Source: Paenibacillus zeirhizosphaerae (lineage in GTDB: Bacteria; Bacillota; Bacilli; Paenibacillales; Paenibacillaceae). From it: a DNA stretch of 64,000 bases. The stretch spans positions 62,001-126,000 of the forward strand of contig NZ_JAPCKK010000001.1 of assembly GCF_030705605.1 (NCBI RefSeq). The letters are read 5' to 3'. Below are positions 1-64,000 of this stretch, in pieces; position 1 is the stretch's first letter, and every line of letters begins with the position of its first letter. The position numbers and the translations under genes were made by a program. The notes beneath the pieces are model-generated. The model made no database searches. It was given only the letters and a program-made list of their open reading frames with translations, and had not been told where the DNA came from.

Positions 1-853
1 CGGCAGCCCCACGAATGATGAATCCGTGCAGCAGAAAAACATACAGCGTCCGGCTTCCCATCCGGGACAGCCACCCTGACGTCAAGGGGACGAGGCCGAG
101 AAAGGCGGCCGAGGCCGTAAGCTGCAGCATATAGATGCCGATCCGGTAGAAGCCCGCATACCATTCCCCATGTCCCAGCTCGGTATAGGTCATGCTTCCG
201 TACAACCAGCCTGTCTGCAGATGTGCCGATACCCAGACTGCTCCTGCAAACAGCAGCAGGGACATCGCGATGGCTGCGGATCTGATGCGGGGGGTTAGGA
301 GCAAGGATATTTTTTCATAGGTCATATGATAACCAAGTATAAAAAAAGGAAGAAATATAAAAGTTCTGGATATGCTCAACCACGTCCCCTCAAAAGGGAG
401 GTATCCGGCAAGTCCCCCCAGCGTAATAGAGGCAGTCAACTGTACAGCTGGTGGCAGCCGCCGCATGGCCAGCAGGAGCAGCCTCCAGCAGAAATGACTG
501 GCAAGGAACCACAACAGCAGATAGGGAGCAAAAAAGGAATGATGAAGACCCTGCACATGGAAGAAAGCTTTATCCAGCAGGGAGTAGAGACTCTGAAAAA
601 TAATGTATTGTGCCATGATCTGCAGCAGCACTCTCCCGCCAGCTTCCCCTTTCAGGCTCAGACGTGCGAAATAACCGGTGACCCACACGAATAGAGGCAT
701 ATGAAACATAAAGATCCAGGTGTACCATCGATCAGCCCAAGTGTTGATCCCTATAAGAGGCTCAAGCGCGTTAGCGATAAACACACATACGATCAGTAAA
801 AACCTTAAATTTAGAAAAAATGAATCCTTGCTCTGCGCCGACACTCCGCTCAT
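1..853 (-). CDS. Acyltransferase-3 family integral membrane protein, truncated by window edge
   Basis: The minus strand is open from an ATG at 853 to the window edge, giving 284 codons without the C-terminus. The start follows a GGAGGG ribosome site. The protein is strongly hydrophobic, with many membrane segments, and carries 'FMFHMPLFVWVTGYFA' near residues 50-65. That is the histidine-containing second-helix motif of acyltransferase-3 membrane enzymes (OafA and fucose-4-O-acetylase-like proteins), which acylate cell-surface sugars using cytoplasmic acyl-CoA. The visible end, 'LYVFLLHGFIIRG', matches a late helix of the family, so little is missing. The acceptor sugar cannot be told. It diverges from the HAD-sirtuin pair across a 209-bp region that holds a Fnr/Rex-like dyad. 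Confidence 0.72.
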   Translation of the reverse strand, partial: MSGVSAQSKDSFFLNLRFLLIVCVFIANALEPLIGINTWADRWYTWIFMFHMPLFVWVTGYFARLSLKGEAGGRVLLQIMAQYIIFQSLYSLLDKAFFHVQGLHHSFFAPYLLLWFLASHFCWRLLLLAMRRLPPAVQLTASITLGGLAGYLPFEGTWLSISRTFIFLPFFILGYHMTYEKISLLLTPRIRSAAIAMSLLLFAGAVWVSAHLQTGWLYGSMTYTELGHGEWYAGFYRIGIYMLQLTASAAFLGLVPLTSGWLSRMGSRTLYVFLLHGFIIRGAA

Positions 854-936
854 ATTCTATCCCTCCATACGGACGGTACCTCTGCCGTATTTTCTAAAAA
901 TCTTATATTTAAAACATACGCTATTCCGGCGATATG

Positions 937-958
937 AATTGTGATCAAATTCACAATA
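937..958. promoter_or_regulatory. Fnr- or Rex-like palindromic operator
   Basis: TTGTGATCAAATTCACAA (939-956) is a 6-bp inverted repeat with a 6-bp centre, extended by one pair on each side. It fits the Bacillus Fnr/CRP half-site pattern TGTGA-N6-TCACA exactly. It fits the Gram-positive Rex pattern TTGTGAA-N4-TTCACAA with one mismatch. It lies about 85 bp upstream of the acyltransferase start and 105 bp upstream of the HAD gene start. Which regulator binds, if any, is inference. Confidence 0.4.
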
Positions 959-1062
959 GTAAACGCTCACATTCCCCTGATTTGTGTCGTTTGTTTGAAT
1001 TTGACCGGCTTCTTGCCAGGGTGATACCCTTAATTATAGGAATACCGAAAAGGAGGAAGAGC

Positions 1063-1866
1063 ATGCCTGAATTGCAGATTGGGACACGTGCGGAGCCATG
1101 TGGAGCCATCTTGTTTGATAAAGACGGAACTCTGCTCCATTTCCTGCAGATGTGGGGAGGCTGGTCAAGTTCCGTTCTGAGTATGCTGGAGCAGCATTTG
1201 ACTGTGATGGGTGCCGAATTCATCGGTGGCAAGGAACGTGTCCTGGGCACCACGCTTGACCGGGAAGGGCATGTTATCGGCTATGATGTGCGCGGACCGC
1301 TGGCGATGGGCACGATTGATGAAACGATCGGCCTGCTGGCCTGGCAGCTCTACGCCGCAGGAGTGCCCTGGGATGAGGCGGTGATGCAGGTCAGGCATTT
1401 CAGCCAAACGGCTATGGCCGATCTTCGAAGTAGCCGCCCCGCTCAGGCTTTTCCGGGCCTGTCTGTATTTCTTGAACAATGCCGGGCCGCAGGACTGAAG
1501 CTCGGGGTCGTGACTTCGGACTCCAGGAGGGAAGCGGAGGAGCATTTGCGCTGGCTCGGATTCCGTCACTATTTTGACTCGGTTATCGGTTATGATGACG
1601 TCAGAGAAGGGAAGCCTTCACCGGAAATGGTAATGAAAGCCTGTGCGGAAATGGGCGTAGCCCCTGCCGAAACGGTGGTCATTGGGGACAGCAGTGGGGA
1701 TATGCTGATGGGAAAGCAGGCGGGTGTGAGGCTGAAGCTCGGCTTTGCTCCCGACTCGAAGCTGACGGAGCATCTGGCAGATGCGGATCTTATTTTCCAC
1801 AGCTATGAGCATCTAAAGGTAAGAGACCTTAACGAGTTCAACGTGATGGAGGCGGATAAACGATGA
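1063..1866 (+). CDS. HAD-superfamily phosphatase (subfamily IA)
   Basis: A 267-residue haloacid-dehalogenase-type hydrolase. All four motifs are visible: 'FDKDGT' near residues 19-24 (nucleophile Asp and acid/base Asp), 'VVTSD' (motif II Thr), the Lys of 'EGKPSP' (motif III) and 'IGDSSGDM' (motif IV, Mg ligands). A helical cap lies between motifs I and II, as in phosphoglycolate phosphatase or PpaX relatives. The substrate cannot be assigned. I chose ATG 1063 because AAGGAGGA stands 5-6 bases upstream; the frame is open for 43 more codons but without a ribosome site or family similarity. The stop overlaps the next start as ATGA, so translation of the sirtuin is probably coupled. Confidence 0.85.
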   Translation: MPELQIGTRAEPCGAILFDKDGTLLHFLQMWGGWSSSVLSMLEQHLTVMGAEFIGGKERVLGTTLDREGHVIGYDVRGPLAMGTIDETIGLLAWQLYAAGVPWDEAVMQVRHFSQTAMADLRSSRPAQAFPGLSVFLEQCRAAGLKLGVVTSDSRREAEEHLRWLGFRHYFDSVIGYDDVREGKPSPEMVMKACAEMGVAPAETVVIGDSSGDMLMGKQAGVRLKLGFAPDSKLTEHLADADLIFHSYEHLKVRDLNEFNVMEADKR

Positions 1867-2609
1867 AGCCGGAAGAAAGGCTGGCAGAATGGATCGGCGA
1901 AAGCCGCAATATTGTATTTTTCGGAGGGGCGGGAACGTCGACGGAAAGTGGCATCCCTGATTTCAGGTCTGCGGCGGGTCTGTACCGGCAGGAGGAAGAG
2001 CTGCCTTACCCACCGGAAGTGATGCTGAGCAGAACGTTCTTTATGGAGCATGCAGACGTTTTTTTCGATTTTTACCGCAGCAAAATGCTGCATCCTGCCG
2101 CTGAACCGAATGGCTGTCATAGGCTGCTGGCCGAACTTGAAACGAGTGGCAGACTGAAGGCGGTCGTTACGCAGAACATTGACGGCCTTCATCAGAAAGC
2201 AGGCAGCAGCCGGGTGCTGGAGCTTCACGGTTCGGTGCACCGGAATTACTGTATGAAATGCTCGCGCTTTTATAGTCTGGAACAAATGATGGCGGCGGAG
2301 GACACGGTTCCGCGCTGTAAGGATGATGACGGCATCATCAAGCCGGATGTGGTTTTGTACGAGGAGTCGCTGAATCAGGAAACGCTTTATCGTTCCATTG
2401 AAGCGATCTCGCAGGCGGACCTGTTGATGATCGGAGGAACCTCTCTAACCGTTCATCCGGCGGCGTCACTGATCACGTATTTTCAGGGAGCGAGGACCGT
2501 GCTTCTGAATGCGGATCCAACCCCTTATGATTCAAGGGCGAATCTGCTGATCACCGAGCCAATTGGAGAGGTGATGGAGCGGGTTGGGATGATGTTGTCC
2601 CTAGGCTGA
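1863..2609 (+). CDS. Sir2-family NAD-dependent protein deacylase
   Basis: A 248-residue sirtuin that removes acyl groups from protein lysines using NAD. The motifs 'GAGTSTESGIPDFRS' (about 20-34), 'TQNIDGLH', 'ELHGSVHRN' with the catalytic His, and 'GGTSLTVHPA' are all present. The structural zinc site is odd: the first Cys pair (CMKC) is intact, but the second reads 'PRCKDDDG', so the fourth Cys is replaced by Asp. It overlaps the upstream HAD phosphatase by 4 bp. Length fits bacterial CobB/SrtN-type proteins. The family is sure; substrate range and zinc content are not. Confidence 0.9.
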   Translation: MKPEERLAEWIGESRNIVFFGGAGTSTESGIPDFRSAAGLYRQEEELPYPPEVMLSRTFFMEHADVFFDFYRSKMLHPAAEPNGCHRLLAELETSGRLKAVVTQNIDGLHQKAGSSRVLELHGSVHRNYCMKCSRFYSLEQMMAAEDTVPRCKDDDGIIKPDVVLYEESLNQETLYRSIEAISQADLLMIGGTSLTVHPAASLITYFQGARTVLLNADPTPYDSRANLLITEPIGEVMERVGMMLSLG

Positions 2610-2727
2610 TTTTGGGCTGGATAGTGGCTGTAATCGGTTTCTTGTCAAAGGCAGGCTAAAAGAGCTATGATGATCCTTAGAAGCATTTATCAGTTACCAA
2701 TTTCGGTCAGAGAGGCAGGGGATGGGT

Positions 2728-3744
2728 ATGGTTTACTTGGCTAGCGATGAACGCTATGAAGGCATGAAATACAACCGTACCGGAAAATCCGGGCTGAAGC
2801 TGCCGGCCATTTCGCTGGGATTATGGCATAACTTCGGCGGGATCAATAGCGCTGAGAACGGCCGCAGCATGATTACCCGGGCGTTTGACTTGGGCATTAC
2901 CCACTTTGATCTGGCGAATAACTACGGGCCTCCGGCTGGGTCTGCGGAGCAATTCTTCGGCCAGGTACTCTCCAGCGATTTGAAGCCTTACCGTGATGAG
3001 CTCGTCATCTCCACGAAGGCTGGTTATTATATGTGGCCTGGTCCTTACGGCGAGTGGGGCTCGCGCAAATATTTGATCTCCAGCCTGGATCAGAGCCTGA
3101 AGAGGATGGGGCTGGAGTACGTGGATATTTTCTATTCCCACCGTTTCGATCCAGAGACCCCGCTGGAGGAGACGATGATGGCGCTCGACCAGATCGTTCG
3201 GTCAGGCAAGGCGCTGTATGTAGGCGTGTCGAATTACAATGCCGAACAGACCGCCGAAGCGGCCCGTATTCTGAAGGACTTGGGCACGCCCTTGCTGATC
3301 CATCAGCCGAAGTATTCGCTGCTGGACCGCTGGATTGAACCTGGGCTGCAGGATGTGTTGGATGAGAACGGAATGGGAAGCATCGCCTTTTGCCCGCTTG
3401 CGCAGGGCATGCTGACGAACAAATACTTGAACGGAGTGCCGGAGGATTCCCGCGCGGCTGGCACATCGGTATTTTTAAATGAAGAACATATTACGCCGGA
3501 AGCGATCCGGAAGGTGCGCGCCTTGAATCAGATGGCGGCTGCACGCGGACAGAGCCTGGCCCAGTTCGCGCTGGCCTGGGTGCTGCGGGGCGGACGCGTC
3601 ACCTCGGCCCTGATCGGCGCAAGCCGGGTATCGCAGATTGAAGAGAATGTTGCGACTCTTTCGAACCTGGAATTCTCCCGTGACGAATTGGAGAGAATTG
3701 ATTCCATCCTCCAGCCCGCAGGGGGGCAGGAAGGCAGTAAATAA
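2728..3744 (+). CDS. Aldo/keto reductase, YghZ-like (L-glyceraldehyde-3-phosphate reductase type)
   Basis: A 338-residue NADPH-dependent aldo/keto reductase of the AKR14/YghZ group, which reduces L-glyceraldehyde 3-phosphate and methylglyoxal-like aldehydes. The catalytic tetrad is visible: Asp and Tyr in 'HFDLANNYG', Lys in 'ISTKAGY' and His in 'FYSHRFD'. 'GLWHNFG' and 'YMWPGPYG' are group hallmarks. I start at ATG 2728 (MVYLASDERY) because it aligns with the known N-terminus of E. coli YghZ and sits 6-7 bases after GGCAGGGG; an ATG at 2722 is too close to that site. It is a monocistronic gene facing the AraC-type regulator across a bidirectional terminator. Confidence 0.88.
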   Translation: MVYLASDERYEGMKYNRTGKSGLKLPAISLGLWHNFGGINSAENGRSMITRAFDLGITHFDLANNYGPPAGSAEQFFGQVLSSDLKPYRDELVISTKAGYYMWPGPYGEWGSRKYLISSLDQSLKRMGLEYVDIFYSHRFDPETPLEETMMALDQIVRSGKALYVGVSNYNAEQTAEAARILKDLGTPLLIHQPKYSLLDRWIEPGLQDVLDENGMGSIAFCPLAQGMLTNKYLNGVPEDSRAAGTSVFLNEEHITPEAIRKVRALNQMAAARGQSLAQFALAWVLRGGRVTSALIGASRVSQIEENVATLSNLEFSRDELERIDSILQPAGGQEGSK

Positions 3745-3775
3745 ACTGTATAACAAGGACGGTACCGGAAGCCGT

Positions 3776-3809
3776 TCGAAAAGCAGCCCGCTTATGAGAG
3801 CGGGCTGCT
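3776..3809 (-). terminator. Intrinsic terminator between convergent genes
   Basis: An 11-bp perfect stem, AGCAGCCCGCT with AGCGGGCTGCT (3782-3792 and 3799-3809), has a 6-nt loop. On the minus strand it is followed by TTTT, so it best serves the AraC-type gene, though it may also stop the reductase transcript. Confidence 0.7.
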
Positions 3810-3823
3810 GCCATATTCGCCCT

Positions 3824-4678
3824 TCACTTACCGACCGTTATCCGGTACTCCCTAGGGGATTGCCCGTAGAAGCGGCGGAACTGGCGGGAGAAATAAAGGG
3901 CGTCCGGCAGACCCACGGAGGCGGCAACCTGCTCGATGGACAGCTCCGGTCGTTCACGCAAAAGCTGCCGCGACTTATCGATTCGCAGCTTAAGCAGATA
4001 GGTCACCGGCGACAGGCCGGTTTCCTTCTTGAAAATGCGGGACAAGTAGGCCCGGTTATAGCCGAGGCCGACGGCCATCTGTTCGATGGAAACCGGGTGG
4101 GCATACTGTGTGGACATATACTGGATCATCTGTTTGACCGTGATCCTGACTTGCGAGTCTGGCCCGGGCAGCTTGGCCGCTTCCGTCAGGTGCTCTCCCG
4201 CCTCGGCGAGGATCAGGTATAGATAGCCGATGGAGGCTGGATGGGAGCTCGTTTTCCTGCTGTAAAAAGCCTGTTGCATGGCATGGATCCAATGCGCTAT
4301 CCGGCTGTTCCCGAAAGCCTTGAATATCGGTACATCCGTTACAAATCCGGCTTCGTCAACAAGATTCTCTGCCTCGCTGCCAGTGAAGGCAGACCATCTG
4401 TACCGCCATGGATCATTCGTGTCAGATACATAGCTGACCAATTGGCCTGGGTGGATCAGAAAGCAGTCTCCTGTGCTTAAATGATATGTCCGCTGCTCGG
4501 TCCGGAACTGTCCGTAACCGGATTCCACGTAATGGAGCAGATAATAATCATACAGCTTGGGGCCAAGCGCATGACCCGGCTTTGTTTGGCTCTCTCCGGC
4601 GAACAGCACATGAAGTGAACTGTTCTCGTAATAGACCGGATTAGAGGCTACGGAATAAGTATGGGCCGGTTGATCCAT
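3824..4678 (-). CDS. AraC-family transcriptional regulator with cupin-like sensor domain
   Basis: A 284-residue one-component regulator. Residues 1-130 form an AraC-binding/cupin-like sugar-sensing half ('DYYLLHYVESGYGQF', 'GDCFLIHPGQL'). The last 100 carry two helix-turn-helix motifs ('SIEQMAVGLGYNRAYLSRIFKKETG' region, then 'SIEQVAASVGLPDALYFSRQFRRFYGQSP' region). It diverges from galK with 242 bp between starts, so control of the galactose operon is likely but inferred. Start ATG 4678 is preceded by AAAGGAGAAGACGTT, a good ribosome site. Confidence 0.85.
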   Translation of the reverse strand: MDQPAHTYSVASNPVYYENSSLHVLFAGESQTKPGHALGPKLYDYYLLHYVESGYGQFRTEQRTYHLSTGDCFLIHPGQLVSYVSDTNDPWRYRWSAFTGSEAENLVDEAGFVTDVPIFKAFGNSRIAHWIHAMQQAFYSRKTSSHPASIGYLYLILAEAGEHLTEAAKLPGPDSQVRITVKQMIQYMSTQYAHPVSIEQMAVGLGYNRAYLSRIFKKETGLSPVTYLLKLRIDKSRQLLRERPELSIEQVAASVGLPDALYFSRQFRRFYGQSPREYRITVGK

Positions 4679-4781
4679 AACGTCTTCTCCTTTCCAAGGA
4701 CAGGTGTGGGACTTAGGTTGCGTTCATCTCCATTGTACCGTCCAAGGTCACATTTATCCATATGAATAACACATGACTGCA

Positions 4782-4810
4782 TTACATCGGAAACGTTTTT
4801 CATTTATACT
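4782..4810 (+). promoter_or_regulatory. Candidate gal operon promoter with overlapping cre-like site
   Basis: A TATACT -10 box (4805-4810) has a weak TTACAT -35 box 17 bp upstream (4782-4787). Between them, CGGAAACGTTTTTC (4788-4801) keeps the GAAACGTTTTC core of a CcpA cre box with imperfect flanks. Binding there would repress gal genes during growth on glucose. Only the sequence match supports this. Confidence 0.35.
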
Positions 4811-4920
4811 GGCTACATAAAGCAGAATCATCAAATGCTAATGTACCACGGGCGGTATCCGGGTTATGCCGAAGCCGCGCATGATGCACGATCTGACTAT
4901 TGCAGTGGGGTGGATAATAC

Positions 4921-6099
4921 GTGAACACACATGAGCTGACGGAACAATTTAAACAAAAATACGGGGACGGGTCCCATCCCGTGCGCCTGTTTCAGGCACC
5001 GGGAAGGGTTAACCTGATTGGAGAGCATATCGACTATAATGGTGGATATGTGCTGCCTGCCGCGCTGGAATTCGGAACGACGCTGGTGATTCGGGCAAGA
5101 GAGGATGACGAGCTTCATTTTGCCTCCACCAATTTTGAATATGAGTCGGTGATATCCGTCAAGGATGCTGGCAAACAGAAAACGGGCGAATGGGTTGACT
5201 ACCCAGTCGGGGTAATCGTTGAACTGATAGAAAAGGGCATTGAGCTGTCCAACGGGTATGACATGCTGTTCCACGGGGAGATCCCGAACGGTGCGGGACT
5301 GTCTTCTTCAGCCTCGATTGAAGTGGTTACGGCTTATACGCTGCTTTCCCTGGAGGGACAGGCAACGGACACGGTTGAGATTGCTCTGCTCTCGCAGCGG
5401 GCCGAGAACCGTTATGTCGGTGTGAATTGCGGCATCATGGACCAGTTTGCCGTGGCCAATGGCGCGAAGGATCATGCGATCCTGTTGATGTGCGACACAC
5501 TGGAATATAAGAGAGTACCGTTTAAGACAGGCAGTTATAAATTGATTATTGGCAATACGAACAAACGGCGCGGTCTGGTGGATTCCGCTTATAACGAACG
5601 CCGGACTCAATGTGTGGAGGCGCTGGATATTTTGCGCAAAGAACATCCGTCGCTGAATTATCTGGCACAGCTTAGTGTGGAACAGTTCCAGACGCTGGAG
5701 GATCTGATCGGGGACGAAACGGTCAGAAGACGGGCTCGGCATGTCGTTGAAGAAAATGCCCGTGTGCTTGCCTCGGTTGAAGCGTTGGCCGACAACGATC
5801 TGGTCACATTCGGACAGTTGATGAACGCGTCCCATGATTCTTTGCGGGACCTCTATGAGGTGAGCTGCAAGGAACTGGATGTGATGGTTGAAGAAGCGCG
5901 GCGCATTCCTGGAACGCTCGGTTCACGTATGACGGGCGCGGGTTTTGGCGGCTGTACGGTCTCCCTGGTGCATGAAGGAGATGTGGAAGAGTTCGTGAAG
6001 CGGGTCGGCGAGGCCTACCGGACACGTACTGAACTTGAAGCCAGCTTTTACGTTTGTGGAGTAGGCGACGGAGTTAAAGAACGGAAAGGGGACATGTAA
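4921..6099 (+). CDS. galK: Galactokinase
   Basis: Phosphorylates alpha-D-galactose with ATP to galactose 1-phosphate, the first step of the Leloir pathway in the cytoplasm. The 392-residue GHMP-kinase shows the galactokinase signature 'GRVNLIGEHIDYNGG' (about 23-37), the ATP loop 'PNGAGLSSSAS' and the C-terminal 'MTGAGFGGC'. Start is GTG 4921 after GGGGTGG; no better ATG lies upstream. First gene of galK-galE-galT, with galE beginning 2 bases after its stop. Confidence 0.96.
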   Translation: MNTHELTEQFKQKYGDGSHPVRLFQAPGRVNLIGEHIDYNGGYVLPAALEFGTTLVIRAREDDELHFASTNFEYESVISVKDAGKQKTGEWVDYPVGVIVELIEKGIELSNGYDMLFHGEIPNGAGLSSSASIEVVTAYTLLSLEGQATDTVEIALLSQRAENRYVGVNCGIMDQFAVANGAKDHAILLMCDTLEYKRVPFKTGSYKLIIGNTNKRRGLVDSAYNERRTQCVEALDILRKEHPSLNYLAQLSVEQFQTLEDLIGDETVRRRARHVVEENARVLASVEALADNDLVTFGQLMNASHDSLRDLYEVSCKELDVMVEEARRIPGTLGSRMTGAGFGGCTVSLVHEGDVEEFVKRVGEAYRTRTELEASFYVCGVGDGVKERKGDM

Positions 6100-6101
6100 C
6101 A

Positions 6102-7091
6102 ATGGCGATTTTGGTAACGGGAGGAGCCGGCTATATCGGTTCCCACACAGTAGCGGCTTTGCTGGACAGAGGCGAAGATGTTGTAGTTGTAGACAACCTG
6201 CAGACAGGCCATCGTGGTGCGCTGCTGGGCGGTAAGCTGTATGAAGGCGACCTGCGTGACAAGGAGCTGCTTGCCAAAGTATTCCGCGAAAATGAGATCG
6301 ATGCAGTCATTCACTTTGCTGCAAATTCACTCGTCGGAGAAAGCATGCAGAACCCTGGCAAGTATTACGACAACAATGTATTCGGCACGCTGTGCCTGCT
6401 TGAGGCGATGAAAGAGGCGAATGTTTCCAAAATCGTATTCTCTTCCACAGCGGCGACCTATGGCGAGCCAGAGAAGGTGCCAATCGAAGAAGGAGACCGT
6501 ACGGAGCCTACCAATGTATATGGTGAAACCAAGCTGATGATGGAGCGCATGATGGCCTGGTTTGATAAAGTGCTGGGCATCAGGTACGTATCCCTTCGTT
6601 ACTTCAATGCAGCCGGAGCGCATGAGAGCGGCAAAATCGGCGAGGATCACCGCCCGGAGAGTCACTTGATTCCGCTTGTGCTCCAGGCAGCCCTGAAGCA
6701 GCGTGCTCATATCTCGGTGTTCGGAGAAGACTATGACACTCCTGATGGTACCTGCATACGCGACTATATTCATGTCAGCGACCTGGCAGACGCCCATTTG
6801 CTTGCGGTAGATTACCTGCGTAAGGGTAATAATAGTGATGTTTTCAACCTCGGAATCGGCCAGGGCTTCTCGGTCAAGCAGGTTATTGATACGGCCAAGC
6901 AAGTAACAGGGCTGGATATACCGGTCGTTATGGAAGCACGGCGTGCCGGTGACCCGGCGGTGCTGGTGGCTTCCTCGGACAAAGCCCGCAGCGTGCTGGG
7001 CTGGACTCCAAACCGCACGAAGCTTGAGGACATTATCCGTGGCGCCTGGAACTGGCATCAGTCCCGTCCCAACGGATATGGTGACAACTAG
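6102..7091 (+). CDS. galE: UDP-glucose 4-epimerase
   Basis: A 329-residue extended short-chain dehydrogenase that interconverts UDP-galactose and UDP-glucose with bound NAD. It has the Rossmann motif 'GGAGYIGSHT' at residues 6-15, the catalytic Ser in 'FSSTAATYG', the YxxxK pair in 'YGETK' and the substrate-binding 'RYFNAAGA'. It lies 2 bp after galK; its ribosome site (AAAGGGGA) is inside the galK end, so the two are probably translated together. Confidence 0.95.
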   Translation: MAILVTGGAGYIGSHTVAALLDRGEDVVVVDNLQTGHRGALLGGKLYEGDLRDKELLAKVFRENEIDAVIHFAANSLVGESMQNPGKYYDNNVFGTLCLLEAMKEANVSKIVFSSTAATYGEPEKVPIEEGDRTEPTNVYGETKLMMERMMAWFDKVLGIRYVSLRYFNAAGAHESGKIGEDHRPESHLIPLVLQAALKQRAHISVFGEDYDTPDGTCIRDYIHVSDLADAHLLAVDYLRKGNNSDVFNLGIGQGFSVKQVIDTAKQVTGLDIPVVMEARRAGDPAVLVASSDKARSVLGWTPNRTKLEDIIRGAWNWHQSRPNGYGDN

Positions 7092-7105
7092 GGAGGATCT
7101 ATATC

Positions 7106-8707
7106 ATGACTGACGGATTGAAGAATTCCGTATCTGAAGAGCAATCCAACTTGCGTGAAGCGGCCCTTCAGGCCATTGAGCGTTTGACCGTCTTTGCGGC
7201 AGCCCACAGGTTAATTGAGGAGGCTGATATCGATTACGGTCGTAACCTGCTGCTTGAGCGTTTCGGCTTTGACGAGCCCTATGCCATGGAGACGGACAAT
7301 GCGGTGCTGGACAGTCCGCAGCCGGCGCTGGATGTGTTGATTGATTACGGCTATGAGATCGGACTGATTCCTGAGAACACAGATACGTATCGGGATTTGC
7401 TGGATGCCAAAATTATGGGCTTGCTGATGGCCAGACCGTCAGAAGTGGTGCGGACATTCCGGGAAAAGGCGGCAGAAGAGGGGATTGAAGCGGCGACGGA
7501 CTGGTTCTACCGCCTGTCGATTGACTCCAACTACATTCGGATGGATCGTGTGAACAAAAATGTATACTGGAAGCAGTCTACTCCTTATGGGGACATGGAA
7601 ATTACGATTAATCTGTCCAAGCCGGAGAAGAGTCCTGAGGAAATCGCTATGGCGAAGCTGCTGCCGCCTCCTGTGTATCCTAAGTGCCAATTGTGCAGGG
7701 AGAATGTCGGTTATGCGGGTCGCCTGAACCATCCGGCGCGGCAAAACCTGCGTACTATTCCGCTGGAAATGAACGGAGAGCCTTGGTTTTTCCAATACTC
7801 GCCGTATGTGTACTATAACGAGCACTGCATCATATTCCATCATGATCATGTGCCTATGAAATTAACGCGTGAGACGCTCCGGCGACTGTTGTCGTTCACC
7901 GATTCCTATCCGCATTATTTTATCGGCTCGAATGCGGATCTGCCGATTGTGGGAGGGTCGATACTTACCCATGACCATTTTCAGGGCGGACGGCACACGT
8001 TTGCGATTCAAAGAGCGGACAAAGAGCAGGTGTTCACACATCCTTCCTACCCAACTGTGCAGGCGGCTGTCGTGAAGTGGCCAATGTCGGTAGTGCGCTT
8101 CACCTCTGCTGATGCGGAGCAATTACTGGAAGCTGGGGATGCTTTGTATGAAGCCTGGAAGCAGTACAGCGATCCGTCTGTAGGCGTGCTGTCCTTCACC
8201 GAAGCGGATGGGGAAAAGGTGCGGCATAATACGGTGACCCCGATTGTACGCCGGGGGGTGGACGGACGTTATGAAATGGATCTGGTGCTGCGCAATAATC
8301 GTACCGATGAGCAGCATCCGGAAGGGATTTTTCACCCACATCGGGAGATGCATCATCTGAAGAAAGAAAATATCGGTCTGATCGAGGTTATGGGCCTTGC
8401 GATTCTTCCAGGACGCCTGAAGGAAGAATTGGACGCAATCGCGGATATCCTGTCTGGAGATGCGGCCCTTGCGGATGCAGCGGCACAGGTTGAACATTCT
8501 CTGCACAAGCATGCCGGCTGGATCGATGAACTAGTCGGGAAATATGGGGCTGGTATGGACAAGGAAGCTGCTGTGAGCTTGCTGCAGAACGAGGTCGGAC
8601 AGAAATTCAGCACAATTCTGGAGCACGCCGGTGTATTCAAAAGAGACGACGAAGGGCAGCAGGCGTTTCACCGTTTCCTCTCCAGCCTCGGTTATCTTCC
8701 GGTCTGA
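7106..8707 (+). CDS. galT: UTP-hexose-1-phosphate uridylyltransferase, Firmicute type
   Basis: Transfers UMP between UDP-glucose and galactose 1-phosphate, completing the Leloir pathway. The 533-residue length and motifs such as 'YPKCQLCRENVGYAGR', 'PYVYYNEH', 'GGSILTHDHFQGG' and 'VRHNTVTPI' belong to the long GalT type of Bacillus and Streptococcus, not the 350-residue E. coli type. The His in 'THDHFQGG' belongs to the nucleotidyl-transfer region. It follows galE by 14 bp with GGGAGGA as ribosome site and ends the operon at the terminator near 8734. Confidence 0.94.
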   Translation: MTDGLKNSVSEEQSNLREAALQAIERLTVFAAAHRLIEEADIDYGRNLLLERFGFDEPYAMETDNAVLDSPQPALDVLIDYGYEIGLIPENTDTYRDLLDAKIMGLLMARPSEVVRTFREKAAEEGIEAATDWFYRLSIDSNYIRMDRVNKNVYWKQSTPYGDMEITINLSKPEKSPEEIAMAKLLPPPVYPKCQLCRENVGYAGRLNHPARQNLRTIPLEMNGEPWFFQYSPYVYYNEHCIIFHHDHVPMKLTRETLRRLLSFTDSYPHYFIGSNADLPIVGGSILTHDHFQGGRHTFAIQRADKEQVFTHPSYPTVQAAVVKWPMSVVRFTSADAEQLLEAGDALYEAWKQYSDPSVGVLSFTEADGEKVRHNTVTPIVRRGVDGRYEMDLVLRNNRTDEQHPEGIFHPHREMHHLKKENIGLIEVMGLAILPGRLKEELDAIADILSGDAALADAAAQVEHSLHKHAGWIDELVGKYGAGMDKEAAVSLLQNEVGQKFSTILEHAGVFKRDDEGQQAFHRFLSSLGYLPV

Positions 8708-8733
8708 CATTAAAAAGCATAGTAACCAGAAAA

Positions 8734-8781
8734 GCCGCATTTGGTATGGAGCTGTTCCCATGCCCAATGCGGCCTTCTTTT
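8734..8781 (+). terminator. Intrinsic terminator of galKET
   Basis: GCCGCATT (8734 on) pairs with AATGCGGC (8766-8773) around a loop of about 25 nt, followed by TTCTTTT. It lies 26 bp after the galT stop. Confidence 0.75.
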
Positions 8782-8801
8782 GCTGATACCTTTAACTTTT
8801 G

Positions 8802-8864
8802 CGCTCTTAAATTGACAGCAATCTAAGAGCGTAATTTGTTTATCCTTTCCGATCGGAATATAAT
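8802..8864 (+). promoter_or_regulatory. Promoter of the alcohol dehydrogenase gene with upstream dyad
   Basis: TTGTTT (8836-8841), 17 bp, then TATAAT (8859-8864) forms a good sigma-A promoter 52 bp before the gene. Just upstream is a perfect 8-bp inverted repeat, CGCTCTTA/TAAGAGCG (8802-8809 and 8824-8831), with a second TTGACA inside its loop. The dyad may bind a regulator; none is encoded next to it. Confidence 0.45.
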
Positions 8865-8916
8865 ATTAGAGTACGGATAAAAAAACTAATCTAAACATTG
8901 GAGGCGAACGTTTACG

Positions 8917-10080
8917 ATGAAAGCATTTGAATTTCGTAATCCGACCCGCTTAATTTTTGGCAAGGGTCAGCTTGAACTGCTCAAACGCGAGGTTCCGAAA
9001 TACGGTAAACGTATCCTTCTTGTATATGGCGGCGGCAGCATTAAGCGTAGCGGCCTGTATGATCAGGTGATTGGACTGCTGCGCGAAAGTGATGCGGAAG
9101 TTACTGAACTGGCAGGCGTTGAACCGAATCCGCGCCTCTCCACAGTACATAAAGGCGTAGAAATGTGTAAGGATAACCATATTGACCTGATTTTGGCGGT
9201 GGGCGGCGGCAGCGTGCTTGATTGTGTCAAGGCGATTGCTGTGGGTGCCAAATATGACGGGGACATGTGGGATTTTGTTGAACGCAAAGCCGTTCCTCAG
9301 GATGCGCTGCCGTTTGGTACCGTGCTGACGATGGCGGCGACCGGGTCCGAAATGAACAGCGGATCGGTCATTACGAATGAAGCTACCCAGGAGAAAATGG
9401 GCTGGAGCAGTCCGCTTACATTTCCGGCGTTTTCCATTCTCGATCCTACGTTTACCTTCACGTTGCCTAAAGATCAGACGGTATACGGCATGGTTGATAT
9501 GATGACCCATGTTCTGGAGCATTATTTCCATCTGGATACGAATACCCATGTGCAGCTGGGCTGGTGTGAAGCCGTTCTGCGTACCGTTATTGAAACGGCT
9601 CCGCAGCTTGTGGAGGATCTTGAAAACTACGAGCTGCGTGAGGCGATTATGTACTGCGGCACGATGGCGCTGAACGGATTCCTGAGCATGGGACTCACGG
9701 GCGATTGGGCAACGCATAACATTGAACATGCGGTGTCGGCTGTATACGATATTCCGCATGGCGGAGGCCTTGCGATTATCTTCCCGAACTGGATGAAATA
9801 TAACCTGCATGTGAAGCCGGAACGCTTCAAGCGGCTTGCGGTTAATGTGTTCAATGTAAATCCGACAGGTAAGTCTGATGAGCAGGTGGCTGAAGAAGGC
9901 ATTCAGGCACTGCGTGACTTCTGGAGCTCCATTGGTGCCCCAAGCCGTCTGGCTGATTATGATATCGGGGATAAGGACATTGAGCTGATGGCGGATAAAG
10001 CCATGCGCTTCGGGCCTTTCGGCGGCTTCAACAAGCTGCAGCGCGAGGATGTTGTAGCTATCTATAAAGCTTCCTTGTAG
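8917..10080 (+). CDS. Iron-containing alcohol dehydrogenase (NADH-dependent butanol dehydrogenase-like)
   Basis: A 387-residue group III alcohol dehydrogenase resembling Bacillus YugJ/YugK and clostridial BdhA, which reduce aldehydes to alcohols with NAD(P)H. The dinucleotide-binding 'GGGSVLD' (about 94-100) and iron-site residues are visible: Asp and His in '[12 protein letters not shown]' and His in '[19 protein letters not shown]'. Start ATG 8917 follows TGGAGGCGAA. It is a single-gene unit with its own promoter and terminator. The physiological substrate is unknown. Confidence 0.9.
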
Positions 10081-10106
10081 GTGTCCATACTATTTCGACT
10101 ATCCAG

Positions 10107-10146
10107 GCTGCTTTCAGTCATTTATTGACTGAGGGCAGCTTTTTTG
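10107..10146 (+). terminator. Intrinsic terminator of the alcohol dehydrogenase gene
   Basis: GCTGC-TTT-CAGTCA pairs with TGACTG-AGG-GCAGC around TTTAT, followed by six T. It lies about 27 bp after the stop. Confidence 0.85.
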
Positions 10147-10208
10147 TGTTCATTGGACATTTCCAAAGCAAATGGATACCCTTGTTACAACTTCTGCAGG
10201 GCGGTAAG

Positions 10209-10261
10209 CACTTCTATTTGACCTGTAGCGCAATATTTGTTACTTTTAGCTGATAGAAGTG
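10209..10261 (+). promoter_or_regulatory. glcT promoter inside a perfect 9-bp inverted repeat
   Basis: TTGACC (10218-10223), 17 bp, TACTTT (10241-10246) forms a promoter. The arms CACTTCTAT (10209-10217) and ATAGAAGTG (10253-10261) flank it exactly. A protein bound to both arms, or a cruciform, would cover the promoter. The dyad is plain in the sequence; its role is inferred. Confidence 0.4.
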
Positions 10262-10284
10262 GGTTTGAAAAATGAGGTGCGAAT

Positions 10285-11133
10285 GTGAGCAGCCTACAAG
10301 TGTCCAAGGTACTCAATAATAACGTTATTATAGGCATTCATCCGGAGTATCAGGAAGTTGTCGTCATCGGAAAAGGAATCGGTTTCAATCGTAAATCCAG
10401 AGATCAGATTTCATTGGCTGCAGTGGAGAAAATGTTCATCCTGACGAATCAGGAAGAGCAGGAGCAGTACAAACAGCTCATTCCCCAGGTCGATGAGAAG
10501 CTGATTGAAATTATCGGCGAAGTGATACATGATATTGAAAATCAGGTTAACGCTGCCCTGAACCAGCATATCCATATTGCTTTAACCGACCATATTGCCT
10601 TCGCTATGAAGCGTAAGGAGCAGGGAATTACGATTCATAATCCATTTTTATACGAGACGAAGGAGATCTACCCGGAAGAATATAAATTGGCTGAATCCGC
10701 GGTTATGAAGATCCGCAATAAGCTGAACATTGATTTGGGCAATGACGAAATCGGTTTTATCGCCCTCCATATTTACAGCGCCATGACCAATCAGCATATC
10801 TCACAGGTCAAAGAGCACTCCCAGCTCATTTCGGATATGGTGCAGGTGGTTGAAACGACACTTGATTATAAAATCCCTATGGATTCGCTGGATTATTCCA
10901 GGCTGCTGACCCATTTGAGATTTACGCTGGAGAGAATCCGGCGCGGTGAGAAGGTAGAGGAAATGCATAAGCTCGATAAGCTTCTGCATGCGGAATATCC
11001 GGAAATGTACATGCTTGCGTGGCAGTTGACCAAAATTATGGAAAATCGATTGCATCAGCCCGTTTATCCGGCGGAAGTCAGCTATCTGACGATGCACCTT
11101 CAGCGGCTGCAGCAACGGAAGGAAGAAATCTGA
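10285..11133 (+). CDS. glcT: PTS-controlled RNA-binding antiterminator GlcT
   Basis: A 282-residue BglG/SacY-family antiterminator. Residues 1-60 are the CAT RNA-binding domain ('VLNNNVIIGI', 'GKGIGFNRK'), followed by two PTS regulation domains (about 65-170 and 175-282) with the conserved histidines in 'HIHIALTDHI', 'ALHIYSA', 'LLTHLRFTLERI' and 'TMHLQR'. When glucose is transported the unphosphorylated protein binds the RAT RNA and prevents termination before ptsG. The gene lies directly upstream of the RAT and ptsG. Start is GTG 10285 after GAGGTG. Confidence 0.93.
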   Translation: MSSLQVSKVLNNNVIIGIHPEYQEVVVIGKGIGFNRKSRDQISLAAVEKMFILTNQEEQEQYKQLIPQVDEKLIEIIGEVIHDIENQVNAALNQHIHIALTDHIAFAMKRKEQGITIHNPFLYETKEIYPEEYKLAESAVMKIRNKLNIDLGNDEIGFIALHIYSAMTNQHISQVKEHSQLISDMVQVVETTLDYKIPMDSLDYSRLLTHLRFTLERIRRGEKVEEMHKLDKLLHAEYPEMYMLAWQLTKIMENRLHQPVYPAEVSYLTMHLQRLQQRKEEI

Positions 11134-11222
11134 AATCTTTTGTAATGAAAAGGATTGCATTTTTTGTCGAACGTGTGCTACAATGACTCTCGTCAATTAG
11201 CAAAACAACAATTGAAGATGAA

Positions 11223-11341
11223 AACGTGTTACTGATTCGATCAGGCATGAGTTGATTAAAGTATGATTGGAGACAGCCTACAAGGGGAAAGCTACATCCC
11301 AAGGTTGCCAATAACGTGCTTTATTTCGCTCATGCCTTTTT
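11223..11341 (+). promoter_or_regulatory. RAT antiterminator target and overlapping terminator before ptsG
   Basis: The segment from 11224 to about 11251 (AACGTGTTACTGATTCG..., ending AGGCATGAG) closely resembles the GlcT-binding RNA of the Bacillus subtilis ptsG leader as I recall it. Its 3' end AGGCATGAG (11243-11251) is exactly complementary to CTCATGCCT (11329-11337), which is followed by TTTT. Folding of the RAT with GlcT therefore excludes the terminator. The about 77-nt separation between terminator arms is unusually long. Confidence 0.8.
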
Positions 11342-11387
11342 CTGTTGTTGTTTTGAAATGAATATTTTAAAGAAGGATGTGGGCTCC

Positions 11388-13433
11388 ATGTTCAAAAAGC
11401 TTTTCGGCGTTTTACAGCGTGTCGGTAAAGCTTTGATGCTTCCCGTAGCCATTCTCCCTGCAGCCGGTTTGCTGCTGGGGATTGGTAACGCCCTGATTAA
11501 CCCGGATTTGATTCAGTATATGCCTTTCCTGGGCGCGGGCTGGGTAGAATCCATTGCTACCATCATGATGAATGCCGGTCAAATTGTTTTTGACAATCTG
11601 GCGCTGTTGTTCGCGGTGGGTGTTGCCGTCGGTTTGGCCAACGGTGAAGGTGTCGCGGGTCTGGCCGCCATCATCGGCTATCTGATCATGAACGTAACGC
11701 TGGGGACTGCGGTTGGCGTAACTCCTCAGCTCGCTTCATCGGTAACAGGATACGCAACCGTGCTGGGGATTCCGACGCTTTCAACAGGCGTCTTCGGCGG
11801 TATCATTATCGGTATCCTGGCCGCAGCCATGTATAACCGTTTTTTCAAAATCGAACTGCCGTCCTATCTCGGCTTTTTTGCCGGCAAACGGTTTGTCCCG
11901 ATTGTAACCTCGCTAGGCGCACTGATCATCGGCCTGCTGCTGGTTGTCATCTGGCCGCCGATTCAAGGGTTCCTGAATGCTGTATCCCACTTTATGGTGG
12001 ATTCGAATCCTGTATTGGCAACGTTTATCTTCGGTGTGATCGAACGAGCGCTTATTCCTTTCGGCTTGCACCATATTTTCTACTCGCCGTTCTGGTACGA
12101 GTTTGGCGAATATGTCAACAATGCAGGTCAGGTTATCCGCGGGGATCAGCGGATTTTCATGGCTCAGCTAAGAGATGGTGTAGACTTCACGGCAGGCGCA
12201 TTCCAGGTTGGTAAGTTCCCGTTCATGATGTTCGGACTTCCTGCAGCAGCTTTGGCCATGTATCACGAAGCAAGACCGGAGCACAAGAAATATGTGGCAG
12301 GTATCATGGGTTCCGCCGCATTGACTTCGTTCCTGACAGGTATTACGGAGCCGCTGGAATTCTCCTTCCTGTTCGTGGCTCCGCTGCTGTTCGCAGTGCA
12401 TACGATCTTTGCGGGTTTGTCCTTCATGACGATGTATCTGCTGAATGTAAAAATTGGTATGACGTTCTCCGGCGGTTTTATCGATTTCCTGATCTTCGGT
12501 ATTCTGCCTAATCGGACCCCTTGGTGGTATGTGATTATCGTTGGTCTTGTGCTGGCAGTGATCTACTACTTTGGCTTCCGCTTTATCATCCGCAAGTTCA
12601 ATCTCAAGACACCGGGACGCGAAGAGCAAACGGATGAGGCTGAAGGCGGGACTGGCGGAGGAAGCACCGATGATCTTCCACATAATATTTTGGCGGCATT
12701 CGGCGGTGCGTCCAACATCAAGCATCTGGATGCTTGTATCACGCGTCTGCGTATCGAAGTCAATGAAAAAGCCAATGTCGACAAAAACCGTCTGAAGCAG
12801 CTCGGCGCATCCGGTGTGCTGGAAGTCGGCAATAACGTGCAGGCTATTTTCGGTACACGTTCTGATACGATTAAATCGCAAATGCAGGATATTATGGCAG
12901 GTCGTACACCGGCTCCAACTCCAGCTAATCCTTCTCCTGAGGAAGAAAGAGCAGCAGGCGAGTCGGGACAAGCGATTATCGCCGAAGATATTGTAATGCC
13001 GGTGAACGGCGAACTGCTGTCCATCACGGAAGTACCGGATCCGGTATTCTCCGAGCGTATGACCGGTGATGGTTTTGCGGTGCTGCCACATGACGGCAGC
13101 ATTGTTTCTCCGGTATATGGTAAAGTGTTTAACGTATTCCCGAGCAAGCACGCCATAGGCATTATGTCTGACGGAGGCAAGGAAGTTCTGGTTCATATCG
13201 GCGTTAACACAGTGAAGCTGAAAGGGCAGGGCTTTGAGGTTTTGGTGAACGAGGGAGATCTTGTATCTGCTGGTCAGCCCATCATGAAAGTCGATCTGGA
13301 GTACGTGGAGGCCAATGCCAAATCGATCATCTCTTCGATCATCTTCTCCAACCTGCCACAGGGCGCTGGAGTCACGCTGGACAAGAGCGGAACACTCAAA
13401 GCTGGCGAAGATAAAATTATTACGATAAAATAA
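11388..13433 (+). CDS. ptsG: PTS glucose-specific transporter EIICBA
   Basis: A 681-residue membrane permease that imports and phosphorylates glucose. The EIIC domain (about 1-410, many membrane helices, 'FGLHHIFYSPFWYEFG', 'GITEPLEFSF') is followed by EIIB with the phospho-Cys in 'LDACITRLR' (about 445-455), a Pro-rich linker, and EIIA with active His in 'VLVHIGVNTV'. I chose ATG 11388 (MFKKLFGVLQ), preceded by AAGGATG; the frame is open from 11316, but that part overlaps the leader terminator. It lies downstream of glcT and the RAT and upstream of ptsH-ptsI. Confidence 0.95.
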   Translation: MFKKLFGVLQRVGKALMLPVAILPAAGLLLGIGNALINPDLIQYMPFLGAGWVESIATIMMNAGQIVFDNLALLFAVGVAVGLANGEGVAGLAAIIGYLIMNVTLGTAVGVTPQLASSVTGYATVLGIPTLSTGVFGGIIIGILAAAMYNRFFKIELPSYLGFFAGKRFVPIVTSLGALIIGLLLVVIWPPIQGFLNAVSHFMVDSNPVLATFIFGVIERALIPFGLHHIFYSPFWYEFGEYVNNAGQVIRGDQRIFMAQLRDGVDFTAGAFQVGKFPFMMFGLPAAALAMYHEARPEHKKYVAGIMGSAALTSFLTGITEPLEFSFLFVAPLLFAVHTIFAGLSFMTMYLLNVKIGMTFSGGFIDFLIFGILPNRTPWWYVIIVGLVLAVIYYFGFRFIIRKFNLKTPGREEQTDEAEGGTGGGSTDDLPHNILAAFGGASNIKHLDACITRLRIEVNEKANVDKNRLKQLGASGVLEVGNNVQAIFGTRSDTIKSQMQDIMAGRTPAPTPANPSPEEERAAGESGQAIIAEDIVMPVNGELLSITEVPDPVFSERMTGDGFAVLPHDGSIVSPVYGKVFNVFPSKHAIGIMSDGGKEVLVHIGVNTVKLKGQGFEVLVNEGDLVSAGQPIMKVDLEYVEANAKSIISSIIFSNLPQGAGVTLDKSGTLKAGEDKIITIK

Positions 13434-13440
13434 TAACGAT

Positions 13441-13506
13441 CTGCTTCCGATAGGAACGTTCCTGTACGGTTCGGGAACCGCTGGAGCGTTCTATGGGAAG
13501 AAGCGG
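13441..13506. repeat. Imperfect long inverted repeat between ptsG and ptsH
   Basis: CTGCTTCCGATAGGAACG (from 13441) is imperfectly complementary to CGTTCTATGGGAAGAAGCGG (about 13487-13506), enclosing a small GGTTC/GAACC hairpin. There is no T run, so it is more likely an RNA-processing or stability structure that lets ptsHI be expressed apart from ptsG than a terminator. Confidence 0.35.
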
Positions 13507-13570
13507 TTGATGCCATATCAGCAAGCGGCAGATTTACAAATAATATATTTCAGAAAGTGGGAGAATCATC

Positions 13571-13846
13571 ATGCAAAGAACATTTACAATCACTGACGAA
13601 GACGGTATCCATGCTCGTCCGGCAACTGCCTTGGTTAACACTGCGACAAAATTCAGCGGTGTAGAATCCTTTGCTGAAGCTAACGGCAAAAAAGTAACTT
13701 TGAAATCCATCCTGGGCGTACTGTCCCTGGGCCTGGAAAAAGGCGATACGATCACCATCATCTGCGAAGGCGGAGACGAGGCAGAAGCCCTGCAAGCGCT
13801 GGAAGATGTTATGGTTAAAGAAGGGCTGGGCGAAGTAAATGCTTAA
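13571..13846 (+). CDS. ptsH: Phosphocarrier protein HPr
   Basis: A 91-residue phosphocarrier passing phosphate from enzyme I to the sugar permeases. The active-site His14 lies in 'DGIHARPAT'. The regulatory Ser46 lies in '[10 protein letters not shown]', the Firmicute HPr-kinase site used for CcpA-dependent catabolite repression. Start ATG 13571 follows GTGGGAGAATCATC. Its last codons overlap ptsI by 8 bp. Confidence 0.97.
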
Positions 13847-15551
13847 AATCTCCGGGATCGCTGCCTCGGCAGGCATCGCTATTGCCAAGGCGTTTATCTT
13901 GGAGCACCCTAATTACTCTGTAGAAAAACGCACGGTAACGGATGTCGAAGCGGAAATCGCGAAGCTGGACGCCGCATTGGCCCAGTCGCAATCCGAGCTG
14001 GAGAAAATCAAGGAACGGACCCTTCAGGAAATGGGGGAGAAGAAGGCTGAAATTTTCGCTTCCCACCTCCTGATCCTGAACGATCCTGAGCTGATTGATC
14101 CGGTTAAGGCTAAAATTAAAGACGAACAAGTGAATGCAGAATTTGCGCTGGATGAAACAGCGTCGCAATTCATTGTCATGTTTGAAAATATGAAGAGTGA
14201 ATATCTGCAGGAGCGGGCGGCTGATATGCGCGACGTTACCAAACGTGTGCTGAATCACCTGCTCGGACTGAAGTTTATGAGCCCTGCTGAAATCAGCGAA
14301 GAAACAATTGTGCTTGCAGAAGATTTGACACCTTCCGACACAGCGCAATTGAACCGTAAATATGTCAAAGGTTTTGCGACAAATATTGGAGGTCGTACAT
14401 CACACTCCGCTATTATGGCACGTTCGCTCGAAATCCCGGCTGTAGTCGGTACAAAAAACGTTCTTTCCCAAGCAAAAAGCGGTGATTTGATCATCGTTGA
14501 CGGTTTGGATGGAGACGTATTTGTGAATCCGAGCGAAGAGCTGGTTGCCGAATATCGTCAAAAACAGCAGGCTTATGACAAGCAGCGCGAAGAATGGCGA
14601 AAATTGCGCGATGAAGCGACCGTATCGACAGACGGCGTTCACGTCGAGCTGGCCGCCAACATCGGAACACCGAACGACGTTACAGGTGTGCTTGAGAATG
14701 GTGGAGAAGGTGTAGGCCTGTATCGTACGGAATTCCTGTACATGGGACGCGATAAGCTTCCTTCAGAAGACGTACAGTACAATGCCTACAAAACCGTTCT
14801 GGAGAAAATGGAAGGCAAGCCAGTCGTTGTCCGTACACTCGATATCGGCGGCGACAAGGAGCTTCCTTACCTGGACCTGCCGAAAGAAATGAACCCGTTC
14901 CTGGGCTTCCGGGCGATTCGTCTTTGCCTGGACCGCCAGGATATTTTCCGGACACAGCTGCGTGCTCTGCTGAGAGCAAGCGTACACGGCAACCTGCGTA
15001 TCATGTTTCCTATGATTGCTACATTGGGTGAATTCCGTGAAGCTAAGGCAGTTCTGCTGGAGGAGAAAGCGAAGCTGGCTTCCGAAGGTGTTGCGGTGTC
15101 CGAGGAAATTCAGCTGGGCATCATGGTGGAAATTCCATCAACGGCCGTTCTGGCCGACCAGTTCGCGAAGGAAGTCGATTTCTTCAGTATTGGTACCAAT
15201 GACCTGATTCAATATACGATGGCGGCAGACCGTATGAACGAGCGGGTATCTTACTTGTATCAGCCATACAACCCTGCGATCCTGCGTCTGGTTAAAATGG
15301 TTATTGATGCAGCTCATGCAAATGGCCGTTGGGCTGGCATGTGTGGTGAGATGGCAGGGGATGCTACAGCGATTCCATTGCTGCTCGGTCTTGGACTTGA
15401 CGAGTTCAGCATGAGCGCAACATCCATCCTGCCTGCCCGCAGCCAGATTTCCAAGCTGTCCCGCGCGGACATGGAGAAGCTGGCCGCTCAAGCATTGGAC
15501 ATGCAGACAGCCGAAGAGGTTGTGGCATTGGTTCAAAGCATTGAAGGTTAA
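13839..15551 (+). CDS. ptsI: Phosphoenolpyruvate-protein phosphotransferase (enzyme I)
   Basis: A 570-residue cytoplasmic enzyme that takes phosphate from phosphoenolpyruvate and passes it to HPr. The phospho-histidine is His189 in '[13 protein letters not shown]'. The C-terminal PEP-binding barrel shows '[10 protein letters not shown]', '[10 protein letters not shown]', '[12 protein letters not shown]' and the catalytic Cys in 'GMCGEMAGD'. It overlaps ptsH by 8 bp, so the pair is translationally coupled, and ends at the terminator at 15617. Confidence 0.97.
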
Positions 15552-15616
15552 AATCTTATCCGTTTTTCACAAGGTGTTATCTTTTTCCAAAACATACTCA
15601 TGCTGAGTCCTTCAGC

Positions 15617-15649
15617 AACCGGTATTCCTAAGGGGATACCGGTTTTTTT
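15617..15649 (+). terminator. Intrinsic terminator of the ptsGHI unit
   Basis: AACCGGTATTCC pairs with GGGGATACCGGTT around a TAA loop and runs into seven T. Confidence 0.9.
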
Positions 15650-15686
15650 ATGTGGGGCGTACCCGGATTCTTCTTCCGATCGCTGT

Positions 15687-15820
15687 TGTCCCCGGATTTC
15701 CTGAATTGTATTAGATAAGGGTAGAAATCCGGGGACAAAGGCGAACGCTTCGCTTCTTCAGAAGAATTCCGGGCACTTGGCAGGGGAGTATCTTCCTTGA
15801 ACGCTTCGCTTGTTTAAAGG
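15687..15820. repeat. Intergenic dyad element with direct GAACGCTTCGCTT repeats
   Basis: TGTCCCCGGATTTC (15687-15700) and GAAATCCGGGGACA (15724-15737) are perfect 14-bp inverted copies separated by 23 nt. The motif GAACGCTTCGCTT follows, at 15743 and again near 15800, each beside short inverted repeats such as CTTCTTCAGAAG. This composition resembles a dispersed, non-coding repeat of the REP/MITE kind. It fills the 478-bp gap between ptsI and the next gene, in which I see no coding region. Copy number elsewhere is unknown. Confidence 0.45.
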
Positions 15821-16030
15821 ATGCTTTGAGGTTTGGGCTGGGTTCGAGGAGAATCAACACAATGTTGGATATCTGGGTAAGTAAGAAACGATTAAACGAA
15901 CATAAGAAATGGAGGGGTGGACTCCCCTCCATAGTATTCGGCAACTGGCTGGTATCCTGGCATTAATTTAACTAGCGCAGTCTCTGTGGTTTTGCGCACC
16001 TAGCGGCTTGTTGTATTACCGGATTAAACA

Positions 16031-16306
16031 TTATCCGTTTTCAGCGATATTGAGCAGATCTGCGGCAACTTCTTTTTGGCTCTCTGGAATGGTATTCACC
16101 CATTCGCGGAGAGCCGATTTCATGCTGCTCTCCGTTAGCTTCTTCGTTTCCATTATCACCTTGAGCTGTGGCGACAGATCCAGACCTTCCTGTTCACTGA
16201 TATCAGCCGCCATGCCGACAACAGTGGAAAACTGGCACTGGCGATGGTCTTCGAGGCTGCATGCCGTGCTCAAGTCATACACTTTCTCATTGTCTGGTTG
16301 ACTCAT
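16031..16306 (-). CDS. Uncharacterised small helical protein (second gene of a two-gene cassette)
   Basis: A 91-residue protein I do not recognise. It is mostly helical with a Cys/His cluster near the N-terminus ('STACSLEDHRQCQF', residues 14-27) that could hold a metal. No signal peptide or membrane segment is seen. Start ATG 16306 follows GGGGAGGCC. It overlaps the end of the upstream 247-residue gene by 20 bp, so the two are co-translated. A plus-strand open frame over the same bases lacks protein-like sequence and a ribosome site. Confidence 0.6.
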   Translation of the reverse strand: MSQPDNEKVYDLSTACSLEDHRQCQFSTVVGMAADISEQEGLDLSPQLKVIMETKKLTESSMKSALREWVNTIPESQKEVAADLLNIAENG

Positions 16307-17030
16307 ACGATTGGCCTCCCCAGGCTTTCAGTACATCCATGCGAAACCTTGAGTTCAGTTCCGTCGCTTCCTTCCGGGCAAGTTCTAATGTCTCCGGATC
16401 CGGTTCTTCGTTGACTTTACGCGAGATTTGAGCATAACGGGCTGCCACCCATTCAAGGTCATCCGGTGTGACAATGCCATTCAAAAGTTTATGGCGCGCT
16501 TCACGGATTTCAGGCAGCACCTGTTTAATTTCTTCGCGCATCTTCGCGTCCAGCAGCTGCAGATTCTCAGGCGCGAAACGAATCCTTTCCAAGCCATTCG
16601 CATGTTCTTCTGATCGTTCAAGCCGTATTTGAACTTCGGGATGCTCTAAACCGTCTGCTCTGGCGAAGCGGAGCGCTTCTTTGAGTGATGCAGCGATCGC
16701 AGTCAACTCCGGTACAGGTTCGGCTAACTTTTTCTGAATAGAGGAAATACTTGCCGCATATTTGGCTAAAACCTCACGGTCTTTCTCCGGTGTGGCGGCC
16801 AGCTTCTCCGGTGTTAAATCGTACTCCAACAAAGCAGCGATCTCTTCACGGGCAGTCTCTGCATCCCCGGCTTTGAGCGCAGCGGAAACCGCCGACAAGT
16901 GGGCTCTGGTACACGGGATACAGCCGACCGAAACATGCATGTCCGGCGCATATTGGCTGTACGGCCTCGCTGGTTCAGACAGGCTTACCGTTTCCGTTAA
17001 GTCGATGTAATTTCCTCTTTGATTACTCAT
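16287..17030 (-). CDS. Uncharacterised helical protein with C-x2-C-x2-H motif (first gene of the cassette)
   Basis: A 247-residue protein I do not recognise. It begins with a polar segment, then 'VGCIPCTRAHLSA' (about 35-47), a possible zinc or cluster site, followed by long, charged, Ala/Glu-rich helices with coiled-coil character. ATG 17030 is preceded by AAGGAGGCTAACT. The cassette is unrelated to the flanking pts and gcv genes. The size, helicity and tight overlap would suit a phage-derived or membrane-independent structural role, but nothing proves this. Confidence 0.6.
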   Translation of the reverse strand: MSNQRGNYIDLTETVSLSEPARPYSQYAPDMHVSVGCIPCTRAHLSAVSAALKAGDAETAREEIAALLEYDLTPEKLAATPEKDREVLAKYAASISSIQKKLAEPVPELTAIAASLKEALRFARADGLEHPEVQIRLERSEEHANGLERIRFAPENLQLLDAKMREEIKQVLPEIREARHKLLNGIVTPDDLEWVAARYAQISRKVNEEPDPETLELARKEATELNSRFRMDVLKAWGGQSYESTRQ

Positions 17031-17530
17031 AGTTAGCCTCCTTCATAGTTGTCGGTCTCATAATAAAAGTTTTTGTAAGGCTGTCTGCTCAACATTCACC
17101 ACTAGTAATCAATCAAGTGCCGCCTTTATTTGCACGCAACCCCCCCTAATCTTTCGTGGAATAATATGAATAAGACGGAGGTTTCCGTCGAATTCCGAAA
17201 CTAGGCGGCTTACTGGCGTAACAATGGCCAACATAGCTCTTGCAGATTTTCGTCCGCACTGTTTAATGAGTTTACTATTGTCGTAAGATGTCAAAATTTT
17301 AATTAATTTTTCATATGAGAACAATTTAACAGGATTTTTTTACCTCGTGAATAGGGAAAAAGAACCATTTTAGGAATAATTGTATATTCGTAACATACAA
17401 TGTTACTTAATGAGATCTTGTCGATGTTAATGAGATTTACGGCGAAAACGAGGAAATACACATCATTTATCAGAAATTGGGAGGTAGTAGCGATTGGAGG
17501 AATGCTTCGTTATCGGAGCGTCTCAAACGT
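17031..17530. promoter_or_regulatory. Non-coding region with perfect palindrome and RNA hairpin
   Basis: This stretch, upstream of the minus-strand cassette, holds no convincing gene. It contains the perfect 17-bp palindrome GTAACAT-ACA-ATGTTAC (17390-17406), overlapped by TTGTAT/ATACAA (17380-17385, 17395-17400), which looks like an operator. It also has a GACGGA/TCCGTC hairpin (17174-17189). On the minus strand a TTGACA (about 17288-17293) could be a -35 box, with no clear -10 box. I cannot match it to a known riboswitch. Confidence 0.35.
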
Positions 17531-17532
17531 TC

Positions 17533-17574
17533 AAAAGGGTGTCCCAAAAGGTCCATGGACCTTCTGGGACACCC
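17533..17574 (-). terminator. Intrinsic terminator of gcvT-gcvPA-gcvPB
   Basis: GGGTGTCCCA...AGGTCC-AT-GGACCT...TGGGACACCC (17537-17574) is a nearly perfect hairpin. On the minus strand it ends in TTTT (17536-17533), 17 bp beyond the gcvPB stop. Confidence 0.85.
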
Positions 17575-17590
17575 AGAAATGGGGAATGGA

Positions 17591-19057
17591 TTAACTGCAG
17601 GCGCAGTTCAAAACCGGCTTGCGTGCGGCGGTGGTTTCATCCAGGCGTGTGACCACTGTAGTATAAGGAGCATTGATCACCAGCTCCGGATTCTCCTCCG
17701 CTTCCTTGGCAATGCGAATCATCGTATCTATAAAGCCGTCGAGTGTTTCCTTGCTCTCTGTTTCGGTTGGCTCGATCATGATGCATTCCTCCACATTGAG
17801 CGGGAAGTATACGGTCGGCGGGTGGTAGCCGAAATCGAGCAGTCTTTTGGCGACATCAAGAGTGCGAACGCCGTATTGTTTCAAGCCCCGGCCTGACATT
17901 ACGAATTCATGCTTGCAGACACCCGGATAAGGGATCTCATAGTAGGGTGCCAGGCGGTGCATCATGTAGTTGGCATTCAGCACGGCATTTTCCGATACGG
18001 CACGTAAGCCGTCTGGTCCGTAAGTGCGGATATATGCATAAGCACGGACGAGAATGCCGAAATTGCCGTAGTACGCTTTTACTCGGCCGATAGAATTGGC
18101 CTGCTCCGTATCCCAACTGTACGTGTCATCCTCGTTTTTAACGACCATCGGCTTAGGCAGAAAAGGAACAAGTAGCTGCTTGACGCCGACTGGGCCTGCT
18201 CCGGGGCCGCCTCCGCCGTGTGGGGTACTCATCGTCTTGTGCAGATTCAAATGCACAACGTCAAATCCCATGTCGCCCGGGCGGGTGATGCCCATAATGG
18301 CGTTGGAGTTAGCTCCGTCATAATAAAGCAGTCCTCCCGCTTCATGCACGATTTCCGCAATTTCTGTGATCTGTTCTTCGAACAGTCCCAACGTATTCGG
18401 ATTTGTCAGCATGAGCGCGGCGGTGTCGCTGCCAACGGCGGCGCGCAGGGCGTCCAGGTCGACAAGTCCCTTAGCGGTCGACGGAATCGTGACCGTCTCA
18501 AAGCCCGCAACCGTCGCGCTCGCCGGATTGGTTCCGTGCGAGGAATCGGGCACAATGACTTTGGTGCGGTGCTCGCCGCGGCTTTCGTGATAAGCGCGGA
18601 TCATCATCAGGCCGGTCCATTCGCCATGGGCTCCGGCAGCAGGCTGCAGTGTTACGGCATCCATGCCTGTGAGTCCCGCCAGATCGTTTTGCAGCGTATA
18701 CAGCAGCTCAAGCGCGCCCTGAATGCTTTCTTCCGGCTGATAAGGATGGATTTTCGCTAATCCGGCATAACGAGCAACGTCTTCATTTACTTTCGGATTG
18801 TATTTCATCGTACAGGAGCCCAGTGGATAAAAGCCGTTATCTACGCCGAAGTTGCGGCGGGACAGCTCGGTGTAATGACGGATTACGTCCACCTCATAGA
18901 CTTCCGGCAGCGCGGCAGGCTCACTGCGTAGCAGCTCGGACGGAATGAGCTCCTCCGCCGGACGGCGCGGAACGTCGCATTCAGGCAGCGAAAAGGCAAC
19001 GCGTCCCGGACTGCTCAGTTCAAAAATCAGCGGCATATCGTGTTCGGATTGAGTCAT
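17591..19057 (-). CDS. gcvPB: Glycine dehydrogenase (decarboxylating) subunit 2
   Basis: The C-terminal subunit of the two-part P protein of the glycine cleavage system. It decarboxylates glycine with pyridoxal phosphate and passes aminomethyl to the lipoyl arm of GcvH. The 488-residue chain has '[10 protein letters not shown]', '[10 protein letters not shown]' and PLP Lys274 in '[18 protein letters not shown]'. It starts at ATG 19057, overlapping the gcvPA stop by 4 bp (ATGA), so subunit synthesis is coupled. Last gene of the riboswitch-controlled operon. Confidence 0.96.
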
Positions 19058-20409
19058 AGCAATTCCTCCAGCACAGATGCGAATTGGTCAATCTCTTCTT
19101 TGCTTCTTTGCTCTGTTACGGCAATCAGCATGTGATTTTTATACTCCTCGTAGTCTCTGCCCAGATCATAACCTCCGATGAAACCGGCATCCAGAAGACG
19201 CGATTGCAGGTCCGACAAATCTGTGTCCTGCGGCAGAACGAGCACGAACTCGTTAAAGGTCGGGGACGTGAACGGTGTCGTAACCCCAGGCAGGGAGGTG
19301 AGGCGTTCAAAGGCATACCGGCTTTTGTGGAGGTTTAGCTCAGCGACCTCAATCATGCCATTTCTCCCCATAACGGACATGTAGACAGATGCAGAGAGCG
19401 CCAACAGCGCTTGGTTAGAGCAAATATTGGACGTCGCCTTTTCCCGGCGGATATGCTGTTCGCGTGCTTGAAGGGTCAGGACAAAGCCACGCTTGCCGTT
19501 GCGGTCCTTCGTTTGGCCGACGATTCTTCCCGGAATGCGGCGCATATGCTCCTGCGACACGGCAAAGTAACCGCAGGTCGGACCGCCGAGCGAAGAGGAG
19601 ATGCCAAGCGGTTGTGCGTCACCGACTACGATGTCAGCGCCCAGTTTGCCCGGTGCTTCAAGCAGACCGAGTGAGAGCGGATTGGAACTGACCACGAGCA
19701 GGCCTTTCTGCGCATGAATCAGTTCGGCCATCGGGCGAAGATTTTCAATAGAACCGAAGAAGTTAGGATTCTGAACCAGCACGGCGGCGGTATCTTCGGT
19801 TACCGCTGCAGCGAGCGCTTCAAAATCCGTTACACCGTTTTTGCAGCCTACTTCAACGATGTCCAGGTTAAGGCCGTGCGCATAAGTGCTCAGCACCTGA
19901 CGGGCCTCGGGATGAACCGCACGGGATACGACGAGCCGTTTGCGGCGTGTGGCGGCTGCTGCAAGATTGCCAGCTTCGGCCAGCGCGGTTGCTCCGTCAT
20001 ACATACTGGCATTGGCTACGGCCATGCCGGTCAGCTCGCATATATAGGATTGGAATTCAAAAATGGCCTGCAGTTCACCTTGGCTTACCTCCGGCTGATA
20101 CGGGGTGTAGGCGGTGTAAAATTCCGAGCGGGAGATGACATGATTGATGACAGAAGGAACATGGTGATCGTAGATGCCGGCTCCCAGAAAGCTGGCATGG
20201 GTTTCGCTGCTGGCATTTTTGCCAGCCAGCGCGGACATATGACGGGTCAGGGCCCGTTCATTCAATCTGGAAGAAACGGGAAGATCTCCCCGGAAACGAA
20301 TCTTTTCAGGAATATCCTTGAACAGGTCCTCAATGCTGTCAGCGCCAACAGTACGAAGCATTTCGGCGCGATCCTGTTCGGTCATCGGTAGGTATCTGTG
20401 CTGATTCAT
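19054..20409 (-). CDS. gcvPA: Glycine dehydrogenase (decarboxylating) subunit 1
   Basis: The 451-residue N-terminal subunit of the split P protein. Typical segments are '[15 protein letters not shown]', '[19 protein letters not shown]', '[11 protein letters not shown]' and 'GPTCGYFAV'. I start at ATG 20409 ([13 protein letters not shown]), preceded by AAAGGAGCGCAGTCA; the frame is open for 45 codons upstream without a ribosome site or similarity. It sits 40 bp after gcvT and overlaps gcvPB by 4 bp. Confidence 0.95.
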
Positions 20410-20449
20410 TGACTGCGCTCCTTTCAAAATCCGGTTGAACCGGCCATCT

Positions 20450-21556
20450 CTATTTCGTGCGTTTATAAAACGGTGCCTTGATAATTTCAGCCTGCAGGCG
20501 TTTGCCTCTAATTTCCACTTCAACCTGCGTGCCCAGCTCTGCAAAGCGGCTATCGATTAACGCAAGTCCCAAATTCCGTTTAAGCGTAGGGGATTGTGTA
20601 CCTGTCGTCACTTCGCCAATCTGAGCGTCCCCGGCGAAGACGGGGTAATGGGAACGCGGAATGCCGCGGTCCAGCATTTCCAGGCCGACCAGCTTGCGTG
20701 GTGTTCCCTGTTCTTTCTGGGCCAGCAGTGCTTCCTGTCCGATAAACGGACTTTTATTCAGCTTGACGAAGAAACCGAGTCCCGCTTCCAGGGGGGAAAT
20801 CGTGGAGGACAGTTCCTGGCCGTACAGCGGGAGCTTCGCTTCAAAGCGCAGCGTATCCCGGGCACCAAGACCAGTCGGCACGAGACCATGCGCTTCACCT
20901 GCTCTCATCAGTCCCTGCCAGATCTGTGGGGCATCCTCGGCGCGGCAGTAGATCTCGAAGCCGTCTTCTCCGGTATATCCTGTGCGGGATACGAGCGCGG
21001 AAGCGCCGAATAAGCCAACATGTTCATGAAAACGGAAGGAGCTGAGTGAGGCCACGTCGCGATCCGCAGCACCGGATATAATTTCGGCTGCTACTGGCCC
21101 CTGCAGGGCCAGCAGCGCGGTCTGATCCGATACATTTTCCATATGCAAATCCGCTGGCTTATGCTGCAGCAGCCATTCCCAGTCCTTCTCGATGTTGGAG
21201 GCATTCACAACGAGCATGTAGGAATCGCTGCTCCGCTTGTAGACAAGCAGATCGTCAACGACTCCCCCGTCGGGATAACACATCAGTGTATACTGGGCCT
21301 GGCCGTCTTCAAGCTGGGATACGTCGTTGGTGGTTACATGCTGCAGAAAGCTTTCCGCACCAGCGCCTGTAACGTTGAACTCTCCCATATGGGAGACATC
21401 GAACAGTCCGGCACGTTCCCGTACAGCCTCGTGTTCCTTTTGAATCCCGCTGAACTGGACAGGCAGATCCCATCCGCCAAAGTCAATGCAGCGCGCGCCG
21501 GGGTAATCGGCATAAAGCGGGTACAGCGGTGTTCTTTTCAATGCGGTCAAGTTCAT
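20450..21556 (-). CDS. gcvT: Aminomethyltransferase (glycine cleavage T protein)
   Basis: A 368-residue folate enzyme that releases ammonia from the aminomethyl-lipoyl group of GcvH and forms 5,10-methylene-tetrahydrofolate. Recognisable segments are '[13 protein letters not shown]', '[10 protein letters not shown]', '[14 protein letters not shown]', 'GLGARDTLR' and the C-terminal '[15 protein letters not shown]'. ATG 21556 follows GTGAGGTGA. First gene of gcvT-gcvPA-gcvPB, directly behind the glycine riboswitch. Confidence 0.96.
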
Positions 21557-21592
21557 TCACCTCACAAAAGTGTTGGCAATGCTGTGGAAACC

Positions 21593-21657
21593 AAAAAAGG
21601 ACAGGCCAAAGAACGGTAAATAGCTTCCCAGCTATTCCATTCTTCAGCTCTGTCCTT
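21593..21657 (-). terminator. Terminator forming the expression platform of the glycine riboswitch
   Basis: On the minus strand, AAGGACAG at the 3' edge of the second aptamer (21657-21650) is exactly complementary to CTGTCCTT (21604-21597), which is followed by more T (to 21593). A small AATAGCT/AGCTATT hairpin fills the loop. Because the left arm belongs to the aptamer stem, glycine binding should prevent termination, which suits an ON switch for glycine breakdown. Confidence 0.7.
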
Positions 21658-21844
21658 GATACCTGAGAGTTACCCTGTATGATGACAGGTTTCCCCTTGG
21701 GTGACCCGCTGCCGCGGATTCTCTCCAGAGTCGCGTCCGGTAAAGGTCCTTTTGCCTGAGAGATTCACCGTTCGTCGGCTTACTCCTTCGGCGTTACCTG
21801 CTGATCCCGCGGATATCCTTCCCGGAATGTCGGTAATCTCTCCC
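21646..21844 (-). promoter_or_regulatory. Tandem glycine riboswitch (gcvT motif)
   Basis: Two aptamers lie in the gcvT leader. The first opens with GGGAGAGA (21844 down) and contains GCCGAAGGAGTAAGC and GAATCTCTCAGGCAAAAGGACC. The second opens with CTGGAGAGA and contains GTCACCCAAGGGG and GTAACTCTCAGGTATCAAGGACAG. These repeated GGAGAGA, GCCGAAGG/CACCCAAGG and CTCTCAGG elements are the known glycine-aptamer core. Both copies look complete, so cooperative or pre-organised binding is possible. Confidence 0.93.
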
Positions 21845-21876
21845 TATACGTTCATCCGCAATAGAATCTATAAACA

Positions 21877-21905
21877 TTAATACGCGATCACCGAGGATAT
21901 GTCAA
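21877..21905 (-). promoter_or_regulatory. Promoter of the gcvT operon
   Basis: On the minus strand, TTGACA (21905-21900), 17 bp, TATTAA (21882-21877) stands about 33 bp before the first aptamer. Confidence 0.7.
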
Positions 21906-22005
21906 TAAATTTGTCATATTTTTAGTTTAATCCCTAAATGTAAGCCATTACCCTTCCTACAGTGCTTCTATCCGGAAAAAAAGACGTGATTTTCTGTAAG
22001 CTATA

Positions 22006-22034
22006 TTGACATTTAAATCTTGCTTAGCTTAATC
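22006..22034 (+). promoter_or_regulatory. Promoter of gcvH
   Basis: TTGACA (22006-22011), 17 bp, TTAATC (22029-22034). It diverges from the gcvT promoter, and no riboswitch lies between it and gcvH, so gcvH is probably not under direct glycine control. Confidence 0.5.
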
Positions 22035-22126
22035 TTACGTTGAAAACGAGAAGGCGCAAAGAGCAGGTTAAGCAACGATCAAGTCTTTTCATGGTGAGAA
22101 ATTCCAGTGGAAATGGAGCGGTATAC

Positions 22127-22522
22127 ATGAGCGAAGTTAAGGAAAATTATTTGTACAGTGAAGAGCATGAATGGGTAAAAATTACGGAAGAAGGTACCTT
22201 GCTGGTCGGCATTTCCGATTTTGCCCAGCATCAGCTTGGCGACATTGTATTTGTCGAACTGCCTGAACAGGGGGCCGCGCTGGAACTCGGTGCAAGCGTT
22301 GGTACGATCGAATCGGTAAAAACGGTATCTGATCTGTATGCGCCGGTGAGCGGCACGGTGATTAAAGTGAACGAGTCGCTGCAGGACTCGCCCGAGCTGG
22401 TTAACAGCTCACCGTATGAGGAAGGCTGGATGTTTGAGATTCAGATTGATGGAGACGTGAATGATGCAGTGAGCAAGCTGCTGAGTGCGGAAGCATACAG
22501 CCGCCTCGTAGAAGAGGCTTAA
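22127..22522 (+). CDS. gcvH: Glycine cleavage system H protein
   Basis: A 131-residue lipoyl carrier that shuttles the aminomethyl group between P, T and L proteins. The lipoylated Lys65 lies in 'TIESVKTVSDLYAPVSG', and the N-terminal 'YSEEHEWVKI' is typical. I start at ATG 22127, after GGAG; a TTG-initiated longer frame from 22040 lacks similarity. It is split from its partner genes and transcribed on the opposite strand, ending at the terminator at 22601. In Bacillus, GcvH also relays lipoyl groups to other dehydrogenases, a reason for separate control. Confidence 0.95.
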   Translation: MSEVKENYLYSEEHEWVKITEEGTLLVGISDFAQHQLGDIVFVELPEQGAALELGASVGTIESVKTVSDLYAPVSGTVIKVNESLQDSPELVNSSPYEEGWMFEIQIDGDVNDAVSKLLSAEAYSRLVEEA

Positions 22523-22600
22523 TAGGATATTTGTCCTATATTACAGCTCGTCCTTCAAAAAACGACATGAAGCTGGTTTTGTTTTCTCAGGAATGTTAAG

Positions 22601-22653
22601 AAGCATGGATGCTGTTATGCCTCATTATAGGAGATACAGCAGCCATGCTTTTT
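22601..22653 (+). terminator. Intrinsic terminator of gcvH
   Basis: AAGCATGG-AT-GCTG pairs with CAGC-AG-CCATGCTT, ending in TTTT. Confidence 0.8.
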
Positions 22654-22773
22654 GCTGTTTTGGCCGTCAAATTGCAATAATGAAATGTTGTGTGGGAAAT
22701 TGCGGTTAATAACGTGGATGTCCGTTTATATTAAAGATAGGCTTTCGTTAATCACCTGGCCGGAGGCATTAAA

Positions 22774-22845
22774 ATGAAGTATAAAATCTTAAATTTAAAT
22801 TTTGTCATCAAGGTTCATGACGAAATTGCATTTTCATTTTATTGA
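22774..22845 (+). CDS. Possible 23-codon leader peptide upstream of mtlA
   Basis: ATG 22774 stands 8 bases after CGGAGG and opens 23 codons ending TGA at 22843-22845. No other gene explains this region. The peptide is not recognised and shows no run of one amino acid, so simple attenuation is unlikely. It overlaps the dyad at 22798-22827. It could equally be chance. Confidence 0.25.
   Translation: MKYKILNLNFVIKVHDEIAFSFY
22798..22827. promoter_or_regulatory. Inverted repeat in the mtlA upstream region, candidate MtlR operator
   Basis: AATTTTGTCAT (22798-22808) and ATGACGAAATT (22817-22827) match as inverted copies in 10 of 11 positions. A TTGACA (22910-22915) nearer mtlA may be the -35 box, although no clear -10 follows at 17 bp. 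The 485-bp gcvH-mtlA gap holds these elements plus the gcvH terminator. MtlR binding is inferred from position only. Confidence 0.35.
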
Positions 22846-23007
22846 TGGAGATACCGTTTTCAATTAGGATGAAATAAGCAAAAGGATATGAGGCCTTTTA
22901 CCTAAGGGTTTGACAAAATCACAAAAAGCGACAAATAACTTCGTTTTAGTATCGAATTTTGACGAATCCTTGCTTAAAGGTTTCAATACATTGAGGAGGT
23001 TTTTAGA

Positions 23008-24465
23008 ATGAGTTCAGTGGACGCTAAGTCCGGAAACGGCGGAGGCCTGCGGGTCGGCGTGCAAAAATTCGGACGCTTTCTGAGCGGTATGGTTATGCCG
23101 AACATGGGCGCCTTTATCGCCTGGGGGTTAATCACGGCCCTCTTTATTCCAACAGGCTGGTTCCCGAATGAAACATTTGGAGCGTTGGTCGGTCCAATGA
23201 TTACGTACCTGCTGCCGCTGCTTATTGGTTACACGGGTGGTACCATGGTACATGGTCAGCGTGGTGGCGTGGTCGGCGCGATCATGACCATCGGTGTCAT
23301 TGTCGGCGCAGACATTCCGATGTTCCTCGGCGCAATGGCTGCAGGCCCCTTTGGTGCCTGGGTAATCAAACAGTTTGACAAAGCGGTTGAAGGTAAAATA
23401 AAGTCCGGTTTTGAGATGCTGGTCAACAACTTCTCCGCTGGTATTATCGGTGGGGCGCTTGCACTGCTTGCGCATACAATTATAGGTCCAGTTATTCAAG
23501 CGATCAGCAGTGTGTTATCTGCTGGTGTACAGTTTTTGATGGATGCAGGACTTCTGCCGCTCGTTAACCTGCTCATTGAGCCGGGTAAAGTATTGTTCCT
23601 GAACAATGCTATTAATCACGGCATTTTGACACCACTTGCAACCGAGCAGGCCTCACAGATGGGCAAATCGATTTTGTTCATGCTGGAGTCCAATCCTGGT
23701 CCAGGTCTTGGTATTCTGCTTGCTTATTGCTTCCTGGGTCGCGGAACGGCTAAAGCTTCCGCTCCAGGTGCAGCGATCATCCACTTCTTTGGTGGTATTC
23801 ATGAGATCTACTTCCCGTACATTCTGATGAGACCGATTTTGATCCTGGCCGCAATGGCAGGCGGTGTTGCAGGTACGTTTACATTTATGATTACAGGCGC
23901 CGGTCTGGTAGCAGCTCCTTCGCCAGGAAGTATTTTCGCTTACTTCCTTATGACACCAAAAGGCGGTTATCTGCCGATGCTGGCGGGTGTCGTTGTAGCA
24001 GCGGTTGTATCTTTCGTTATTGCAGCTATCCTGCTCAAAACCGGTAAGCAAACAGAAGAGAGTCTGGAAGATGCCGCAGATCGTATGAAAGATATGAAAA
24101 ATCAAGGCAAAACAGGTAATGCAGCCGTGGCAGCCGATAACCGTGAAGCGGATCGTGCCGCAGCAGTAGCTTCCAGCAATGTGAAAACAAATGTCAACAA
24201 AATCGTATTCTCCTGTGATGCGGGTATGGGATCAAGCGCAATGGGCGCATCCATCCTCCGCAAGAAAATGAAGGAGGCCGGCGTGGATGTGGTCGTAACG
24301 AACACGGCAATCAGCGAAATTCCGCAAGACGCCGACATCGTTATTACACAGAAAACGCTGACTGACCGTGCCAAAACGGTTGCGCCGAAGGCGGAGCATA
24401 TTTCCATCGACAACTTCCTGAAGAGCCCTGAATATGAGGAACTCGTGGAACGTCTGAAAAAATAA
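23008..24465 (+). CDS. mtlA: PTS mannitol-specific transporter EIICB
   Basis: A 485-residue membrane protein that imports mannitol and delivers it as mannitol 1-phosphate. The EIIC part (about 1-340) has typical segments 'VMPNMGAFIAWGLITALF', 'FLNNAINHGILTPL' and 'IHFFGGIHEIYFPY'. A charged linker leads to EIIB with phospho-Cys403 in 'VFSCDAGMGSSAMGA'. EIIA is absent and supplied by mtlF. ATG 23008 follows TTGAGGAGGTTTTTAGA. Confidence 0.96.
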   Translation: MSSVDAKSGNGGGLRVGVQKFGRFLSGMVMPNMGAFIAWGLITALFIPTGWFPNETFGALVGPMITYLLPLLIGYTGGTMVHGQRGGVVGAIMTIGVIVGADIPMFLGAMAAGPFGAWVIKQFDKAVEGKIKSGFEMLVNNFSAGIIGGALALLAHTIIGPVIQAISSVLSAGVQFLMDAGLLPLVNLLIEPGKVLFLNNAINHGILTPLATEQASQMGKSILFMLESNPGPGLGILLAYCFLGRGTAKASAPGAAIIHFFGGIHEIYFPYILMRPILILAAMAGGVAGTFTFMITGAGLVAAPSPGSIFAYFLMTPKGGYLPMLAGVVVAAVVSFVIAAILLKTGKQTEESLEDAADRMKDMKNQGKTGNAAVAADNREADRAAAVASSNVKTNVNKIVFSCDAGMGSSAMGASILRKKMKEAGVDVVVTNTAISEIPQDADIVITQKTLTDRAKTVAPKAEHISIDNFLKSPEYEELVERLKK

Positions 24466-24544
24466 CTCGTAATACGCCTATCGGCAGAGCTTTCCAGGTC
24501 AATCGCACAGGCAGTTCAAGAGCGAAATCGGGAGGAGCAGTATC

Positions 24545-26629
24545 ATGAACATTACCAAACGACAAAGCGAAATCCTTGAATTCCTGCTGCAGCAGACCAG
24601 AGAGGTGACGGCGGGCGACATTGCCGCCCGCATTAATGTCAGTACGAGAACCATTCTCCGCGAGCTAAGTGCGGTGGAGAAATGGCTGGAGCCCCATGGG
24701 GTAAGGCTGGAGAAAAAATCCGGGATCGGAATCCATTTGGATGCCGATCCCTCTCGGCTTTTCCAGCTTCGCCAGCAACTGTTCCGTTCGGAATCGGTGG
24801 AGTATTCGGCGGAAGAACGAAAAATTTACAGCTTGTGCATGCTGCTGGATGACAGCGAGCCGATCAAGCTGTTGTCGCTGGCGGCAGATTTAAAGGTGAC
24901 GGTGGCTACCGTCAGCCATGATCTTGACGAGCTGCAATCCTGGATCGGCAAGCGTGGGCTTACCCTGGTGCGCAAGCGTGGATACGGTGTACAAATTACA
25001 GGCAGAGAATCGGACATCAGACGCGCCATTTCCGAGCTTGGGCTAGAGCATTTGGATGAATCCGACTTGTTTGGAAGGGACACGGTCAGACATTCATCTC
25101 ATGCTATGGATAAGCTAATGGAATTGATTGGAAGAGATGTGATGCTGACGGTGGAAAACGCTCTGTGGCAGCCTAATGAAAAATGGCTCGAGAACATGGT
25201 GGAGAGCAAGTATATGGAACTGCTGATCCAGCTCTCGGTGGCCGTTGCCCGAATCCGTCGAAGCTACGGGGCAGAGCGGCTGGAATCGGAAATGCTCCTG
25301 GGCACAGGCACTAATGAAGAAGAGGAGAAGATTCGTGCGGCGATGGTTGAGCGCATATGCGATGAATTGTCGGTTGCGCTGTCTCTTCAGTTTTCGGAAC
25401 AGGAGAAACGGTATTTTAGAAATTTGTTCCGTTCCGCCGAGGATCGCTCGACAAGGCTGCTGCCGCTGGATGACCTCGTGCTGCTGGAAATTGTGAATGA
25501 GCTAATCCGTCGGGTGGAGGAACGCGCAGGTGTGCATTTTGGAGAGGATCGCCTCCTGCGTGAAGGGCTGATTGCCCATGTTGAGCCGGTATTGCAAAGG
25601 CTGAAGGATGGAAGCTCCATCCGCAATCCGCTTTTACAGCAGATCCGCAAGGATTACACCGATCTCTTTGAAGCAGTCAAGGGGGCGGTGGCGGGCATAA
25701 CCGAGCTGGATGTGCCTGATGAAGAAGTGGGATTTCTGGTCATGCACTTTGGCGCTTCCATTGAACGTTTCCGCCAGTTGCAGCGAGAGGTGCGCGCCAT
25801 TGTGGTATGTACCAGCGGAATCGGCTCTTCCAGGCTGCTGGCGACACGGCTGGCAAAGGAGCTCCCGCAAATCAAGATCGTGGACCGCGCTTCATGGTTC
25901 GAGGCGGCTCGAATCCCTAAGAAGGATTATGATCTGGTCATTTCTACCGTCGATCTGCCGCTGGAGAAGGACCGGTATCTGAAGATCAGTCCACTGCTGA
26001 CGCAGGAGGAGAGTGACCGCCTGCGTCATTTTATCCAGAACATAACACTCAAGAAGGTTAGCGGTAGGCAAGGGCAGGTTGTAGAACCGAACCAGGGATT
26101 GGGGTGGCTGGTCGGGTTGAAGGACAGTCTGCAAGAGATTGTGCGGATCGTGCAGAATTTTCATATTTATCCGCTGGATAACCGGGAAATGGATATGAAT
26201 GAGGTTTTGTACGCCATGTGTATTTCCGAGGTCGGACGGGGAACCGTCCATGATCCGGAAGCCGTGGCTGAACTTCTGGCCGGAAGAGAGCAGCAGGGCA
26301 GCCAGGTGATTCCAGATACACCGCTTGCCTTGTTTCATACACGCAGCCGACACATCCGCACGCCTTCGCTTTCGCTGTACAGGCTGAGCGAGCCGCTGGA
26401 GTTGGAAGGAGCACAAGAAGCGGTAAAACAAGTGCTGTTAATGCTGGGCCCGCGTGAGCTGTCCAAGGAAAGCCTGGAGGTGCTCAGCGAGATCAGCGCA
26501 TTGCTGCTTCAAGGAGAAATGATCACGCTGCTGGAATACGGAAGCCGGGATGAGATCACCAGTTATATGGCAGATCAGTTGGCTGATTTTTTTCGCAGCA
26601 AATTAGAGACAGGGAGGACCATACAATGA
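24545..26629 (+). CDS. mtlR: Mannitol operon transcriptional activator MtlR
   Basis: A 694-residue PTS-regulated activator. Order of domains: two N-terminal helix-turn-helix units (about 1-160), two PTS regulation domains (about 180-400), an EIIB-like domain with Cys422 in 'VVCTSGIGSSRLL', and an EIIA-like domain with His598 in 'LALFHTRS'. These two match the regulatory Cys and His that tune Bacillus MtlR by phosphorylation. It lies between mtlA and mtlF, overlapping mtlF by 4 bp, as in Geobacillus-type operons. Confidence 0.93.
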   Translation: MNITKRQSEILEFLLQQTREVTAGDIAARINVSTRTILRELSAVEKWLEPHGVRLEKKSGIGIHLDADPSRLFQLRQQLFRSESVEYSAEERKIYSLCMLLDDSEPIKLLSLAADLKVTVATVSHDLDELQSWIGKRGLTLVRKRGYGVQITGRESDIRRAISELGLEHLDESDLFGRDTVRHSSHAMDKLMELIGRDVMLTVENALWQPNEKWLENMVESKYMELLIQLSVAVARIRRSYGAERLESEMLLGTGTNEEEEKIRAAMVERICDELSVALSLQFSEQEKRYFRNLFRSAEDRSTRLLPLDDLVLLEIVNELIRRVEERAGVHFGEDRLLREGLIAHVEPVLQRLKDGSSIRNPLLQQIRKDYTDLFEAVKGAVAGITELDVPDEEVGFLVMHFGASIERFRQLQREVRAIVVCTSGIGSSRLLATRLAKELPQIKIVDRASWFEAARIPKKDYDLVISTVDLPLEKDRYLKISPLLTQEESDRLRHFIQNITLKKVSGRQGQVVEPNQGLGWLVGLKDSLQEIVRIVQNFHIYPLDNREMDMNEVLYAMCISEVGRGTVHDPEAVAELLAGREQQGSQVIPDTPLALFHTRSRHIRTPSLSLYRLSEPLELEGAQEAVKQVLLMLGPRELSKESLEVLSEISALLLQGEMITLLEYGSRDEITSYMADQLADFFRSKLETGRTIQ

Positions 26630-27060
26630 GCATTATGTCCACAGACAAAGTAAAAATGAACGCAACAGCGAGTGACAAATACGAGGCTATCCGCATGGCA
26701 GGCCAGATCCTGCTGGATGCAGGCCATATTACGGAAGCATACATCGACAAGATGGTTGAGCGTGAGGAAATCGTGTCCACTTATGTAGGCAACGGACTGG
26801 CGATTCCGCATGGAACGAAAGAATCCAAGGAATTTATCAATTCTACTGGCATCTCCATTATCCAGTACCCGCAGGGTGTGGATTTCAACGGGGAGAAAGC
26901 ATATATGGTGATCGGCATCGCGGCACAGGGAGGAGAACACATGGAGATTCTGACCGGAATCGCTGTGGTATGCTCCGAAGAAGAGAATATGGATAAGCTG
27001 CGTAATGCGACTTCTGCACAGGAAATTATCGACTTGTTTGAAAGCGAGATGGAACTATGA
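26626..27060 (+). CDS. mtlF: PTS mannitol-specific EIIA component
   Basis: A 144-residue cytoplasmic phosphocarrier that passes phosphate from HPr to the EIIB domain of MtlA. The active His62 is in 'GLAIPHGTKES'. The fold features 'ILLDAGHITEAYIDKMVEREE' region and 'GEKAYMVIGIAA' are typical. The start at 26626 overlaps the mtlR stop, and the stop overlaps the mtlD start, each by 4 bp. Confidence 0.95.
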   Translation: MSIMSTDKVKMNATASDKYEAIRMAGQILLDAGHITEAYIDKMVEREEIVSTYVGNGLAIPHGTKESKEFINSTGISIIQYPQGVDFNGEKAYMVIGIAAQGGEHMEILTGIAVVCSEEENMDKLRNATSAQEIIDLFESEMEL

Positions 27061-28202
27061 GAGCGGTCCACTTCGGAGCAGGGAACATCGGACGTGGATT
27101 TATCGGATTGCTGCTGTCGCGCGCCGGATATGAAGTGATTTTCTCTGATGTTAACGATACACTTGTGTCCGAGCTGCGCAGCCGCAAGCAGTACACTGTG
27201 GAATTGGCCAATGATGCCAAGGATACCGAAATCGTAACCAATGTAACCGCCATTGACGGAAAAAATGTGGATGAGGTGGCCAGTGCGGTAGCGACTGCGG
27301 ATTTGGTGACCACTGCGGTTGGTGTCAATATTCTCAAGCATATCGCACCGGGAATTGCCAAAGGCATTACGCAGCGCATTGCCGATGGAGCGTCCCCGCT
27401 TCATGTGATCGCCTGCGAAAATGCAATCGGCGGCAGCGCACAACTGAAGGAGCATGTGTTTGCGCTGCTGGAAGAAGATGTCCGTGCAAAAGCGGAGACT
27501 TCCATCTACTTCCCGAACGCGGCTGTAGACCGGATTGTTCCGATACAGCACCATGAAGATCCGCTGCATGTGCAGGTGGAACCATTCTATGAGTGGGTGG
27601 TTGACCGTTCTCAAATGGCTCCGGATCATGCGGAAATCGAAGGTGTGCTGTACGTCGACAACTTGGAGCCATATATTGAGCGAAAGCTGTTCACTGTGAA
27701 CACAGGACACTGTGTTGCAGCTTACCTTGGTTATGTGGCAGGCTTCGAAACGATACAGAGTGCCATTGCCGACGAGAAGGTAGTTGCATCTGTGCGTGGA
27801 GCGCTGGAAGAAACAGGCGCTGTCCTCGTTAAACGCTTCGGTTTTGATCAGGCGGAGCATGATAAATATATTAACAAAATTTTGGGCCGGTTCATCAACC
27901 CGAACCTGACCGATGAAGTGAGCCGTGTGGGCCGCTCGCCGCTGCGGAAGCTGTCCCCGAATGACCGTCTCGTTCGGCCAGCTCTGCAGGCTTATGAATA
28001 TGGCATTAATCCGGATCATTTGGCTCTCGGCATGGCGGCTGCCTGCAAGTTCAATGTGACTGAAGATCCAGAAGTTGTGGAATTGCAGGAAGCCATCCAC
28101 AACGAGGGCTTAGCAGCTGCAATTACACGTTATACTTCAATCCCGCAGGATCATCCTGTGCATCGTCAAATTTTGGAGCAATACGAGACATTAAACGCAT
28201 AA
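27057..28202 (+). CDS. mtlD: Mannitol-1-phosphate 5-dehydrogenase
   Basis: A 381-residue NAD-dependent polyol dehydrogenase that oxidises mannitol 1-phosphate to fructose 6-phosphate. Rossmann motif 'HFGAGNIGRGFIG' at residues 4-16; 'ACENAIGGSA', 'FPNAAVDRIVP' and the catalytic Lys region 'ERKLFTVNTGHC' are present. Last gene of the operon, followed by a strong terminator. Confidence 0.96.
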   Translation: MRAVHFGAGNIGRGFIGLLLSRAGYEVIFSDVNDTLVSELRSRKQYTVELANDAKDTEIVTNVTAIDGKNVDEVASAVATADLVTTAVGVNILKHIAPGIAKGITQRIADGASPLHVIACENAIGGSAQLKEHVFALLEEDVRAKAETSIYFPNAAVDRIVPIQHHEDPLHVQVEPFYEWVVDRSQMAPDHAEIEGVLYVDNLEPYIERKLFTVNTGHCVAAYLGYVAGFETIQSAIADEKVVASVRGALEETGAVLVKRFGFDQAEHDKYINKILGRFINPNLTDEVSRVGRSPLRKLSPNDRLVRPALQAYEYGINPDHLALGMAAACKFNVTEDPEVVELQEAIHNEGLAAAITRYTSIPQDHPVHRQILEQYETLNA

Positions 28203-28217
28203 TATGACTTACTGAAC

Positions 28218-28263
28218 AAAAAGCATTTGGGCCCCTCATGTGGGGGCCTGAATGCTTTTTTAT
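28218..28263 (+). terminator. Intrinsic terminator of the mannitol operon
   Basis: AAAAAGCATT-T-GGGCCCC pairs with GGGGGCC-TG-AATGCTTTTT around TCATGT. The poly-A/poly-T flanks would also stop transcription from the other side. The rest of the gap to 28558 shows no gene or clear signal. Confidence 0.88.
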
Positions 28264-28558
28264 TACATATAAGCCTGATAAGCCTGAAAATCGGTATTCT
28301 AAGCCCATTTATGTCGAGCAACCCGCAATATGACATAGGATAGAGGAGAACATCATCCACAAGCTGGAATCAGGCAAGCTAGTATAGCAGGAAAGAAGTC
28401 CGATAGATAAGCTGCCGGAGTGAAGGTATACGAAAGAAGCTCATGAAGCATAAATGGTAGTATGGTCCATGGACAGAAGCGGCTTATCAGGTTATTATGT
28501 GATTTTTAAAGCGGCTTTTACCCTTATGCTTTAGATTGAAAATATGGTGGTGATGCAA

Positions 28559-30949
28559 ATGAGAAACGAAGCATCTCTGATTCCGGTATACAGCGGCCGG
28601 GATCTTGGTTTGACTTATACGAAGGATGATTGTCTTTTTAACATATGGGCTCCCACAGCGGAGCGTGTCGTTCTTGCTTTATACGAAGATGCAGGTCAAT
28701 ATAATGAACACGGAAATGTGACAGATCATGGCGGAGGCCGCGAATTTCCAATGACCCGGAATGAATATGGTGTATGGTCGGTGCGGCTGCAAGGGGATTG
28801 GAAAGGCTATTTTTATATGTATCAGGTTACTGTGGCGGACAGAGAGCCGCATTATGTCGCAGATCCGTACAGCATTGCTGTTTCGGCGAATGGACAGCGT
28901 TCCGCCATTGTCGATTTGGATGATACGAACCCCAGCGGTTGGGAAAATGACGTCCGCCCACGGCATGGCGATCCGGTGGACGCCGTCATTTATGAGCTGC
29001 ATGTGCGGGATTTTTCGTCCGATCCGGCTGCTCCTTTTGCATACGGGCGCGGAGGCTTTCGGGCCTTCCTGCAAAGTGGACTGAAGGATGCGCAGGGCAA
29101 CAGCATCGGTATCGATCATCTGCAGGAGCTGGGTATTACACATGTGCATTTACTGCCTGTCTCGGATTACAAGACGGTGAATGAGCTGGCGGTGGCCACC
29201 GGGGATCGTTCAGGCTATAACTGGGGCTATGATCCCCAGCATTACAATGTGCCTGAAGGCTCCTATGCCAGCGACCTTGCCGATCCGGCTGTGCGAATCC
29301 GCGAGTTCAAGCAGGTTGTGCAGACATTTCATGCCGCAGGCATCGGTGTCATTATGGATGTGGTGTACAATCATACCTTTACTGTGGATGACGGGCCGTT
29401 TGAGCCGATTGTTCCCGGCTATTTTTACCGTACCGATGAGCATGGAAGACTTTCCAACGGTTCGGGAGTAGGTAATGAGCTTGCGACAGAGCGGCCGATG
29501 GTCCGCAAGTATATCAAAGATTCGCTGCGATTCTGGGCCAAGGAGTATCATGTGGACGGCTTCCGTTTTGATCTGCTTGGCCTGATCGATACACCTACGG
29601 TGGAAGAACTTACGAAAGAGCTGCGCAGTGAAGTGTACCCCGGCATGATGATTTATGGGGAACCGTGGACTGGCGGAGATTCACCGCTTCAGCACAAAAC
29701 GCTTAAAGGATCGCAGCGTGGCAAAGGATTTGCCGTATTCAACGACAATTATCGCACGGCGATCAAAGGGGACAGCGACGGCTACGGTACAGGATTTTCC
29801 AGCGGTGCCTGGGGCAAGGAAGATGATGTGGTGCAGGGAATCCGTGGGGCGATATATGATTTTACTGAAATTCCTTCGGAAACGATCAACTATGTTACTG
29901 CTCATGATAATTTGAATTTATGGGATAAAATGATTACGATCCGCCATCTGCGTCATGCCTGCTCTTTCCCGGATTGGAATCAGGGGGTGCCCGTGGACGG
30001 GCGGAGTGCCGCGGAAGCGGTTAAAGCCGCAGATCCTTACCATGGAATTTCTGAAGAGCATCTGCTGAAAGAAGAGTCGGTGCGCCGCTCGCTGCTTGCC
30101 AACGGTATGGTTCTGACCTCACAGGGCGTTCCGTTTATCCATGCCGGCGAAGAAATGCTTCGTTCCAAGTACGGGGATCATAACAGCTACCGCAGCGGCG
30201 ACGAGGTCAATGCCATTCGTTGGGCGAATAAAGCCCGTTTTCTGCCTGTTTTCAAATACTATCAGGGATTGATTGCGTTGCGGCGAAGTCACCCGGCTTT
30301 TCGCATGACGACCCGGGGGCAGATCGAACGGCATCTGGAAGTATTGCGTGCCTCCGATCATGTGGTCGCTTTTCGGCTGCACGGGCATGCCAATGGGGAT
30401 AGCTGGAGAAATATTGTGGTCATTTATAACGGCTCTGAGCGGGAAGAAACTATGTTTCTGCCTGCCGATTCAGAGCGGTGGCATATTGTTGTTAATGATT
30501 GCCTGGCAGGTACGGAGACACTCTCGATTGCAGAAGGGGACAGGGTGACGATCCCGCGCTGGTCGATGATGGTGCTGCATGATGATCCACTATCAGACCA
30601 GGATGGGGCTACAGACAGTGAAATGCTCAGAGAGGAAGAGCAGACTGAATATTTCCGTATGGTCGAGATGTGCTACGAGCGTCCAGACAGACGATATGAG
30701 GGGTGGAACGTCTGGGTATGGGGGACTGGTATGCAGGATGGACATGTTCCGCTTATTTTGACCGACGACGGACGGGCCATAGCCCGTATTCAAGTAGCGC
30801 CTCGTGTGCGGAAGATTGGCTATATTTTCAGGCTGAACCAATGGGAGGACAAGGATATCGATCTGGACCGCTACCTGGAGCTTGGTGACGGGAACGAGAC
30901 TGTCCGGGTTATCATTCGCAGCGGGACGGTGGCGATACAAGCGGTATAA
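28559..30949 (+). CDS. Type I pullulanase with C-terminal PUD/CBM41-like domain
   Basis: Debranching enzyme that hydrolyses alpha-1,6 bonds in pullulan or limit dextrins. There is no signal peptide, so it acts inside the cell like Bacillus AmyX. An N-terminal CBM48-like module (about 10-110) is followed by a GH13 barrel with 'DVVYNHT', 'GFRFDLLGLID' (nucleophile Asp), 'YGEPW' (acid Glu) and 'YVTAHDN'. After the barrel, residues near 690-795 ('YERPDRRYEGWNVWVWGTG') resemble the pullulanase-associated starch-binding domain, normally N-terminal. I chose ATG 28559, 6 bases after GGTGGTG; ATGs at 28544 and 28553 are possible. About 796 residues. Confidence 0.92.
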   Translation: MRNEASLIPVYSGRDLGLTYTKDDCLFNIWAPTAERVVLALYEDAGQYNEHGNVTDHGGGREFPMTRNEYGVWSVRLQGDWKGYFYMYQVTVADREPHYVADPYSIAVSANGQRSAIVDLDDTNPSGWENDVRPRHGDPVDAVIYELHVRDFSSDPAAPFAYGRGGFRAFLQSGLKDAQGNSIGIDHLQELGITHVHLLPVSDYKTVNELAVATGDRSGYNWGYDPQHYNVPEGSYASDLADPAVRIREFKQVVQTFHAAGIGVIMDVVYNHTFTVDDGPFEPIVPGYFYRTDEHGRLSNGSGVGNELATERPMVRKYIKDSLRFWAKEYHVDGFRFDLLGLIDTPTVEELTKELRSEVYPGMMIYGEPWTGGDSPLQHKTLKGSQRGKGFAVFNDNYRTAIKGDSDGYGTGFSSGAWGKEDDVVQGIRGAIYDFTEIPSETINYVTAHDNLNLWDKMITIRHLRHACSFPDWNQGVPVDGRSAAEAVKAADPYHGISEEHLLKEESVRRSLLANGMVLTSQGVPFIHAGEEMLRSKYGDHNSYRSGDEVNAIRWANKARFLPVFKYYQGLIALRRSHPAFRMTTRGQIERHLEVLRASDHVVAFRLHGHANGDSWRNIVVIYNGSEREETMFLPADSERWHIVVNDCLAGTETLSIAEGDRVTIPRWSMMVLHDDPLSDQDGATDSEMLREEEQTEYFRMVEMCYERPDRRYEGWNVWVWGTGMQDGHVPLILTDDGRAIARIQVAPRVRKIGYIFRLNQWEDKDIDLDRYLELGDGNETVRVIIRSGTVAIQAV

Positions 30950-31118
30950 AGTGAACTTCGAGATAGTTTCTTTGTTTTTATCTGGTATAGGTGTCAATGC
31001 CCTGTAAAATGGTTAAGGTATATTTATGGGCTCGTTATGCTTGCAGGCTTGCTGCTTCAGACAGTCCTATTGTAAGGCATTGCTGCTTGTGAAGAGAACC
31101 AGAAGGAGGTTATATACT

Positions 31119-31745
31119 ATGGCTAGCGGTAACAAAGGCAATCAACTGACAGCAGAGCCGAGAACAGAGACGAAAGGCTCGGCGCTGCGCAAGCTGAGAT
31201 TGAATGGCCGTATTCCAGCGGTCGTGTATGGCTCCGATATGGAGGGGACTCCGGTAAGTGTGGATGCCAAGGAATTTAAGAAATTGATCCGGACAGGACG
31301 TTCGGAGATGTTTGATCTTGTCTTGGAAGGCGGCCGCAAGGTGCCGGTGCTGATTAAAGATTATCAGGAGCGTGACGGCAAAGGGCTGCATGCTGATTTT
31401 TTGAAAATTTCCAAAAACAAGCCGATCCGTGTCCGCATAGCCATCGACTACCAAGGTACTGCGGAAGGCACCAAAACAGGCGGCATCCTGCAGGTGCAGG
31501 AAACAGAGCTTGAGGTCGAGGCGCTGCCGGATAATCTGCCATCCGTGATTGAGGCGGACATCTCAGCTATGGCAGTTGGTGACAAATTGACAGCGGGAGA
31601 TATCAAGCTGCCTGACAAAGTACATCTGATCTCCCCCGCAGAAGAGCTGCTCGCTTCCATCGTCATTCCACGTGCGGTTGAAGCGGAGAATGAAGCGGCT
31701 GAGAATACGGCAGAGGAAGAAAGGGCGACAGAAGAGGGTTCGTAA
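31119..31745 (+). CDS. rplY: 50S ribosomal protein L25 / general stress protein Ctc
   Basis: A 208-residue long-form L25 (TL5/Ctc) that binds 5S rRNA. The N-terminal L25 fold contains 'GSALRKLRLNGRIPAVVYG'; the C-terminal TL5 beta domain contains 'LPDNLPSVIEADISAM' and 'LPDKVHLI'; an acidic Ala/Glu tail ends it. ATG 31119 has a strong AGAAGGAGGTTATATACT site; in-frame codons back to 31026 lack one. The gene stands alone before a strong terminator, not beside pth or spoVC as in Bacillus. Confidence 0.93.
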   Translation: MASGNKGNQLTAEPRTETKGSALRKLRLNGRIPAVVYGSDMEGTPVSVDAKEFKKLIRTGRSEMFDLVLEGGRKVPVLIKDYQERDGKGLHADFLKISKNKPIRVRIAIDYQGTAEGTKTGGILQVQETELEVEALPDNLPSVIEADISAMAVGDKLTAGDIKLPDKVHLISPAEELLASIVIPRAVEAENEAAENTAEEERATEEGS

Positions 31746-31811
31746 TATAGACTGATATCCCCAGGTATCTCCGAAGGTTGAATGCTCAGTGAGTGGGGGA
31801 GAAAAACAGTT

Positions 31812-31847
31812 AGAAGTATTCCCGAGCAAGGGAATACTTCTTTTTTG
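31812..31847 (+). terminator. Intrinsic terminator of rplY
   Basis: AGAAGTATTCCC pairs perfectly with GGGAATACTTCT around GAGCAA, followed by T. Confidence 0.92.
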
Positions 31848-31890
31848 TATCTTGTGAACGCAAAAACGACACTGAAGGAGAAATGGACTT

Positions 31891-31959
31891 ATGACACACA
31901 ACGCGACCTTTGCCGGCGGATGCTTCTGGTGTATGATGTGTTATGTTTCATTACGCTGA
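31891..31959 (+). pseudogene. msrA: Truncated msrA remnant (peptide methionine sulfoxide reductase A N-terminus)
   Basis: ATG 31891 follows GAAGGAGAAATGGACTT and encodes MTHNATFAGGCFWCMM, then leaves the family and stops at 31959 after 22 codons. 'ATFAGGCFWCM' is the N-terminal active-site motif of MsrA, including the catalytic Cys. Everything after the second Met is unlike MsrA, and the following DNA is clearly richer in A+T up to about 32050. The rest of msrA is not found downstream. A deletion or insertion thus cut the gene after roughly 15 codons, marking the left edge of the IclR-Roc-Opp cluster. Confidence 0.7.
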
Positions 31960-31999
31960 TTTACACTATAAGACAAAAATTAAGTTCATTATCAAAATG

Positions 32000-32040
32000 T
32001 TATTGACAATATACAGAATAAAAATTAACATCGTCAATAA
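32000..32040 (+). promoter_or_regulatory. Promoter of the IclR-type gene with flanking perfect inverted repeat
   Basis: TTGACA (32003-32008), 17 bp, TAACAT (32026-32031) is a near-consensus promoter. TTATTGAC (32000-32007) and GTCAATAA (32033-32040) are perfect inverted copies at its two ends, as expected for an autoregulated gene. The 408-bp gap between rplY and this gene holds only its terminator, the msrA remnant and this promoter. Confidence 0.55.
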
Positions 32041-32153
32041 GAAAGCCATTATCATCTTAGTGAAATGCCAACAATCTGACATGCACAGGAATGGCTGAGG
32101 CTCCATTATCGTAAGACAACATGAAAAGGCTGCTGAAAAAGAGGGGTTTGACT

Positions 32154-32906
32154 ATGATTCAGTCGTTCGACCGGGCGATGCAGGTCATCCAACTGCTGAC
32201 CTCTGATTCCAAAAGAAGCTACTGGCCGATTTCGGATATTTCCGACCGACTTGGCCTGCCGCTTAGCACTACCCATCGCTTGATCGCTACATTGATGAAG
32301 CATGAGTTGGTCAGCCAGGCTGCCGAAACGAAGCACTACACCATTGGCCCCCGTTGGATGGAAATCGGCCTGCGCCAGTTGGAGCAAATGGATTTGCGCT
32401 CCGCTGCACGGCCTGTGATGGAGAGGCTTGCGGAGGAAGTCAAGGAAAGCATCTATTTAAGCATTCCAAGCGGTCTGTATGCAATTCTGATTGAGCGCAT
32501 CGATAGCCCCTCAAGCTTAAAAGTCATTGATACGCTGGGGCAACGCATAGATATGCATATTGGAGCGCCGAACAAAACGATGCTTGCTTCCATGCCGTCT
32601 GCTGAGGCGGAGGAAATTCTGGCTGTTCTTATTTCCGATCCGGCTGAGCGCGGTAAATTGTTAAACAGGCTCCCTGAGATCAGGGAAGCTGGCTTCTGTG
32701 TCAGCTACAGTGAACGAACCGAAGGAACAGCCTCTGTCGCTGCTTCAATCATCGGTTTCGGACAGAAGGTGGTCGGTTCACTTAGCATCGGGGTCCCCAA
32801 AGGAGAAATACCCGAGGCCAGACTGGATTATCTCAGTAAAATGGTGATCAATTCGGCCAAGGAAATCTCGGCCAAGATGGGCGGTTTGAAGACCGCCATT
32901 TATTGA
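32154..32906 (+). CDS. IclR-family transcriptional regulator
   Basis: A 250-residue regulator with an N-terminal winged helix (about 1-65: 'ISDISDRLGLPLSTTHRLIATL') and a C-terminal ligand-binding domain ('IERIDSPSSLKVI', 'GAPNKTMLASMP', 'GFCVSYSERTEGTASVAASIIG'). IclR proteins usually control an adjacent catabolic operon, so regulation of the roc/opp genes is likely. ATG 32154 follows GAGGGGTTTGACT; an ATG at 32121 has no ribosome site. Confidence 0.88.
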   Translation: MIQSFDRAMQVIQLLTSDSKRSYWPISDISDRLGLPLSTTHRLIATLMKHELVSQAAETKHYTIGPRWMEIGLRQLEQMDLRSAARPVMERLAEEVKESIYLSIPSGLYAILIERIDSPSSLKVIDTLGQRIDMHIGAPNKTMLASMPSAEAEEILAVLISDPAERGKLLNRLPEIREAGFCVSYSERTEGTASVAASIIGFGQKVVGSLSIGVPKGEIPEARLDYLSKMVINSAKEISAKMGGLKTAIY

Positions 32907-32917
32907 TTCTTGTTTTT

Positions 32918-32960
32918 GGAAAGTGTTTCCGCATTGCGGAAAAATGCTGGATCACTTTCC
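32918..32960. repeat. Nested inverted repeat between the IclR gene and rocB
   Basis: GGAAAGTG (32918-32925) pairs with CACTTTCC (32953-32960), enclosing TTTCCGC-ATT-GCGGAAA (32926-32942). No T run follows. It could be an operator for the downstream operon, a weak terminator or an RNA structure. The rest of 32961-33189 shows nothing clear. Confidence 0.45.
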
Positions 32961-33189
32961 GATTGTACTGCTCTAACTGCAGCATCTCTTCTTATCCTCT
33001 AAGCATGATCACACTACAGTAGTAATCCTTACTACCAGACACTTATATCACTTATATCAACCCACCATAGAATGACTTATCCCACACCATGAGCATACGG
33101 AGAGTAATTAAATGCATTTTAGCAGGAACCGCTGTACCGGCTCCTTCAAGTGATCGGTATGTGGCGGTTAGCCGCAAGGAGTGGAGAAG

Positions 33190-34848
33190 ATGAAAAAATG
33201 GTCAACACCGGACCAACTCACCCGGCTGCTCGCTGACCTTATCCGTATTCCCAGCATTACCGGCAGCCCGTCCGAGAAAGAGTTTCCTCTTCTGCTTGCG
33301 CAGCGGATCAGAGAGCTTGATTATTTTCAGGCAAGCCCTGATTTGGTGCAAACCCATCACCTGGATGACGGGAATAGCGTATTGACCGCATTGGTCCGTT
33401 CGTCAAAGGCTACCGAGAGTACGGTTGTGCTGCTTAGCCATTTTGACGTGGTGGACGTGGAGGACTACGGTGAGCTCGACGGGCAGGCTTTTGAAATGAC
33501 AGCGCTGACGGAGCATTTTCGGGCCAATCCCGGGCTGCTTCCCGAGGATGCCAGGGAAGATTTGGTCAAGGGTGACTGGGTGTTTGGCCGGGGCGTCATG
33601 GATATGAAATGCGGGCTCGTCCTGCATTTGTCGCTACTGGAAAGGGCGTCTCTTGATGAGTTTGAAGGTAACATCCTCCTGCTGGCCGTTCCCGATGAAG
33701 AGGTTAATTCGAGCGGCATGAGGGCGGCGGTAAGCATACTGGCACACCTTGCGCAGTTGTATGGCTTGAACTATAAGCTGTTTTTGAATTCGGAACCGAT
33801 GCTTTTTCAGAATGCGCAAGATCCAAACCGGTATATATACACGGGGACGATCGGCAAGGTGCTCCCCGGTTTTCTGTGCTTTGGCAAGGAGACGCATGTC
33901 GGCGAGTCGATGGCAGGACTGAACGCTAATTACATGGCATCCCAAATTACTTGTGAAATTGAGCTGAATACCACTTTTTGCGAAAAGGTGGACAGTGAGG
34001 CGACATCACCGCCGACGAATTTGATTCAACGCGGACTGAAAAAGGAATATTCGGTTCAGACTCCGTTTCGTGCGGTGACGCTTTTTAACCTGCTTACGAT
34101 GAACAAGACCGCCGATGAAGTGAAGGAACCGCTGCTGACGGCTGCCAGACAGGCGGCCCGGCGAATGGAGGAAGCCTATGCGCAAAAGGCGGAGTACGCC
34201 TTGTCCCATGGCGGTATGGCCATGAAGGACTTGAAGATCCGAACACTGACGTATGATGAGCTGTATGATTATGCTTGCCGTACGAAAGGAACAGAACGGG
34301 TAGAGCAGCTTATGGATCGCCTCGTAGCTGACAGAGGAACGGCAGACGACCGCGATGTGGCAATCATGCTCACGGATGAGCTGGCGCTGTTGTGCAAAGA
34401 GCTGACGCCGATGATTGTTCTGTTCTTCGCCCCGCCTTATTACCCCGCCGTGTGCTCCAGCGGCAATCCGTTCGTCGAGAAGGTGGTTGAAGACTTACAG
34501 GCCTTCGCGGGTGCGGAATGTGATGTGGAACTGACAACAAGGCATTATATGCCGGGAATTACTGATCTGAGCTACACCAGCGCCGCGGATGTGGCATCCC
34601 TGCAATCCCTGGCCAGCAATATGCCGAATTGGGGGCGTGGCTACAGCATCCCAATTGAGGATTTAAAGCGTATCTCTGCGCCTGTGTTAAATGTGGGACC
34701 GGTTGGAAAAGACGCGCATAAATGGACTGAGCGTCTGGACCGCGCCTACGCCTTTGATAAGCTTGCGTTGATGCTTCCGGAAGCCGTTCATGCCGCATTC
34801 CGCAGATCCTTTGAGGCTGCTGGTGGGGCTTCGGCCTCGGCTATTTGA
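33190..34848 (+). CDS. M20-family peptidase, RocB-like
   Basis: A 552-residue zinc hydrolase of the M20 group, most like Bacillus RocB (arginine utilisation), whose exact substrate is unsettled. Metal-ligand motifs are 'LLSHFDVVD' (His, with the catalytic Asp), 'GRGVMDMKCG' (bridging Asp) and 'AVPDEEVNSSG' (catalytic and ligand Glu). At about 550 residues it has the RocB length, longer than simple aminoacylases. ATG 33190 follows AAGGAGTGGAGAAG; a GTG at 33181 is too close to the ribosome site. Its pairing with an ornithine aminotransferase supports a role in arginine or arginyl-peptide breakdown. Confidence 0.85.
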   Translation: MKKWSTPDQLTRLLADLIRIPSITGSPSEKEFPLLLAQRIRELDYFQASPDLVQTHHLDDGNSVLTALVRSSKATESTVVLLSHFDVVDVEDYGELDGQAFEMTALTEHFRANPGLLPEDAREDLVKGDWVFGRGVMDMKCGLVLHLSLLERASLDEFEGNILLLAVPDEEVNSSGMRAAVSILAHLAQLYGLNYKLFLNSEPMLFQNAQDPNRYIYTGTIGKVLPGFLCFGKETHVGESMAGLNANYMASQITCEIELNTTFCEKVDSEATSPPTNLIQRGLKKEYSVQTPFRAVTLFNLLTMNKTADEVKEPLLTAARQAARRMEEAYAQKAEYALSHGGMAMKDLKIRTLTYDELYDYACRTKGTERVEQLMDRLVADRGTADDRDVAIMLTDELALLCKELTPMIVLFFAPPYYPAVCSSGNPFVEKVVEDLQAFAGAECDVELTTRHYMPGITDLSYTSAADVASLQSLASNMPNWGRGYSIPIEDLKRISAPVLNVGPVGKDAHKWTERLDRAYAFDKLALMLPEAVHAAFRRSFEAAGGASASAI

Positions 34849-34948
34849 GATCCAAATGCCTACGGTATTATTTGTGCTGAAATCGATGTTTAAACGGTAA
34901 GACCAATAACTGAACGCTGCTAACACGGCTTTAGGAATGGGGTGCATG

Positions 34949-36142
34949 ATGTCTACAATGGAATCCATCATGGAGCAGACGGAGCGCCTGGGGGCGCATA
35001 ATTATCATCCGCTGCCAATCGTCATTGCCCAGGCGGAAGGGGTGTGGGTAACCGATCCGGCCGGGAAGCGGTACATGGATATGCTAAGCGGCTACTCTGC
35101 CCTGAACCAAGGGCATCGCCACCCGCGGATTATAGAAGCGCTGAAGAGGCAGGCGGACCGGGTTACGCTGACTTCGCGGGCCTTCTACAACGAACCGCTG
35201 GCGGAGCTGCTGGAGCTGCTGACCGGTCTGACCGGCAAGGAGATGATCCTGCCGATGAACACGGGGGCGGAAGCGGTCGAGACTGCCCTCAAAGCAGCCC
35301 GTCGCTGGGGATACCGGGTGAAGGGAATTCCCGACAATCAGGCGGAGATCATAGTGTGTCAAGGTAATTTCCACGGCAGGACGCTGACCGTTACCTCGTT
35401 CTCCTCGGAGTCTGCGTACCGCACGGAGTTCGGTCCGTTTACACCGGGCTTCCGCATCATTCCGTACGGTGATATCGATGCGTTGAAGCAAGCGATCAGC
35501 CCCAGCACGGCAGCCTTCCTGCTGGAACCGATCCAGGGGGAAGCGGGGATTGTGATTCCGCCGGAAGGTTATTTGCAGCAGGTTCGCAGTCTGTGCTCGG
35601 AGCACAATGTGCTGCTGATGGCGGATGAAATCCAGACAGGGTTCGGCCGGACAGGTCGGCGGTTTGCCTGTGACTGGGAGCAGGTTGTGCCCGACGTGTA
35701 CATTATGGGCAAGGCGTTGGGTGGCGGTGTGCTGCCGGTATCTGCGGTTGCCGCAGACCGCAGTATTCTTGGCCTGTTTGAGCCCGGCTCTCACGGCTCG
35801 ACCTTCGGCGGCAACCCGTTGGCAAGCGCGGTCGCCGTGGCTGCCCTCAAGGTGATTGAGGAAGAAGGGCTGGCAGAACGTTCGCTGCGTCTGGGAGCAC
35901 GACTGCTTGAACGATTACAGAGATTGGATCATCCCGACATTGTGCAGGTACGCGGTCGCGGGCTATTTATCGCTATCGAGGTGGGTGGTCTGGCGCGTCC
36001 ATACTGCGAACGACTGCAGCAAGAAGGGCTGCTCTGCAAAGAGACCCATGATCATGTGATCCGATTGGCCCCGCCGTTGACGATTTCCGAACTGGAGCTG
36101 GATTGGGCCATCGAGAGAATAGAGCGCGTGTGTCAAAATTAA
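34949..36142 (+). CDS. rocD: Ornithine aminotransferase (ornithine--oxo-acid transaminase)
   Basis: A class III PLP aminotransferase of about 397 residues that turns ornithine into glutamate semialdehyde. Features: '[18 protein letters not shown]', '[19 protein letters not shown]', 'EPIQGEAGI', '[12 protein letters not shown]' (cofactor Asp) and the PLP Lys in '[15 protein letters not shown]'. '[10 protein letters not shown]' is typical of RocD within the class. Starts at 34946 or 34949 follow GGGG; I prefer 34949 for spacing. No arginase gene lies in the window, so ornithine must come from elsewhere or from peptide hydrolysis. Confidence 0.88.
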
Positions 36143-36268
36143 AAAAACCTCGTTTCCATCAATCCTTCCCGTAAAACTGAAGTCATCGGGCGTGTATCCA
36201 AGGCCATTGATTTCATGGATTAATTGCTGTAGTTTACGCAGCTCAAGTTGATTTTCGAGAAATGGTAA
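36143..36268 (-). pseudogene. Possible gene remnant between rocD and oppB
   Basis: On the minus strand an uninterrupted 42-codon stretch reads like real protein: an amphipathic helix ('NQLELRKLQQLIHEINGLGY') followed by 'TPDDFSFTGRIDG'. It has no start codon with a ribosome site, is not recognised, and is boxed in by rocD and oppB on the other strand. It may be debris of a displaced gene, or chance. Confidence 0.25.
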
Positions 36269-36317
36269 TTGTGCGGACGTGCAAGCGCCAAAGTATTTGA
36301 CTGTGGAGGTGACGCGA

Positions 36318-37283
36318 GTGACCAGATACATCGCCAGAAGAGCACTTACCGGCACCCTGATCGTGCTCGTATCCATTTTTCTCAACTTCATGCTGATTCA
36401 TTTGGCTCCCGGTGATCCTGTCAGCATCTTATCCGGGAAGGACAGCCCTTCCCCTGAAATGGAGGCGGCGCTGCGCGCCAAATACGGCCTGGATCAGCCT
36501 GTGCTGGTGCAGTTTGGCGCTTATATCCGGACGCTGCTTCAGGGCGATTTGGGAGAATCCATTCTCAGTGGCCGTCCTGTAGCGGAAATGATAGGGGAGC
36601 GCATCGGACCCACGCTGCTCCTCGCGCTGACAACGGCGATTTTGTCGGTCATCATCGGCACGGCGCTAGGCATTCACTGCGCAAGACGGCAGGGCTCGAA
36701 GCTCGATACAACGCTGAGCGGCGTATCCTATCTATTCGACGCGATGCCGCCGTTCTGGCTCGGCATGATGTTCATTCTTGTATTTGCGTCCACACTCAAG
36801 CTGTTCCCGACAGCGGGCATGGTGGACATGCGGGCTGATTATGAAGGAATACAGTATGTTGCGGACGTGCTTAGGCATCTGTTTCTCCCCGCTCTGACGC
36901 TCACGCTGCTGAATATCCCTTATTTTTTCCGGATTGCGCGCGCTTCGGTCATTCAGGTCATGTCCGAGGATTTCGTCACGACCTTTCGTGCAGCAGGCAT
37001 GAAGGAAAGCCGGATTTTCAGCAAATATATCTTCAAAAATTCAATTCTTCCGACGGTGACGGTATTCGGCATTATGCTTGCTTATATCATTACCGGTGTA
37101 GCCATTATTGAAATTGTGTTCTCCTGGCCAGGTATGGGCAATTTCATGATGAATGCCATCTCCCGCCGCGACTATCCGCTGTTGATGGGACTCTATCTGA
37201 TTTTATCCGTATCGGTGGCCGTCAATATGATTCTTACGGATATCGTTTATGCATGGATCGATCCCCGGATCCGCTATAACTGA
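36318..37283 (+). CDS. Oligopeptide/dipeptide ABC transporter permease (OppB type)
   Basis: A 321-residue inner-membrane permease with about six helices. 'HLAPGDPVSIL' near the N-terminus and the inner loop 'DFVTTFRAAGMKESRIFSKYIFKNSILP' region (EAA motif contacting the ATPases) are OppB/DppB hallmarks. I start at GTG 36318, seven bases after GGAGGT, because the first membrane helix ('RRALTGTLIVLVSIF') then begins naturally. First of five transporter genes. Confidence 0.92.
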   Translation: MTRYIARRALTGTLIVLVSIFLNFMLIHLAPGDPVSILSGKDSPSPEMEAALRAKYGLDQPVLVQFGAYIRTLLQGDLGESILSGRPVAEMIGERIGPTLLLALTTAILSVIIGTALGIHCARRQGSKLDTTLSGVSYLFDAMPPFWLGMMFILVFASTLKLFPTAGMVDMRADYEGIQYVADVLRHLFLPALTLTLLNIPYFFRIARASVIQVMSEDFVTTFRAAGMKESRIFSKYIFKNSILPTVTVFGIMLAYIITGVAIIEIVFSWPGMGNFMMNAISRRDYPLLMGLYLILSVSVAVNMILTDIVYAWIDPRIRYN

Positions 37284-37353
37284 GTCCGTGAATGGGGGAA
37301 GTCACTTTGTGCCGCAGTCTGTGCACGCCGCTGAAGAAGGAGGATGAACAACG

Positions 37354-38211
37354 ATGGAAATCACACGCAGGCCGCATACGCTGCAGCGCGTCTTGCAACA
37401 TATCAACTCTGTAACACAGCTAAAGGCAGGGCTAGTCATCCTCTGTCTGCTGCTGGTGATGGCGGTATTTGCCCCGCTGATTGCGACCCATGGACCGCAG
37501 GAGCTGACGGATGACCTGACCGTACCGCCTGGCAGCGGGCATTGGCTTGGAACGGATGGGCTCGGGCGGGACGTGTTCAGTATGATTGTGTATGGAGCCC
37601 GTACCTCGCTTGTCATCGGCGTGACCGCTGCGCTCATATCCGGCGTGATCGGCACGGTGCTGGGCGGAATTGCGGGATTTTACCGCGGCAGGACCGACAC
37701 GTTATTGACCGAGCTGAACAACGTCTTTCTCATGATGCCGACTTTTTTTCTCATTCTGATCGTCATCGCTTTTTTCGGCAGCAGCATGCTGAACGTCATG
37801 ATTGTCATCGGGCTTACCAGTTGGGTGGGCAACGCCCGTCTGATGCGGGCCCAGGCGATGTCCCTGCGGGAACGGACCTTTGTGCTCAGCTCGTTTGCTG
37901 TAGGTGAGAGCCGGACAAGAATATTGTTCAGACACATCATGCCTAATGGAATCTTCCCGATTATTGCCAATACGACGATGAATATTTCGGCTGCCATTCT
38001 GACAGAGTCCAGTTTGAGCTTTCTCGGCCTGGGAGACCCGAATATCGTAAGCTGGGGGCAAATTGTATACAATGGCCGATCCTATTTGACGAACGGCTGG
38101 TGGATCTCAACGTTCTCTGGCCTGATGATCGTAATTACGGTGCTAGCCTTTTATCTGCTCGGCGATGGACTTAACAAGGTGCTCAGCCCGAAGCTACGCG
38201 ACCATAATTGA
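37354..38211 (+). CDS. Oligopeptide/dipeptide ABC transporter permease (OppC type)
   Basis: A 285-residue partner permease. It has the N-terminal OppC segment, 'GTDGLGRDVFSMIVYGARTSL', and the EAA loop 'SSFAVGESRTRILFRHIMPNG'. ATG 37354 follows GAAGGAGGATGAACAACG. Forms the membrane channel with the OppB-type permease. Confidence 0.93.
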   Translation: MEITRRPHTLQRVLQHINSVTQLKAGLVILCLLLVMAVFAPLIATHGPQELTDDLTVPPGSGHWLGTDGLGRDVFSMIVYGARTSLVIGVTAALISGVIGTVLGGIAGFYRGRTDTLLTELNNVFLMMPTFFLILIVIAFFGSSMLNVMIVIGLTSWVGNARLMRAQAMSLRERTFVLSSFAVGESRTRILFRHIMPNGIFPIIANTTMNISAAILTESSLSFLGLGDPNIVSWGQIVYNGRSYLTNGWWISTFSGLMIVITVLAFYLLGDGLNKVLSPKLRDHN

Positions 38212-38233
38212 TCAACTTAGGGAGGTGCACGAT

Positions 38234-39217
38234 ATGACACTTTTGCAAATCCGCAATTTATCGGTTGTCTATCATAATGGAAGCAGGACGGTCACGGCTG
38301 TAAACGGAGTAACGCTGGACGTCGAGGAGCAGGATTCTGTAGGCATCGTAGGGGAATCAGGCTCTGGAAAATCTACGCTGGCCATGGCACTGCTGCGTCT
38401 CCTGCCCGGCCGGACGGCAAAGGTGGAGGGAGAAGTTCTGTTCGGCGGCCAACCGCTGCTGGAACTGGGAGAGCGGGAGTTGTCCTGTTTGCGATGGAAG
38501 GAACTGGCAGTCGTGTTCCAGAAATCGATGAACTCTCTCAGCCCGGTTCACCGCATCGGGACGCAAATGGCGGATGTCTACCGACTGCATGAGCATGAGA
38601 CGAGACTGAGTAAAAAGCAGGTTCGTGAACGGATCATTAAATTGCTGGAATCCGTAAGGCTCCCGGCCAGGGTGTACGACCTGTACCCGCATGAGCTGTC
38701 AGGCGGTATGATGCAGCGGGTGTCCATAGCCCTCGGTCTCATGCACCGGCCCAGATTGCTTATTCTGGATGAAGCGACAACAGCGCTGGACGTGGTTACC
38801 CAGGGGCAGATCCTTAGAGAGATGATGGAGCTGGAACAGGAGCTCCGTCTCGCCCGCATAATGATCACCCACGATATGTCCGTGGTAGCGGCGGCCTGTA
38901 AGAAGGTTGCGGTCATGTATGCCGGCCATCTCGTCGAATTCGGGCCGGTTCAGGATGTCCTGCGACATCCGCTTCATCCTTATACGCAAGGGCTGCTGCG
39001 GTCACTGCCTTCTTTCAAGGGTGCTAAGGACCATATCCGCGGTATTCCCGGATCGCTGCCGGACCTTAGCTCTCCGCTGCAGGGCTGCGTGTTTGCTGAC
39101 CGGTGCGAGCATGCCATGCCGATCTGCCGACAAGCGCAGCCTGTGGACACCGCTTATTCCGGGTCAAGGCGCGTTGCCTGCCACTTAATAGGAGGTGAGG
39201 CGCATGCCGCACAATAA
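38234..39217 (+). CDS. Oligopeptide ABC transporter ATP-binding protein (OppD type)
   Basis: A 327-residue ATPase: Walker A 'GESGSGKST', Q-loop 'VVFQKSMNSLSPV', signature 'ELSGGMMQRV', Walker B 'LLILDEATTALD', and the C-terminal oligo/HPY peptide-transporter domain with Cys motif (last 80 residues: 'GCVFADRCEHAMPIC'). ATG 38234 follows GGAGGTGCACGAT. Its end overlaps the next gene by 14 bp. Confidence 0.94.
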   Translation: MTLLQIRNLSVVYHNGSRTVTAVNGVTLDVEEQDSVGIVGESGSGKSTLAMALLRLLPGRTAKVEGEVLFGGQPLLELGERELSCLRWKELAVVFQKSMNSLSPVHRIGTQMADVYRLHEHETRLSKKQVRERIIKLLESVRLPARVYDLYPHELSGGMMQRVSIALGLMHRPRLLILDEATTALDVVTQGQILREMMELEQELRLARIMITHDMSVVAAACKKVAVMYAGHLVEFGPVQDVLRHPLHPYTQGLLRSLPSFKGAKDHIRGIPGSLPDLSSPLQGCVFADRCEHAMPICRQAQPVDTAYSGSRRVACHLIGGEAHAAQ

Positions 39218-40220
39218 CGAGTCCATCGTTGTAGTAACAGATGTCAAAAAGCACTTCAAGCAACGCGGACATTCCTTATCTCTGTTCGGAAGAGGAAAAA
39301 AAACGGGCACCATCAAGTCGGTTGACGGGGTCAGCTTTGCGCTTGGCAAGGGTGAGGTACTCGGGGTCATCGGGGAGAGCGGCTGCGGCAAATCTACGCT
39401 CGGCAAGCTGCTGGTGCACCTGGAAAGCCCGACGAGCGGAGAAATCGGCATTCTGGGTGAACCCTCCGGGGATATGCTGAAGCGCAGCCCACTGGCATTC
39501 CGTCGTAAGGCGCAGATCATTTTTCAGAATCCGTTCGATACCTTTGATCCGCGCCATACGATCGCCCGTATATTGACAGACACGCTGCGGCTTCACGGTG
39601 TGGGACGAAGTCATGAAGAACGGCTGGTTTTGTGCGAGCAGCGGATGGAGCAGGCCGGGCTGTTCCCGGCCAGAGACTATCTGCACCGGTTTCCCCATGA
39701 GTTATCCGGGGGGCAACTGCAGCGTATTTCGATTTTGCGTTCGATGCTGCTGGACCCGTTGTTTCTAGTGGCGGATGAGCCGATCTCTATGCTGGACGTG
39801 TCCATCCGCGCCGACATCATCAATATGCTGTCGGATATGTGCAGGAGTCAGAACACCTCTATGGTGTTCATCAGCCACGATATTACAACGACAAGGTATA
39901 TATCGGACAGGATAGCGGTTATGTATTTGGGACGGTTTGTGGAGATCGGCCCGACCGACGAGGTGCTTCATCGTCCGCAGCATCCGTACACTAAAGCGCT
40001 AATCTCCAATTCGGCACCATTGGATGCTACGGGCGAACAGGAGATTATCCGCATTGACGGTGAGCCACCCACTCCGGTGGACACGGGGCCAGGCTGTTAC
40101 TTTTACGACCGCTGCTATCAGCGGCGGGAGGAGTGCAGGCTGCATTATCCCACCTATCGGACGGTGTCGCCAGAGCATCAGGTAGCATGTCCTTATTCTT
40201 CCGCTGATGTAAGTTCATAA
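39204..40220 (+). CDS. Oligopeptide ABC transporter ATP-binding protein (OppF type)
   Basis: A 338-residue second ATPase: Walker A 'GESGCGKST', Q-loop 'IIFQNPFDTFDP', signature 'ELSGGQLQRI', Walker B 'LFLVADEPISMLD', and the C-terminal Cys-containing domain ('GCYFYDRCYQRREEC'). ATG 39204 has an ideal AGGAGGTGAGGCGC site. Overlap with the OppD-type gene suggests paired synthesis. Confidence 0.94.
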   Translation: MPHNNESIVVVTDVKKHFKQRGHSLSLFGRGKKTGTIKSVDGVSFALGKGEVLGVIGESGCGKSTLGKLLVHLESPTSGEIGILGEPSGDMLKRSPLAFRRKAQIIFQNPFDTFDPRHTIARILTDTLRLHGVGRSHEERLVLCEQRMEQAGLFPARDYLHRFPHELSGGQLQRISILRSMLLDPLFLVADEPISMLDVSIRADIINMLSDMCRSQNTSMVFISHDITTTRYISDRIAVMYLGRFVEIGPTDEVLHRPQHPYTKALISNSAPLDATGEQEIIRIDGEPPTPVDTGPGCYFYDRCYQRREECRLHYPTYRTVSPEHQVACPYSSADVSS

Positions 40221-40279
40221 GCGGCGACCCGTAGAGCGGCATAACAGACCACCAACTTTGACTGTGAGGGAGTGGATCG

Positions 40280-41869
40280 ATGATGAAGAAAGTGACTATG
40301 GTTTGGCTGGCGATGCTGCTGCTGGTTTCCCTGCTCGCAGGCTGCGCTGGATCAGGGAACAACGGCGAGAAAGCAGAGGGCAGCGATGATGGCTCCGGCG
40401 GAGGCGGTACACTTGTGGTTGGAGCAAGCGGCGATCCGCAGACCTTTAACCCGAGCGCCAGAGCGGACGACAACTTTTACGCCGCCGCGCAAAATATTTT
40501 CAGCAGGCTGATCAAGATTAACAACAACCAGGAGATCGTTCCGGATCTGGCCAAGGAATGGACGGTATCCGAGGACGGTACTGAAATCACGTTTAAGCTG
40601 CATGGAGATGTGAAATGGCATGACGGCGAGCCGTTCACCTCGGCGGACGTCAAATTCACATTGGATTCCATCCGCGAGAAGGCGGGTTTTGCCGTCAGCA
40701 ACCTGAGCAGCATGGAGGAAGTAACCACGCCTGACGATAGTACGGTGGTCATCAAGCTGTCCAAGCCTGATGCGACCTTCATCGGGTATCTGGCCTGGTA
40801 TGCGACATTTATCGTTCCTGAGCACATTTATGGCGGAGACAACTGGGATGCGGGAACGTCGGTTGAGCCTGTCGGCACCGGTCCATTCAAATTTGCGGAG
40901 TATCAAACAGGCGTGAGCCTGACTCTGGAGCGCAATGACGACTATTTCGGCCAGGTTCCGAGTGTCGACCGACTTGTATTCTCCATCATGACTGACCCGA
41001 ATACGATGGTGCAGGCTTTTTACAACGGTGAGCTGGATATCCTGGGTACCGACCCGCCAAGCTCCGAGGTGCAGAGCATGATGGATAACCCGGACGTCAC
41101 TGTGAATCCCAGGGTGTTTCCTTCACGTTATTATCTGACCTTCAATATGGAGAAAGCGCCGTTTGATAAGCCTCAGGTTCGGCAGGCGATTGCTTATGCG
41201 TTGAACAATGAGGAGATGGTTACGCGGGCCATGAAGGGCCAAGGGCAGGCGTCAACAACGTTTATTTCTCCAGTGTATGAGTGGGCACTCAGCGATGAAT
41301 ACAAGGTGCCGGGATACGATCCCGAGCGTGCCAAGCAGTTGCTGGAAGAAGCCGGGCTCACACCTGACGGCAGTGGCAATTATTTGTCCGTCACCTTCAA
41401 GATGTTTGAGGGAGGAGCCTTTTCAGATATCGCAACCGTCGTTAAAGACCAGTTAAGCCAGGTCGGGATCGATGTCAAGCTGAATGTGATGGATTACGCC
41501 ACCTGGGAGGAAGAGGTCGTGAACAGCCGCGATTTTGAATTAACGATGATGGGCGGTTATCAGGGACCGGATGTCGGGGCCGTCGGATCGCGGGTCGGCA
41601 GTAAAGGGGCAAGCAACTTTATGGGCTACAGCAACCCTGATCTCGATAAAGCGCTGGCAGAAGGCGTCACGAGAACGACAGAAGAAGAACGTAAGCCGTA
41701 TTATGAAGAGGTTCAGCGCATTATGTCCGAGGACATGCCGATTTATCCAATATCCGAGTGGGTAAGCAACATCCCCGTTCATTCCTATATTAAAGGTGAC
41801 CCTACTTCCGACGAGGCCATCGGTCACACCGGTTTTAGCGAGTACAATTATGTGCGCATTGAGAAATAA
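40280..41869 (+). CDS. Oligopeptide-binding lipoprotein (OppA/DppA type)
   Basis: A 529-residue extracytoplasmic binding protein anchored by a lipobox, 'LLAGC' at about residues 18-22, after a short signal peptide. The family 5 substrate-binding fold shows 'DPQTFNPSARADDNFYAA', 'WHDGEPFTSADVKFTLDSI', 'VGTGPFKFAEY' and 'RQAIAYALNNEEMV'. A Gly/Ser-rich linker follows the Cys. It hands peptides to the OppBC-type permeases. ATGs at 40280 and 40283 are both usable after GAGGGAGTGGATCG. Confidence 0.94.
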   Translation: MMKKVTMVWLAMLLLVSLLAGCAGSGNNGEKAEGSDDGSGGGGTLVVGASGDPQTFNPSARADDNFYAAAQNIFSRLIKINNNQEIVPDLAKEWTVSEDGTEITFKLHGDVKWHDGEPFTSADVKFTLDSIREKAGFAVSNLSSMEEVTTPDDSTVVIKLSKPDATFIGYLAWYATFIVPEHIYGGDNWDAGTSVEPVGTGPFKFAEYQTGVSLTLERNDDYFGQVPSVDRLVFSIMTDPNTMVQAFYNGELDILGTDPPSSEVQSMMDNPDVTVNPRVFPSRYYLTFNMEKAPFDKPQVRQAIAYALNNEEMVTRAMKGQGQASTTFISPVYEWALSDEYKVPGYDPERAKQLLEEAGLTPDGSGNYLSVTFKMFEGGAFSDIATVVKDQLSQVGIDVKLNVMDYATWEEEVVNSRDFELTMMGGYQGPDVGAVGSRVGSKGASNFMGYSNPDLDKALAEGVTRTTEEERKPYYEEVQRIMSEDMPIYPISEWVSNIPVHSYIKGDPTSDEAIGHTGFSEYNYVRIEK

Positions 41870-41890
41870 AACGGAAGGGGAGAAAGAAAC

Positions 41891-43294
41891 ATGGATTTTC
41901 ATCGTATTATTGACAGCGTTCCCGATTACGGGACTTTTATGACGGTGGACGAGATGGATGCAAGCACCCGCCGGCTGGCGGAGGAGTATCCTGATATCGT
42001 GACGGTTTTTGAAGCGGGCGTATCCCGGCAGGGGCATCCCCTGCTTTGCATCCAAATCGGGGACGGTCCGCTGAACGCCCTCTGCTTCGCCTGTCCGCAT
42101 CCGAACGAGCCGATCGGCGCAATGACGATGGAATATTTCTCAAGGGCGCTTGCCGAAGACAAGGAGCTCCGGGAGGAACTGGGATATACCTGGTATATTA
42201 TCAAATGTATTGATCCGGACGGCACAAGATTGAATGAAAACTGGTTCAAGGGGCCTTTTAATTTATATCATTATATGCGGAACTATTTCCGTCCGGTGGG
42301 GAAAGAGCAGGTCGAATGGACCTTTCCGGTCGATCACAAATCGTTGCATTTCAACAGTCCGCTGCCCGAGACGGAAGCCCTGATGAAGCTGATTAAGGAC
42401 AAAAAGCCGAAATTCATGTATTCCCTGCACAATGCGGGGTTCGGCGGCGCGTATTGGTATATCTCCGAAGACATGCCGGAGCTGTACGAGAACTTGTACG
42501 AATCGGCGCGCAGGCAAGAGGTCTCGATCAGCCTCGGGGAGCCTGAGGTGCCATCGGTTACCGAATTTGCGCCAGCCATTTACGGCTGCATCAGCGCGGG
42601 TCAAGAGTACGACTATCTGGAGCAGTATGGTGGAGATCCATCCGTGTATGACTGTGGCACCAGTAGCGCGGATTATGCATTGACCGAGACGGGGGAGTGC
42701 GTCACCTTTCTTACGGAGCTTCCGTATTTCTTTGATCCGAGAATTGAGGATTTAAGCGACAGCGGGATGACGAGACTGGAAGCTGTGCAGAAAAATGTCG
42801 AGCAGAGCCGGAAACAGCACGCCGACCTGGAAAGTATTCTTGTAGGCATCCGGTCCTGCATTCACCCGGACAACCCGTTTGTCAAGCTGGTGGACCAGAT
42901 ACTCCGCTACGGCGAATCCGGCGGGGCTGCCAAACTGAAGTGGGCGGAAAGCGACCCGTCTTTCAAGCACCCGGCGAAGGTATCGCATGTGTTCGACAAC
43001 CTGCAGATCGCTTCTTTTTACCACGGGCTGTCGCTGGGACTGAGTATCCGCACCTGTGAATATGAGCTGGACCGTCTTTCTGTTAGCGCAACAGAGAGTG
43101 CAGCCGTGCAGCGTCTGGAAGCGGCCAGAGACCATGGCTTGGAGTTATTGAAGCGTTTATGTGATAGACTGGAGCTGGAAATGAATTATTCGGTCATTCC
43201 TATTCAAAAGCTGGTGCGCATTCAGGTTGAAGGAGGATTAATTGTGTCAAGCCGTATCGCGGAAAAGCATAAGGATGCGGAAATTAGCCTCTGA
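41891..43294 (+). CDS. M14-family zinc carboxypeptidase
   Basis: A 467-residue metallopeptidase without a signal peptide, so probably cytoplasmic. The zinc ligands are visible as His70 and Glu73 in 'CPHPNEPIG' and His180 in 'YSLHNAGF'; 'TFLTELPYF' supplies the expected catalytic Glu. About 130 residues after the catalytic domain are helical and unassigned. It follows the binding protein by 21 bp (AAGGGGAGAAAGAAAC site), so imported peptides are probably trimmed by it. Confidence 0.85.
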   Translation: MDFHRIIDSVPDYGTFMTVDEMDASTRRLAEEYPDIVTVFEAGVSRQGHPLLCIQIGDGPLNALCFACPHPNEPIGAMTMEYFSRALAEDKELREELGYTWYIIKCIDPDGTRLNENWFKGPFNLYHYMRNYFRPVGKEQVEWTFPVDHKSLHFNSPLPETEALMKLIKDKKPKFMYSLHNAGFGGAYWYISEDMPELYENLYESARRQEVSISLGEPEVPSVTEFAPAIYGCISAGQEYDYLEQYGGDPSVYDCGTSSADYALTETGECVTFLTELPYFFDPRIEDLSDSGMTRLEAVQKNVEQSRKQHADLESILVGIRSCIHPDNPFVKLVDQILRYGESGGAAKLKWAESDPSFKHPAKVSHVFDNLQIASFYHGLSLGLSIRTCEYELDRLSVSATESAAVQRLEAARDHGLELLKRLCDRLELEMNYSVIPIQKLVRIQVEGGLIVSSRIAEKHKDAEISL

Positions 43295-43316
43295 CCTGAA
43301 GACGGGAGGATGAAAT

Positions 43317-43916
43317 ATGAATTCACCATCATGGATGCAGCAGGCCATCACATCCCCAGATGAGCTCAGGGGGCTTGTCGGGACTCCGAGTGATCTCGTG
43401 CAGCATAAGGTTGTATCTGTCATAGAGGAGCATATCCGGGGATATCTGCAGCAGTCGCCGCTCTTTTTCCTCGCAACGAGCGACGCCGAAGGACGGTGTG
43501 ATGCGTCCCCGCGCGGCGATACGCCGGGCTTCGTCAAGGTGCTGGATGAGCGCAGGCTGGTGTTCCCCGAACGTCCGGGGAACAAGCGGATAGACTCGCT
43601 GCTGAATATTATTGCCAATCCGCAGGTCGGCTTGATTTTTCTCATCCCTGGTCTGGATGAAGTGCTTCGCATCAATGGAAAAGCCTGGGTTACTCGCAGT
43701 CCGGAGCTGCTGGAGCAGATGCAGTGGGATGGCAAAACGATGGACATGTGCGTAGTGGTTGAGGTGGAGGAATGCTTCATACATTGTCCGCGCGCGTTCA
43801 AGCAGTCGAAGCTGTGGAATCCGGACGCTTGGCCTGAAAAGGAGCATCTGCCGTCTATAATGGAAATGTTTCGCGCTCACGTGCAGTTGAACAAAAGTGG
43901 GCAAATAGGGGATTGA
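43317..43916 (+). CDS. FMN-dependent PPOX-type flavoprotein (MSMEG_1061-like)
   Basis: A 199-residue split-barrel flavoprotein of the pyridoxamine-phosphate-oxidase fold. 'SPLFFLATSDAEGRCDASPRGDTPGFV' region, 'FPERPGNKRIDSLLNI' and 'VGLIFLIPGLDEVLRINGKA' match the MSMEG_1061 group; the C-terminal 'CFIHCPRAFKQSKLW' is also typical. Substrate unknown. Last gene of the cluster, followed by a terminator. Confidence 0.82.
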   Translation: MNSPSWMQQAITSPDELRGLVGTPSDLVQHKVVSVIEEHIRGYLQQSPLFFLATSDAEGRCDASPRGDTPGFVKVLDERRLVFPERPGNKRIDSLLNIIANPQVGLIFLIPGLDEVLRINGKAWVTRSPELLEQMQWDGKTMDMCVVVEVEECFIHCPRAFKQSKLWNPDAWPEKEHLPSIMEMFRAHVQLNKSGQIGD

Positions 43917-43928
43917 GAATGTAACAAA

Positions 43929-43974
43929 AGGTCGAGAACAGGGGTTCACTTTTTCCTGTGCTCGACTTTTTTTA
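43929..43974 (+). terminator. Terminator of the IclR-Roc-Opp cluster
   Basis: GTCGAG-A-ACAGG pairs with CCTGT-G-CTCGAC, followed by seven T. A second T-rich hairpin-like segment (AGAGG...CCTCT, about 43980-44020) follows. Confidence 0.85.
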
Positions 43975-44107
43975 AACCAGAGGACGGGGTGGTCTCTCCT
44001 TATGAGAAGCCTCTTTTTTTTGCTTGAACACAAGCATAAGAATACTGTCGAAACTAAATCATTGACTTGAGGCGGGATGATCCAGCATAATCATGCCAGG
44101 AAATGTA

Positions 44108-44121
44108 TGTAAACATTTACA
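44108..44121 (+). promoter_or_regulatory. cre-like palindrome before a secreted-protein gene
   Basis: TGTAAACATTTACA differs from the cre consensus TGWAANCGNTNWCA at one position (A for G in the centre). It lies directly before the ribosome site, a common repressing position. CcpA control is inferred. Confidence 0.4.
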
Positions 44122-44140
44122 AAAAGGAGATGGAAAAGCG

Positions 44141-45505
44141 ATGTTGTTGGGCGGATGGATGAGGTATCTGTTCAAAGCTTTCATATTTGCGGTGTTTCTC
44201 TTTTTTGGTGTACTCCAGCATGAGGCGCAGGCCCAAGCCACTGCGGATCACCGGTGGGCTCCAACGGCGGATACGCTGAAGCACTATGAATCCACCGTAT
44301 TCAATGGTCAGCAGGCATATGGACTGAAGACAAGTGACGGCGGACAATTGTTTCTGCAGAATGTAGGTAGATCAGAGGATACAGACGAGGTGTTCTGGAA
44401 GGTTACTAAGCAAAATGCGGATGGGCAGACAGAATGGTTTACTCCGCTCAATTCCTACTTTGGTCCATACTCCGCTGCTCTATATGAGAACAACGATGGT
44501 ACATATACAGTGGCAATTAGGGACTTTCATATTCCGAGCGATCGGATGGCTTACGTGTTCTATAAACTGGACGGTGAAGGAAATGTGTTATGGAGCGCCC
44601 CTGTAGGCTGGTACAGCGTTCATGGGATTGTGCAGTTGCAATCCGGCGGCTTTGCTCTCTACGGCAGTGATGGCACGAACAGATCGTCTGTGGAAGTCAC
44701 CCTTCTCGGTAGTGATGGCTCCTATCGTGATACTTCTCTTGGTTTAGGCGTGGTGAGTAACATTTCGGAAACGCCAGACAGGGGGCTCGTCGTGACGGTT
44801 CAGGATCCATGGTATACCTCCTATACAGTTGCGAGGATTGGTTCTTGTGGTAAAAAATGGAGTGTCGATTATCCGGGAACGGAAGAGCATGGTTATTCGA
44901 GAATTGTGGATGCGGCAGCCGGGCTGGCCGATGGAGGAGCTTATATTTTCGCGGAAGGCAAAATATTTACTGTGAACGCCAGCGGCACGGAGGTCGCAAG
45001 CCGCGATTTTCCGTATCAGGTGAGCCGTGCCCGGCTGCTGGAGGACGGAGATGTGCTGATCCTCGGAAGAAACGGCCAACAGAATTTGATGAAGCTGAAT
45101 CCACAGACCGGAGAACCGATCTGGAGCTACACCGTCCCCGATCAGATTGTGGATGCGGCCCCTGCGCCGGGGCCCGGAAGCTACTGGTTGTACACTAGCG
45201 GTGAACCGACCATCCGTTATGAGCTGCAGCAGGGATTGAAGCTGAGTTCGGTGACAGATGCGGTATACGCAGGGGAAACGCTGCAAATTGAGGCGTCTGT
45301 CATCTTGGAAGGCGGAGAGGAACGGGCACTGGATTTGACGGATGGAGATGTGGAATTTACAAGCTCTAACCCGAATACCGCGGTGATCAGTGGTGAGGGT
45401 GTGCTTACGGTCTTACTTGGTGCGCCTGCGGGAACCATTCACATTACCGGCGATTTCTATGGGTTGAGGGATACGATCGGGATTAAGATTAGACGAGAAG
45501 AGTGA
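44141..45505 (+). CDS. Secreted beta-propeller-like protein with C-terminal Ig-like domain
   Basis: A 455-residue exported protein. The N-terminus is a signal peptide ('MRYLFKAFIFAVFLFFGV', cleavage likely near 'AQAQA'). The body holds repeated short blades ('FWKVTKQNADGQTEWFTPL', 'FYKLDGEGNVLWSAPV', 'LMKLNPQTGEPIWSYTV') like a PQQ-type propeller. The last 90 residues ('DVEFTSSNPNTAVISGEGVLTVL') resemble a bacterial Ig-like (Big_2) domain. I chose ATG 44141 after AAAAAGGAG; ATG 44159 is an alternative. Function unknown. Confidence 0.7.
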   Translation: MLLGGWMRYLFKAFIFAVFLFFGVLQHEAQAQATADHRWAPTADTLKHYESTVFNGQQAYGLKTSDGGQLFLQNVGRSEDTDEVFWKVTKQNADGQTEWFTPLNSYFGPYSAALYENNDGTYTVAIRDFHIPSDRMAYVFYKLDGEGNVLWSAPVGWYSVHGIVQLQSGGFALYGSDGTNRSSVEVTLLGSDGSYRDTSLGLGVVSNISETPDRGLVVTVQDPWYTSYTVARIGSCGKKWSVDYPGTEEHGYSRIVDAAAGLADGGAYIFAEGKIFTVNASGTEVASRDFPYQVSRARLLEDGDVLILGRNGQQNLMKLNPQTGEPIWSYTVPDQIVDAAPAPGPGSYWLYTSGEPTIRYELQQGLKLSSVTDAVYAGETLQIEASVILEGGEERALDLTDGDVEFTSSNPNTAVISGEGVLTVLLGAPAGTIHITGDFYGLRDTIGIKIRREE

Positions 45506-45529
45506 TAGGGAGAAGAAGATAACCTGTTA

Positions 45530-45585
45530 AAAAACAAAGGCAACCAAGCGGAGTTGGGACATTCCGACTGGCTGCCTTTTGTTCC
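45530..45585. terminator. Bidirectional terminator between convergent secreted-protein genes
   Basis: AAAACAAAGGCA pairs with TGCCTTTTGTT, with further pairing inside. T-rich and A-rich flanks allow termination on both strands. Confidence 0.75.
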
Positions 45586-45605
45586 ATAATCGCGGTCTGT
45601 TAAGA

Positions 45606-47174
45606 TTAGCGCTTGTAGAAGCTGATTGTGCCTGTACCTTCATCGGCACTGATGAACATATCTCTTGTGCTCACGTGGTGAATCCCCTCTGGTGATTCAC
45701 CGGCCGTTGGGATCAGTCCAAGCAGGGCCGGGGATTTGGGATCAGACAGATCGAAGAACAGAATAGCATCTGCACGTTCGGAGGCAACGGCCGCAATATC
45801 ACGTCCATTGACCTGGGCGATGGTCAGGTTTTCCACCTCGCTGCCCTTCTTCTCGCTTCGTCCATCCGGATACAATCCAACCTGGGCCGCAGCTTTATCA
45901 ATCAAATCGGCGCTATCGTAAATTTTCTCTCCCTCAAGGCTCCACACGGCGATGTTGCGTCCGCCAGCCTTTACGCCGTCTGTAAATTCATCCTCGCTAA
46001 GGTCGCCCTCATTGGCTGTCAGCAAATATTGGCCATCGGAGGTGAAGGCGATGCCGTCCGGCTCATAGCGGGCTGTAATTTCGTCCGTCAACGATACCCG
46101 GTCGTCATCCTTCGCATCTGCAGCATGAGTGGTCGTGCCGAGGGCGAACACACGCACAAGCTTTTGCGTCGGCAGATCAACAATCGCAATGGTATTATTC
46201 TCCTGCATCGTTACTGCGGCAGTCGTGCTATCCGGGCTGATGGAGACATATTCCGGCTGTGGCTCATGCGGATACACAGCGCCTTTAATACCGCTCAAAT
46301 CGACAGGCACCTGGACCAGCTCACCCGCGAGTACGTCGCCCCCCTGGAAATGAAGCACAGCGATGCTGCCCGGACGTGTATTGGCCGCATAATCAAATTC
46401 CTCTGTCTCCGGGTCCAGCTCTTCATCCTCAATAGCGATCACGGCATAGCTGCCGTCACGGGAGATGGCGATGGAGTCCGGGCCGATACCGATCTCGTAT
46501 ACCTTGACGATCTCGTAGGTACTCAAATCGATGACGGCAGCCATGCCAGGATTCGGATCATTGAAGTTGTCGCCAGCGCGGATGACGGCAATAGCATGCT
46601 TGCCATCAGGCATAACTGCAACGCTAGTAACCTCCGCCTTGTCGGAGAGGCTGTGGAAGCTGATCTTCTTTAGCTCACTTACCCGGTCCGTGTAGGTGAT
46701 ATCCAACACGCTGACACTGCCCTCGTCCGCCTCGGTTACGAGTAGGCGGCTGCCGTCCGGAGTAGAAGCTGCGATCTCCGCTTTGCCGCTCGGCATTTGG
46801 AACGAGCCGGCGAGCTCGTAGCCAGTCCGGTTTTGGGCGGCGATCACGCCGCTGCGCAACTGCTTGGCAGCAGCGGCGGATATGTATAATTTTCCTTCTT
46901 TAATATAGGGTGCCTGATCCAGCGTAACCTTTGCGCCCTGCAGAACAGCCTTCGCAGACCCTGCCTGCAAAACAGCGGTTGTATTGCCGAGGCTGACATT
47001 CGCGCTTTTATCCTCTGTATTCCACTTCAAGGTTCCCTGCATGTCAGTGACCATCGCACGGACGGCTGTTCCCTCGGACTTCTGTTCGGCGGCATGTGCG
47101 GCAGGTACGGCGGAAGCGGCACTTACAGTGATGGAGGCTGCTGCCATGGCATACAGCAATTTTTTCGTTTTCAA
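45606..47174 (-). CDS. Secreted choice-of-anchor-I beta-propeller protein with copper-amine-oxidase-N-like domain
   Basis: A 522-residue exported protein: signal peptide (about 1-28, 'AAASITVSAASAVPAAHA'), then a domain of about 90 residues like the cell-wall-associated copper amine oxidase N domain ('YIKEGKLYISAAAAKQLRSG'), then a seven-bladed propeller. Segments such as 'YEPDGIAFTSDGQYLLTANEGD', 'GSEVENLTIAQVNGR' and 'ESPEGIHHVS' are typical of the choice-of-anchor-I family. The start is TTG 47174, 9 bases after AAAGGAG. Role unknown; possibly adhesive or structural. Confidence 0.8.
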   Translation of the reverse strand: MKTKKLLYAMAAASITVSAASAVPAAHAAEQKSEGTAVRAMVTDMQGTLKWNTEDKSANVSLGNTTAVLQAGSAKAVLQGAKVTLDQAPYIKEGKLYISAAAAKQLRSGVIAAQNRTGYELAGSFQMPSGKAEIAASTPDGSRLLVTEADEGSVSVLDITYTDRVSELKKISFHSLSDKAEVTSVAVMPDGKHAIAVIRAGDNFNDPNPGMAAVIDLSTYEIVKVYEIGIGPDSIAISRDGSYAVIAIEDEELDPETEEFDYAANTRPGSIAVLHFQGGDVLAGELVQVPVDLSGIKGAVYPHEPQPEYVSISPDSTTAAVTMQENNTIAIVDLPTQKLVRVFALGTTTHAADAKDDDRVSLTDEITARYEPDGIAFTSDGQYLLTANEGDLSEDEFTDGVKAGGRNIAVWSLEGEKIYDSADLIDKAAAQVGLYPDGRSEKKGSEVENLTIAQVNGRDIAAVASERADAILFFDLSDPKSPALLGLIPTAGESPEGIHHVSTRDMFISADEGTGTISFYKR

Positions 47175-47322
47175 GCGAATCTTCTCCTTTAAACAAATAA
47201 TGATGAGTCCGGGGGCTTAACACACCACCAACGGCTCTCCGATTGTAAAAATTATATTTCCTTAATGTTAAAGGAGAAGGGGGTGTGCGTAAAATTTGTC
47301 GGATGAATGTAAAATGCAGGTG

Positions 47323-47919
47323 TTAAAACCTGCTTTCCTCTTCAGGTAATGATAGAAGCAAAGATGTAAACTGGACTCGGCAGCCTGCTCCCATCGGTGA
47401 TTGTGCCACTATTCCCGCTTTAAACCGGGCCGAGGATTCCATTCCAAAATAGCGGATCAACTTCCAGGCCTCACCATCGGGAGAGTAGTGAAAAGAAACA
47501 ATTTTCTCAGTCTTCGTCATTCTTAAATAAGGGTGATCCACCAGGACGCGCTCCGAATTGCAATCATCCGAGGAGCCATTCTGAGTGACAACAGATACGA
47601 TCGTAGCAAACTCGCCATTGAATTCAAAGCATAGTTTAGCCCAATTGTTTTCATCCGCCATCATCATTAAGCAGCCGGAATCATACAAATGACGCATGTC
47701 TACCTGAAGCTGCGTTGTAAGCTGGAATGTCGAAGCCACATCCGTGTGAAGAAAGGGGGCGGAATGGGCCACGTGTGTGCCCCCAGGATCCTTGAAAAAA
47801 TCAGCCTTGGGAGGGGCGTCGATGATTAGCTCGTCTTCTGCGGTAAACGTCCAGTACTGAGGCTCATTTAACCACTTTAATTGTTCTCTTGCTCCCGGTT
47901 GAAATAAATTATGACTCAT
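47323..47919 (-). CDS. DUF1349-family protein (concanavalin-like fold)
   Basis: A 198-residue protein matching DUF1349/YbbR-neighbour-type lectin-fold proteins: 'TFQLTTQLQVDM', 'YDSGCLMMMADENNWAKLCFEFNG' region, 'SFHYSPDGEAWKLIRYFG' and 'KAGIVAQSPMGAGCRVQF'. Such proteins are predicted to bind or process sugars; activity here is unproven. ATG 47919 is 10 bases after GGAGG; an ATG at 47928 is too close to that site. Confidence 0.8.
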   Translation of the reverse strand: MSHNLFQPGAREQLKWLNEPQYWTFTAEDELIIDAPPKADFFKDPGGTHVAHSAPFLHTDVASTFQLTTQLQVDMRHLYDSGCLMMMADENNWAKLCFEFNGEFATIVSVVTQNGSSDDCNSERVLVDHPYLRMTKTEKIVSFHYSPDGEAWKLIRYFGMESSARFKAGIVAQSPMGAGCRVQFTSLLLSLPEEESRF

Positions 47920-48140
47920 AGATCGCATTCCTCCATTTGTTGAGAAACTGTCTTGATATAAATATAATGTCATTCTAAATTTATTGATTTCGTTTATAAA
48001 TATAATATTCAGGTAGTTGTATATAATTATAAGGAAGTGAAAGAGTGCTGCCAATTTCTTAGGATTGAAGAACCATAGCAGGAATGCAACGTCATCGAGA
48101 TTAATGCGAAAATAAACATGCGCACTTGCGAAATATGCGA

Positions 48141-48236
48141 ACAGGTACGAAAGCGGGTTGAACCTGTCCGTACTTTCGTTGACAATAGGGGTGACTGCAG
48201 GTTATGTTGAATAACTGCGATCATCCCTATTTTTTT
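48141..48236 (+). promoter_or_regulatory. Structured RNA segment with interleaved stems and terminator upstream of the kinase gene
   Basis: ACAGGT (48141-48146) and ACCTGT (48162-48167) interleave with ACGAAAG (48147-48153) and CTTTCGT (48173-48179), an a-b-a'-b' order that can fold as a pseudoknot or as two alternative hairpins. Five bases later a strong terminator follows: AATAGGG-G-TGA with TCA-T-CCCTATT, then T7 (48184-48236). No known riboswitch class fits. It is about 95 bp before the kinase start. The rest of the 47920-48330 gap is A+T-rich promoter-like DNA. Confidence 0.4.
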
Positions 48237-48330
48237 GTGTTGTAAATTCTATGTAATTGTAGAAAAATGTCATATAACAAAAAAATAACAATTTTCATAA
48301 ACGGGAAAAATACAGGCAGGAGGGAGCATA

Positions 48331-49218
48331 ATGAGCAGCATAGCCAGCGGGGAACAGCTTGCCCGCAATACAAAGCTTCGGAACACTTATCAGGTGCGGT
48401 CCGTGTTATCCTGCAGCGATACAGCGATCGTTTATGGGGCCAGACTGCTGGAGACCGGGGAGAAAGTGGTCGTGAAGGAGTTTTTTCCGGCGGCGCTTGT
48501 CCGCAGGTGGCAGGACAAAAAGACAGTGATCTGCCAGGACGATGCCTTGAAATCGAAATATGTTGAACTGATGCATCAATTTTTACGCGAAGCACAGTTG
48601 ATCAAGGAACTGAAGCATTCCGGAGTTGTGCAGTATATTGATCATTTTGAAGAAAACGGCACCTGCTATTTTGTCATGGAATACTGTGCGGGCAGCTCGC
48701 TTGACGAGGTGGTCAGACAGCAGGGGCAGGGGGCGGATACAGCCTTCCTGCTCCGAACGCTTGAGCCGCTGATTGAAACACTTGAGTATATCCATCGGCA
48801 GGGCATTATTCACCGCGATATCAAACCAGCCCACATTTTGATTCATGACAGCGGCAGCGTCAAGCTGATCGGTTTCGGCTCGGCCATTCATTATAAAGGC
48901 AGGGAGAACCAGATTGCGGTCTCGGCAGGATATTCGCCGCCGGAGTTTTACGCCAACCGTTCCAGGCAGGGACCTGCATCCGATATTTACAGTCTTGCCG
49001 CAACCTTGTACTACTGCTGCAAAGGGACTCCGCCTCCTGAAGTGCCCGTGCGCTTGTTTTCGGATGAAATGGAGCCAGTCAAAAGAGGCATTTCACCACT
49101 GCCTTATGTGATCAAGCGTGGGCTCGCCGTACAATCGACGAAAAGAATCCGCTCGCTGAAATGGTTCAAAGCCGCCCTTAAAGCAGAATACGTCATTCAT
49201 TTGGGAAAGTCCCGTTAG
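48331..49218 (+). CDS. Serine/threonine kinase-like protein, probable pseudokinase
   Basis: A 295-residue cytoplasmic protein with the eukaryotic-like kinase fold and no membrane segment. The VAIK-type Lys49, helix-C Glu87 and catalytic Asp163 ('HRDIKP') are kept. Both Mg-binding residues are changed: the catalytic-loop Asn is His168 ('KPAHIL') and the DFG Asp is Gly181 ('LIGFGSA'). The glycine-rich loop is poor ('LSCSDTAIVYGA'). Each change needs one base. It probably binds rather than phosphorylates. ATG 48331 follows GGAGGGAGCATA. It stands at the head of the Tad-like locus, whose last gene carries an FHA domain. Confidence 0.85.
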   Translation: MSSIASGEQLARNTKLRNTYQVRSVLSCSDTAIVYGARLLETGEKVVVKEFFPAALVRRWQDKKTVICQDDALKSKYVELMHQFLREAQLIKELKHSGVVQYIDHFEENGTCYFVMEYCAGSSLDEVVRQQGQGADTAFLLRTLEPLIETLEYIHRQGIIHRDIKPAHILIHDSGSVKLIGFGSAIHYKGRENQIAVSAGYSPPEFYANRSRQGPASDIYSLAATLYYCCKGTPPPEVPVRLFSDEMEPVKRGISPLPYVIKRGLAVQSTKRIRSLKWFKAALKAEYVIHLGKSR

Positions 49219-49260
49219 TCAATGGACCGATGATCACCTCAAGCGGGCTGGTTTGGGGGG

Positions 49261-49289
49261 TTGACGGCATGAGCGTTTATTTTTATAAT
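49261..49289 (+). promoter_or_regulatory. Strong promoter of the Tad-like operon
   Basis: TTGACG (49261-49266), exactly 17 bp, TATAAT (49284-49289). It lies after the kinase stop and about 100 bp before the CpaB-like start, so the secretion genes can be expressed apart from the kinase. Confidence 0.75.
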
Positions 49290-49314
49290 GGAAATAATTT
49301 GAATAGCGGAACCT

Positions 49315-49361
49315 ATCGGAAGCACCGATCATCTCCTTGGGAGAATGGTCGGTGTTTTTTT
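49315..49361 (+). terminator. Leader terminator (attenuator) before the CpaB-like gene
   Basis: CACCGATCAT-CTCC pairs with GGAG-A-ATGGTCGGTG (49323-49354), followed by seven T, inside the short leader between promoter and start codon. Its left arm overlaps a competing small hairpin, ATCGG-AAGCA-CCGAT (49315-49329). All operon transcripts from the 49261 promoter must read through it, so conditional antitermination is likely. Confidence 0.7.
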
Positions 49362-49389
49362 GTTTCCGTTCCGGCAAAGGAGAGAAGAT

Positions 49390-50481
49390 ATGTCCAGATT
49401 ACGTGTGCGGCACAGGCAATTGATTTTGGCTTGTGCAGTGGGTGCCGTTGTCATGCTGATCATATGCCTGACCATCGGAGTGCTTCTGTTTAGAAATTTT
49501 GAGACGGATTATTCGCAGGAAACAGCGGAGCTGGAGCAGGAGCTTGCGGATACGAAGAAGGTTTTACAGCAGGAAATGAGGCAGATTCCTGTCGTTATTA
49601 ATGATCACAAGGCCGGGGACGCCTTGGCGGAAACAGATATCGCGCTTGTAAATATCCCTGCCGCATCTGTGCCTGAAAATATTTTGAATAAGGAGGACGT
49701 TGTCGGCAAATACACCAAGATTGCTCTTCCCAAAAACACTGCAATTACAAAATCTATGCTGTTTGAGAATGGTGTCACCCCGGATGATTTGAGAAATCAG
49801 GAGTTCAAGCTCATCCAATTGCCTGCCACTCTGGGCCCTGATCAATTTGTCGATGTCCGGATCAAATTCCCGACCGGTGAAGACTATATCGTGCTGTCCA
49901 AGAAGAAGGTAAAGGATCTGTCCAATAATCTGATCTCCTATGAGATGGATGAGCAGGAGATCCTGATGATGTCCAGTGCTGTAGTGGATGCCTATATCAA
50001 CGAGGCAACGATATATGCGCTGAGTTATGTCGATCCCTATATGCAGGATAAGGCTATCGTAACCTACCCTCCTAAGGATGAGGTGAAGAAGCTGATTCAG
50101 TCCGACCCGAACATTGTGAAAGTAGCGACAGAGCAGCTCGAATCGAGAAAAAGATCCGTTCTTGAAATGAACCTGGCGGCTATGTCCGAGGAAGATCGAA
50201 GCTCGGGTACAGGGAGCTCCAGCGAGGGCCCTCCGGTCTCAAGTAGAGCAGCAGAGAGTGACGGCACAGGGTACTCCTCACAGTTGCCTCCTGTCAAAGA
50301 TGCGCTGGCAACAGATCCGAACGCTTATGAAGAAGGTCAACAATCATCCAGTCCCACCGTCGGCCTGTCAGCAAATGGGGAAGCTGAAAGTCCGAAGCCT
50401 GTAGAGGAAGCCGAGGAAGCAGCCGCAGCGGGTGATGAAGTCATTTATGGCCAGACGCCCAAGAGCAGTGTTCAACCGTGA
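49390..50481 (+). CDS. CpaB/RcpC-like membrane protein with SAF domain
   Basis: A 363-residue single-pass protein. A membrane helix (about 11-33: 'LILACAVGAVVMLIICLTIG') is followed by a short coiled coil, a SAF-type domain (about 65-130: 'AGDALAETDIALVNIPAASVP', 'VGKYTKIALPKNTAI', 'ITKSMLF') and a low-complexity Ser/Glu/Ala-rich tail (about 265-363). CpaB/RcpC proteins are Tad pilus assembly factors; without an outer membrane the role must lie in the wall region. ATG 49390 follows AAAGGAGAGAAGAT; the frame is open upstream from 49345. Confidence 0.72.
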   Translation: MSRLRVRHRQLILACAVGAVVMLIICLTIGVLLFRNFETDYSQETAELEQELADTKKVLQQEMRQIPVVINDHKAGDALAETDIALVNIPAASVPENILNKEDVVGKYTKIALPKNTAITKSMLFENGVTPDDLRNQEFKLIQLPATLGPDQFVDVRIKFPTGEDYIVLSKKKVKDLSNNLISYEMDEQEILMMSSAVVDAYINEATIYALSYVDPYMQDKAIVTYPPKDEVKKLIQSDPNIVKVATEQLESRKRSVLEMNLAAMSEEDRSSGTGSSSEGPPVSSRAAESDGTGYSSQLPPVKDALATDPNAYEEGQQSSSPTVGLSANGEAESPKPVEEAEEAAAAGDEVIYGQTPKSSVQP

Positions 50482-50493
50482 GGAGGTGCAGGT

Positions 50494-51249
50494 GTGCAAA
50501 ACATTATGTTTATAGGTGCTTGTGATAAGGGTGGGTTGCTTCTCTGGCTCGGCAAGGTGCTGGCTTCGGCTGGAGAAAAGGTGCTGGTTATCGATGCCAC
50601 GGTGCTGCAAAAATATCAGTTCGCGATCCCAGAAATATCTGCAGGAGAGGTGCAAAGCAACAAAGTCATAGAGTTTGATGGTTTTGATGTAGCGACAGGC
50701 TTTGAACACAGCTTCAAAGAAGGGATTTCAATTCATGAGTCGCTGGAAAGCTATTTCCACAGAAACAACGAGCATTACACAAGCTATGATTATGTGTTCA
50801 TTGATGTGGATCATACGGAGGCACTAGAAGCTTCACTTCTAGCTTCGTGGGGAAGCATTAGCCGGTATGCGCTTGTCACCAACGGCGAACGGTACACGAT
50901 CCAGCGTAATGCAGAGCTACTGCAAAAACTGCTTCAGGACCAACAGAAGGACGGCTTGCAAATGGTCCGTATTCGCTATCCTGCTGCAGATCCTCCGGTT
51001 AGCGAGGCTTTTATGGAAGCCTCCATGGAGCAACTGAACGTAGTATTTCCTGACGAGCAGGATTTGGAATTGTACTACGATGAGATGGATTACATAGCGT
51101 GGGTGCGTATGCAGTATGAGAGCAGATTGAAGCTAAGAGGGTTATCGAGAAGCACGAAAAAGATACTGCTCAGCGTACTCGCGGCTATAACCGATCTGGA
51201 AAGAAGTTCGTTGAGACTAGCTTTAAAAGCGGCAGAAAGGGGCAGGTAA
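50494..51249 (+). CDS. CpaE/MinD-like protein with degenerate P-loop (first copy)
   Basis: A 251-residue protein whose start ('NIMFIGACDKGGLLLWLGKVLASAGEKVLVIDAT') follows the ParA/MinD order of beta strand, P-loop, helix and second strand. The 'GKGGVGKTT' motif has become 'ACDKGGLLLWLGK', without a GKS/T, so ATP binding is doubtful. 'YDYVFIDVDHTE' resembles the Walker B strand. Start GTG 50494 follows GAGGAGGTGCAG. It lies 12 bp after the CpaB-like gene. In Tad systems CpaE/TadZ places the machine at the membrane. Confidence 0.6.
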   Translation: MQNIMFIGACDKGGLLLWLGKVLASAGEKVLVIDATVLQKYQFAIPEISAGEVQSNKVIEFDGFDVATGFEHSFKEGISIHESLESYFHRNNEHYTSYDYVFIDVDHTEALEASLLASWGSISRYALVTNGERYTIQRNAELLQKLLQDQQKDGLQMVRIRYPAADPPVSEAFMEASMEQLNVVFPDEQDLELYYDEMDYIAWVRMQYESRLKLRGLSRSTKKILLSVLAAITDLERSSLRLALKAAERGR

Positions 51250-51251
51250 AC

Positions 51252-52091
51252 ATGTCGATTATTTCATTCTGGAGTCCGGAGCATGGGCGGGGAAACACTT
51301 CGAACAGCGCCGCGGTAGGAGCTATGATAGGGCTGGATTATGATATCCGGACGCTGATCGCACGGACTCAATTCGGGGATTCGAGTCTGGAGGGCGCTTT
51401 TCTTAAATCCAAAGAGCTGCAGTTGAGAAATTTCGCTGCCTCAACCGCATCCGGTATGGACGCACTGGAGCGGCTGTTTAAAACGAAACGGCTGGAAGCG
51501 GCGAGTATCAGCAATCATACCTTGTCGCTTGAGCCAGGTCGGCTGGATCTTTTGACCGGAACAAGCAAGTCTTATGAATCTGCCTATGAAGGTATTGAGC
51601 ATGTTATTGCAGCCATATTTGAAGAAGCTAAACGGTATTATCAAGCCATTATTTTGGATATTGAAGGCGGCAGCACCAACGCTGTGTCGAATCAGCTTTT
51701 AAAAAGCTCGGACCTGGTCGTAGTAAATCTCAGCCAGGATATCATGTCACTGGAACGCTACATCAGTAAAGAGCAGTGGCCATCCGGATTGCAGGAAACA
51801 AACAGAATGATTTTACTTGGACAATATGATCCCCACTCCAAGTACAACATGACGAATATTAGGCGGAAATTTGGAATCAAGGACCCGGTCTTTGCTCTTC
51901 CATACTGCTCCGAGTACCGGGATGCATTCAATGATAGGGATGTGCTTGGGTGGTTCCGGCGCTCCCGCAATGCCGGCCGACGCCATGGGAGTTACCCTTT
52001 CTTTCAGGAGGTCAGGAAGACTGCCAAGGAGATCCTGGCACAAATTGGGGTTAACACAGAGATCAAGCATATTGAGAGGGGAGTATCCTGA
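51252..52091 (+). CDS. CpaE/MinD-like protein with degenerate P-loop (second copy)
   Basis: A 279-residue MinD-like protein. The P-loop reads 'SPEHGRGNTSNSAAV': the order of KGGxGKTT is kept but the catalytic Lys is Asn. 'YYQAIILDIEGGSTNAVSNQLLKSSDLVVVNLSQD' corresponds to the Walker B and following strand. It begins 2 bp after the first copy and ends in a 1-bp overlap with the CpaF-like gene. The two copies are only distantly alike and may form a heterodimer. Confidence 0.6.
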   Translation: MSIISFWSPEHGRGNTSNSAAVGAMIGLDYDIRTLIARTQFGDSSLEGAFLKSKELQLRNFAASTASGMDALERLFKTKRLEAASISNHTLSLEPGRLDLLTGTSKSYESAYEGIEHVIAAIFEEAKRYYQAIILDIEGGSTNAVSNQLLKSSDLVVVNLSQDIMSLERYISKEQWPSGLQETNRMILLGQYDPHSKYNMTNIRRKFGIKDPVFALPYCSEYRDAFNDRDVLGWFRRSRNAGRRHGSYPFFQEVRKTAKEILAQIGVNTEIKHIERGVS

Positions 52092-53962
52092 TGCTTGTAG
52101 TGTGGAATGGCATCGGCATAGGAATTCTTTTGATCGTTCTTCTGTCTTACCTGATTTATAAGCTAAGGAATCCTCTCTCTGTATCGCGAGAAAAGAAAAA
52201 TGTGGAGGATCTGGAGCGGTATAGCATGAAGCAGATTAGCCGGTACATTAAAGACAAATTCAATGAAATGACAGGCGCGAATCTGTACGATCTCGCCCTG
52301 GATCTTGAGGATTTCAACCGCCAGAAGCACATGCGCACCGAGCTTAAAGCCGCGCTGAAGGGCTGCAACAGCGGTGATTTGTACGACAAAATGTACGTCA
52401 AGGATTTGATTTATGATTTGCTGCTTCGGGATTACGGTCTGGATGAGCGAAATATAAACTATGTTCTTCCCTTTGAGGAAGCGGACAAGCTCACAGCCCG
52501 GGATAAATTCGATATTTTAATGCAATTGTATAAGAAAAAGCACAACTATAAGGCGCTGCCAAGGATGATCGAGGAGTATCGTATGGATGAACTCAAAGCC
52601 GTCATCGAGGGCGGGCAGACGGAATCCTACATCATCACGGAGGATGAGATTAACAAGATTTACAGGGAGAAAGCCAGGGGTCCAGTGTCCTTTGAGGATA
52701 AGATGCAAGTCATCGTGCAGCGGATTTACCAGGGATTTAAAGGGTTTGGGGTCATAGATGAAATCCGATACATGGAAATTGACGGTGTGTCCGGCGGTGT
52801 ATCCGGTATTCCTGCCGCCATGCGGGACATTGAGGATGAAGAACAGATGCTGCAGGCCATGAGAACCCATTCCAAGCAGGATAATACCCATTCAGTATGG
52901 ATTATGTATCGAGGTAAAACCATACATTTGTCCTTCTTGTCCTTTGGCAGCGAGCTGGAGCTGAAGCGAATCTGTCAATCTATCTACAAATGGAACAATC
53001 CGGGCCAGCTAACTGAGCAGAATGGTTTTATCGTCAACGATATGAAGGATCATTCACGGATTGTTGTCATGCGTCCCCCATTTGCGGAATCATGGGTGTT
53101 TTTCAACCGGAAGTTCAACCTCACGTACACGGATCTGGAAAACTTCCTGAATCCGAAGGATCGGGGATATGCGTTTGATAATACCGAATTGCCCATTCGG
53201 TTGATTCCCTTTCTTATGAAGGGGGCAAGAGTAACTACCGTGACAGGGGACCAGGGAACCGGTAAATCAACCTTAATGATGGCTATGGCACGTTATATCG
53301 CCGGTTACTTGACGATTCGGGTGCAGGAAATGGCCTTTGAGCTGCATTTGCGGAATCTGTTTCCGCAGCGGAACATTGTGTCTATCCGGGAAACCGCGGA
53401 TATCACAGGCCAAAAAGGGATGGATATTCAAAAAAAGACGGATGGAGCGGTCAACATTATCGGCGAGGCCGCGACAGCAGAACAGGTGGCCTGGTTTTTG
53501 CAGGCGGGTACAGTTGCCAGCTTATTCACTATTTTGTCGCACCATGCGAAGACGTTCCGGGATCTCGTATTTTCTCTGCGTAATTCCACACTGCAGACGG
53601 GACTTTTCCGTAACGAATCCATTGCCGAACAGCAGGTTGTCAGTGTATTGGATTTTGATATCCATTTGTTCAAGGATGCGGAAGGACGTAGGTACATTGA
53701 ACGGATAACGGAATGTGTACCCATGATGGAGCAGGATACATATCCGCAAGAACCAGAGCAGGCAGCCATTGAGTTTTACAGGCGCATGACGGATCGTAAA
53801 ACCTTTGAGGGCAGGGATATTGTGGTCTTCCAGGACGGGGGGTATATCGCCAAGCATCCGATATCCGAGCGCCAGCAGACGGAAATGATGCGCCATATGA
53901 ATGCTAAGGACCGGACGGAGTTTGAGGAGTTGCTTGCAGTCTATTGGAAGGTGCCAGCATGA
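52091..53962 (+). CDS. CpaF/TadA-type secretion ATPase with N-terminal membrane anchor
   Basis: A 623-residue ATPase of the type II/IV secretion superfamily, powering pilus or pseudopilus assembly. Walker A 'TGDQGTGKST' has Lys392; the Walker B region is 'AVNIIGEAATAEQVAWFLQAG'; the His box is 'TILSHHAKTF'. Unlike standard soluble CpaF it starts with a membrane helix ('GIGIGILLIVLLSYLIY', about 7-23) followed by an all-helical domain of about 180 residues. ATG 52091 overlaps the previous stop by one base after GAGGGGAGTATCCTG. It overlaps the next gene by 4 bp. Confidence 0.85.
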   Translation: MLVVWNGIGIGILLIVLLSYLIYKLRNPLSVSREKKNVEDLERYSMKQISRYIKDKFNEMTGANLYDLALDLEDFNRQKHMRTELKAALKGCNSGDLYDKMYVKDLIYDLLLRDYGLDERNINYVLPFEEADKLTARDKFDILMQLYKKKHNYKALPRMIEEYRMDELKAVIEGGQTESYIITEDEINKIYREKARGPVSFEDKMQVIVQRIYQGFKGFGVIDEIRYMEIDGVSGGVSGIPAAMRDIEDEEQMLQAMRTHSKQDNTHSVWIMYRGKTIHLSFLSFGSELELKRICQSIYKWNNPGQLTEQNGFIVNDMKDHSRIVVMRPPFAESWVFFNRKFNLTYTDLENFLNPKDRGYAFDNTELPIRLIPFLMKGARVTTVTGDQGTGKSTLMMAMARYIAGYLTIRVQEMAFELHLRNLFPQRNIVSIRETADITGQKGMDIQKKTDGAVNIIGEAATAEQVAWFLQAGTVASLFTILSHHAKTFRDLVFSLRNSTLQTGLFRNESIAEQQVVSVLDFDIHLFKDAEGRRYIERITECVPMMEQDTYPQEPEQAAIEFYRRMTDRKTFEGRDIVVFQDGGYIAKHPISERQQTEMMRHMNAKDRTEFEELLAVYWKVPA

Positions 53963-56028
53963 ACAGTTGGCTGATCACAGGTTTCTCCTTCGGAATGTTC
54001 ATTCTGTTTATTATCGCTTTTGTTTTCATTGCCTTCGTGAGAAACGCGGAAGGCAGAAAGAAAAGCGATGTTTTTGAAAAGCTATTTGGGAAGAGGGCCA
54101 ATCGTCATCGCCTGAACCTGCTTTATCAGAGGTCATACGTTCAGTTTCAGCGACTTCCCTTGCTGCGGAAGTACATCTGGAAAATCCGCAAGCGGCTGGA
54201 GGTTCTGGATTCCTTCGACGAGTATGCGATACGCCGGCAGACCATGAACATTGCTTTTATTTCATTAAGCTCGACAACCATTCTGGTTCTGCTGTTCTGC
54301 CTGATTAGCCGGGACTTGCTCACGGTCTTTTTCATTCTCTTCGGTGCTGTGGTCTTGAACGGGGTGATGATCACCACCTTTGTGAACCGTGTCGAGGATC
54401 GGCTGTTGAAGCGGTCTATCACACTGTACGAGGATACAAGACATCAATTTCAGCGTACCAAGAATGTGGAGGAGGCTATTTATGAAGCCAGCCTTACTGC
54501 GCCTCATGAAGCCGCGCGGCATGGCGAGCGAATCTATGAAATCTTGACCGCCGATGATCAGCATAAGGCGTTGGACACTTATTATGAAGTGGCACCGAAC
54601 AAGTATTATAAGATGTTCACCGGATTTTCCTTTCTCGTATCTGAATTCGGGGATCGGATTGTCAGAAATTCATCTATGTATCTCAGTGCGATTACCAAGC
54701 TGATCCAGGACGTCAATTACGAAATTTTGCGAAGAGAGCGCCTGAACTATTTACTCAAGGGCTTATCGACGATTGTCGTACTTTCCGTGGTGTTTATAAA
54801 ACCGATAGAGCTATGGGCGAAAACCTATTTTCCCGTTATGAGCGATTTTTATTCGAGTAAGCTCGGTTTTTTCGTCAAAGTCTTCTTCTTTCTCGTCGTA
54901 CTGCTGTGTTATGCGTTGATCAAAAAGCTGCTGGCGAATGACGAGGCCAGGTATGTGGCGAAGACGGAGCGCGTTTTGTGGGAGAAGCTGCTGTATACCA
55001 AAATCACTCTGCTGCGCTGGGTGGTGGACCGCTTTGTACCCGCACCGCATAGAAAAGCCCACTTTCAGCTAACGGTACTCATCAAGGAAGCCAACTCCTA
55101 TCTCACGGTAGAGTGGCTGTATGTGCAGCGACTGCTTCTAAGCGGAATCATTTTGATAGGAACGGTCTCGATGTTTTTCTATATGCATTCTCTGTCCATC
55201 CATCATGTGCTCCATGATCCTTTACGGGGTACGGGAATATTCGGGAAGCTTGGCCCTGATGAGTTGGCGGCAGCGCAAAAGAATACCGATTTTGACCGCT
55301 CCGTTCTCGCAGCCATGGAAGATGCGGCAGAGGTCACCCCTTCCTCGCTGATTACGTTGGTAAGCACGTTAACACAGACCAGCAGCAATGATTCAACAAC
55401 CATTTATACGGCAAACCGAATCTATCAAAAATACGTGGAGATTCAGAATGAGTACTTCAAGTGGTGGGAGCTGCTGCTGTGTATGCTGCTGACCTGTGTA
55501 GCTTATTTTACACCTCTCTGGCTGCTGTATTTCCAGAAAAAGATCCGGTATATGGAGATGCAGGACGAGGTGGATCAGTTCCATACGATGATTTCCATCC
55601 TGGCTCAGTTTGAAAGAATGGATGTGGAAACGGTGCTTGAGTGGATGGAGAGATACAGCGTTATTTTCAAAGACCCGATAAAAAACTGTCTGAATAACTT
55701 CAGCAGCGGTCAGGAAGAAGCTCTTGAAATACTGGGTGAAGATGTGGCCTTTGAACCATTTGTCAGGATTGTTGAGAAGCTGAGGTTAGCGGTTGAGAAA
55801 ATCCCGCTGCTTCAGGCCTTTGATGATTTGGAGCTGACGAAGGAGTATTACGCCGAAAAACGCAAAGAGCACTTCAATCGGCTGATTGAGCGGAAGGCAT
55901 TCTGGGGCAGAATCTTCGGATTGGCACCATCCATGTACTTAATCTTTCTTTATCTGGTACTCCCAATGCTCTATCTCAGTATGACACAAGCTGGGGCATC
56001 GTTTGAGCAAATACAGAATGTGCAGTGA
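53959..56028 (+). CDS. TadB-TadC-like fused membrane platform protein
   Basis: A 689-residue membrane protein. Two type-II-secretion-F-like halves are visible. The first has helices near 1-25 and 90-135, a cytoplasmic helical bundle ('LYEDTRHQFQRTKNVEEAIYEA' region) and helices near 260-325. The second has helices near 385-405 and 500-525, a bundle ('QDEVDQFHTMISILAQFERMDV' region) and a final pair near 655-680. TadB and TadC are normally separate proteins of about 300 residues; here they appear joined. ATG 53959 follows GGAAGGTG and overlaps the CpaF-like stop as ATGA. Confidence 0.72.
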   Translation: MNSWLITGFSFGMFILFIIAFVFIAFVRNAEGRKKSDVFEKLFGKRANRHRLNLLYQRSYVQFQRLPLLRKYIWKIRKRLEVLDSFDEYAIRRQTMNIAFISLSSTTILVLLFCLISRDLLTVFFILFGAVVLNGVMITTFVNRVEDRLLKRSITLYEDTRHQFQRTKNVEEAIYEASLTAPHEAARHGERIYEILTADDQHKALDTYYEVAPNKYYKMFTGFSFLVSEFGDRIVRNSSMYLSAITKLIQDVNYEILRRERLNYLLKGLSTIVVLSVVFIKPIELWAKTYFPVMSDFYSSKLGFFVKVFFFLVVLLCYALIKKLLANDEARYVAKTERVLWEKLLYTKITLLRWVVDRFVPAPHRKAHFQLTVLIKEANSYLTVEWLYVQRLLLSGIILIGTVSMFFYMHSLSIHHVLHDPLRGTGIFGKLGPDELAAAQKNTDFDRSVLAAMEDAAEVTPSSLITLVSTLTQTSSNDSTTIYTANRIYQKYVEIQNEYFKWWELLLCMLLTCVAYFTPLWLLYFQKKIRYMEMQDEVDQFHTMISILAQFERMDVETVLEWMERYSVIFKDPIKNCLNNFSSGQEEALEILGEDVAFEPFVRIVEKLRLAVEKIPLLQAFDDLELTKEYYAEKRKEHFNRLIERKAFWGRIFGLAPSMYLIFLYLVLPMLYLSMTQAGASFEQIQNVQ

Positions 56029-56073
56029 TTCGATTTTTTTAAATTCTATAGTTACCAAAGGAGAGTATGAAAT

Positions 56074-56490
56074 ATGGGCACAGCAGCAAAAGCATTAGTC
56101 GGAGCGGCAGGTCTCTTTCTGGCCATCGCCCTCATCACGTTGAGTGTAACTCTGTTCGGCACGGCCCAGGAGGGAGCCAAACAAGCGCAGACTGAATTTT
56201 CCGGTATTCAGACCGAGCTGTCGGGGCAGGCGTATGCGGGTTATGACAATACCATTTTGACCGGCAGCCAGGTGGTCAACACTATTCGTAAATTCGGCAA
56301 TAAAGAAAATTTTACGATCAAGGTGTCGACGAACAAGAACAGGAGCGGAACCACCTACACCAAAGGCAGCATTGGGGGGACTACGGATGTAACATCCAAT
56401 GAGTACGTCAACCCGTCAGGTCAATTTAAAGGCTTAGTCATGCGTGACGAGAACAATGTGGTGACAGGTATTGAGTTTACGCAAAGCTAA
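56074..56490 (+). CDS. Small single-pass membrane protein, pseudopilin-like (1)
   Basis: A 138-residue protein with an N-terminal hydrophobic helix (about 7-29: 'ALVGAAGLFLAIALITLSVTLFG') and a polar extracellular part ('TGSQVVNTIRKFGNKENFTIKVST'). The layout recalls pilins, but the helix starts almost at the N-terminus with no clear prepilin-peptidase site. ATG 56074 follows AAAGGAGAGTATGAAAT. 'GSQVVNTI' has a counterpart ('GSAVMQSI') in the next protein, so the two are likely paralogues. Placed last in the assembly genes, it is a candidate for the assembled subunit. Confidence 0.6.
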   Translation: MGTAAKALVGAAGLFLAIALITLSVTLFGTAQEGAKQAQTEFSGIQTELSGQAYAGYDNTILTGSQVVNTIRKFGNKENFTIKVSTNKNRSGTTYTKGSIGGTTDVTSNEYVNPSGQFKGLVMRDENNVVTGIEFTQS

Positions 56491-56507
56491 TGGGTGAATA
56501 AACAGAT

Positions 56508-56891
56508 ATGAATATTACAGCTAAAATGCTGTTCACTGCGGCCGGCTTCCTGCTCTTCATCAGTGCGGCCGTTTCCGGGATCGGATTGTTTCGCGAAAAT
56601 CATCAGGCCCTTGGCGAGGTAAATGCTGTAATGGATAGTCGTGACCGAAATTTGGTCGTAATGCCTGTGATTGAAGAGGAAGAAAGGATCAGCGGCTCGG
56701 CTGTTATGCAGTCCATATTCCAAATCGCGGAGCTTGGGGCGGATATCCAGGTGGATGGCTATCTTTTTTCCAAAGACGTCATTATAGAAGAGACAGACGT
56801 TTCCATGATTGCTCCTCAGGCTGTATACAGCACAGCGTATCAAAGGAATGGTGATGGCGTACTGCAACGAGTGATATTTAGAAAACAATGA
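56508..56891 (+). CDS. Small single-pass membrane protein, pseudopilin-like (2)
   Basis: A 127-residue protein with an N-terminal helix (about 6-27: 'KMLFTAAGFLLFISAAVSGIGLF') and an acidic outer part. 'ISGSAVMQSIFQIAELGADIQV' parallels 'LTGSQVVNTIRKF' of the preceding protein. No clear ribosome site is close before ATG 56508, although the gene is 17 bp from the previous stop, so reinitiation is possible. Function not known. Confidence 0.55.
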   Translation: MNITAKMLFTAAGFLLFISAAVSGIGLFRENHQALGEVNAVMDSRDRNLVVMPVIEEEERISGSAVMQSIFQIAELGADIQVDGYLFSKDVIIEETDVSMIAPQAVYSTAYQRNGDGVLQRVIFRKQ

Positions 56892-56907
56892 GGGACGGAG
56901 ATTGGAA

Positions 56908-57459
56908 ATGGCCAGGTACGTGCTTTATCCATTTGCCATTATACTTGCTTGTCTGCTGCTCTATTTCTATCCTATGCAAGCGGCGTATCAGCAGCAAGAT
57001 CAAATCGCGTACAACCTTGCTTACCAAGCAACTTCCAATTTTGTGGATTCTGTCCGCAACAAAGGGTACATTACACCGGCAATGTATAACGATTTTACGA
57101 GGGAGCTTGGTACCTCTAATCTATATGATATTCAGATGGAGCATAGGGCAAAGCAGTACAATCCGGTCTATTTGGACCCGCTGGACGCCACTACCTTTAC
57201 CGGAAAAACAGATGTTTATTATGATGCCCGGTACACGAAAAGTATTTTGGCATCTCTATTCCCAGGGGGGAGCAGCTCTGATTTAGCGGAAAGTCGGCGG
57301 TATTACATGCGGGAGGGGGATTTTTTCTCTGTAACGGTGAGAAATACGAATACTACAAAGGCTTCCCTGCTGCATAACTTCCTGACCAATGATCAAACTG
57401 GAGACTCAACGCGGGTCTATATCCCTTACGGAGGGATGATACTGAATGAAGATTATTAG
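56908..57459 (+). CDS. Small single-pass membrane protein of the Tad-like locus (3)
   Basis: A 183-residue protein with an N-terminal membrane helix (about 4-24: 'YVLYPFAIILACLLLYFYP') and a periplasm-like outer domain rich in Tyr, Asp and Asn. 'AYNLAYQATSNFVDSVRNKGYIT' recalls the region after the helix in TadE/TadF-type minor pilins. I start at ATG 56908, 7 bases after GGGACGGAG; a TTG at 56902 is too close. It overlaps the next gene by 14 bp. Confidence 0.58.
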   Translation: MARYVLYPFAIILACLLLYFYPMQAAYQQQDQIAYNLAYQATSNFVDSVRNKGYITPAMYNDFTRELGTSNLYDIQMEHRAKQYNPVYLDPLDATTFTGKTDVYYDARYTKSILASLFPGGSSSDLAESRRYYMREGDFFSVTVRNTNTTKASLLHNFLTNDQTGDSTRVYIPYGGMILNEDY

Positions 57460-58426
57460 CTGGTCTCTTGTGTTTGTGATGATTGTATTTCCGCTTTTCT
57501 TTGAAAATAATCTGCGGGTGCTGGAACAGGAAAGAACGCTGGAAAAAATGGTTCTGTATGACGGGGCTGTGCGGACGGCTGTACAGGATGCTGCTTTTGC
57601 GCTTCAGTTGAACGAGAGTCAGGATATGGAGAGCAGTTATGATTTTGTGAAAAGGATACGTGCCAATAAAGAGCTGGCCGTTGAGGCTTTTTACGAGACG
57701 CTGTTTAACAATGTTGGAATCCGCGACGATGAAACCGCTCAGGGGATGCTCAAAACGTACATTCCCCTGATTGCGGTGGTTGATTACGACGGTCTTTGGG
57801 TGTACACCAACGAAACTTTCAGGAATGAAAGAGGAGAAAACGTCAATAAGCAAGTATGGAAAGCCCGAAAGCCGTTTGCTTATGTGGATGATCAGGGGAA
57901 CAGCCTCTCTTTTACGCTGGATGACTATGTGTATGTCTATGACGCAGCAGCCCAAATATGGTTTGAGGGCACAAGAGCGGACGTCTCGCTTCTTACCAGC
58001 CATCGAATAGCTTTGCTTGAAGATCAGGAGCTTTTTGAACAGGTTCGCAGAACTACGATTATATCAGTTTTGCAGGATAATCTGGCATATTATACAAATT
58101 CCTACAATGAGTATGTACGTAATCTAGGCATTACCTATACGTTTACGCTTCCGCACGTGGATCAGGAAGAATGGAATAACACCATTAACGATGTTGGGGT
58201 AATTTCCTTTATTCAAGGTGTGCCGGTTGGACTGAATCGTTATAACAGCTACGCGCTCGGCGGCAGCAGGCTGATTAAAAGTACGGAGATATTCGGTTAT
58301 TTGGAAAATGGCATCAAAGTCTATTACCGTGCCTCTGACAACTATCAAGGAGAAATCGTAGAAAAGTTCACAAGCGAGAAAGAGGCGGCTTTGGCCGGTT
58401 ACTTTCCGGGCAGCGCAATAAAATAA
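57446..58426 (+). CDS. Single-pass membrane protein of the Tad-like locus (4)
   Basis: A 326-residue protein with a short N-terminal hydrophobic segment (about 3-19: 'IISWSLVFVMIVFPLFF'), a helical stalk ('NNLRVLEQERTLEKMVLYD') and a mixed outer domain ('LIAVVDYDGLWVYTNETF', 'FTLDDYVYVYDA'). The layout resembles a large minor pilin or tip protein. It starts inside the end of the preceding gene (14 bp overlap), implying coupled, perhaps stoichiometric, synthesis. Not recognised by family. Confidence 0.58.
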   Translation: MKIISWSLVFVMIVFPLFFENNLRVLEQERTLEKMVLYDGAVRTAVQDAAFALQLNESQDMESSYDFVKRIRANKELAVEAFYETLFNNVGIRDDETAQGMLKTYIPLIAVVDYDGLWVYTNETFRNERGENVNKQVWKARKPFAYVDDQGNSLSFTLDDYVYVYDAAAQIWFEGTRADVSLLTSHRIALLEDQELFEQVRRTTIISVLQDNLAYYTNSYNEYVRNLGITYTFTLPHVDQEEWNNTINDVGVISFIQGVPVGLNRYNSYALGGSRLIKSTEIFGYLENGIKVYYRASDNYQGEIVEKFTSEKEAALAGYFPGSAIK

Positions 58427-58479
58427 TTTGACAGATTAGATTTCGAGAGACTTGCATTTATAAAGAGGGGGGAAGAGGA

Positions 58480-60114
58480 TTGTTTGGGCTACAGAGAGAT
58501 TTTGCGCTGAACGGCGGTACATTTATGATTGTCAAACAGGAGCCTGACTTTAGGGTGACCGATCTCAATCCGGTCCAGAGCGGTATGGTTACGTCAAACC
58601 GGATTCAGGGATTGTTAGGCGTTATGGTTAAAGAAGTGGATTTCCGGATCGAATTGCAGTATGACATTACCGGACAACGGATGCTGTCTCATTTATGGAA
58701 GAACGGCAATATTTCAATGAGTTTGTTTTACGAAGTAATCTACCGAATTGCAGATACACTGCATAATTGCGGACAATATATGCTCGATATAAATCGTTTC
58801 ATTTTGCATGAAGAGTATATGTTTATTTCGGAAAGCGAACGATCCCGCAGTGTCAGCCTGACATATGTGCCAGTGCGGAGAAACTTGTATGAAGGTACTG
58901 CAGGTGCACAATTGAAGCAGCTTATCATTCGAATGATAAGCTGCGTCTCTGAATTGGAAGGTGATGGTGTACAGCGGATACTCCAAGTCTGCGATGGGGA
59001 ACTGTTTAATCCCGGCAAGCTGAAAGAGGTGCTGCTTCAATATATCCATCCCGAAACCGGTACCAGGACAAAAGGGAACGTGCACAGCCATGGTGCAACG
59101 GAATCCGGCGAGGATGTAAATGCCGACCGGAAGCCGCAGGTATTGAGAGCGAGGCAGGACAACAGCTCCATTCAGGAAAAGGACTTGGATAAGCCTTCTT
59201 CCGCAGCCAATATTTTGCCAATCCGGGAGCCAGGCTCATATACGGCATTCACAACTGCCAACAAACGAGAGGAGCCTGACGACGTTAGCGAGGATGAAGA
59301 AGAAGATGGCTATGAGCCAGAAACAGCACTTTACAAATACCGTTTGTACATAGCTTTGGGTTGTTTATTGGGTGCTGCGGTAATCTGGAAATACGTGTAC
59401 CTTGAAGCTCCGAGCACCATCCGACTGTTGATCTGTGCCTTGATAACGGCAGGCATGGCCGCCCTTGCATTAATTGCGTGGCAGGGATGGAGCCTGACGG
59501 GATGGTTCAGAAGAGGACAAGACCTGGATCCGGAGGATATCCCAGATGAAGAAGCTTCGGAGCCGGCCGGTCCTCTGCGCAGGAGGTTTCGTTTTTCGTC
59601 AGAGCGGGAGGATGAGGGCCAAGAGCCATGGAGATGGTCGGTACAGGAAAAAGCACCTCAGCCTGAATATCGGCGGCTCGACGTCGAGGAGGCGAACAGG
59701 TATAACACGTTCGAGGAGGTTCATGATGTGCCCGATTCTCCACTAAGTCCGGCAACCACACTGCTTCAGGATAAACGCGTCGATATTCCGTCTTCGGTAC
59801 GCCCGGGTGCCTACTTGAGAAGGGTGGCGGGCAAGTCAGACCCGGCAGAGAATATCCCGGTCAGTTCAGGCAGCTTTATTATCGGCCGCTCTCAGGAAAT
59901 AGCCCAGTATGTAGAGGATACGGAGGGGGTATCCAGGTCACACGTCGAACTGAGCCTAAATGGAAGCGGACATAAGCATGTTTTGAAGGACTTAGCTTCT
60001 ACGAACGGTACCCGGTTAAACGGCGACCCGATGGTCCCGTATAAGGAGTATCCGCTCGATGACGGAGACACCTTTGAACTTGCTGGCGTGGCTTATACTT
60101 ATTACGCAGCCTGA
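58480..60114 (+). CDS. Membrane FHA-domain protein (DUF6382-like N-terminus)
   Basis: A 544-residue protein. Residues 1-190 form a conserved-looking soluble domain ('FMIVKQEPDFRVTDLNPVQ' region) like DUF6382. A Glu/Asp-rich linker leads to two membrane helices (about 288-345: 'LYIALGCLLGAAVIWKYVYL', 'LLICALITAGMAALALIAW'), a second charged linker, and a C-terminal FHA domain (about 445-544) with 'FIIGRS', 'VSRSHVEL' and 'STNGTRLNG', the phosphothreonine-binding signature. Start is TTG 58480 after GGGGGGAAGAGGA; ATG 58528 is an alternative. It closes the Tad-like locus. Confidence 0.82.
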   Translation: MFGLQRDFALNGGTFMIVKQEPDFRVTDLNPVQSGMVTSNRIQGLLGVMVKEVDFRIELQYDITGQRMLSHLWKNGNISMSLFYEVIYRIADTLHNCGQYMLDINRFILHEEYMFISESERSRSVSLTYVPVRRNLYEGTAGAQLKQLIIRMISCVSELEGDGVQRILQVCDGELFNPGKLKEVLLQYIHPETGTRTKGNVHSHGATESGEDVNADRKPQVLRARQDNSSIQEKDLDKPSSAANILPIREPGSYTAFTTANKREEPDDVSEDEEEDGYEPETALYKYRLYIALGCLLGAAVIWKYVYLEAPSTIRLLICALITAGMAALALIAWQGWSLTGWFRRGQDLDPEDIPDEEASEPAGPLRRRFRFSSEREDEGQEPWRWSVQEKAPQPEYRRLDVEEANRYNTFEEVHDVPDSPLSPATTLLQDKRVDIPSSVRPGAYLRRVAGKSDPAENIPVSSGSFIIGRSQEIAQYVEDTEGVSRSHVELSLNGSGHKHVLKDLASTNGTRLNGDPMVPYKEYPLDDGDTFELAGVAYTYYAA

Positions 60115-60150
60115 TAAGACTTCCTGCGGTATTCTCCTATTCGCGAAGGG

Positions 60151-61065
60151 TTAGTCCGACTGTTCCTTGGCATACAGGTCCTCAAGAGCTTGCTTCAAAT
60201 CTGGAAATAGGAATGTGAAGCCGTGATCCAGCAGCTTTTTGGGGACCACCCTTTGGCCTTGCAGCACGATGATACTCATTTCACCGAGCGCCGCTCTAAT
60301 CAGAAGGGAAGGTACAGAAAACCAATGGGGGCGACGATACACGGAGGCAATCGTTCTGCCAAATTCGTCATTGGTTACGGGAGTTGGGGCAGATGAATTC
60401 ACTGCACCGGATATGGATTTGTCGTGGAGACAATGATCCACAATCCTGACCATATCGGCTATATGAATCCAGGTGGTCCACTGCCGTCCGCTGCCGATCC
60501 GGCCCCCGAATCCCAGGCGATAAGGCAGCTTTAATAGAGGAAGTGCCCCTTTTTCATGTCCAAGCACCATGCTGATCCGCAGCTTTACAAGTCTGACTCC
60601 TATTCCTTGGAAGGCTTCCGCTGCGGCTTCCCACTGTTCAGTAACCCTTGACGGAAAGTCTGTGGGCCTGTTCGGGCTGGATTCATCAAATTCCTCCGTT
60701 TCGGATGTTCCGTAAATCGACATGGCTGAAGCCTGAATAATGACCTCGGGCTTCTTGTCGAGCTGCTCGATAGCCTTGGCCAATGCCGCGATGCTGCCGA
60801 CTCTCGACTGAATAATCCGGTGTTTGGCGCTTTTCGTCCAGAGCTGGTTCAGACTCTCTCCGGACAGGTTGACGATCGCATTCACTCCTCCAATCCGTTG
60901 CGGATTAAGCTCTAGCTCATCCCAGCTTATGTACTGAAGCTGATGTCCTAAGGTGCGCTCCGGTCGCCGCCGTGTCACAATTATAATTTCATGACCCGCC
61001 TCCAACCAGTGCTCGATCAGCGCACTTCCAATAAATCCGGTACCTCCGCAGACAGCAATTTTTAT
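60151..61065 (-). CDS. TIGR01777-family NAD-dependent epimerase-like protein with apparent ATA start
   Basis: An extended short-chain dehydrogenase-like protein of about 304 residues, related to YfhF/SulA-type proteins ('RLVKLRISMVLGHEKGALP', 'GSGRQWTTWIHIADMVRI', 'GAVNSSAPTPVTNDEFG'). The Rossmann motif 'IKIAVCGGTGFIGSALIEHW' lies upstream of the first standard start (TTG 61005, which would delete it). Between the in-frame TGA and this motif the only candidate codons are ATC, ATC and ATA (61065). ATA is 9 bases after AGGGAG, a proper spacing. Either AUA initiates, or a base differs from an original ATG. The function of the family is unclear. Confidence 0.78.
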   Translation of the reverse strand: MKIAVCGGTGFIGSALIEHWLEAGHEIIIVTRRRPERTLGHQLQYISWDELELNPQRIGGVNAIVNLSGESLNQLWTKSAKHRIIQSRVGSIAALAKAIEQLDKKPEVIIQASAMSIYGTSETEEFDESSPNRPTDFPSRVTEQWEAAAEAFQGIGVRLVKLRISMVLGHEKGALPLLKLPYRLGFGGRIGSGRQWTTWIHIADMVRIVDHCLHDKSISGAVNSSAPTPVTNDEFGRTIASVYRRPHWFSVPSLLIRAALGEMSIIVLQGQRVVPKKLLDHGFTFLFPDLKQALEDLYAKEQSD

Positions 61066-61303
61066 GGTGATGATCTCCCTTCAGACCAGCCTCCGATATC
61101 GACGTATCGGTCAGGTTATATTTTCCAATTTATTTCTCCTACTATGTAAGAATATAACTTGTTTTTAGCGCCCGGACAAATCTTACTGGAGTGCTCTTCC
61201 TGGTTCTGTTTTCCAAAAACGGTTGGCCGTCATGTTCATCGTTGTTAGATTTTCATAATCACGTTAAAATAAGGAGATATTCGAAGGTAAGGGGGGAAGA
61301 AAG

Positions 61304-62431
61304 ATGCTGAAGATTGGTTCTCACGTATCTTTTTCTGACAAGGGATTGTTAAGCGCGACCAAAGAGGCATCACTCTACGGTTCCAGTTCGTTCATGATAT
61401 ATACAGGTGCACCGCAGAATACGCGCCGCAAGCCGATGGAATCCATGTATCTGGATGAAGGGAAGCAGTTGATGAAAGAGCTGGGCATGGAAGAGATTGT
61501 TGTTCACGCCCCATATATTATCAATCTGGGTTCTTACAAAGAAAATACGTACGAGCTTGCTGTGAGCTTTTTGCAGGAAGAAATCCGTAGAACCCATGCA
61601 ATCGGAGTCCGGAATATTGTACTTCACCCGGGGGCCTACACGGATAAAGATCCGGAATACGGCATCAACCGGATTGCGGAAGGTCTAAATGAAGTTCTGA
61701 ACGGAGTCAAAGAGACCGACGTCAACATTGCACTTGAAACGATGGCCGGTAAAGGTACGGAAATAGGCCGCAGCTTCGAAGAGCTCGCCGCCATTATGGA
61801 CAAGGTGGAGTATAATGAACGCCTGACCGTATGCATGGACACCTGTCATATTCATGATGCGGGTTATGACATCGTTAACAATCTGGATGGTGTCCTTGAA
61901 GAGTTTGATAGAATTGTCGGTCTGGATCGCATCGCGGTGGTTCACCTGAACGACAGTAAAAATCCCGCAGCAGCCGGAAAGGACCGCCATGCCCCGATCG
62001 GATCGGGATGGATCGGCTTTGAGACTATCCGCAATGTGGTTCATCATGATGCGCTCAAAGGCCGCCCTTTTATTCTTGAGACACCTTGGATTGGTAAAGA
62101 CGCCAAAACGCAGCGCCCGATGTATGAGGCCGAAATAGCGCTTCTGCGCGGAGATGTTGCAGAGCGCTTTGGTCAGGATTTTATGAACCAGATTGAAGAT
62201 CTGCATTCTTTTTTTAGCAAGCAGGACGTGGACTCGCGTCAGTTTGTGCTTGATACCTGGACTCTGCTAAAGAACGATGCGAAAGCCAAAAAAGCAGACC
62301 CTCGTGAACCGCTCGAGCGTTTGTATGATCAAGTTGCTGAAGCTGGTCTCTTTACCGAGTTGACAGAAGAGCAGATTAATCATCGACTGATTGCCTGGTT
62401 AGCCGGCAAACAGTTGCTGGTGAATGCATAA
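61304..62431 (+). CDS. nfo: Endonuclease IV (deoxyribonuclease IV) with C-terminal extension
   Basis: Repairs abasic sites in DNA by cutting 5' to the lesion with a three-zinc centre. The TIM-barrel signatures are present: 'KIGSHVSFS', '[10 protein letters not shown]', 'LHPGAY', '[13 protein letters not shown]', '[13 protein letters not shown]', 'VVHLNDSK', '[11 protein letters not shown]' and 'ILETPW'. The usual enzyme ends near residue 285; this one continues for about 85 helical residues ('[20 protein letters not shown]' region) to 375. ATG 61304 follows AAGGGGGGAAGAAAG. The preceding 61066-61303 gap shows no gene. Confidence 0.92.
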
Positions 62432-62456
62432 GAAGTTTAGGAGGGTCTACAGAAAG

Positions 62457-63353
62457 ATGGAAGTCCACGTAAATCAACATCGAGTCAATGCACACACTGT
62501 GCATGCGGACCGCGCACGTATGCTGATATCCTGTCCGGATGGTCCGGGGATCGTGGCGGCCGTTTCCCGTTTCCTTCATGAACATGGGGCTAATATCGTG
62601 CAATCGGATCAATACACTATGGACCCGGAAGGCGGCATGTTCTTCATGCGTGTTGAATTCGACCTGCCGCAGTTGGAAGCATCCCTGCCCAAGCTGGAGC
62701 AGGATTTCAGCACGGTCGCGGAGCAGTTCCGTATGGAGTGGCGCATCTCCAGTGTCAGCCGGAAAAAGAAGCTTGCGATCTTTGTATCCAAGGAAGATCA
62801 TTGTCTGGTTGAACTGATTTGGCAATGGCAAGCGGGAGATCTGGATGCCGACATCGCCATGATAGTAAGCAATCACCCGGATATGAAGGAGTATGTGGAG
62901 TCTTTCGGTATCCCTTACCATCATATTCCTGTTACTCAGGATATGAAGCCTGAAGCCGAGCGCCGCCAGCTTGAAGTGATTGGCAGCGATATTGACGTCA
63001 TTATCCTTGCACGGTATATGCAGATTATTTCACCGAAGTTTATCGAGCATTACAGGAACCGGATCATTAACATCCACCATTCCTTCCTTCCTGCATTTGT
63101 AGGGGGCAAGCCTTACGCTCAGGCATATAACCGCGGGGTGAAAATTATTGGGGCCACCGCGCATTATGTAACTGAGGAGCTTGACGGGGGACCTATTATC
63201 GAGCAAGACGTTCAGCGTGTCAGCCATCGGGACGATGTCACTGAATTGAAGCGCATAGGCCGCACGATTGAGCGTGTTGTTTTGGCCCGTGCGGTGAAAT
63301 GGCACGTCGAAGACCGGATTTTGGTACACGAAAATAAAACCGTAGTATTTTAG
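62457..63353 (+). CDS. purU: Formyltetrahydrofolate deformylase
   Basis: Hydrolyses 10-formyl-tetrahydrofolate to formate and tetrahydrofolate, balancing the one-carbon pool fed by the glycine cleavage genes in this window. An N-terminal ACT domain (about 20-100: 'LISCPDGPGIVAAVSRFLHEHG') is followed by a formyltransferase domain with the Asn-His-Asp triad in 'IINIHHSFLPAF' and 'THYVTEELDGGPII'-like 'AHYVTEELDGGPI'. 298 residues from ATG 62457, 11 bases after AGGAGGG. It begins 25 bp after nfo, so probably shares its transcript. Confidence 0.94.
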   Translation: MEVHVNQHRVNAHTVHADRARMLISCPDGPGIVAAVSRFLHEHGANIVQSDQYTMDPEGGMFFMRVEFDLPQLEASLPKLEQDFSTVAEQFRMEWRISSVSRKKKLAIFVSKEDHCLVELIWQWQAGDLDADIAMIVSNHPDMKEYVESFGIPYHHIPVTQDMKPEAERRQLEVIGSDIDVIILARYMQIISPKFIEHYRNRIINIHHSFLPAFVGGKPYAQAYNRGVKIIGATAHYVTEELDGGPIIEQDVQRVSHRDDVTELKRIGRTIERVVLARAVKWHVEDRILVHENKTVVF

Positions 63354-63360
63354 TTATACA

Positions 63361-63412
63361 GGGGAGCAGTTCTATGGTGTTTGAATACCAGAGCGGCTCC
63401 CTTGCTGTTTTT
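63361..63412 (+). terminator. Possible terminator after purU
   Basis: GGGAGC (63362-63367) pairs with GCTCCC (63396-63401), with GGT/ACC inside the loop. T-rich sequence begins a few bases later, so efficiency is uncertain. Confidence 0.45.
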
Positions 63413-63499
63413 GAGGGTTCAACAGAGCTCCCTAAATACAAATTCCGGCAATATCATACATGGAATTTACGGTTCGGGTTAATGACGATGATCTATAAC

Positions 63500-63522
63500 G
63501 GGTATATTGAGTATATATACCC
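63500..63522. promoter_or_regulatory. Perfect 8-bp dyad upstream of transketolase
   Basis: GGGTATAT (63500-63507) and ATATACCC (63515-63522) are inverted copies with a 7-bp centre, 180 bp before tkt. They may be an operator. The rest of the 349-bp gap (63354-63702) holds the purU terminator and a TACAAT-like box near 63553. Confidence 0.3.
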
Positions 63523-63702
63523 CTGAGTATGGTAAACCTCGGCGGCAAGTGGTACAATACAGGAGTAATGAATAAGTCAAAATGAAAGATTCAAGCGGAT
63601 TAAATCGCATTGAGAGACTGGTGTAATAAAATTGCTGCCGGGTTCTGTTTGCGAAATCCAGAAACCATCTGGCATAGTTCAACAATTACGAGGAGGATAA
63701 TC

Positions 63703-64000
63703 ATGACTGACCAGAATCAAGAAATGATTCATAAGGACGAGAACTCTACTATTGACAATCTGTCGATCACTACCATCCGTACGCTGGCTATTGACGCCAT
63801 CGAGAAAGCGAAATCCGGTCATCCAGGCATGCCGATGGGCTCCGCTCCGATGGGCTATCAATTGTTCGCGAAGACAATGAAGCATAATCCGGATCAGCCG
63901 ACATGGATTAACCGCGACCGTTTTGTTTTGTCCGCTGGACACGGTTCCATGCTGCTGTACAGCCTGCTGCACCTGAGTGGCTACGATCTTCCAATGGAGG
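63703..64000 (+). CDS. tkt: Transketolase, N-terminal part (cut by window edge)
   Basis: The first 99 codons of transketolase, the thiamine-diphosphate enzyme moving two-carbon units between pentose and hexose phosphates. '[23 protein letters not shown]', with the conserved His, and '[25 protein letters not shown]' regions are diagnostic. ATG 63703 follows ACGAGGAGGATAATC. About 570 residues lie beyond the edge. Confidence 0.95.

What the first reader, a model, noticed from the sequence alone, without database searches (positions are those of the whole stretch)
48331..60114. Divergent Tad/Flp-type locus built around kinase-like and FHA proteins
In one direction lie a kinase-like protein, SAF/CpaB-like protein, two CpaE-like proteins, CpaF-type ATPase, fused TadB-TadC-like platform, four small single-pass proteins and a membrane FHA protein. 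Known Tad families explain the core, but the locus lacks prepilin peptidase, a classical Flp pilin, secretin and PP2C phosphatase. Genes from 50.5 to 58.4 kb are tightly packed, many overlapping by 1-14 bp. I infer an envelope filament or secretion device controlled by pThr-type recognition, not a copied Caulobacter-like pilus.
Basis: partly seen in the sequence, partly recalled or inferred. Interest (0 to 1): 0.72.

Follow-up and report, generated by a model that had tools for sequence, protein, structure and literature searches.

The report
Tad-like envelope machine, rearranged gene block
A conserved set of nine genes resembling a pilus-building machine, but without the usual pilin and its processing enzyme, sits here beside a signalling gene that in related bacteria belongs to a second, ordinary pilus locus.

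Summary
The core (cpaB-E1-E2-F-BC-s1-s2-s3-s4, 49345-58426) is a conserved unit: cpaB-E1-E2-F-BC stands in order in 86 of 93 de-duplicated loci from Bacillota. F is a CpaF-type ATPase. No Flp or TadV label occurs in the 86 stretches scored for it, and prepilin-type leaders are nearly absent from s1-s4 (s1: 0 of 137). In 19 of 49 genomes carrying the unit no canonical Tad CpaF was found, so it looks like a machine of its own.

DUF6382-FHA is the 3' gene of the ordinary Tad locus in relatives (5 of 5 fetched). The SLH+giant genes that follow s4 in its nearest relatives now follow TadV on another contig, behind a remnant of s4. The window kinase is a stand-alone gene that lost catalytic residues; the locus-type kinase survives on a third contig. 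Flp, TadV and canonical Tad exist elsewhere in this genome.

Best reading: a Tad-derived, leaderless-subunit envelope machine with exchangeable 3' modules. Gram-positive tad-like loci without prepilins were described in 2011 (PMC3244431).

The parts
48331..49218 (+). Kinase-like protein, 295 aa; HRDIKPAH and GFG in place of HRDxKPxN and DFG; probably inactive; not part of the conserved unit
   Evidence: PF00069 9.6e-36; motifs; orthologues elsewhere in relatives
49261..49289 (+). Promoter-like site TTGACG-17-TATAAT between kinase and cpaB (consensus match only)
   Evidence: 16 sites found in the region against 16.5 expected, so weak
49345..50481 (+). CpaB/RcpC-like SAF protein (cpaB)
   Evidence: PF08666 8.3e-6; TIGR03177 1.3e-5, below cut-off
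50494..51249 (+). E1, CpaE/TadZ-like without Walker A lysine
   Evidence: hhalign 77% to canonical CpaE; motif G[GSAT]xGK[ST] in 0 of 90 members
51252..52091 (+). E2, CpaE/TadZ-like without Walker A lysine
   Evidence: hhalign 92% to canonical CpaE; motif G[GSAT]xGK[ST] in 0 of 93 members
52091..53962 (+). F, CpaF-type ATPase, P-loop GDQGTGKS and the GEA glutamate present
53944..56028 (+). BC, membrane protein with eight membrane segments in the place of TadB+TadC (start uncertain)
   Evidence: homology inconclusive
56074..56490 (+). s1, leaderless pilin-like candidate: 51-residue N-terminal helix plus small alpha-beta head; multicopy in Clostridia
56508..56891 (+). s2, paralogue of s1
   Evidence: hhalign 97.7% to s1
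56902..57459 (+). s3, small single-pass protein
   Evidence: label present in 88 of 93 loci
57446..58426 (+). s4, single-pass protein, 57-residue N-terminal helix plus head
   Evidence: label present in 86 of 93 loci
58325..58409 (+). 3' part of s4 that has a 76%-identical remnant on C30 (L002:4566-4649, -) between tadV and the SLH gene
58480..60114 (+). DUF6382-TM-FHA protein; in relatives the 3' gene of the canonical Tad locus
60151..63353 (.). Epimerase-like (-), AP-endonuclease-like (+), formyltransferase with ACT domain, PurU-like (+): syntenic with the right flank of the canonical Tad site in relatives
   Evidence: Pfam; synteny

Best explanation
The core 49345-58426 is a Tad-derived envelope machine of Bacillota, not a Tad pilus proper. 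Inferred working: the CpaF-type hexamer (F), placed by two non-canonical TadZ-like proteins (E1, E2), drives the membrane platform BC; BC pushes s1 and s2, which have no recognisable prepilin leader and keep a long N-terminal helix, out of the membrane into a short wall-spanning filament or piston, with s3 and s4 as minor or cap parts and the SAF protein as a wall-side guide. In different lineages the unit is followed by different 3' modules: an S-layer-type (SLH) protein plus a giant DUF5704 surface protein, or a type VII ATPase plus WXG100 protein, or neither. Shown by computation: conserved unit, CpaF homology, absence of local Flp/TadV, lack of leaders, absence of canonical CpaF in many carriers, change of module. 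Also shown: in this genome the core stands next to DUF6382-FHA and the unit's SLH+giant module stands behind TadV. Inferred: filament or piston function, order of assembly, any FHA control.
For: Order in 86 of 93 loci. F to CpaF: solved CpaF E 2e-14. Leader motif: Flp 5 of 5, TadE-like 4 of 5 and 5 of 6, TadG-like 0 of 6, against s1 0 of 137, s2 1 of 76, s3 1 of 92, s4 4 of 91. Models of s1 and s4: long N-terminal helix plus head, mean pLDDT 78 and 81. 19 of 49 genomes with the unit have no hit better than 1e-30 to canonical CpaF. 3' modules in the 86 loci with s4: giant 36, EssC 7, SLH only 2, FHA 1, none or unlabelled 40. Rearrangement: the F tree puts the window with L004, L108 and L110, all with a giant gene, at SH-aLRT 100; the giant tree puts the C30 giant with L004 and L108 at 100/100 and with L110 at 99/99; flanks match; s4 remnant.
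Against: No PDB fold match for s1 or s4, so 'pilin-like' is architecture only. BC homology to TadB/TadC unproven. An A24 peptidase is present in 48 of 49 genomes, so processing in trans is not excluded. 18 of the 19 genomes without canonical CpaF are metagenome bins of untold completeness (titles). Of the 40 'none or unlabelled' loci, 21 have under 5 kb of stretch after s4, so absence of a module is testable in 19 only. In 23 of 93 loci a canonical-type CpaE label precedes cpaB, so some versions carry a more ordinary TadZ. No experiment of any kind.
Confidence: 0.55

Rival explanations
1. It is an ordinary Tad pilus in disguise: s1/s2 are very divergent prepilins processed in trans by TadV of the canonical locus (C30), as suggested for MSH pili whose loci lack a peptidase.
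For: TadV and Flp exist in the genome; A24 peptidase in 48 of 49 genomes with the unit; MSH precedent seen as a passage of PMC6668835.
Against: Leader motif in 0 of 137 s1; the conserved start of s1 lies only a few residues before the membrane helix (median start of the first hydrophobic stretch at residue 3); 19 of 49 genomes have no canonical CpaF found.
Confidence: 0.2
2. It is an accessory of protein secretion (type VII or S-layer giant protein) rather than a filament: F/BC power a transporter and s1-s4 form a static wall conduit.
For: EssC follows s4 in 7 of 86 loci (WXG100 label next in 6 of the 7), SLH and/or giant in 38 of 86; T7SSg next to Tad genes in PMC11217815 (passages).
Against: 40 of 86 loci carry neither label, 19 of them with at least 5 kb of sequence after s4; the EssC label needs only one or two changes in the F tree, so that link is lineage-bound; here the T7SS (C11) is not adjacent.
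Confidence: 0.2
3. A phosphothreonine-controlled device centred on kinase and FHA.
For: FHA keeps GR, SRSH and TNGT; an active-looking locus-type kinase is on C31; an active-looking kinase stands near cpaB in 27 of 93 loci.
Against: FHA next to the unit occurs only here among the 86 loci with s4 and, by eye, only here in the genus lists; window kinase lacks Asn and DFG Asp; in 65 of 93 loci no active-looking kinase was found near cpaB (1 more had no cpaB label).
Confidence: 0.05

Closest known systems
Tad/Flp pilus (CpaF/TadA, CpaE/TadZ, TadB, TadC, CpaB/RcpC, Flp, TadV)
   Same: CpaF-type ATPase, two CpaE-like proteins, SAF/CpaB protein, membrane protein in the platform's place
   Different: No Flp or TadV in the locus, prepilin leaders nearly absent, platform unrecognisable by profile, E1/E2 without Walker A lysine; s1-s4 show no profile match to Flp/TadE/TadG
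Gram-positive tad-like loci without prepilin signals ('no Flp' groups, Imam et al. 2011, PMC3244431; section 12 and passages seen)
   Same: tad homologues distant from other tad genes, and no protein with a prepilin signal
   Different: Those loci are said to contain tadV; no TadV here. Whether they are the same family was not tested
T7SSg with adjacent Tad genes (PMC11217815, passages seen)
   Same: 7 of 86 relatives carry an EssC-type ATPase directly after s4
   Different: Window has no T7SS genes next to it; the paper speaks of a full set of Tad pilus genes as neighbours and leaves a link open
Archaeal two-domain platform from which TadB and TadC are thought to derive (PMC6668835, passages seen)
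   Same: One platform gene instead of TadB plus TadC
   Different: Fusion here inferred from size and membrane segments only

Membership tests
Tad/Flp pilus | CpaF/TadA-type ATPase | tested here: met
   (solved CpaF E 2e-14); Pfam T2SSE (E <= 0.01) in 15 of 28 members, not in the window copy
Tad/Flp pilus | TadZ/CpaE homologue | tested here: met
   hhalign 77% (E1) and 92% (E2) to canonical CpaE. Walker A motif G[GSAT]xGK[ST] 0 of 90 and 0 of 93, canonical 6 of 6; a looser GxxxxGK[ST] anywhere rings in 1 of 93 E1 and 4 of 96 E2, but in only 1 of 6 canonical CpaE
Tad/Flp pilus | TadB and TadC platform (T2SSF) | tested here: inconclusive
   T2SSF not among the 25 of 43 families shown for 22 members, no PDB hit, weak profile match
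Tad/Flp pilus | CpaB/RcpC SAF protein | tested here: met
   PF08666 8.3e-6, over cut-off; TIGR03177 below cut-off
Tad/Flp pilus | Flp pilin with class III leader in the locus | tested here: not met
   no Flp or TadV label in 86 of 86 scored stretches (labels from profiles of 5-6 canonical loci); s1 leader 0 of 137
Tad/Flp pilus | Prepilin peptidase TadV in the locus | tested here: not met
   the only A24 peptidase found in the genome is on C30
Tad/Flp pilus | TadE/TadF pseudopilins with leader | tested here: not met
   leader motif s3 1 of 92, s4 4 of 91; no profile match to tE1, tE2, tG
Tad/Flp pilus | Surface filament | not testable with these tools
   needs microscopy
T7SSg | EssC ATPase plus WXG100 next to the Tad genes | tested here: not met
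   not beside the unit here; T7SS genes of this genome are on C11; EssC met in 7 of 86 relatives
Active Ser/Thr kinase (window copy) | HRDxKPxN and DFG | tested here: not met
   HRDIKPAH and GFG; four of four fetched orthologues keep Asn and DFG
FHA phosphothreonine binder | GR, SxxH, NG motifs (recalled) | tested here: met
   GRSQ, SRSHVE, TNGTRLNG; binding itself not testable

The most novel reading that the evidence does not exclude
A prepilin-peptidase-independent branch of the type IV filament superfamily in monoderm bacteria: unprocessed, leaderless helix-plus-head subunits (s1, s2) are pushed by a CpaF/fused-platform motor into a wall-spanning piston that serves exchangeable export modules (S-layer giant protein or type VII secretion).
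Probability: 0.3. Interest if true: 0.8.

Novelty: new variant of a known kind. Interest (0 to 1): 0.5.

Why it matters
If the subunits are used unprocessed, this would be a case against the rule that type IV filaments need a prepilin peptidase, in a family with 2128 database relatives of F (E <= 1e-3 among 7996 scored candidates), many of which bear the plain name 'pilus assembly protein CpaF'. The change of the 3' module (surface protein or type VII genes) makes it testable whether a Tad-type motor serves export through the thick wall. The rearranged locus here warns against reading function from gene neighbourhood in one genome.

Tried and rejected
Rejected: kinase plus FHA as the centre of the system. 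Rejected: absence of peptidase in carriers as proof of independence from processing; A24 peptidase was found in 48 of 49 genomes. Rejected: misassembly as cause of the FHA/SLH swap; the three junctions (C29, C30, C31) lie inside contigs (that on C30 about 4.5 kb from its end), the s4 remnant is only 76% identical to the window s4, and the flanks fit. Not settled: the exact sequence of breaks. A circular excision and re-insertion would explain s4-FHA and tadV-s4'-SLH, but cpaB and the giant gene are not contiguous here (the giant gene stands at the end of C30), and in P. massiliensis no match to the ABC-F-type gene was found in the roughly 18 kb after the giant gene. The window's left flank (DUF1349, anchor and BamB-like genes) matched none of the fetched relatives' loci. 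Not settled: whether nearer relatives (F 84-90% identical, for example P. terreus) share the swap; no context was available.

The 80 loci are the best of 532 relatives, and that list itself was cut. Loci are not independent: many are near relatives (L004 and L108 are almost identical). The 47 genomes are those of 75 whose canonical CpaF is printed, a cut list. Searches cover 49 genomes out of the 80 loci (50 loci given, L046 not held). In L050 the giant gene lies between s1 and s2, not after s4, and was scored 'none'. The CpaE/ParA-like tail of the locus-type kinase is my reading of the sequence; Pfam found only the kinase part.
Full report
What is there. The eleven genes lie at the coordinates given, all on the + strand, from 48331 to 60114. 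Between cpaB and s4 the gaps run from -14 (or -19, depending on the start of BC) to 45 bp. Families: protein kinase (first gene), SAF/CpaB (second), DUF6382 plus FHA (last); the genes between have no Pfam or NCBIfam hit over a cut-off. The genome (G000, 4.8 Mb, 34 contigs) has the window on contig C29 at 62001-126000.

The core is a conserved unit. I searched F against public proteins (2128 relatives among 7996 scored), aligned 28, fetched 80 loci from Paenibacillaceae, Tumebacillus and Clostridia and 15 more from genus relatives. With the window and after dropping three duplicate contigs, 93 loci remain: cpaB-E1-E2-F-BC in this order in 86, all nine labels in 69, and no Flp or TadV label among the 86 with s4 in the stretch. 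In most Clostridia bins s1 is present in several tandem copies, up to five. In 23 of 93 a canonical-type CpaE label also precedes cpaB.

What the parts are. F is a CpaF-type ATPase: its profile finds solved CpaF chains at E 2e-14 and matches the canonical CpaF profile at 99.3%; P-loop and the catalytic glutamate are conserved. E1 and E2 match canonical CpaE at 77% and 92%, but none of 90 and 93 members has the Walker A motif G[GSAT]xGK[ST], against 6 of 6 canonical CpaE. BC has eight membrane segments and stands where TadB and TadC stand, yet homology is unproven. s1 and s2 are paralogues (97.7%). None of s1-s4 matches the Flp, TadE or TadG profiles. AlphaFold2 gives s1 a 51-residue N-terminal helix and a small alpha-beta head (mean pLDDT 78) and s4 a 57-residue helix and a head (81); neither has a convincing PDB match.

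Leaders. A simple class III leader test (G/A/S, then D/E at +5 within a hydrophobic stretch, with a basic residue before) rings in 5 of 5 Flp, 4 of 5 and 5 of 6 TadE-like and 0 of 6 TadG-like proteins of canonical loci; in the divergent loci it rings in 0 of 137 s1, 1 of 76 s2, 1 of 92 s3 and 4 of 91 s4. So the locus lacks not only a peptidase but also recognisable substrates for one.

The rest of the genome. The only A24 peptidase found is on C30, inside a canonical Tad locus with CpaE, CpaF, TadB, TadC, a Flp pilin (GLGTLEMILIIAILIAVAI), TadE- and TadG-like genes and TadV. A type VII cluster (EssC-type ATPase, WXG100, and by my reading kinase, vWA and PPM proteins, as in the T7SSc of PMC11217815, passages) is on C11 and not adjacent. 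Only one divergent F was found in this genome.

Independence. Of 49 genomes with the unit, 30 have canonical CpaF (E < 1e-100) and 19 have no hit better than 1e-30 (18 Clostridia bins and Tumebacillus lacus). In 18 of those 19 an A24 peptidase is still found. So the unit seems not to need canonical Tad, while processing in trans cannot be excluded; the bins may be incomplete.

Three-prime modules. After s4 stand, within four genes, a giant DUF5704/Ig-like protein (with an SLH label before it in some) in 36 of 86 loci, an EssC-type ATPase in 7 (WXG100 label next in 6), an SLH protein only in 2, FHA in 1 (this window), and nothing labelled in 40 (families of examples). Of the 40, 21 have under 5 kb of sequence after s4, so only 19 are a real test. 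In the F tree the EssC label needs two changes, of which starred branches force one.

The swap. In 5 of 5 canonical Tad loci from relatives the order ends tE2-tV-FHA, and in the genus lists DUF6382 lies 7.1-7.7 kb from canonical CpaF in 46 of the 47 genomes where both are printed; this genome is the exception. Here the canonical locus reads tV-(s4 remnant)-SLH-giant: 85 bp at 76% identity to the 3' end of the window's s4 lie between tadV and the SLH gene. The window's right flank (epimerase-like, AP-endonuclease-like, PurU-like; 47-89% identical) is the right flank of the canonical site in relatives, and the left flank of canonical CpaE is still on C30. F of the window falls with L004, L108 and L110 (SH-aLRT 100); L004 and L108 have SLH+giant after s4, L110 an unlabelled 313-residue gene and giant. 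The C30 giant falls with L004 and L108 at 100/100 and with L110 at 99/99. So the SLH+giant module is the unit's own, inherited vertically but moved.

The kinase. In 27 of 93 loci an active-looking kinase stands near cpaB; 20 have a gene with the kin label but without the motifs, 45 none, 1 no cpaB label. In L004 it is 517 aa with a C-terminal part that I read as CpaE/ParA-like (Pfam sees only the kinase). Its orthologue in this genome (52% identical, HRDLKPSN and DFG intact) is on C31, between an FtsJ-like methyltransferase gene and an ABC-F-type gene, where relatives such as L053 and L115 have the whole unit; here only the kinase is left. The kinase in the window is another gene: orthologues lie away from F in 6 of 6 relatives (by eye), and the four fetched keep Asn and DFG, which the window copy has lost.

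Reading. Anatomy and history are well supported. Function is inferred: a Tad-derived motor that assembles leaderless helix-plus-head subunits across the wall and that lineages have paired with different surface or secretion modules. Imam et al. 2011 (PMC3244431, section 12 and passages seen) described Gram-positive tad-like loci without any prepilin signal, though with tadV; PMC11217815 (passages) noted Tad genes beside T7SSg; PMC6668835 (passages) noted MSH loci without a peptidase and TadZ with an atypical Walker A. Paenibacillus sp. NAIST15-1 was reported with Flp/Tad genes at two loci (PMC5072692, one passage). Hence 'new variant of a known kind'.

Noticed in passing
L009 (record title: P. 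alvei plasmid pPAV109): A close relative of the unit with a giant gene lies on a plasmid, so the unit can be carried on mobile DNA.
   Followed up: no
L034, L035, L038, L039, L048: F nearly identical across Cohnella and several Paenibacillus species (end branches about 0.004-0.013), suggesting recent transfer.
   Followed up: no
L098 (own contig C11:408001-428000): T7SSc-like cluster: YukD-like, EssC-type 1330 aa, 276 aa, WXG100 proteins, kinase-like 657 aa, vWA-like, PPM-like (the last three by my reading).
   Followed up: partly
L129 (own contig C31), 13817-17019: Orphan locus-type kinase left before an ABC-F-type gene where relatives carry the whole unit.
   Followed up: yes
L058, L062, L064-L071, L082: Tandem s1 copies in Clostridia bins, as might be expected for subunits of a filament.
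   Followed up: partly
L050, between s1 and s2: The giant gene stands inside the unit instead of after s4.
   Followed up: no
genome G125, contigs C10 and C47: Several proteins of 591-749 aa with parts resembling the window kinase, clustered on two contigs.
   Followed up: no
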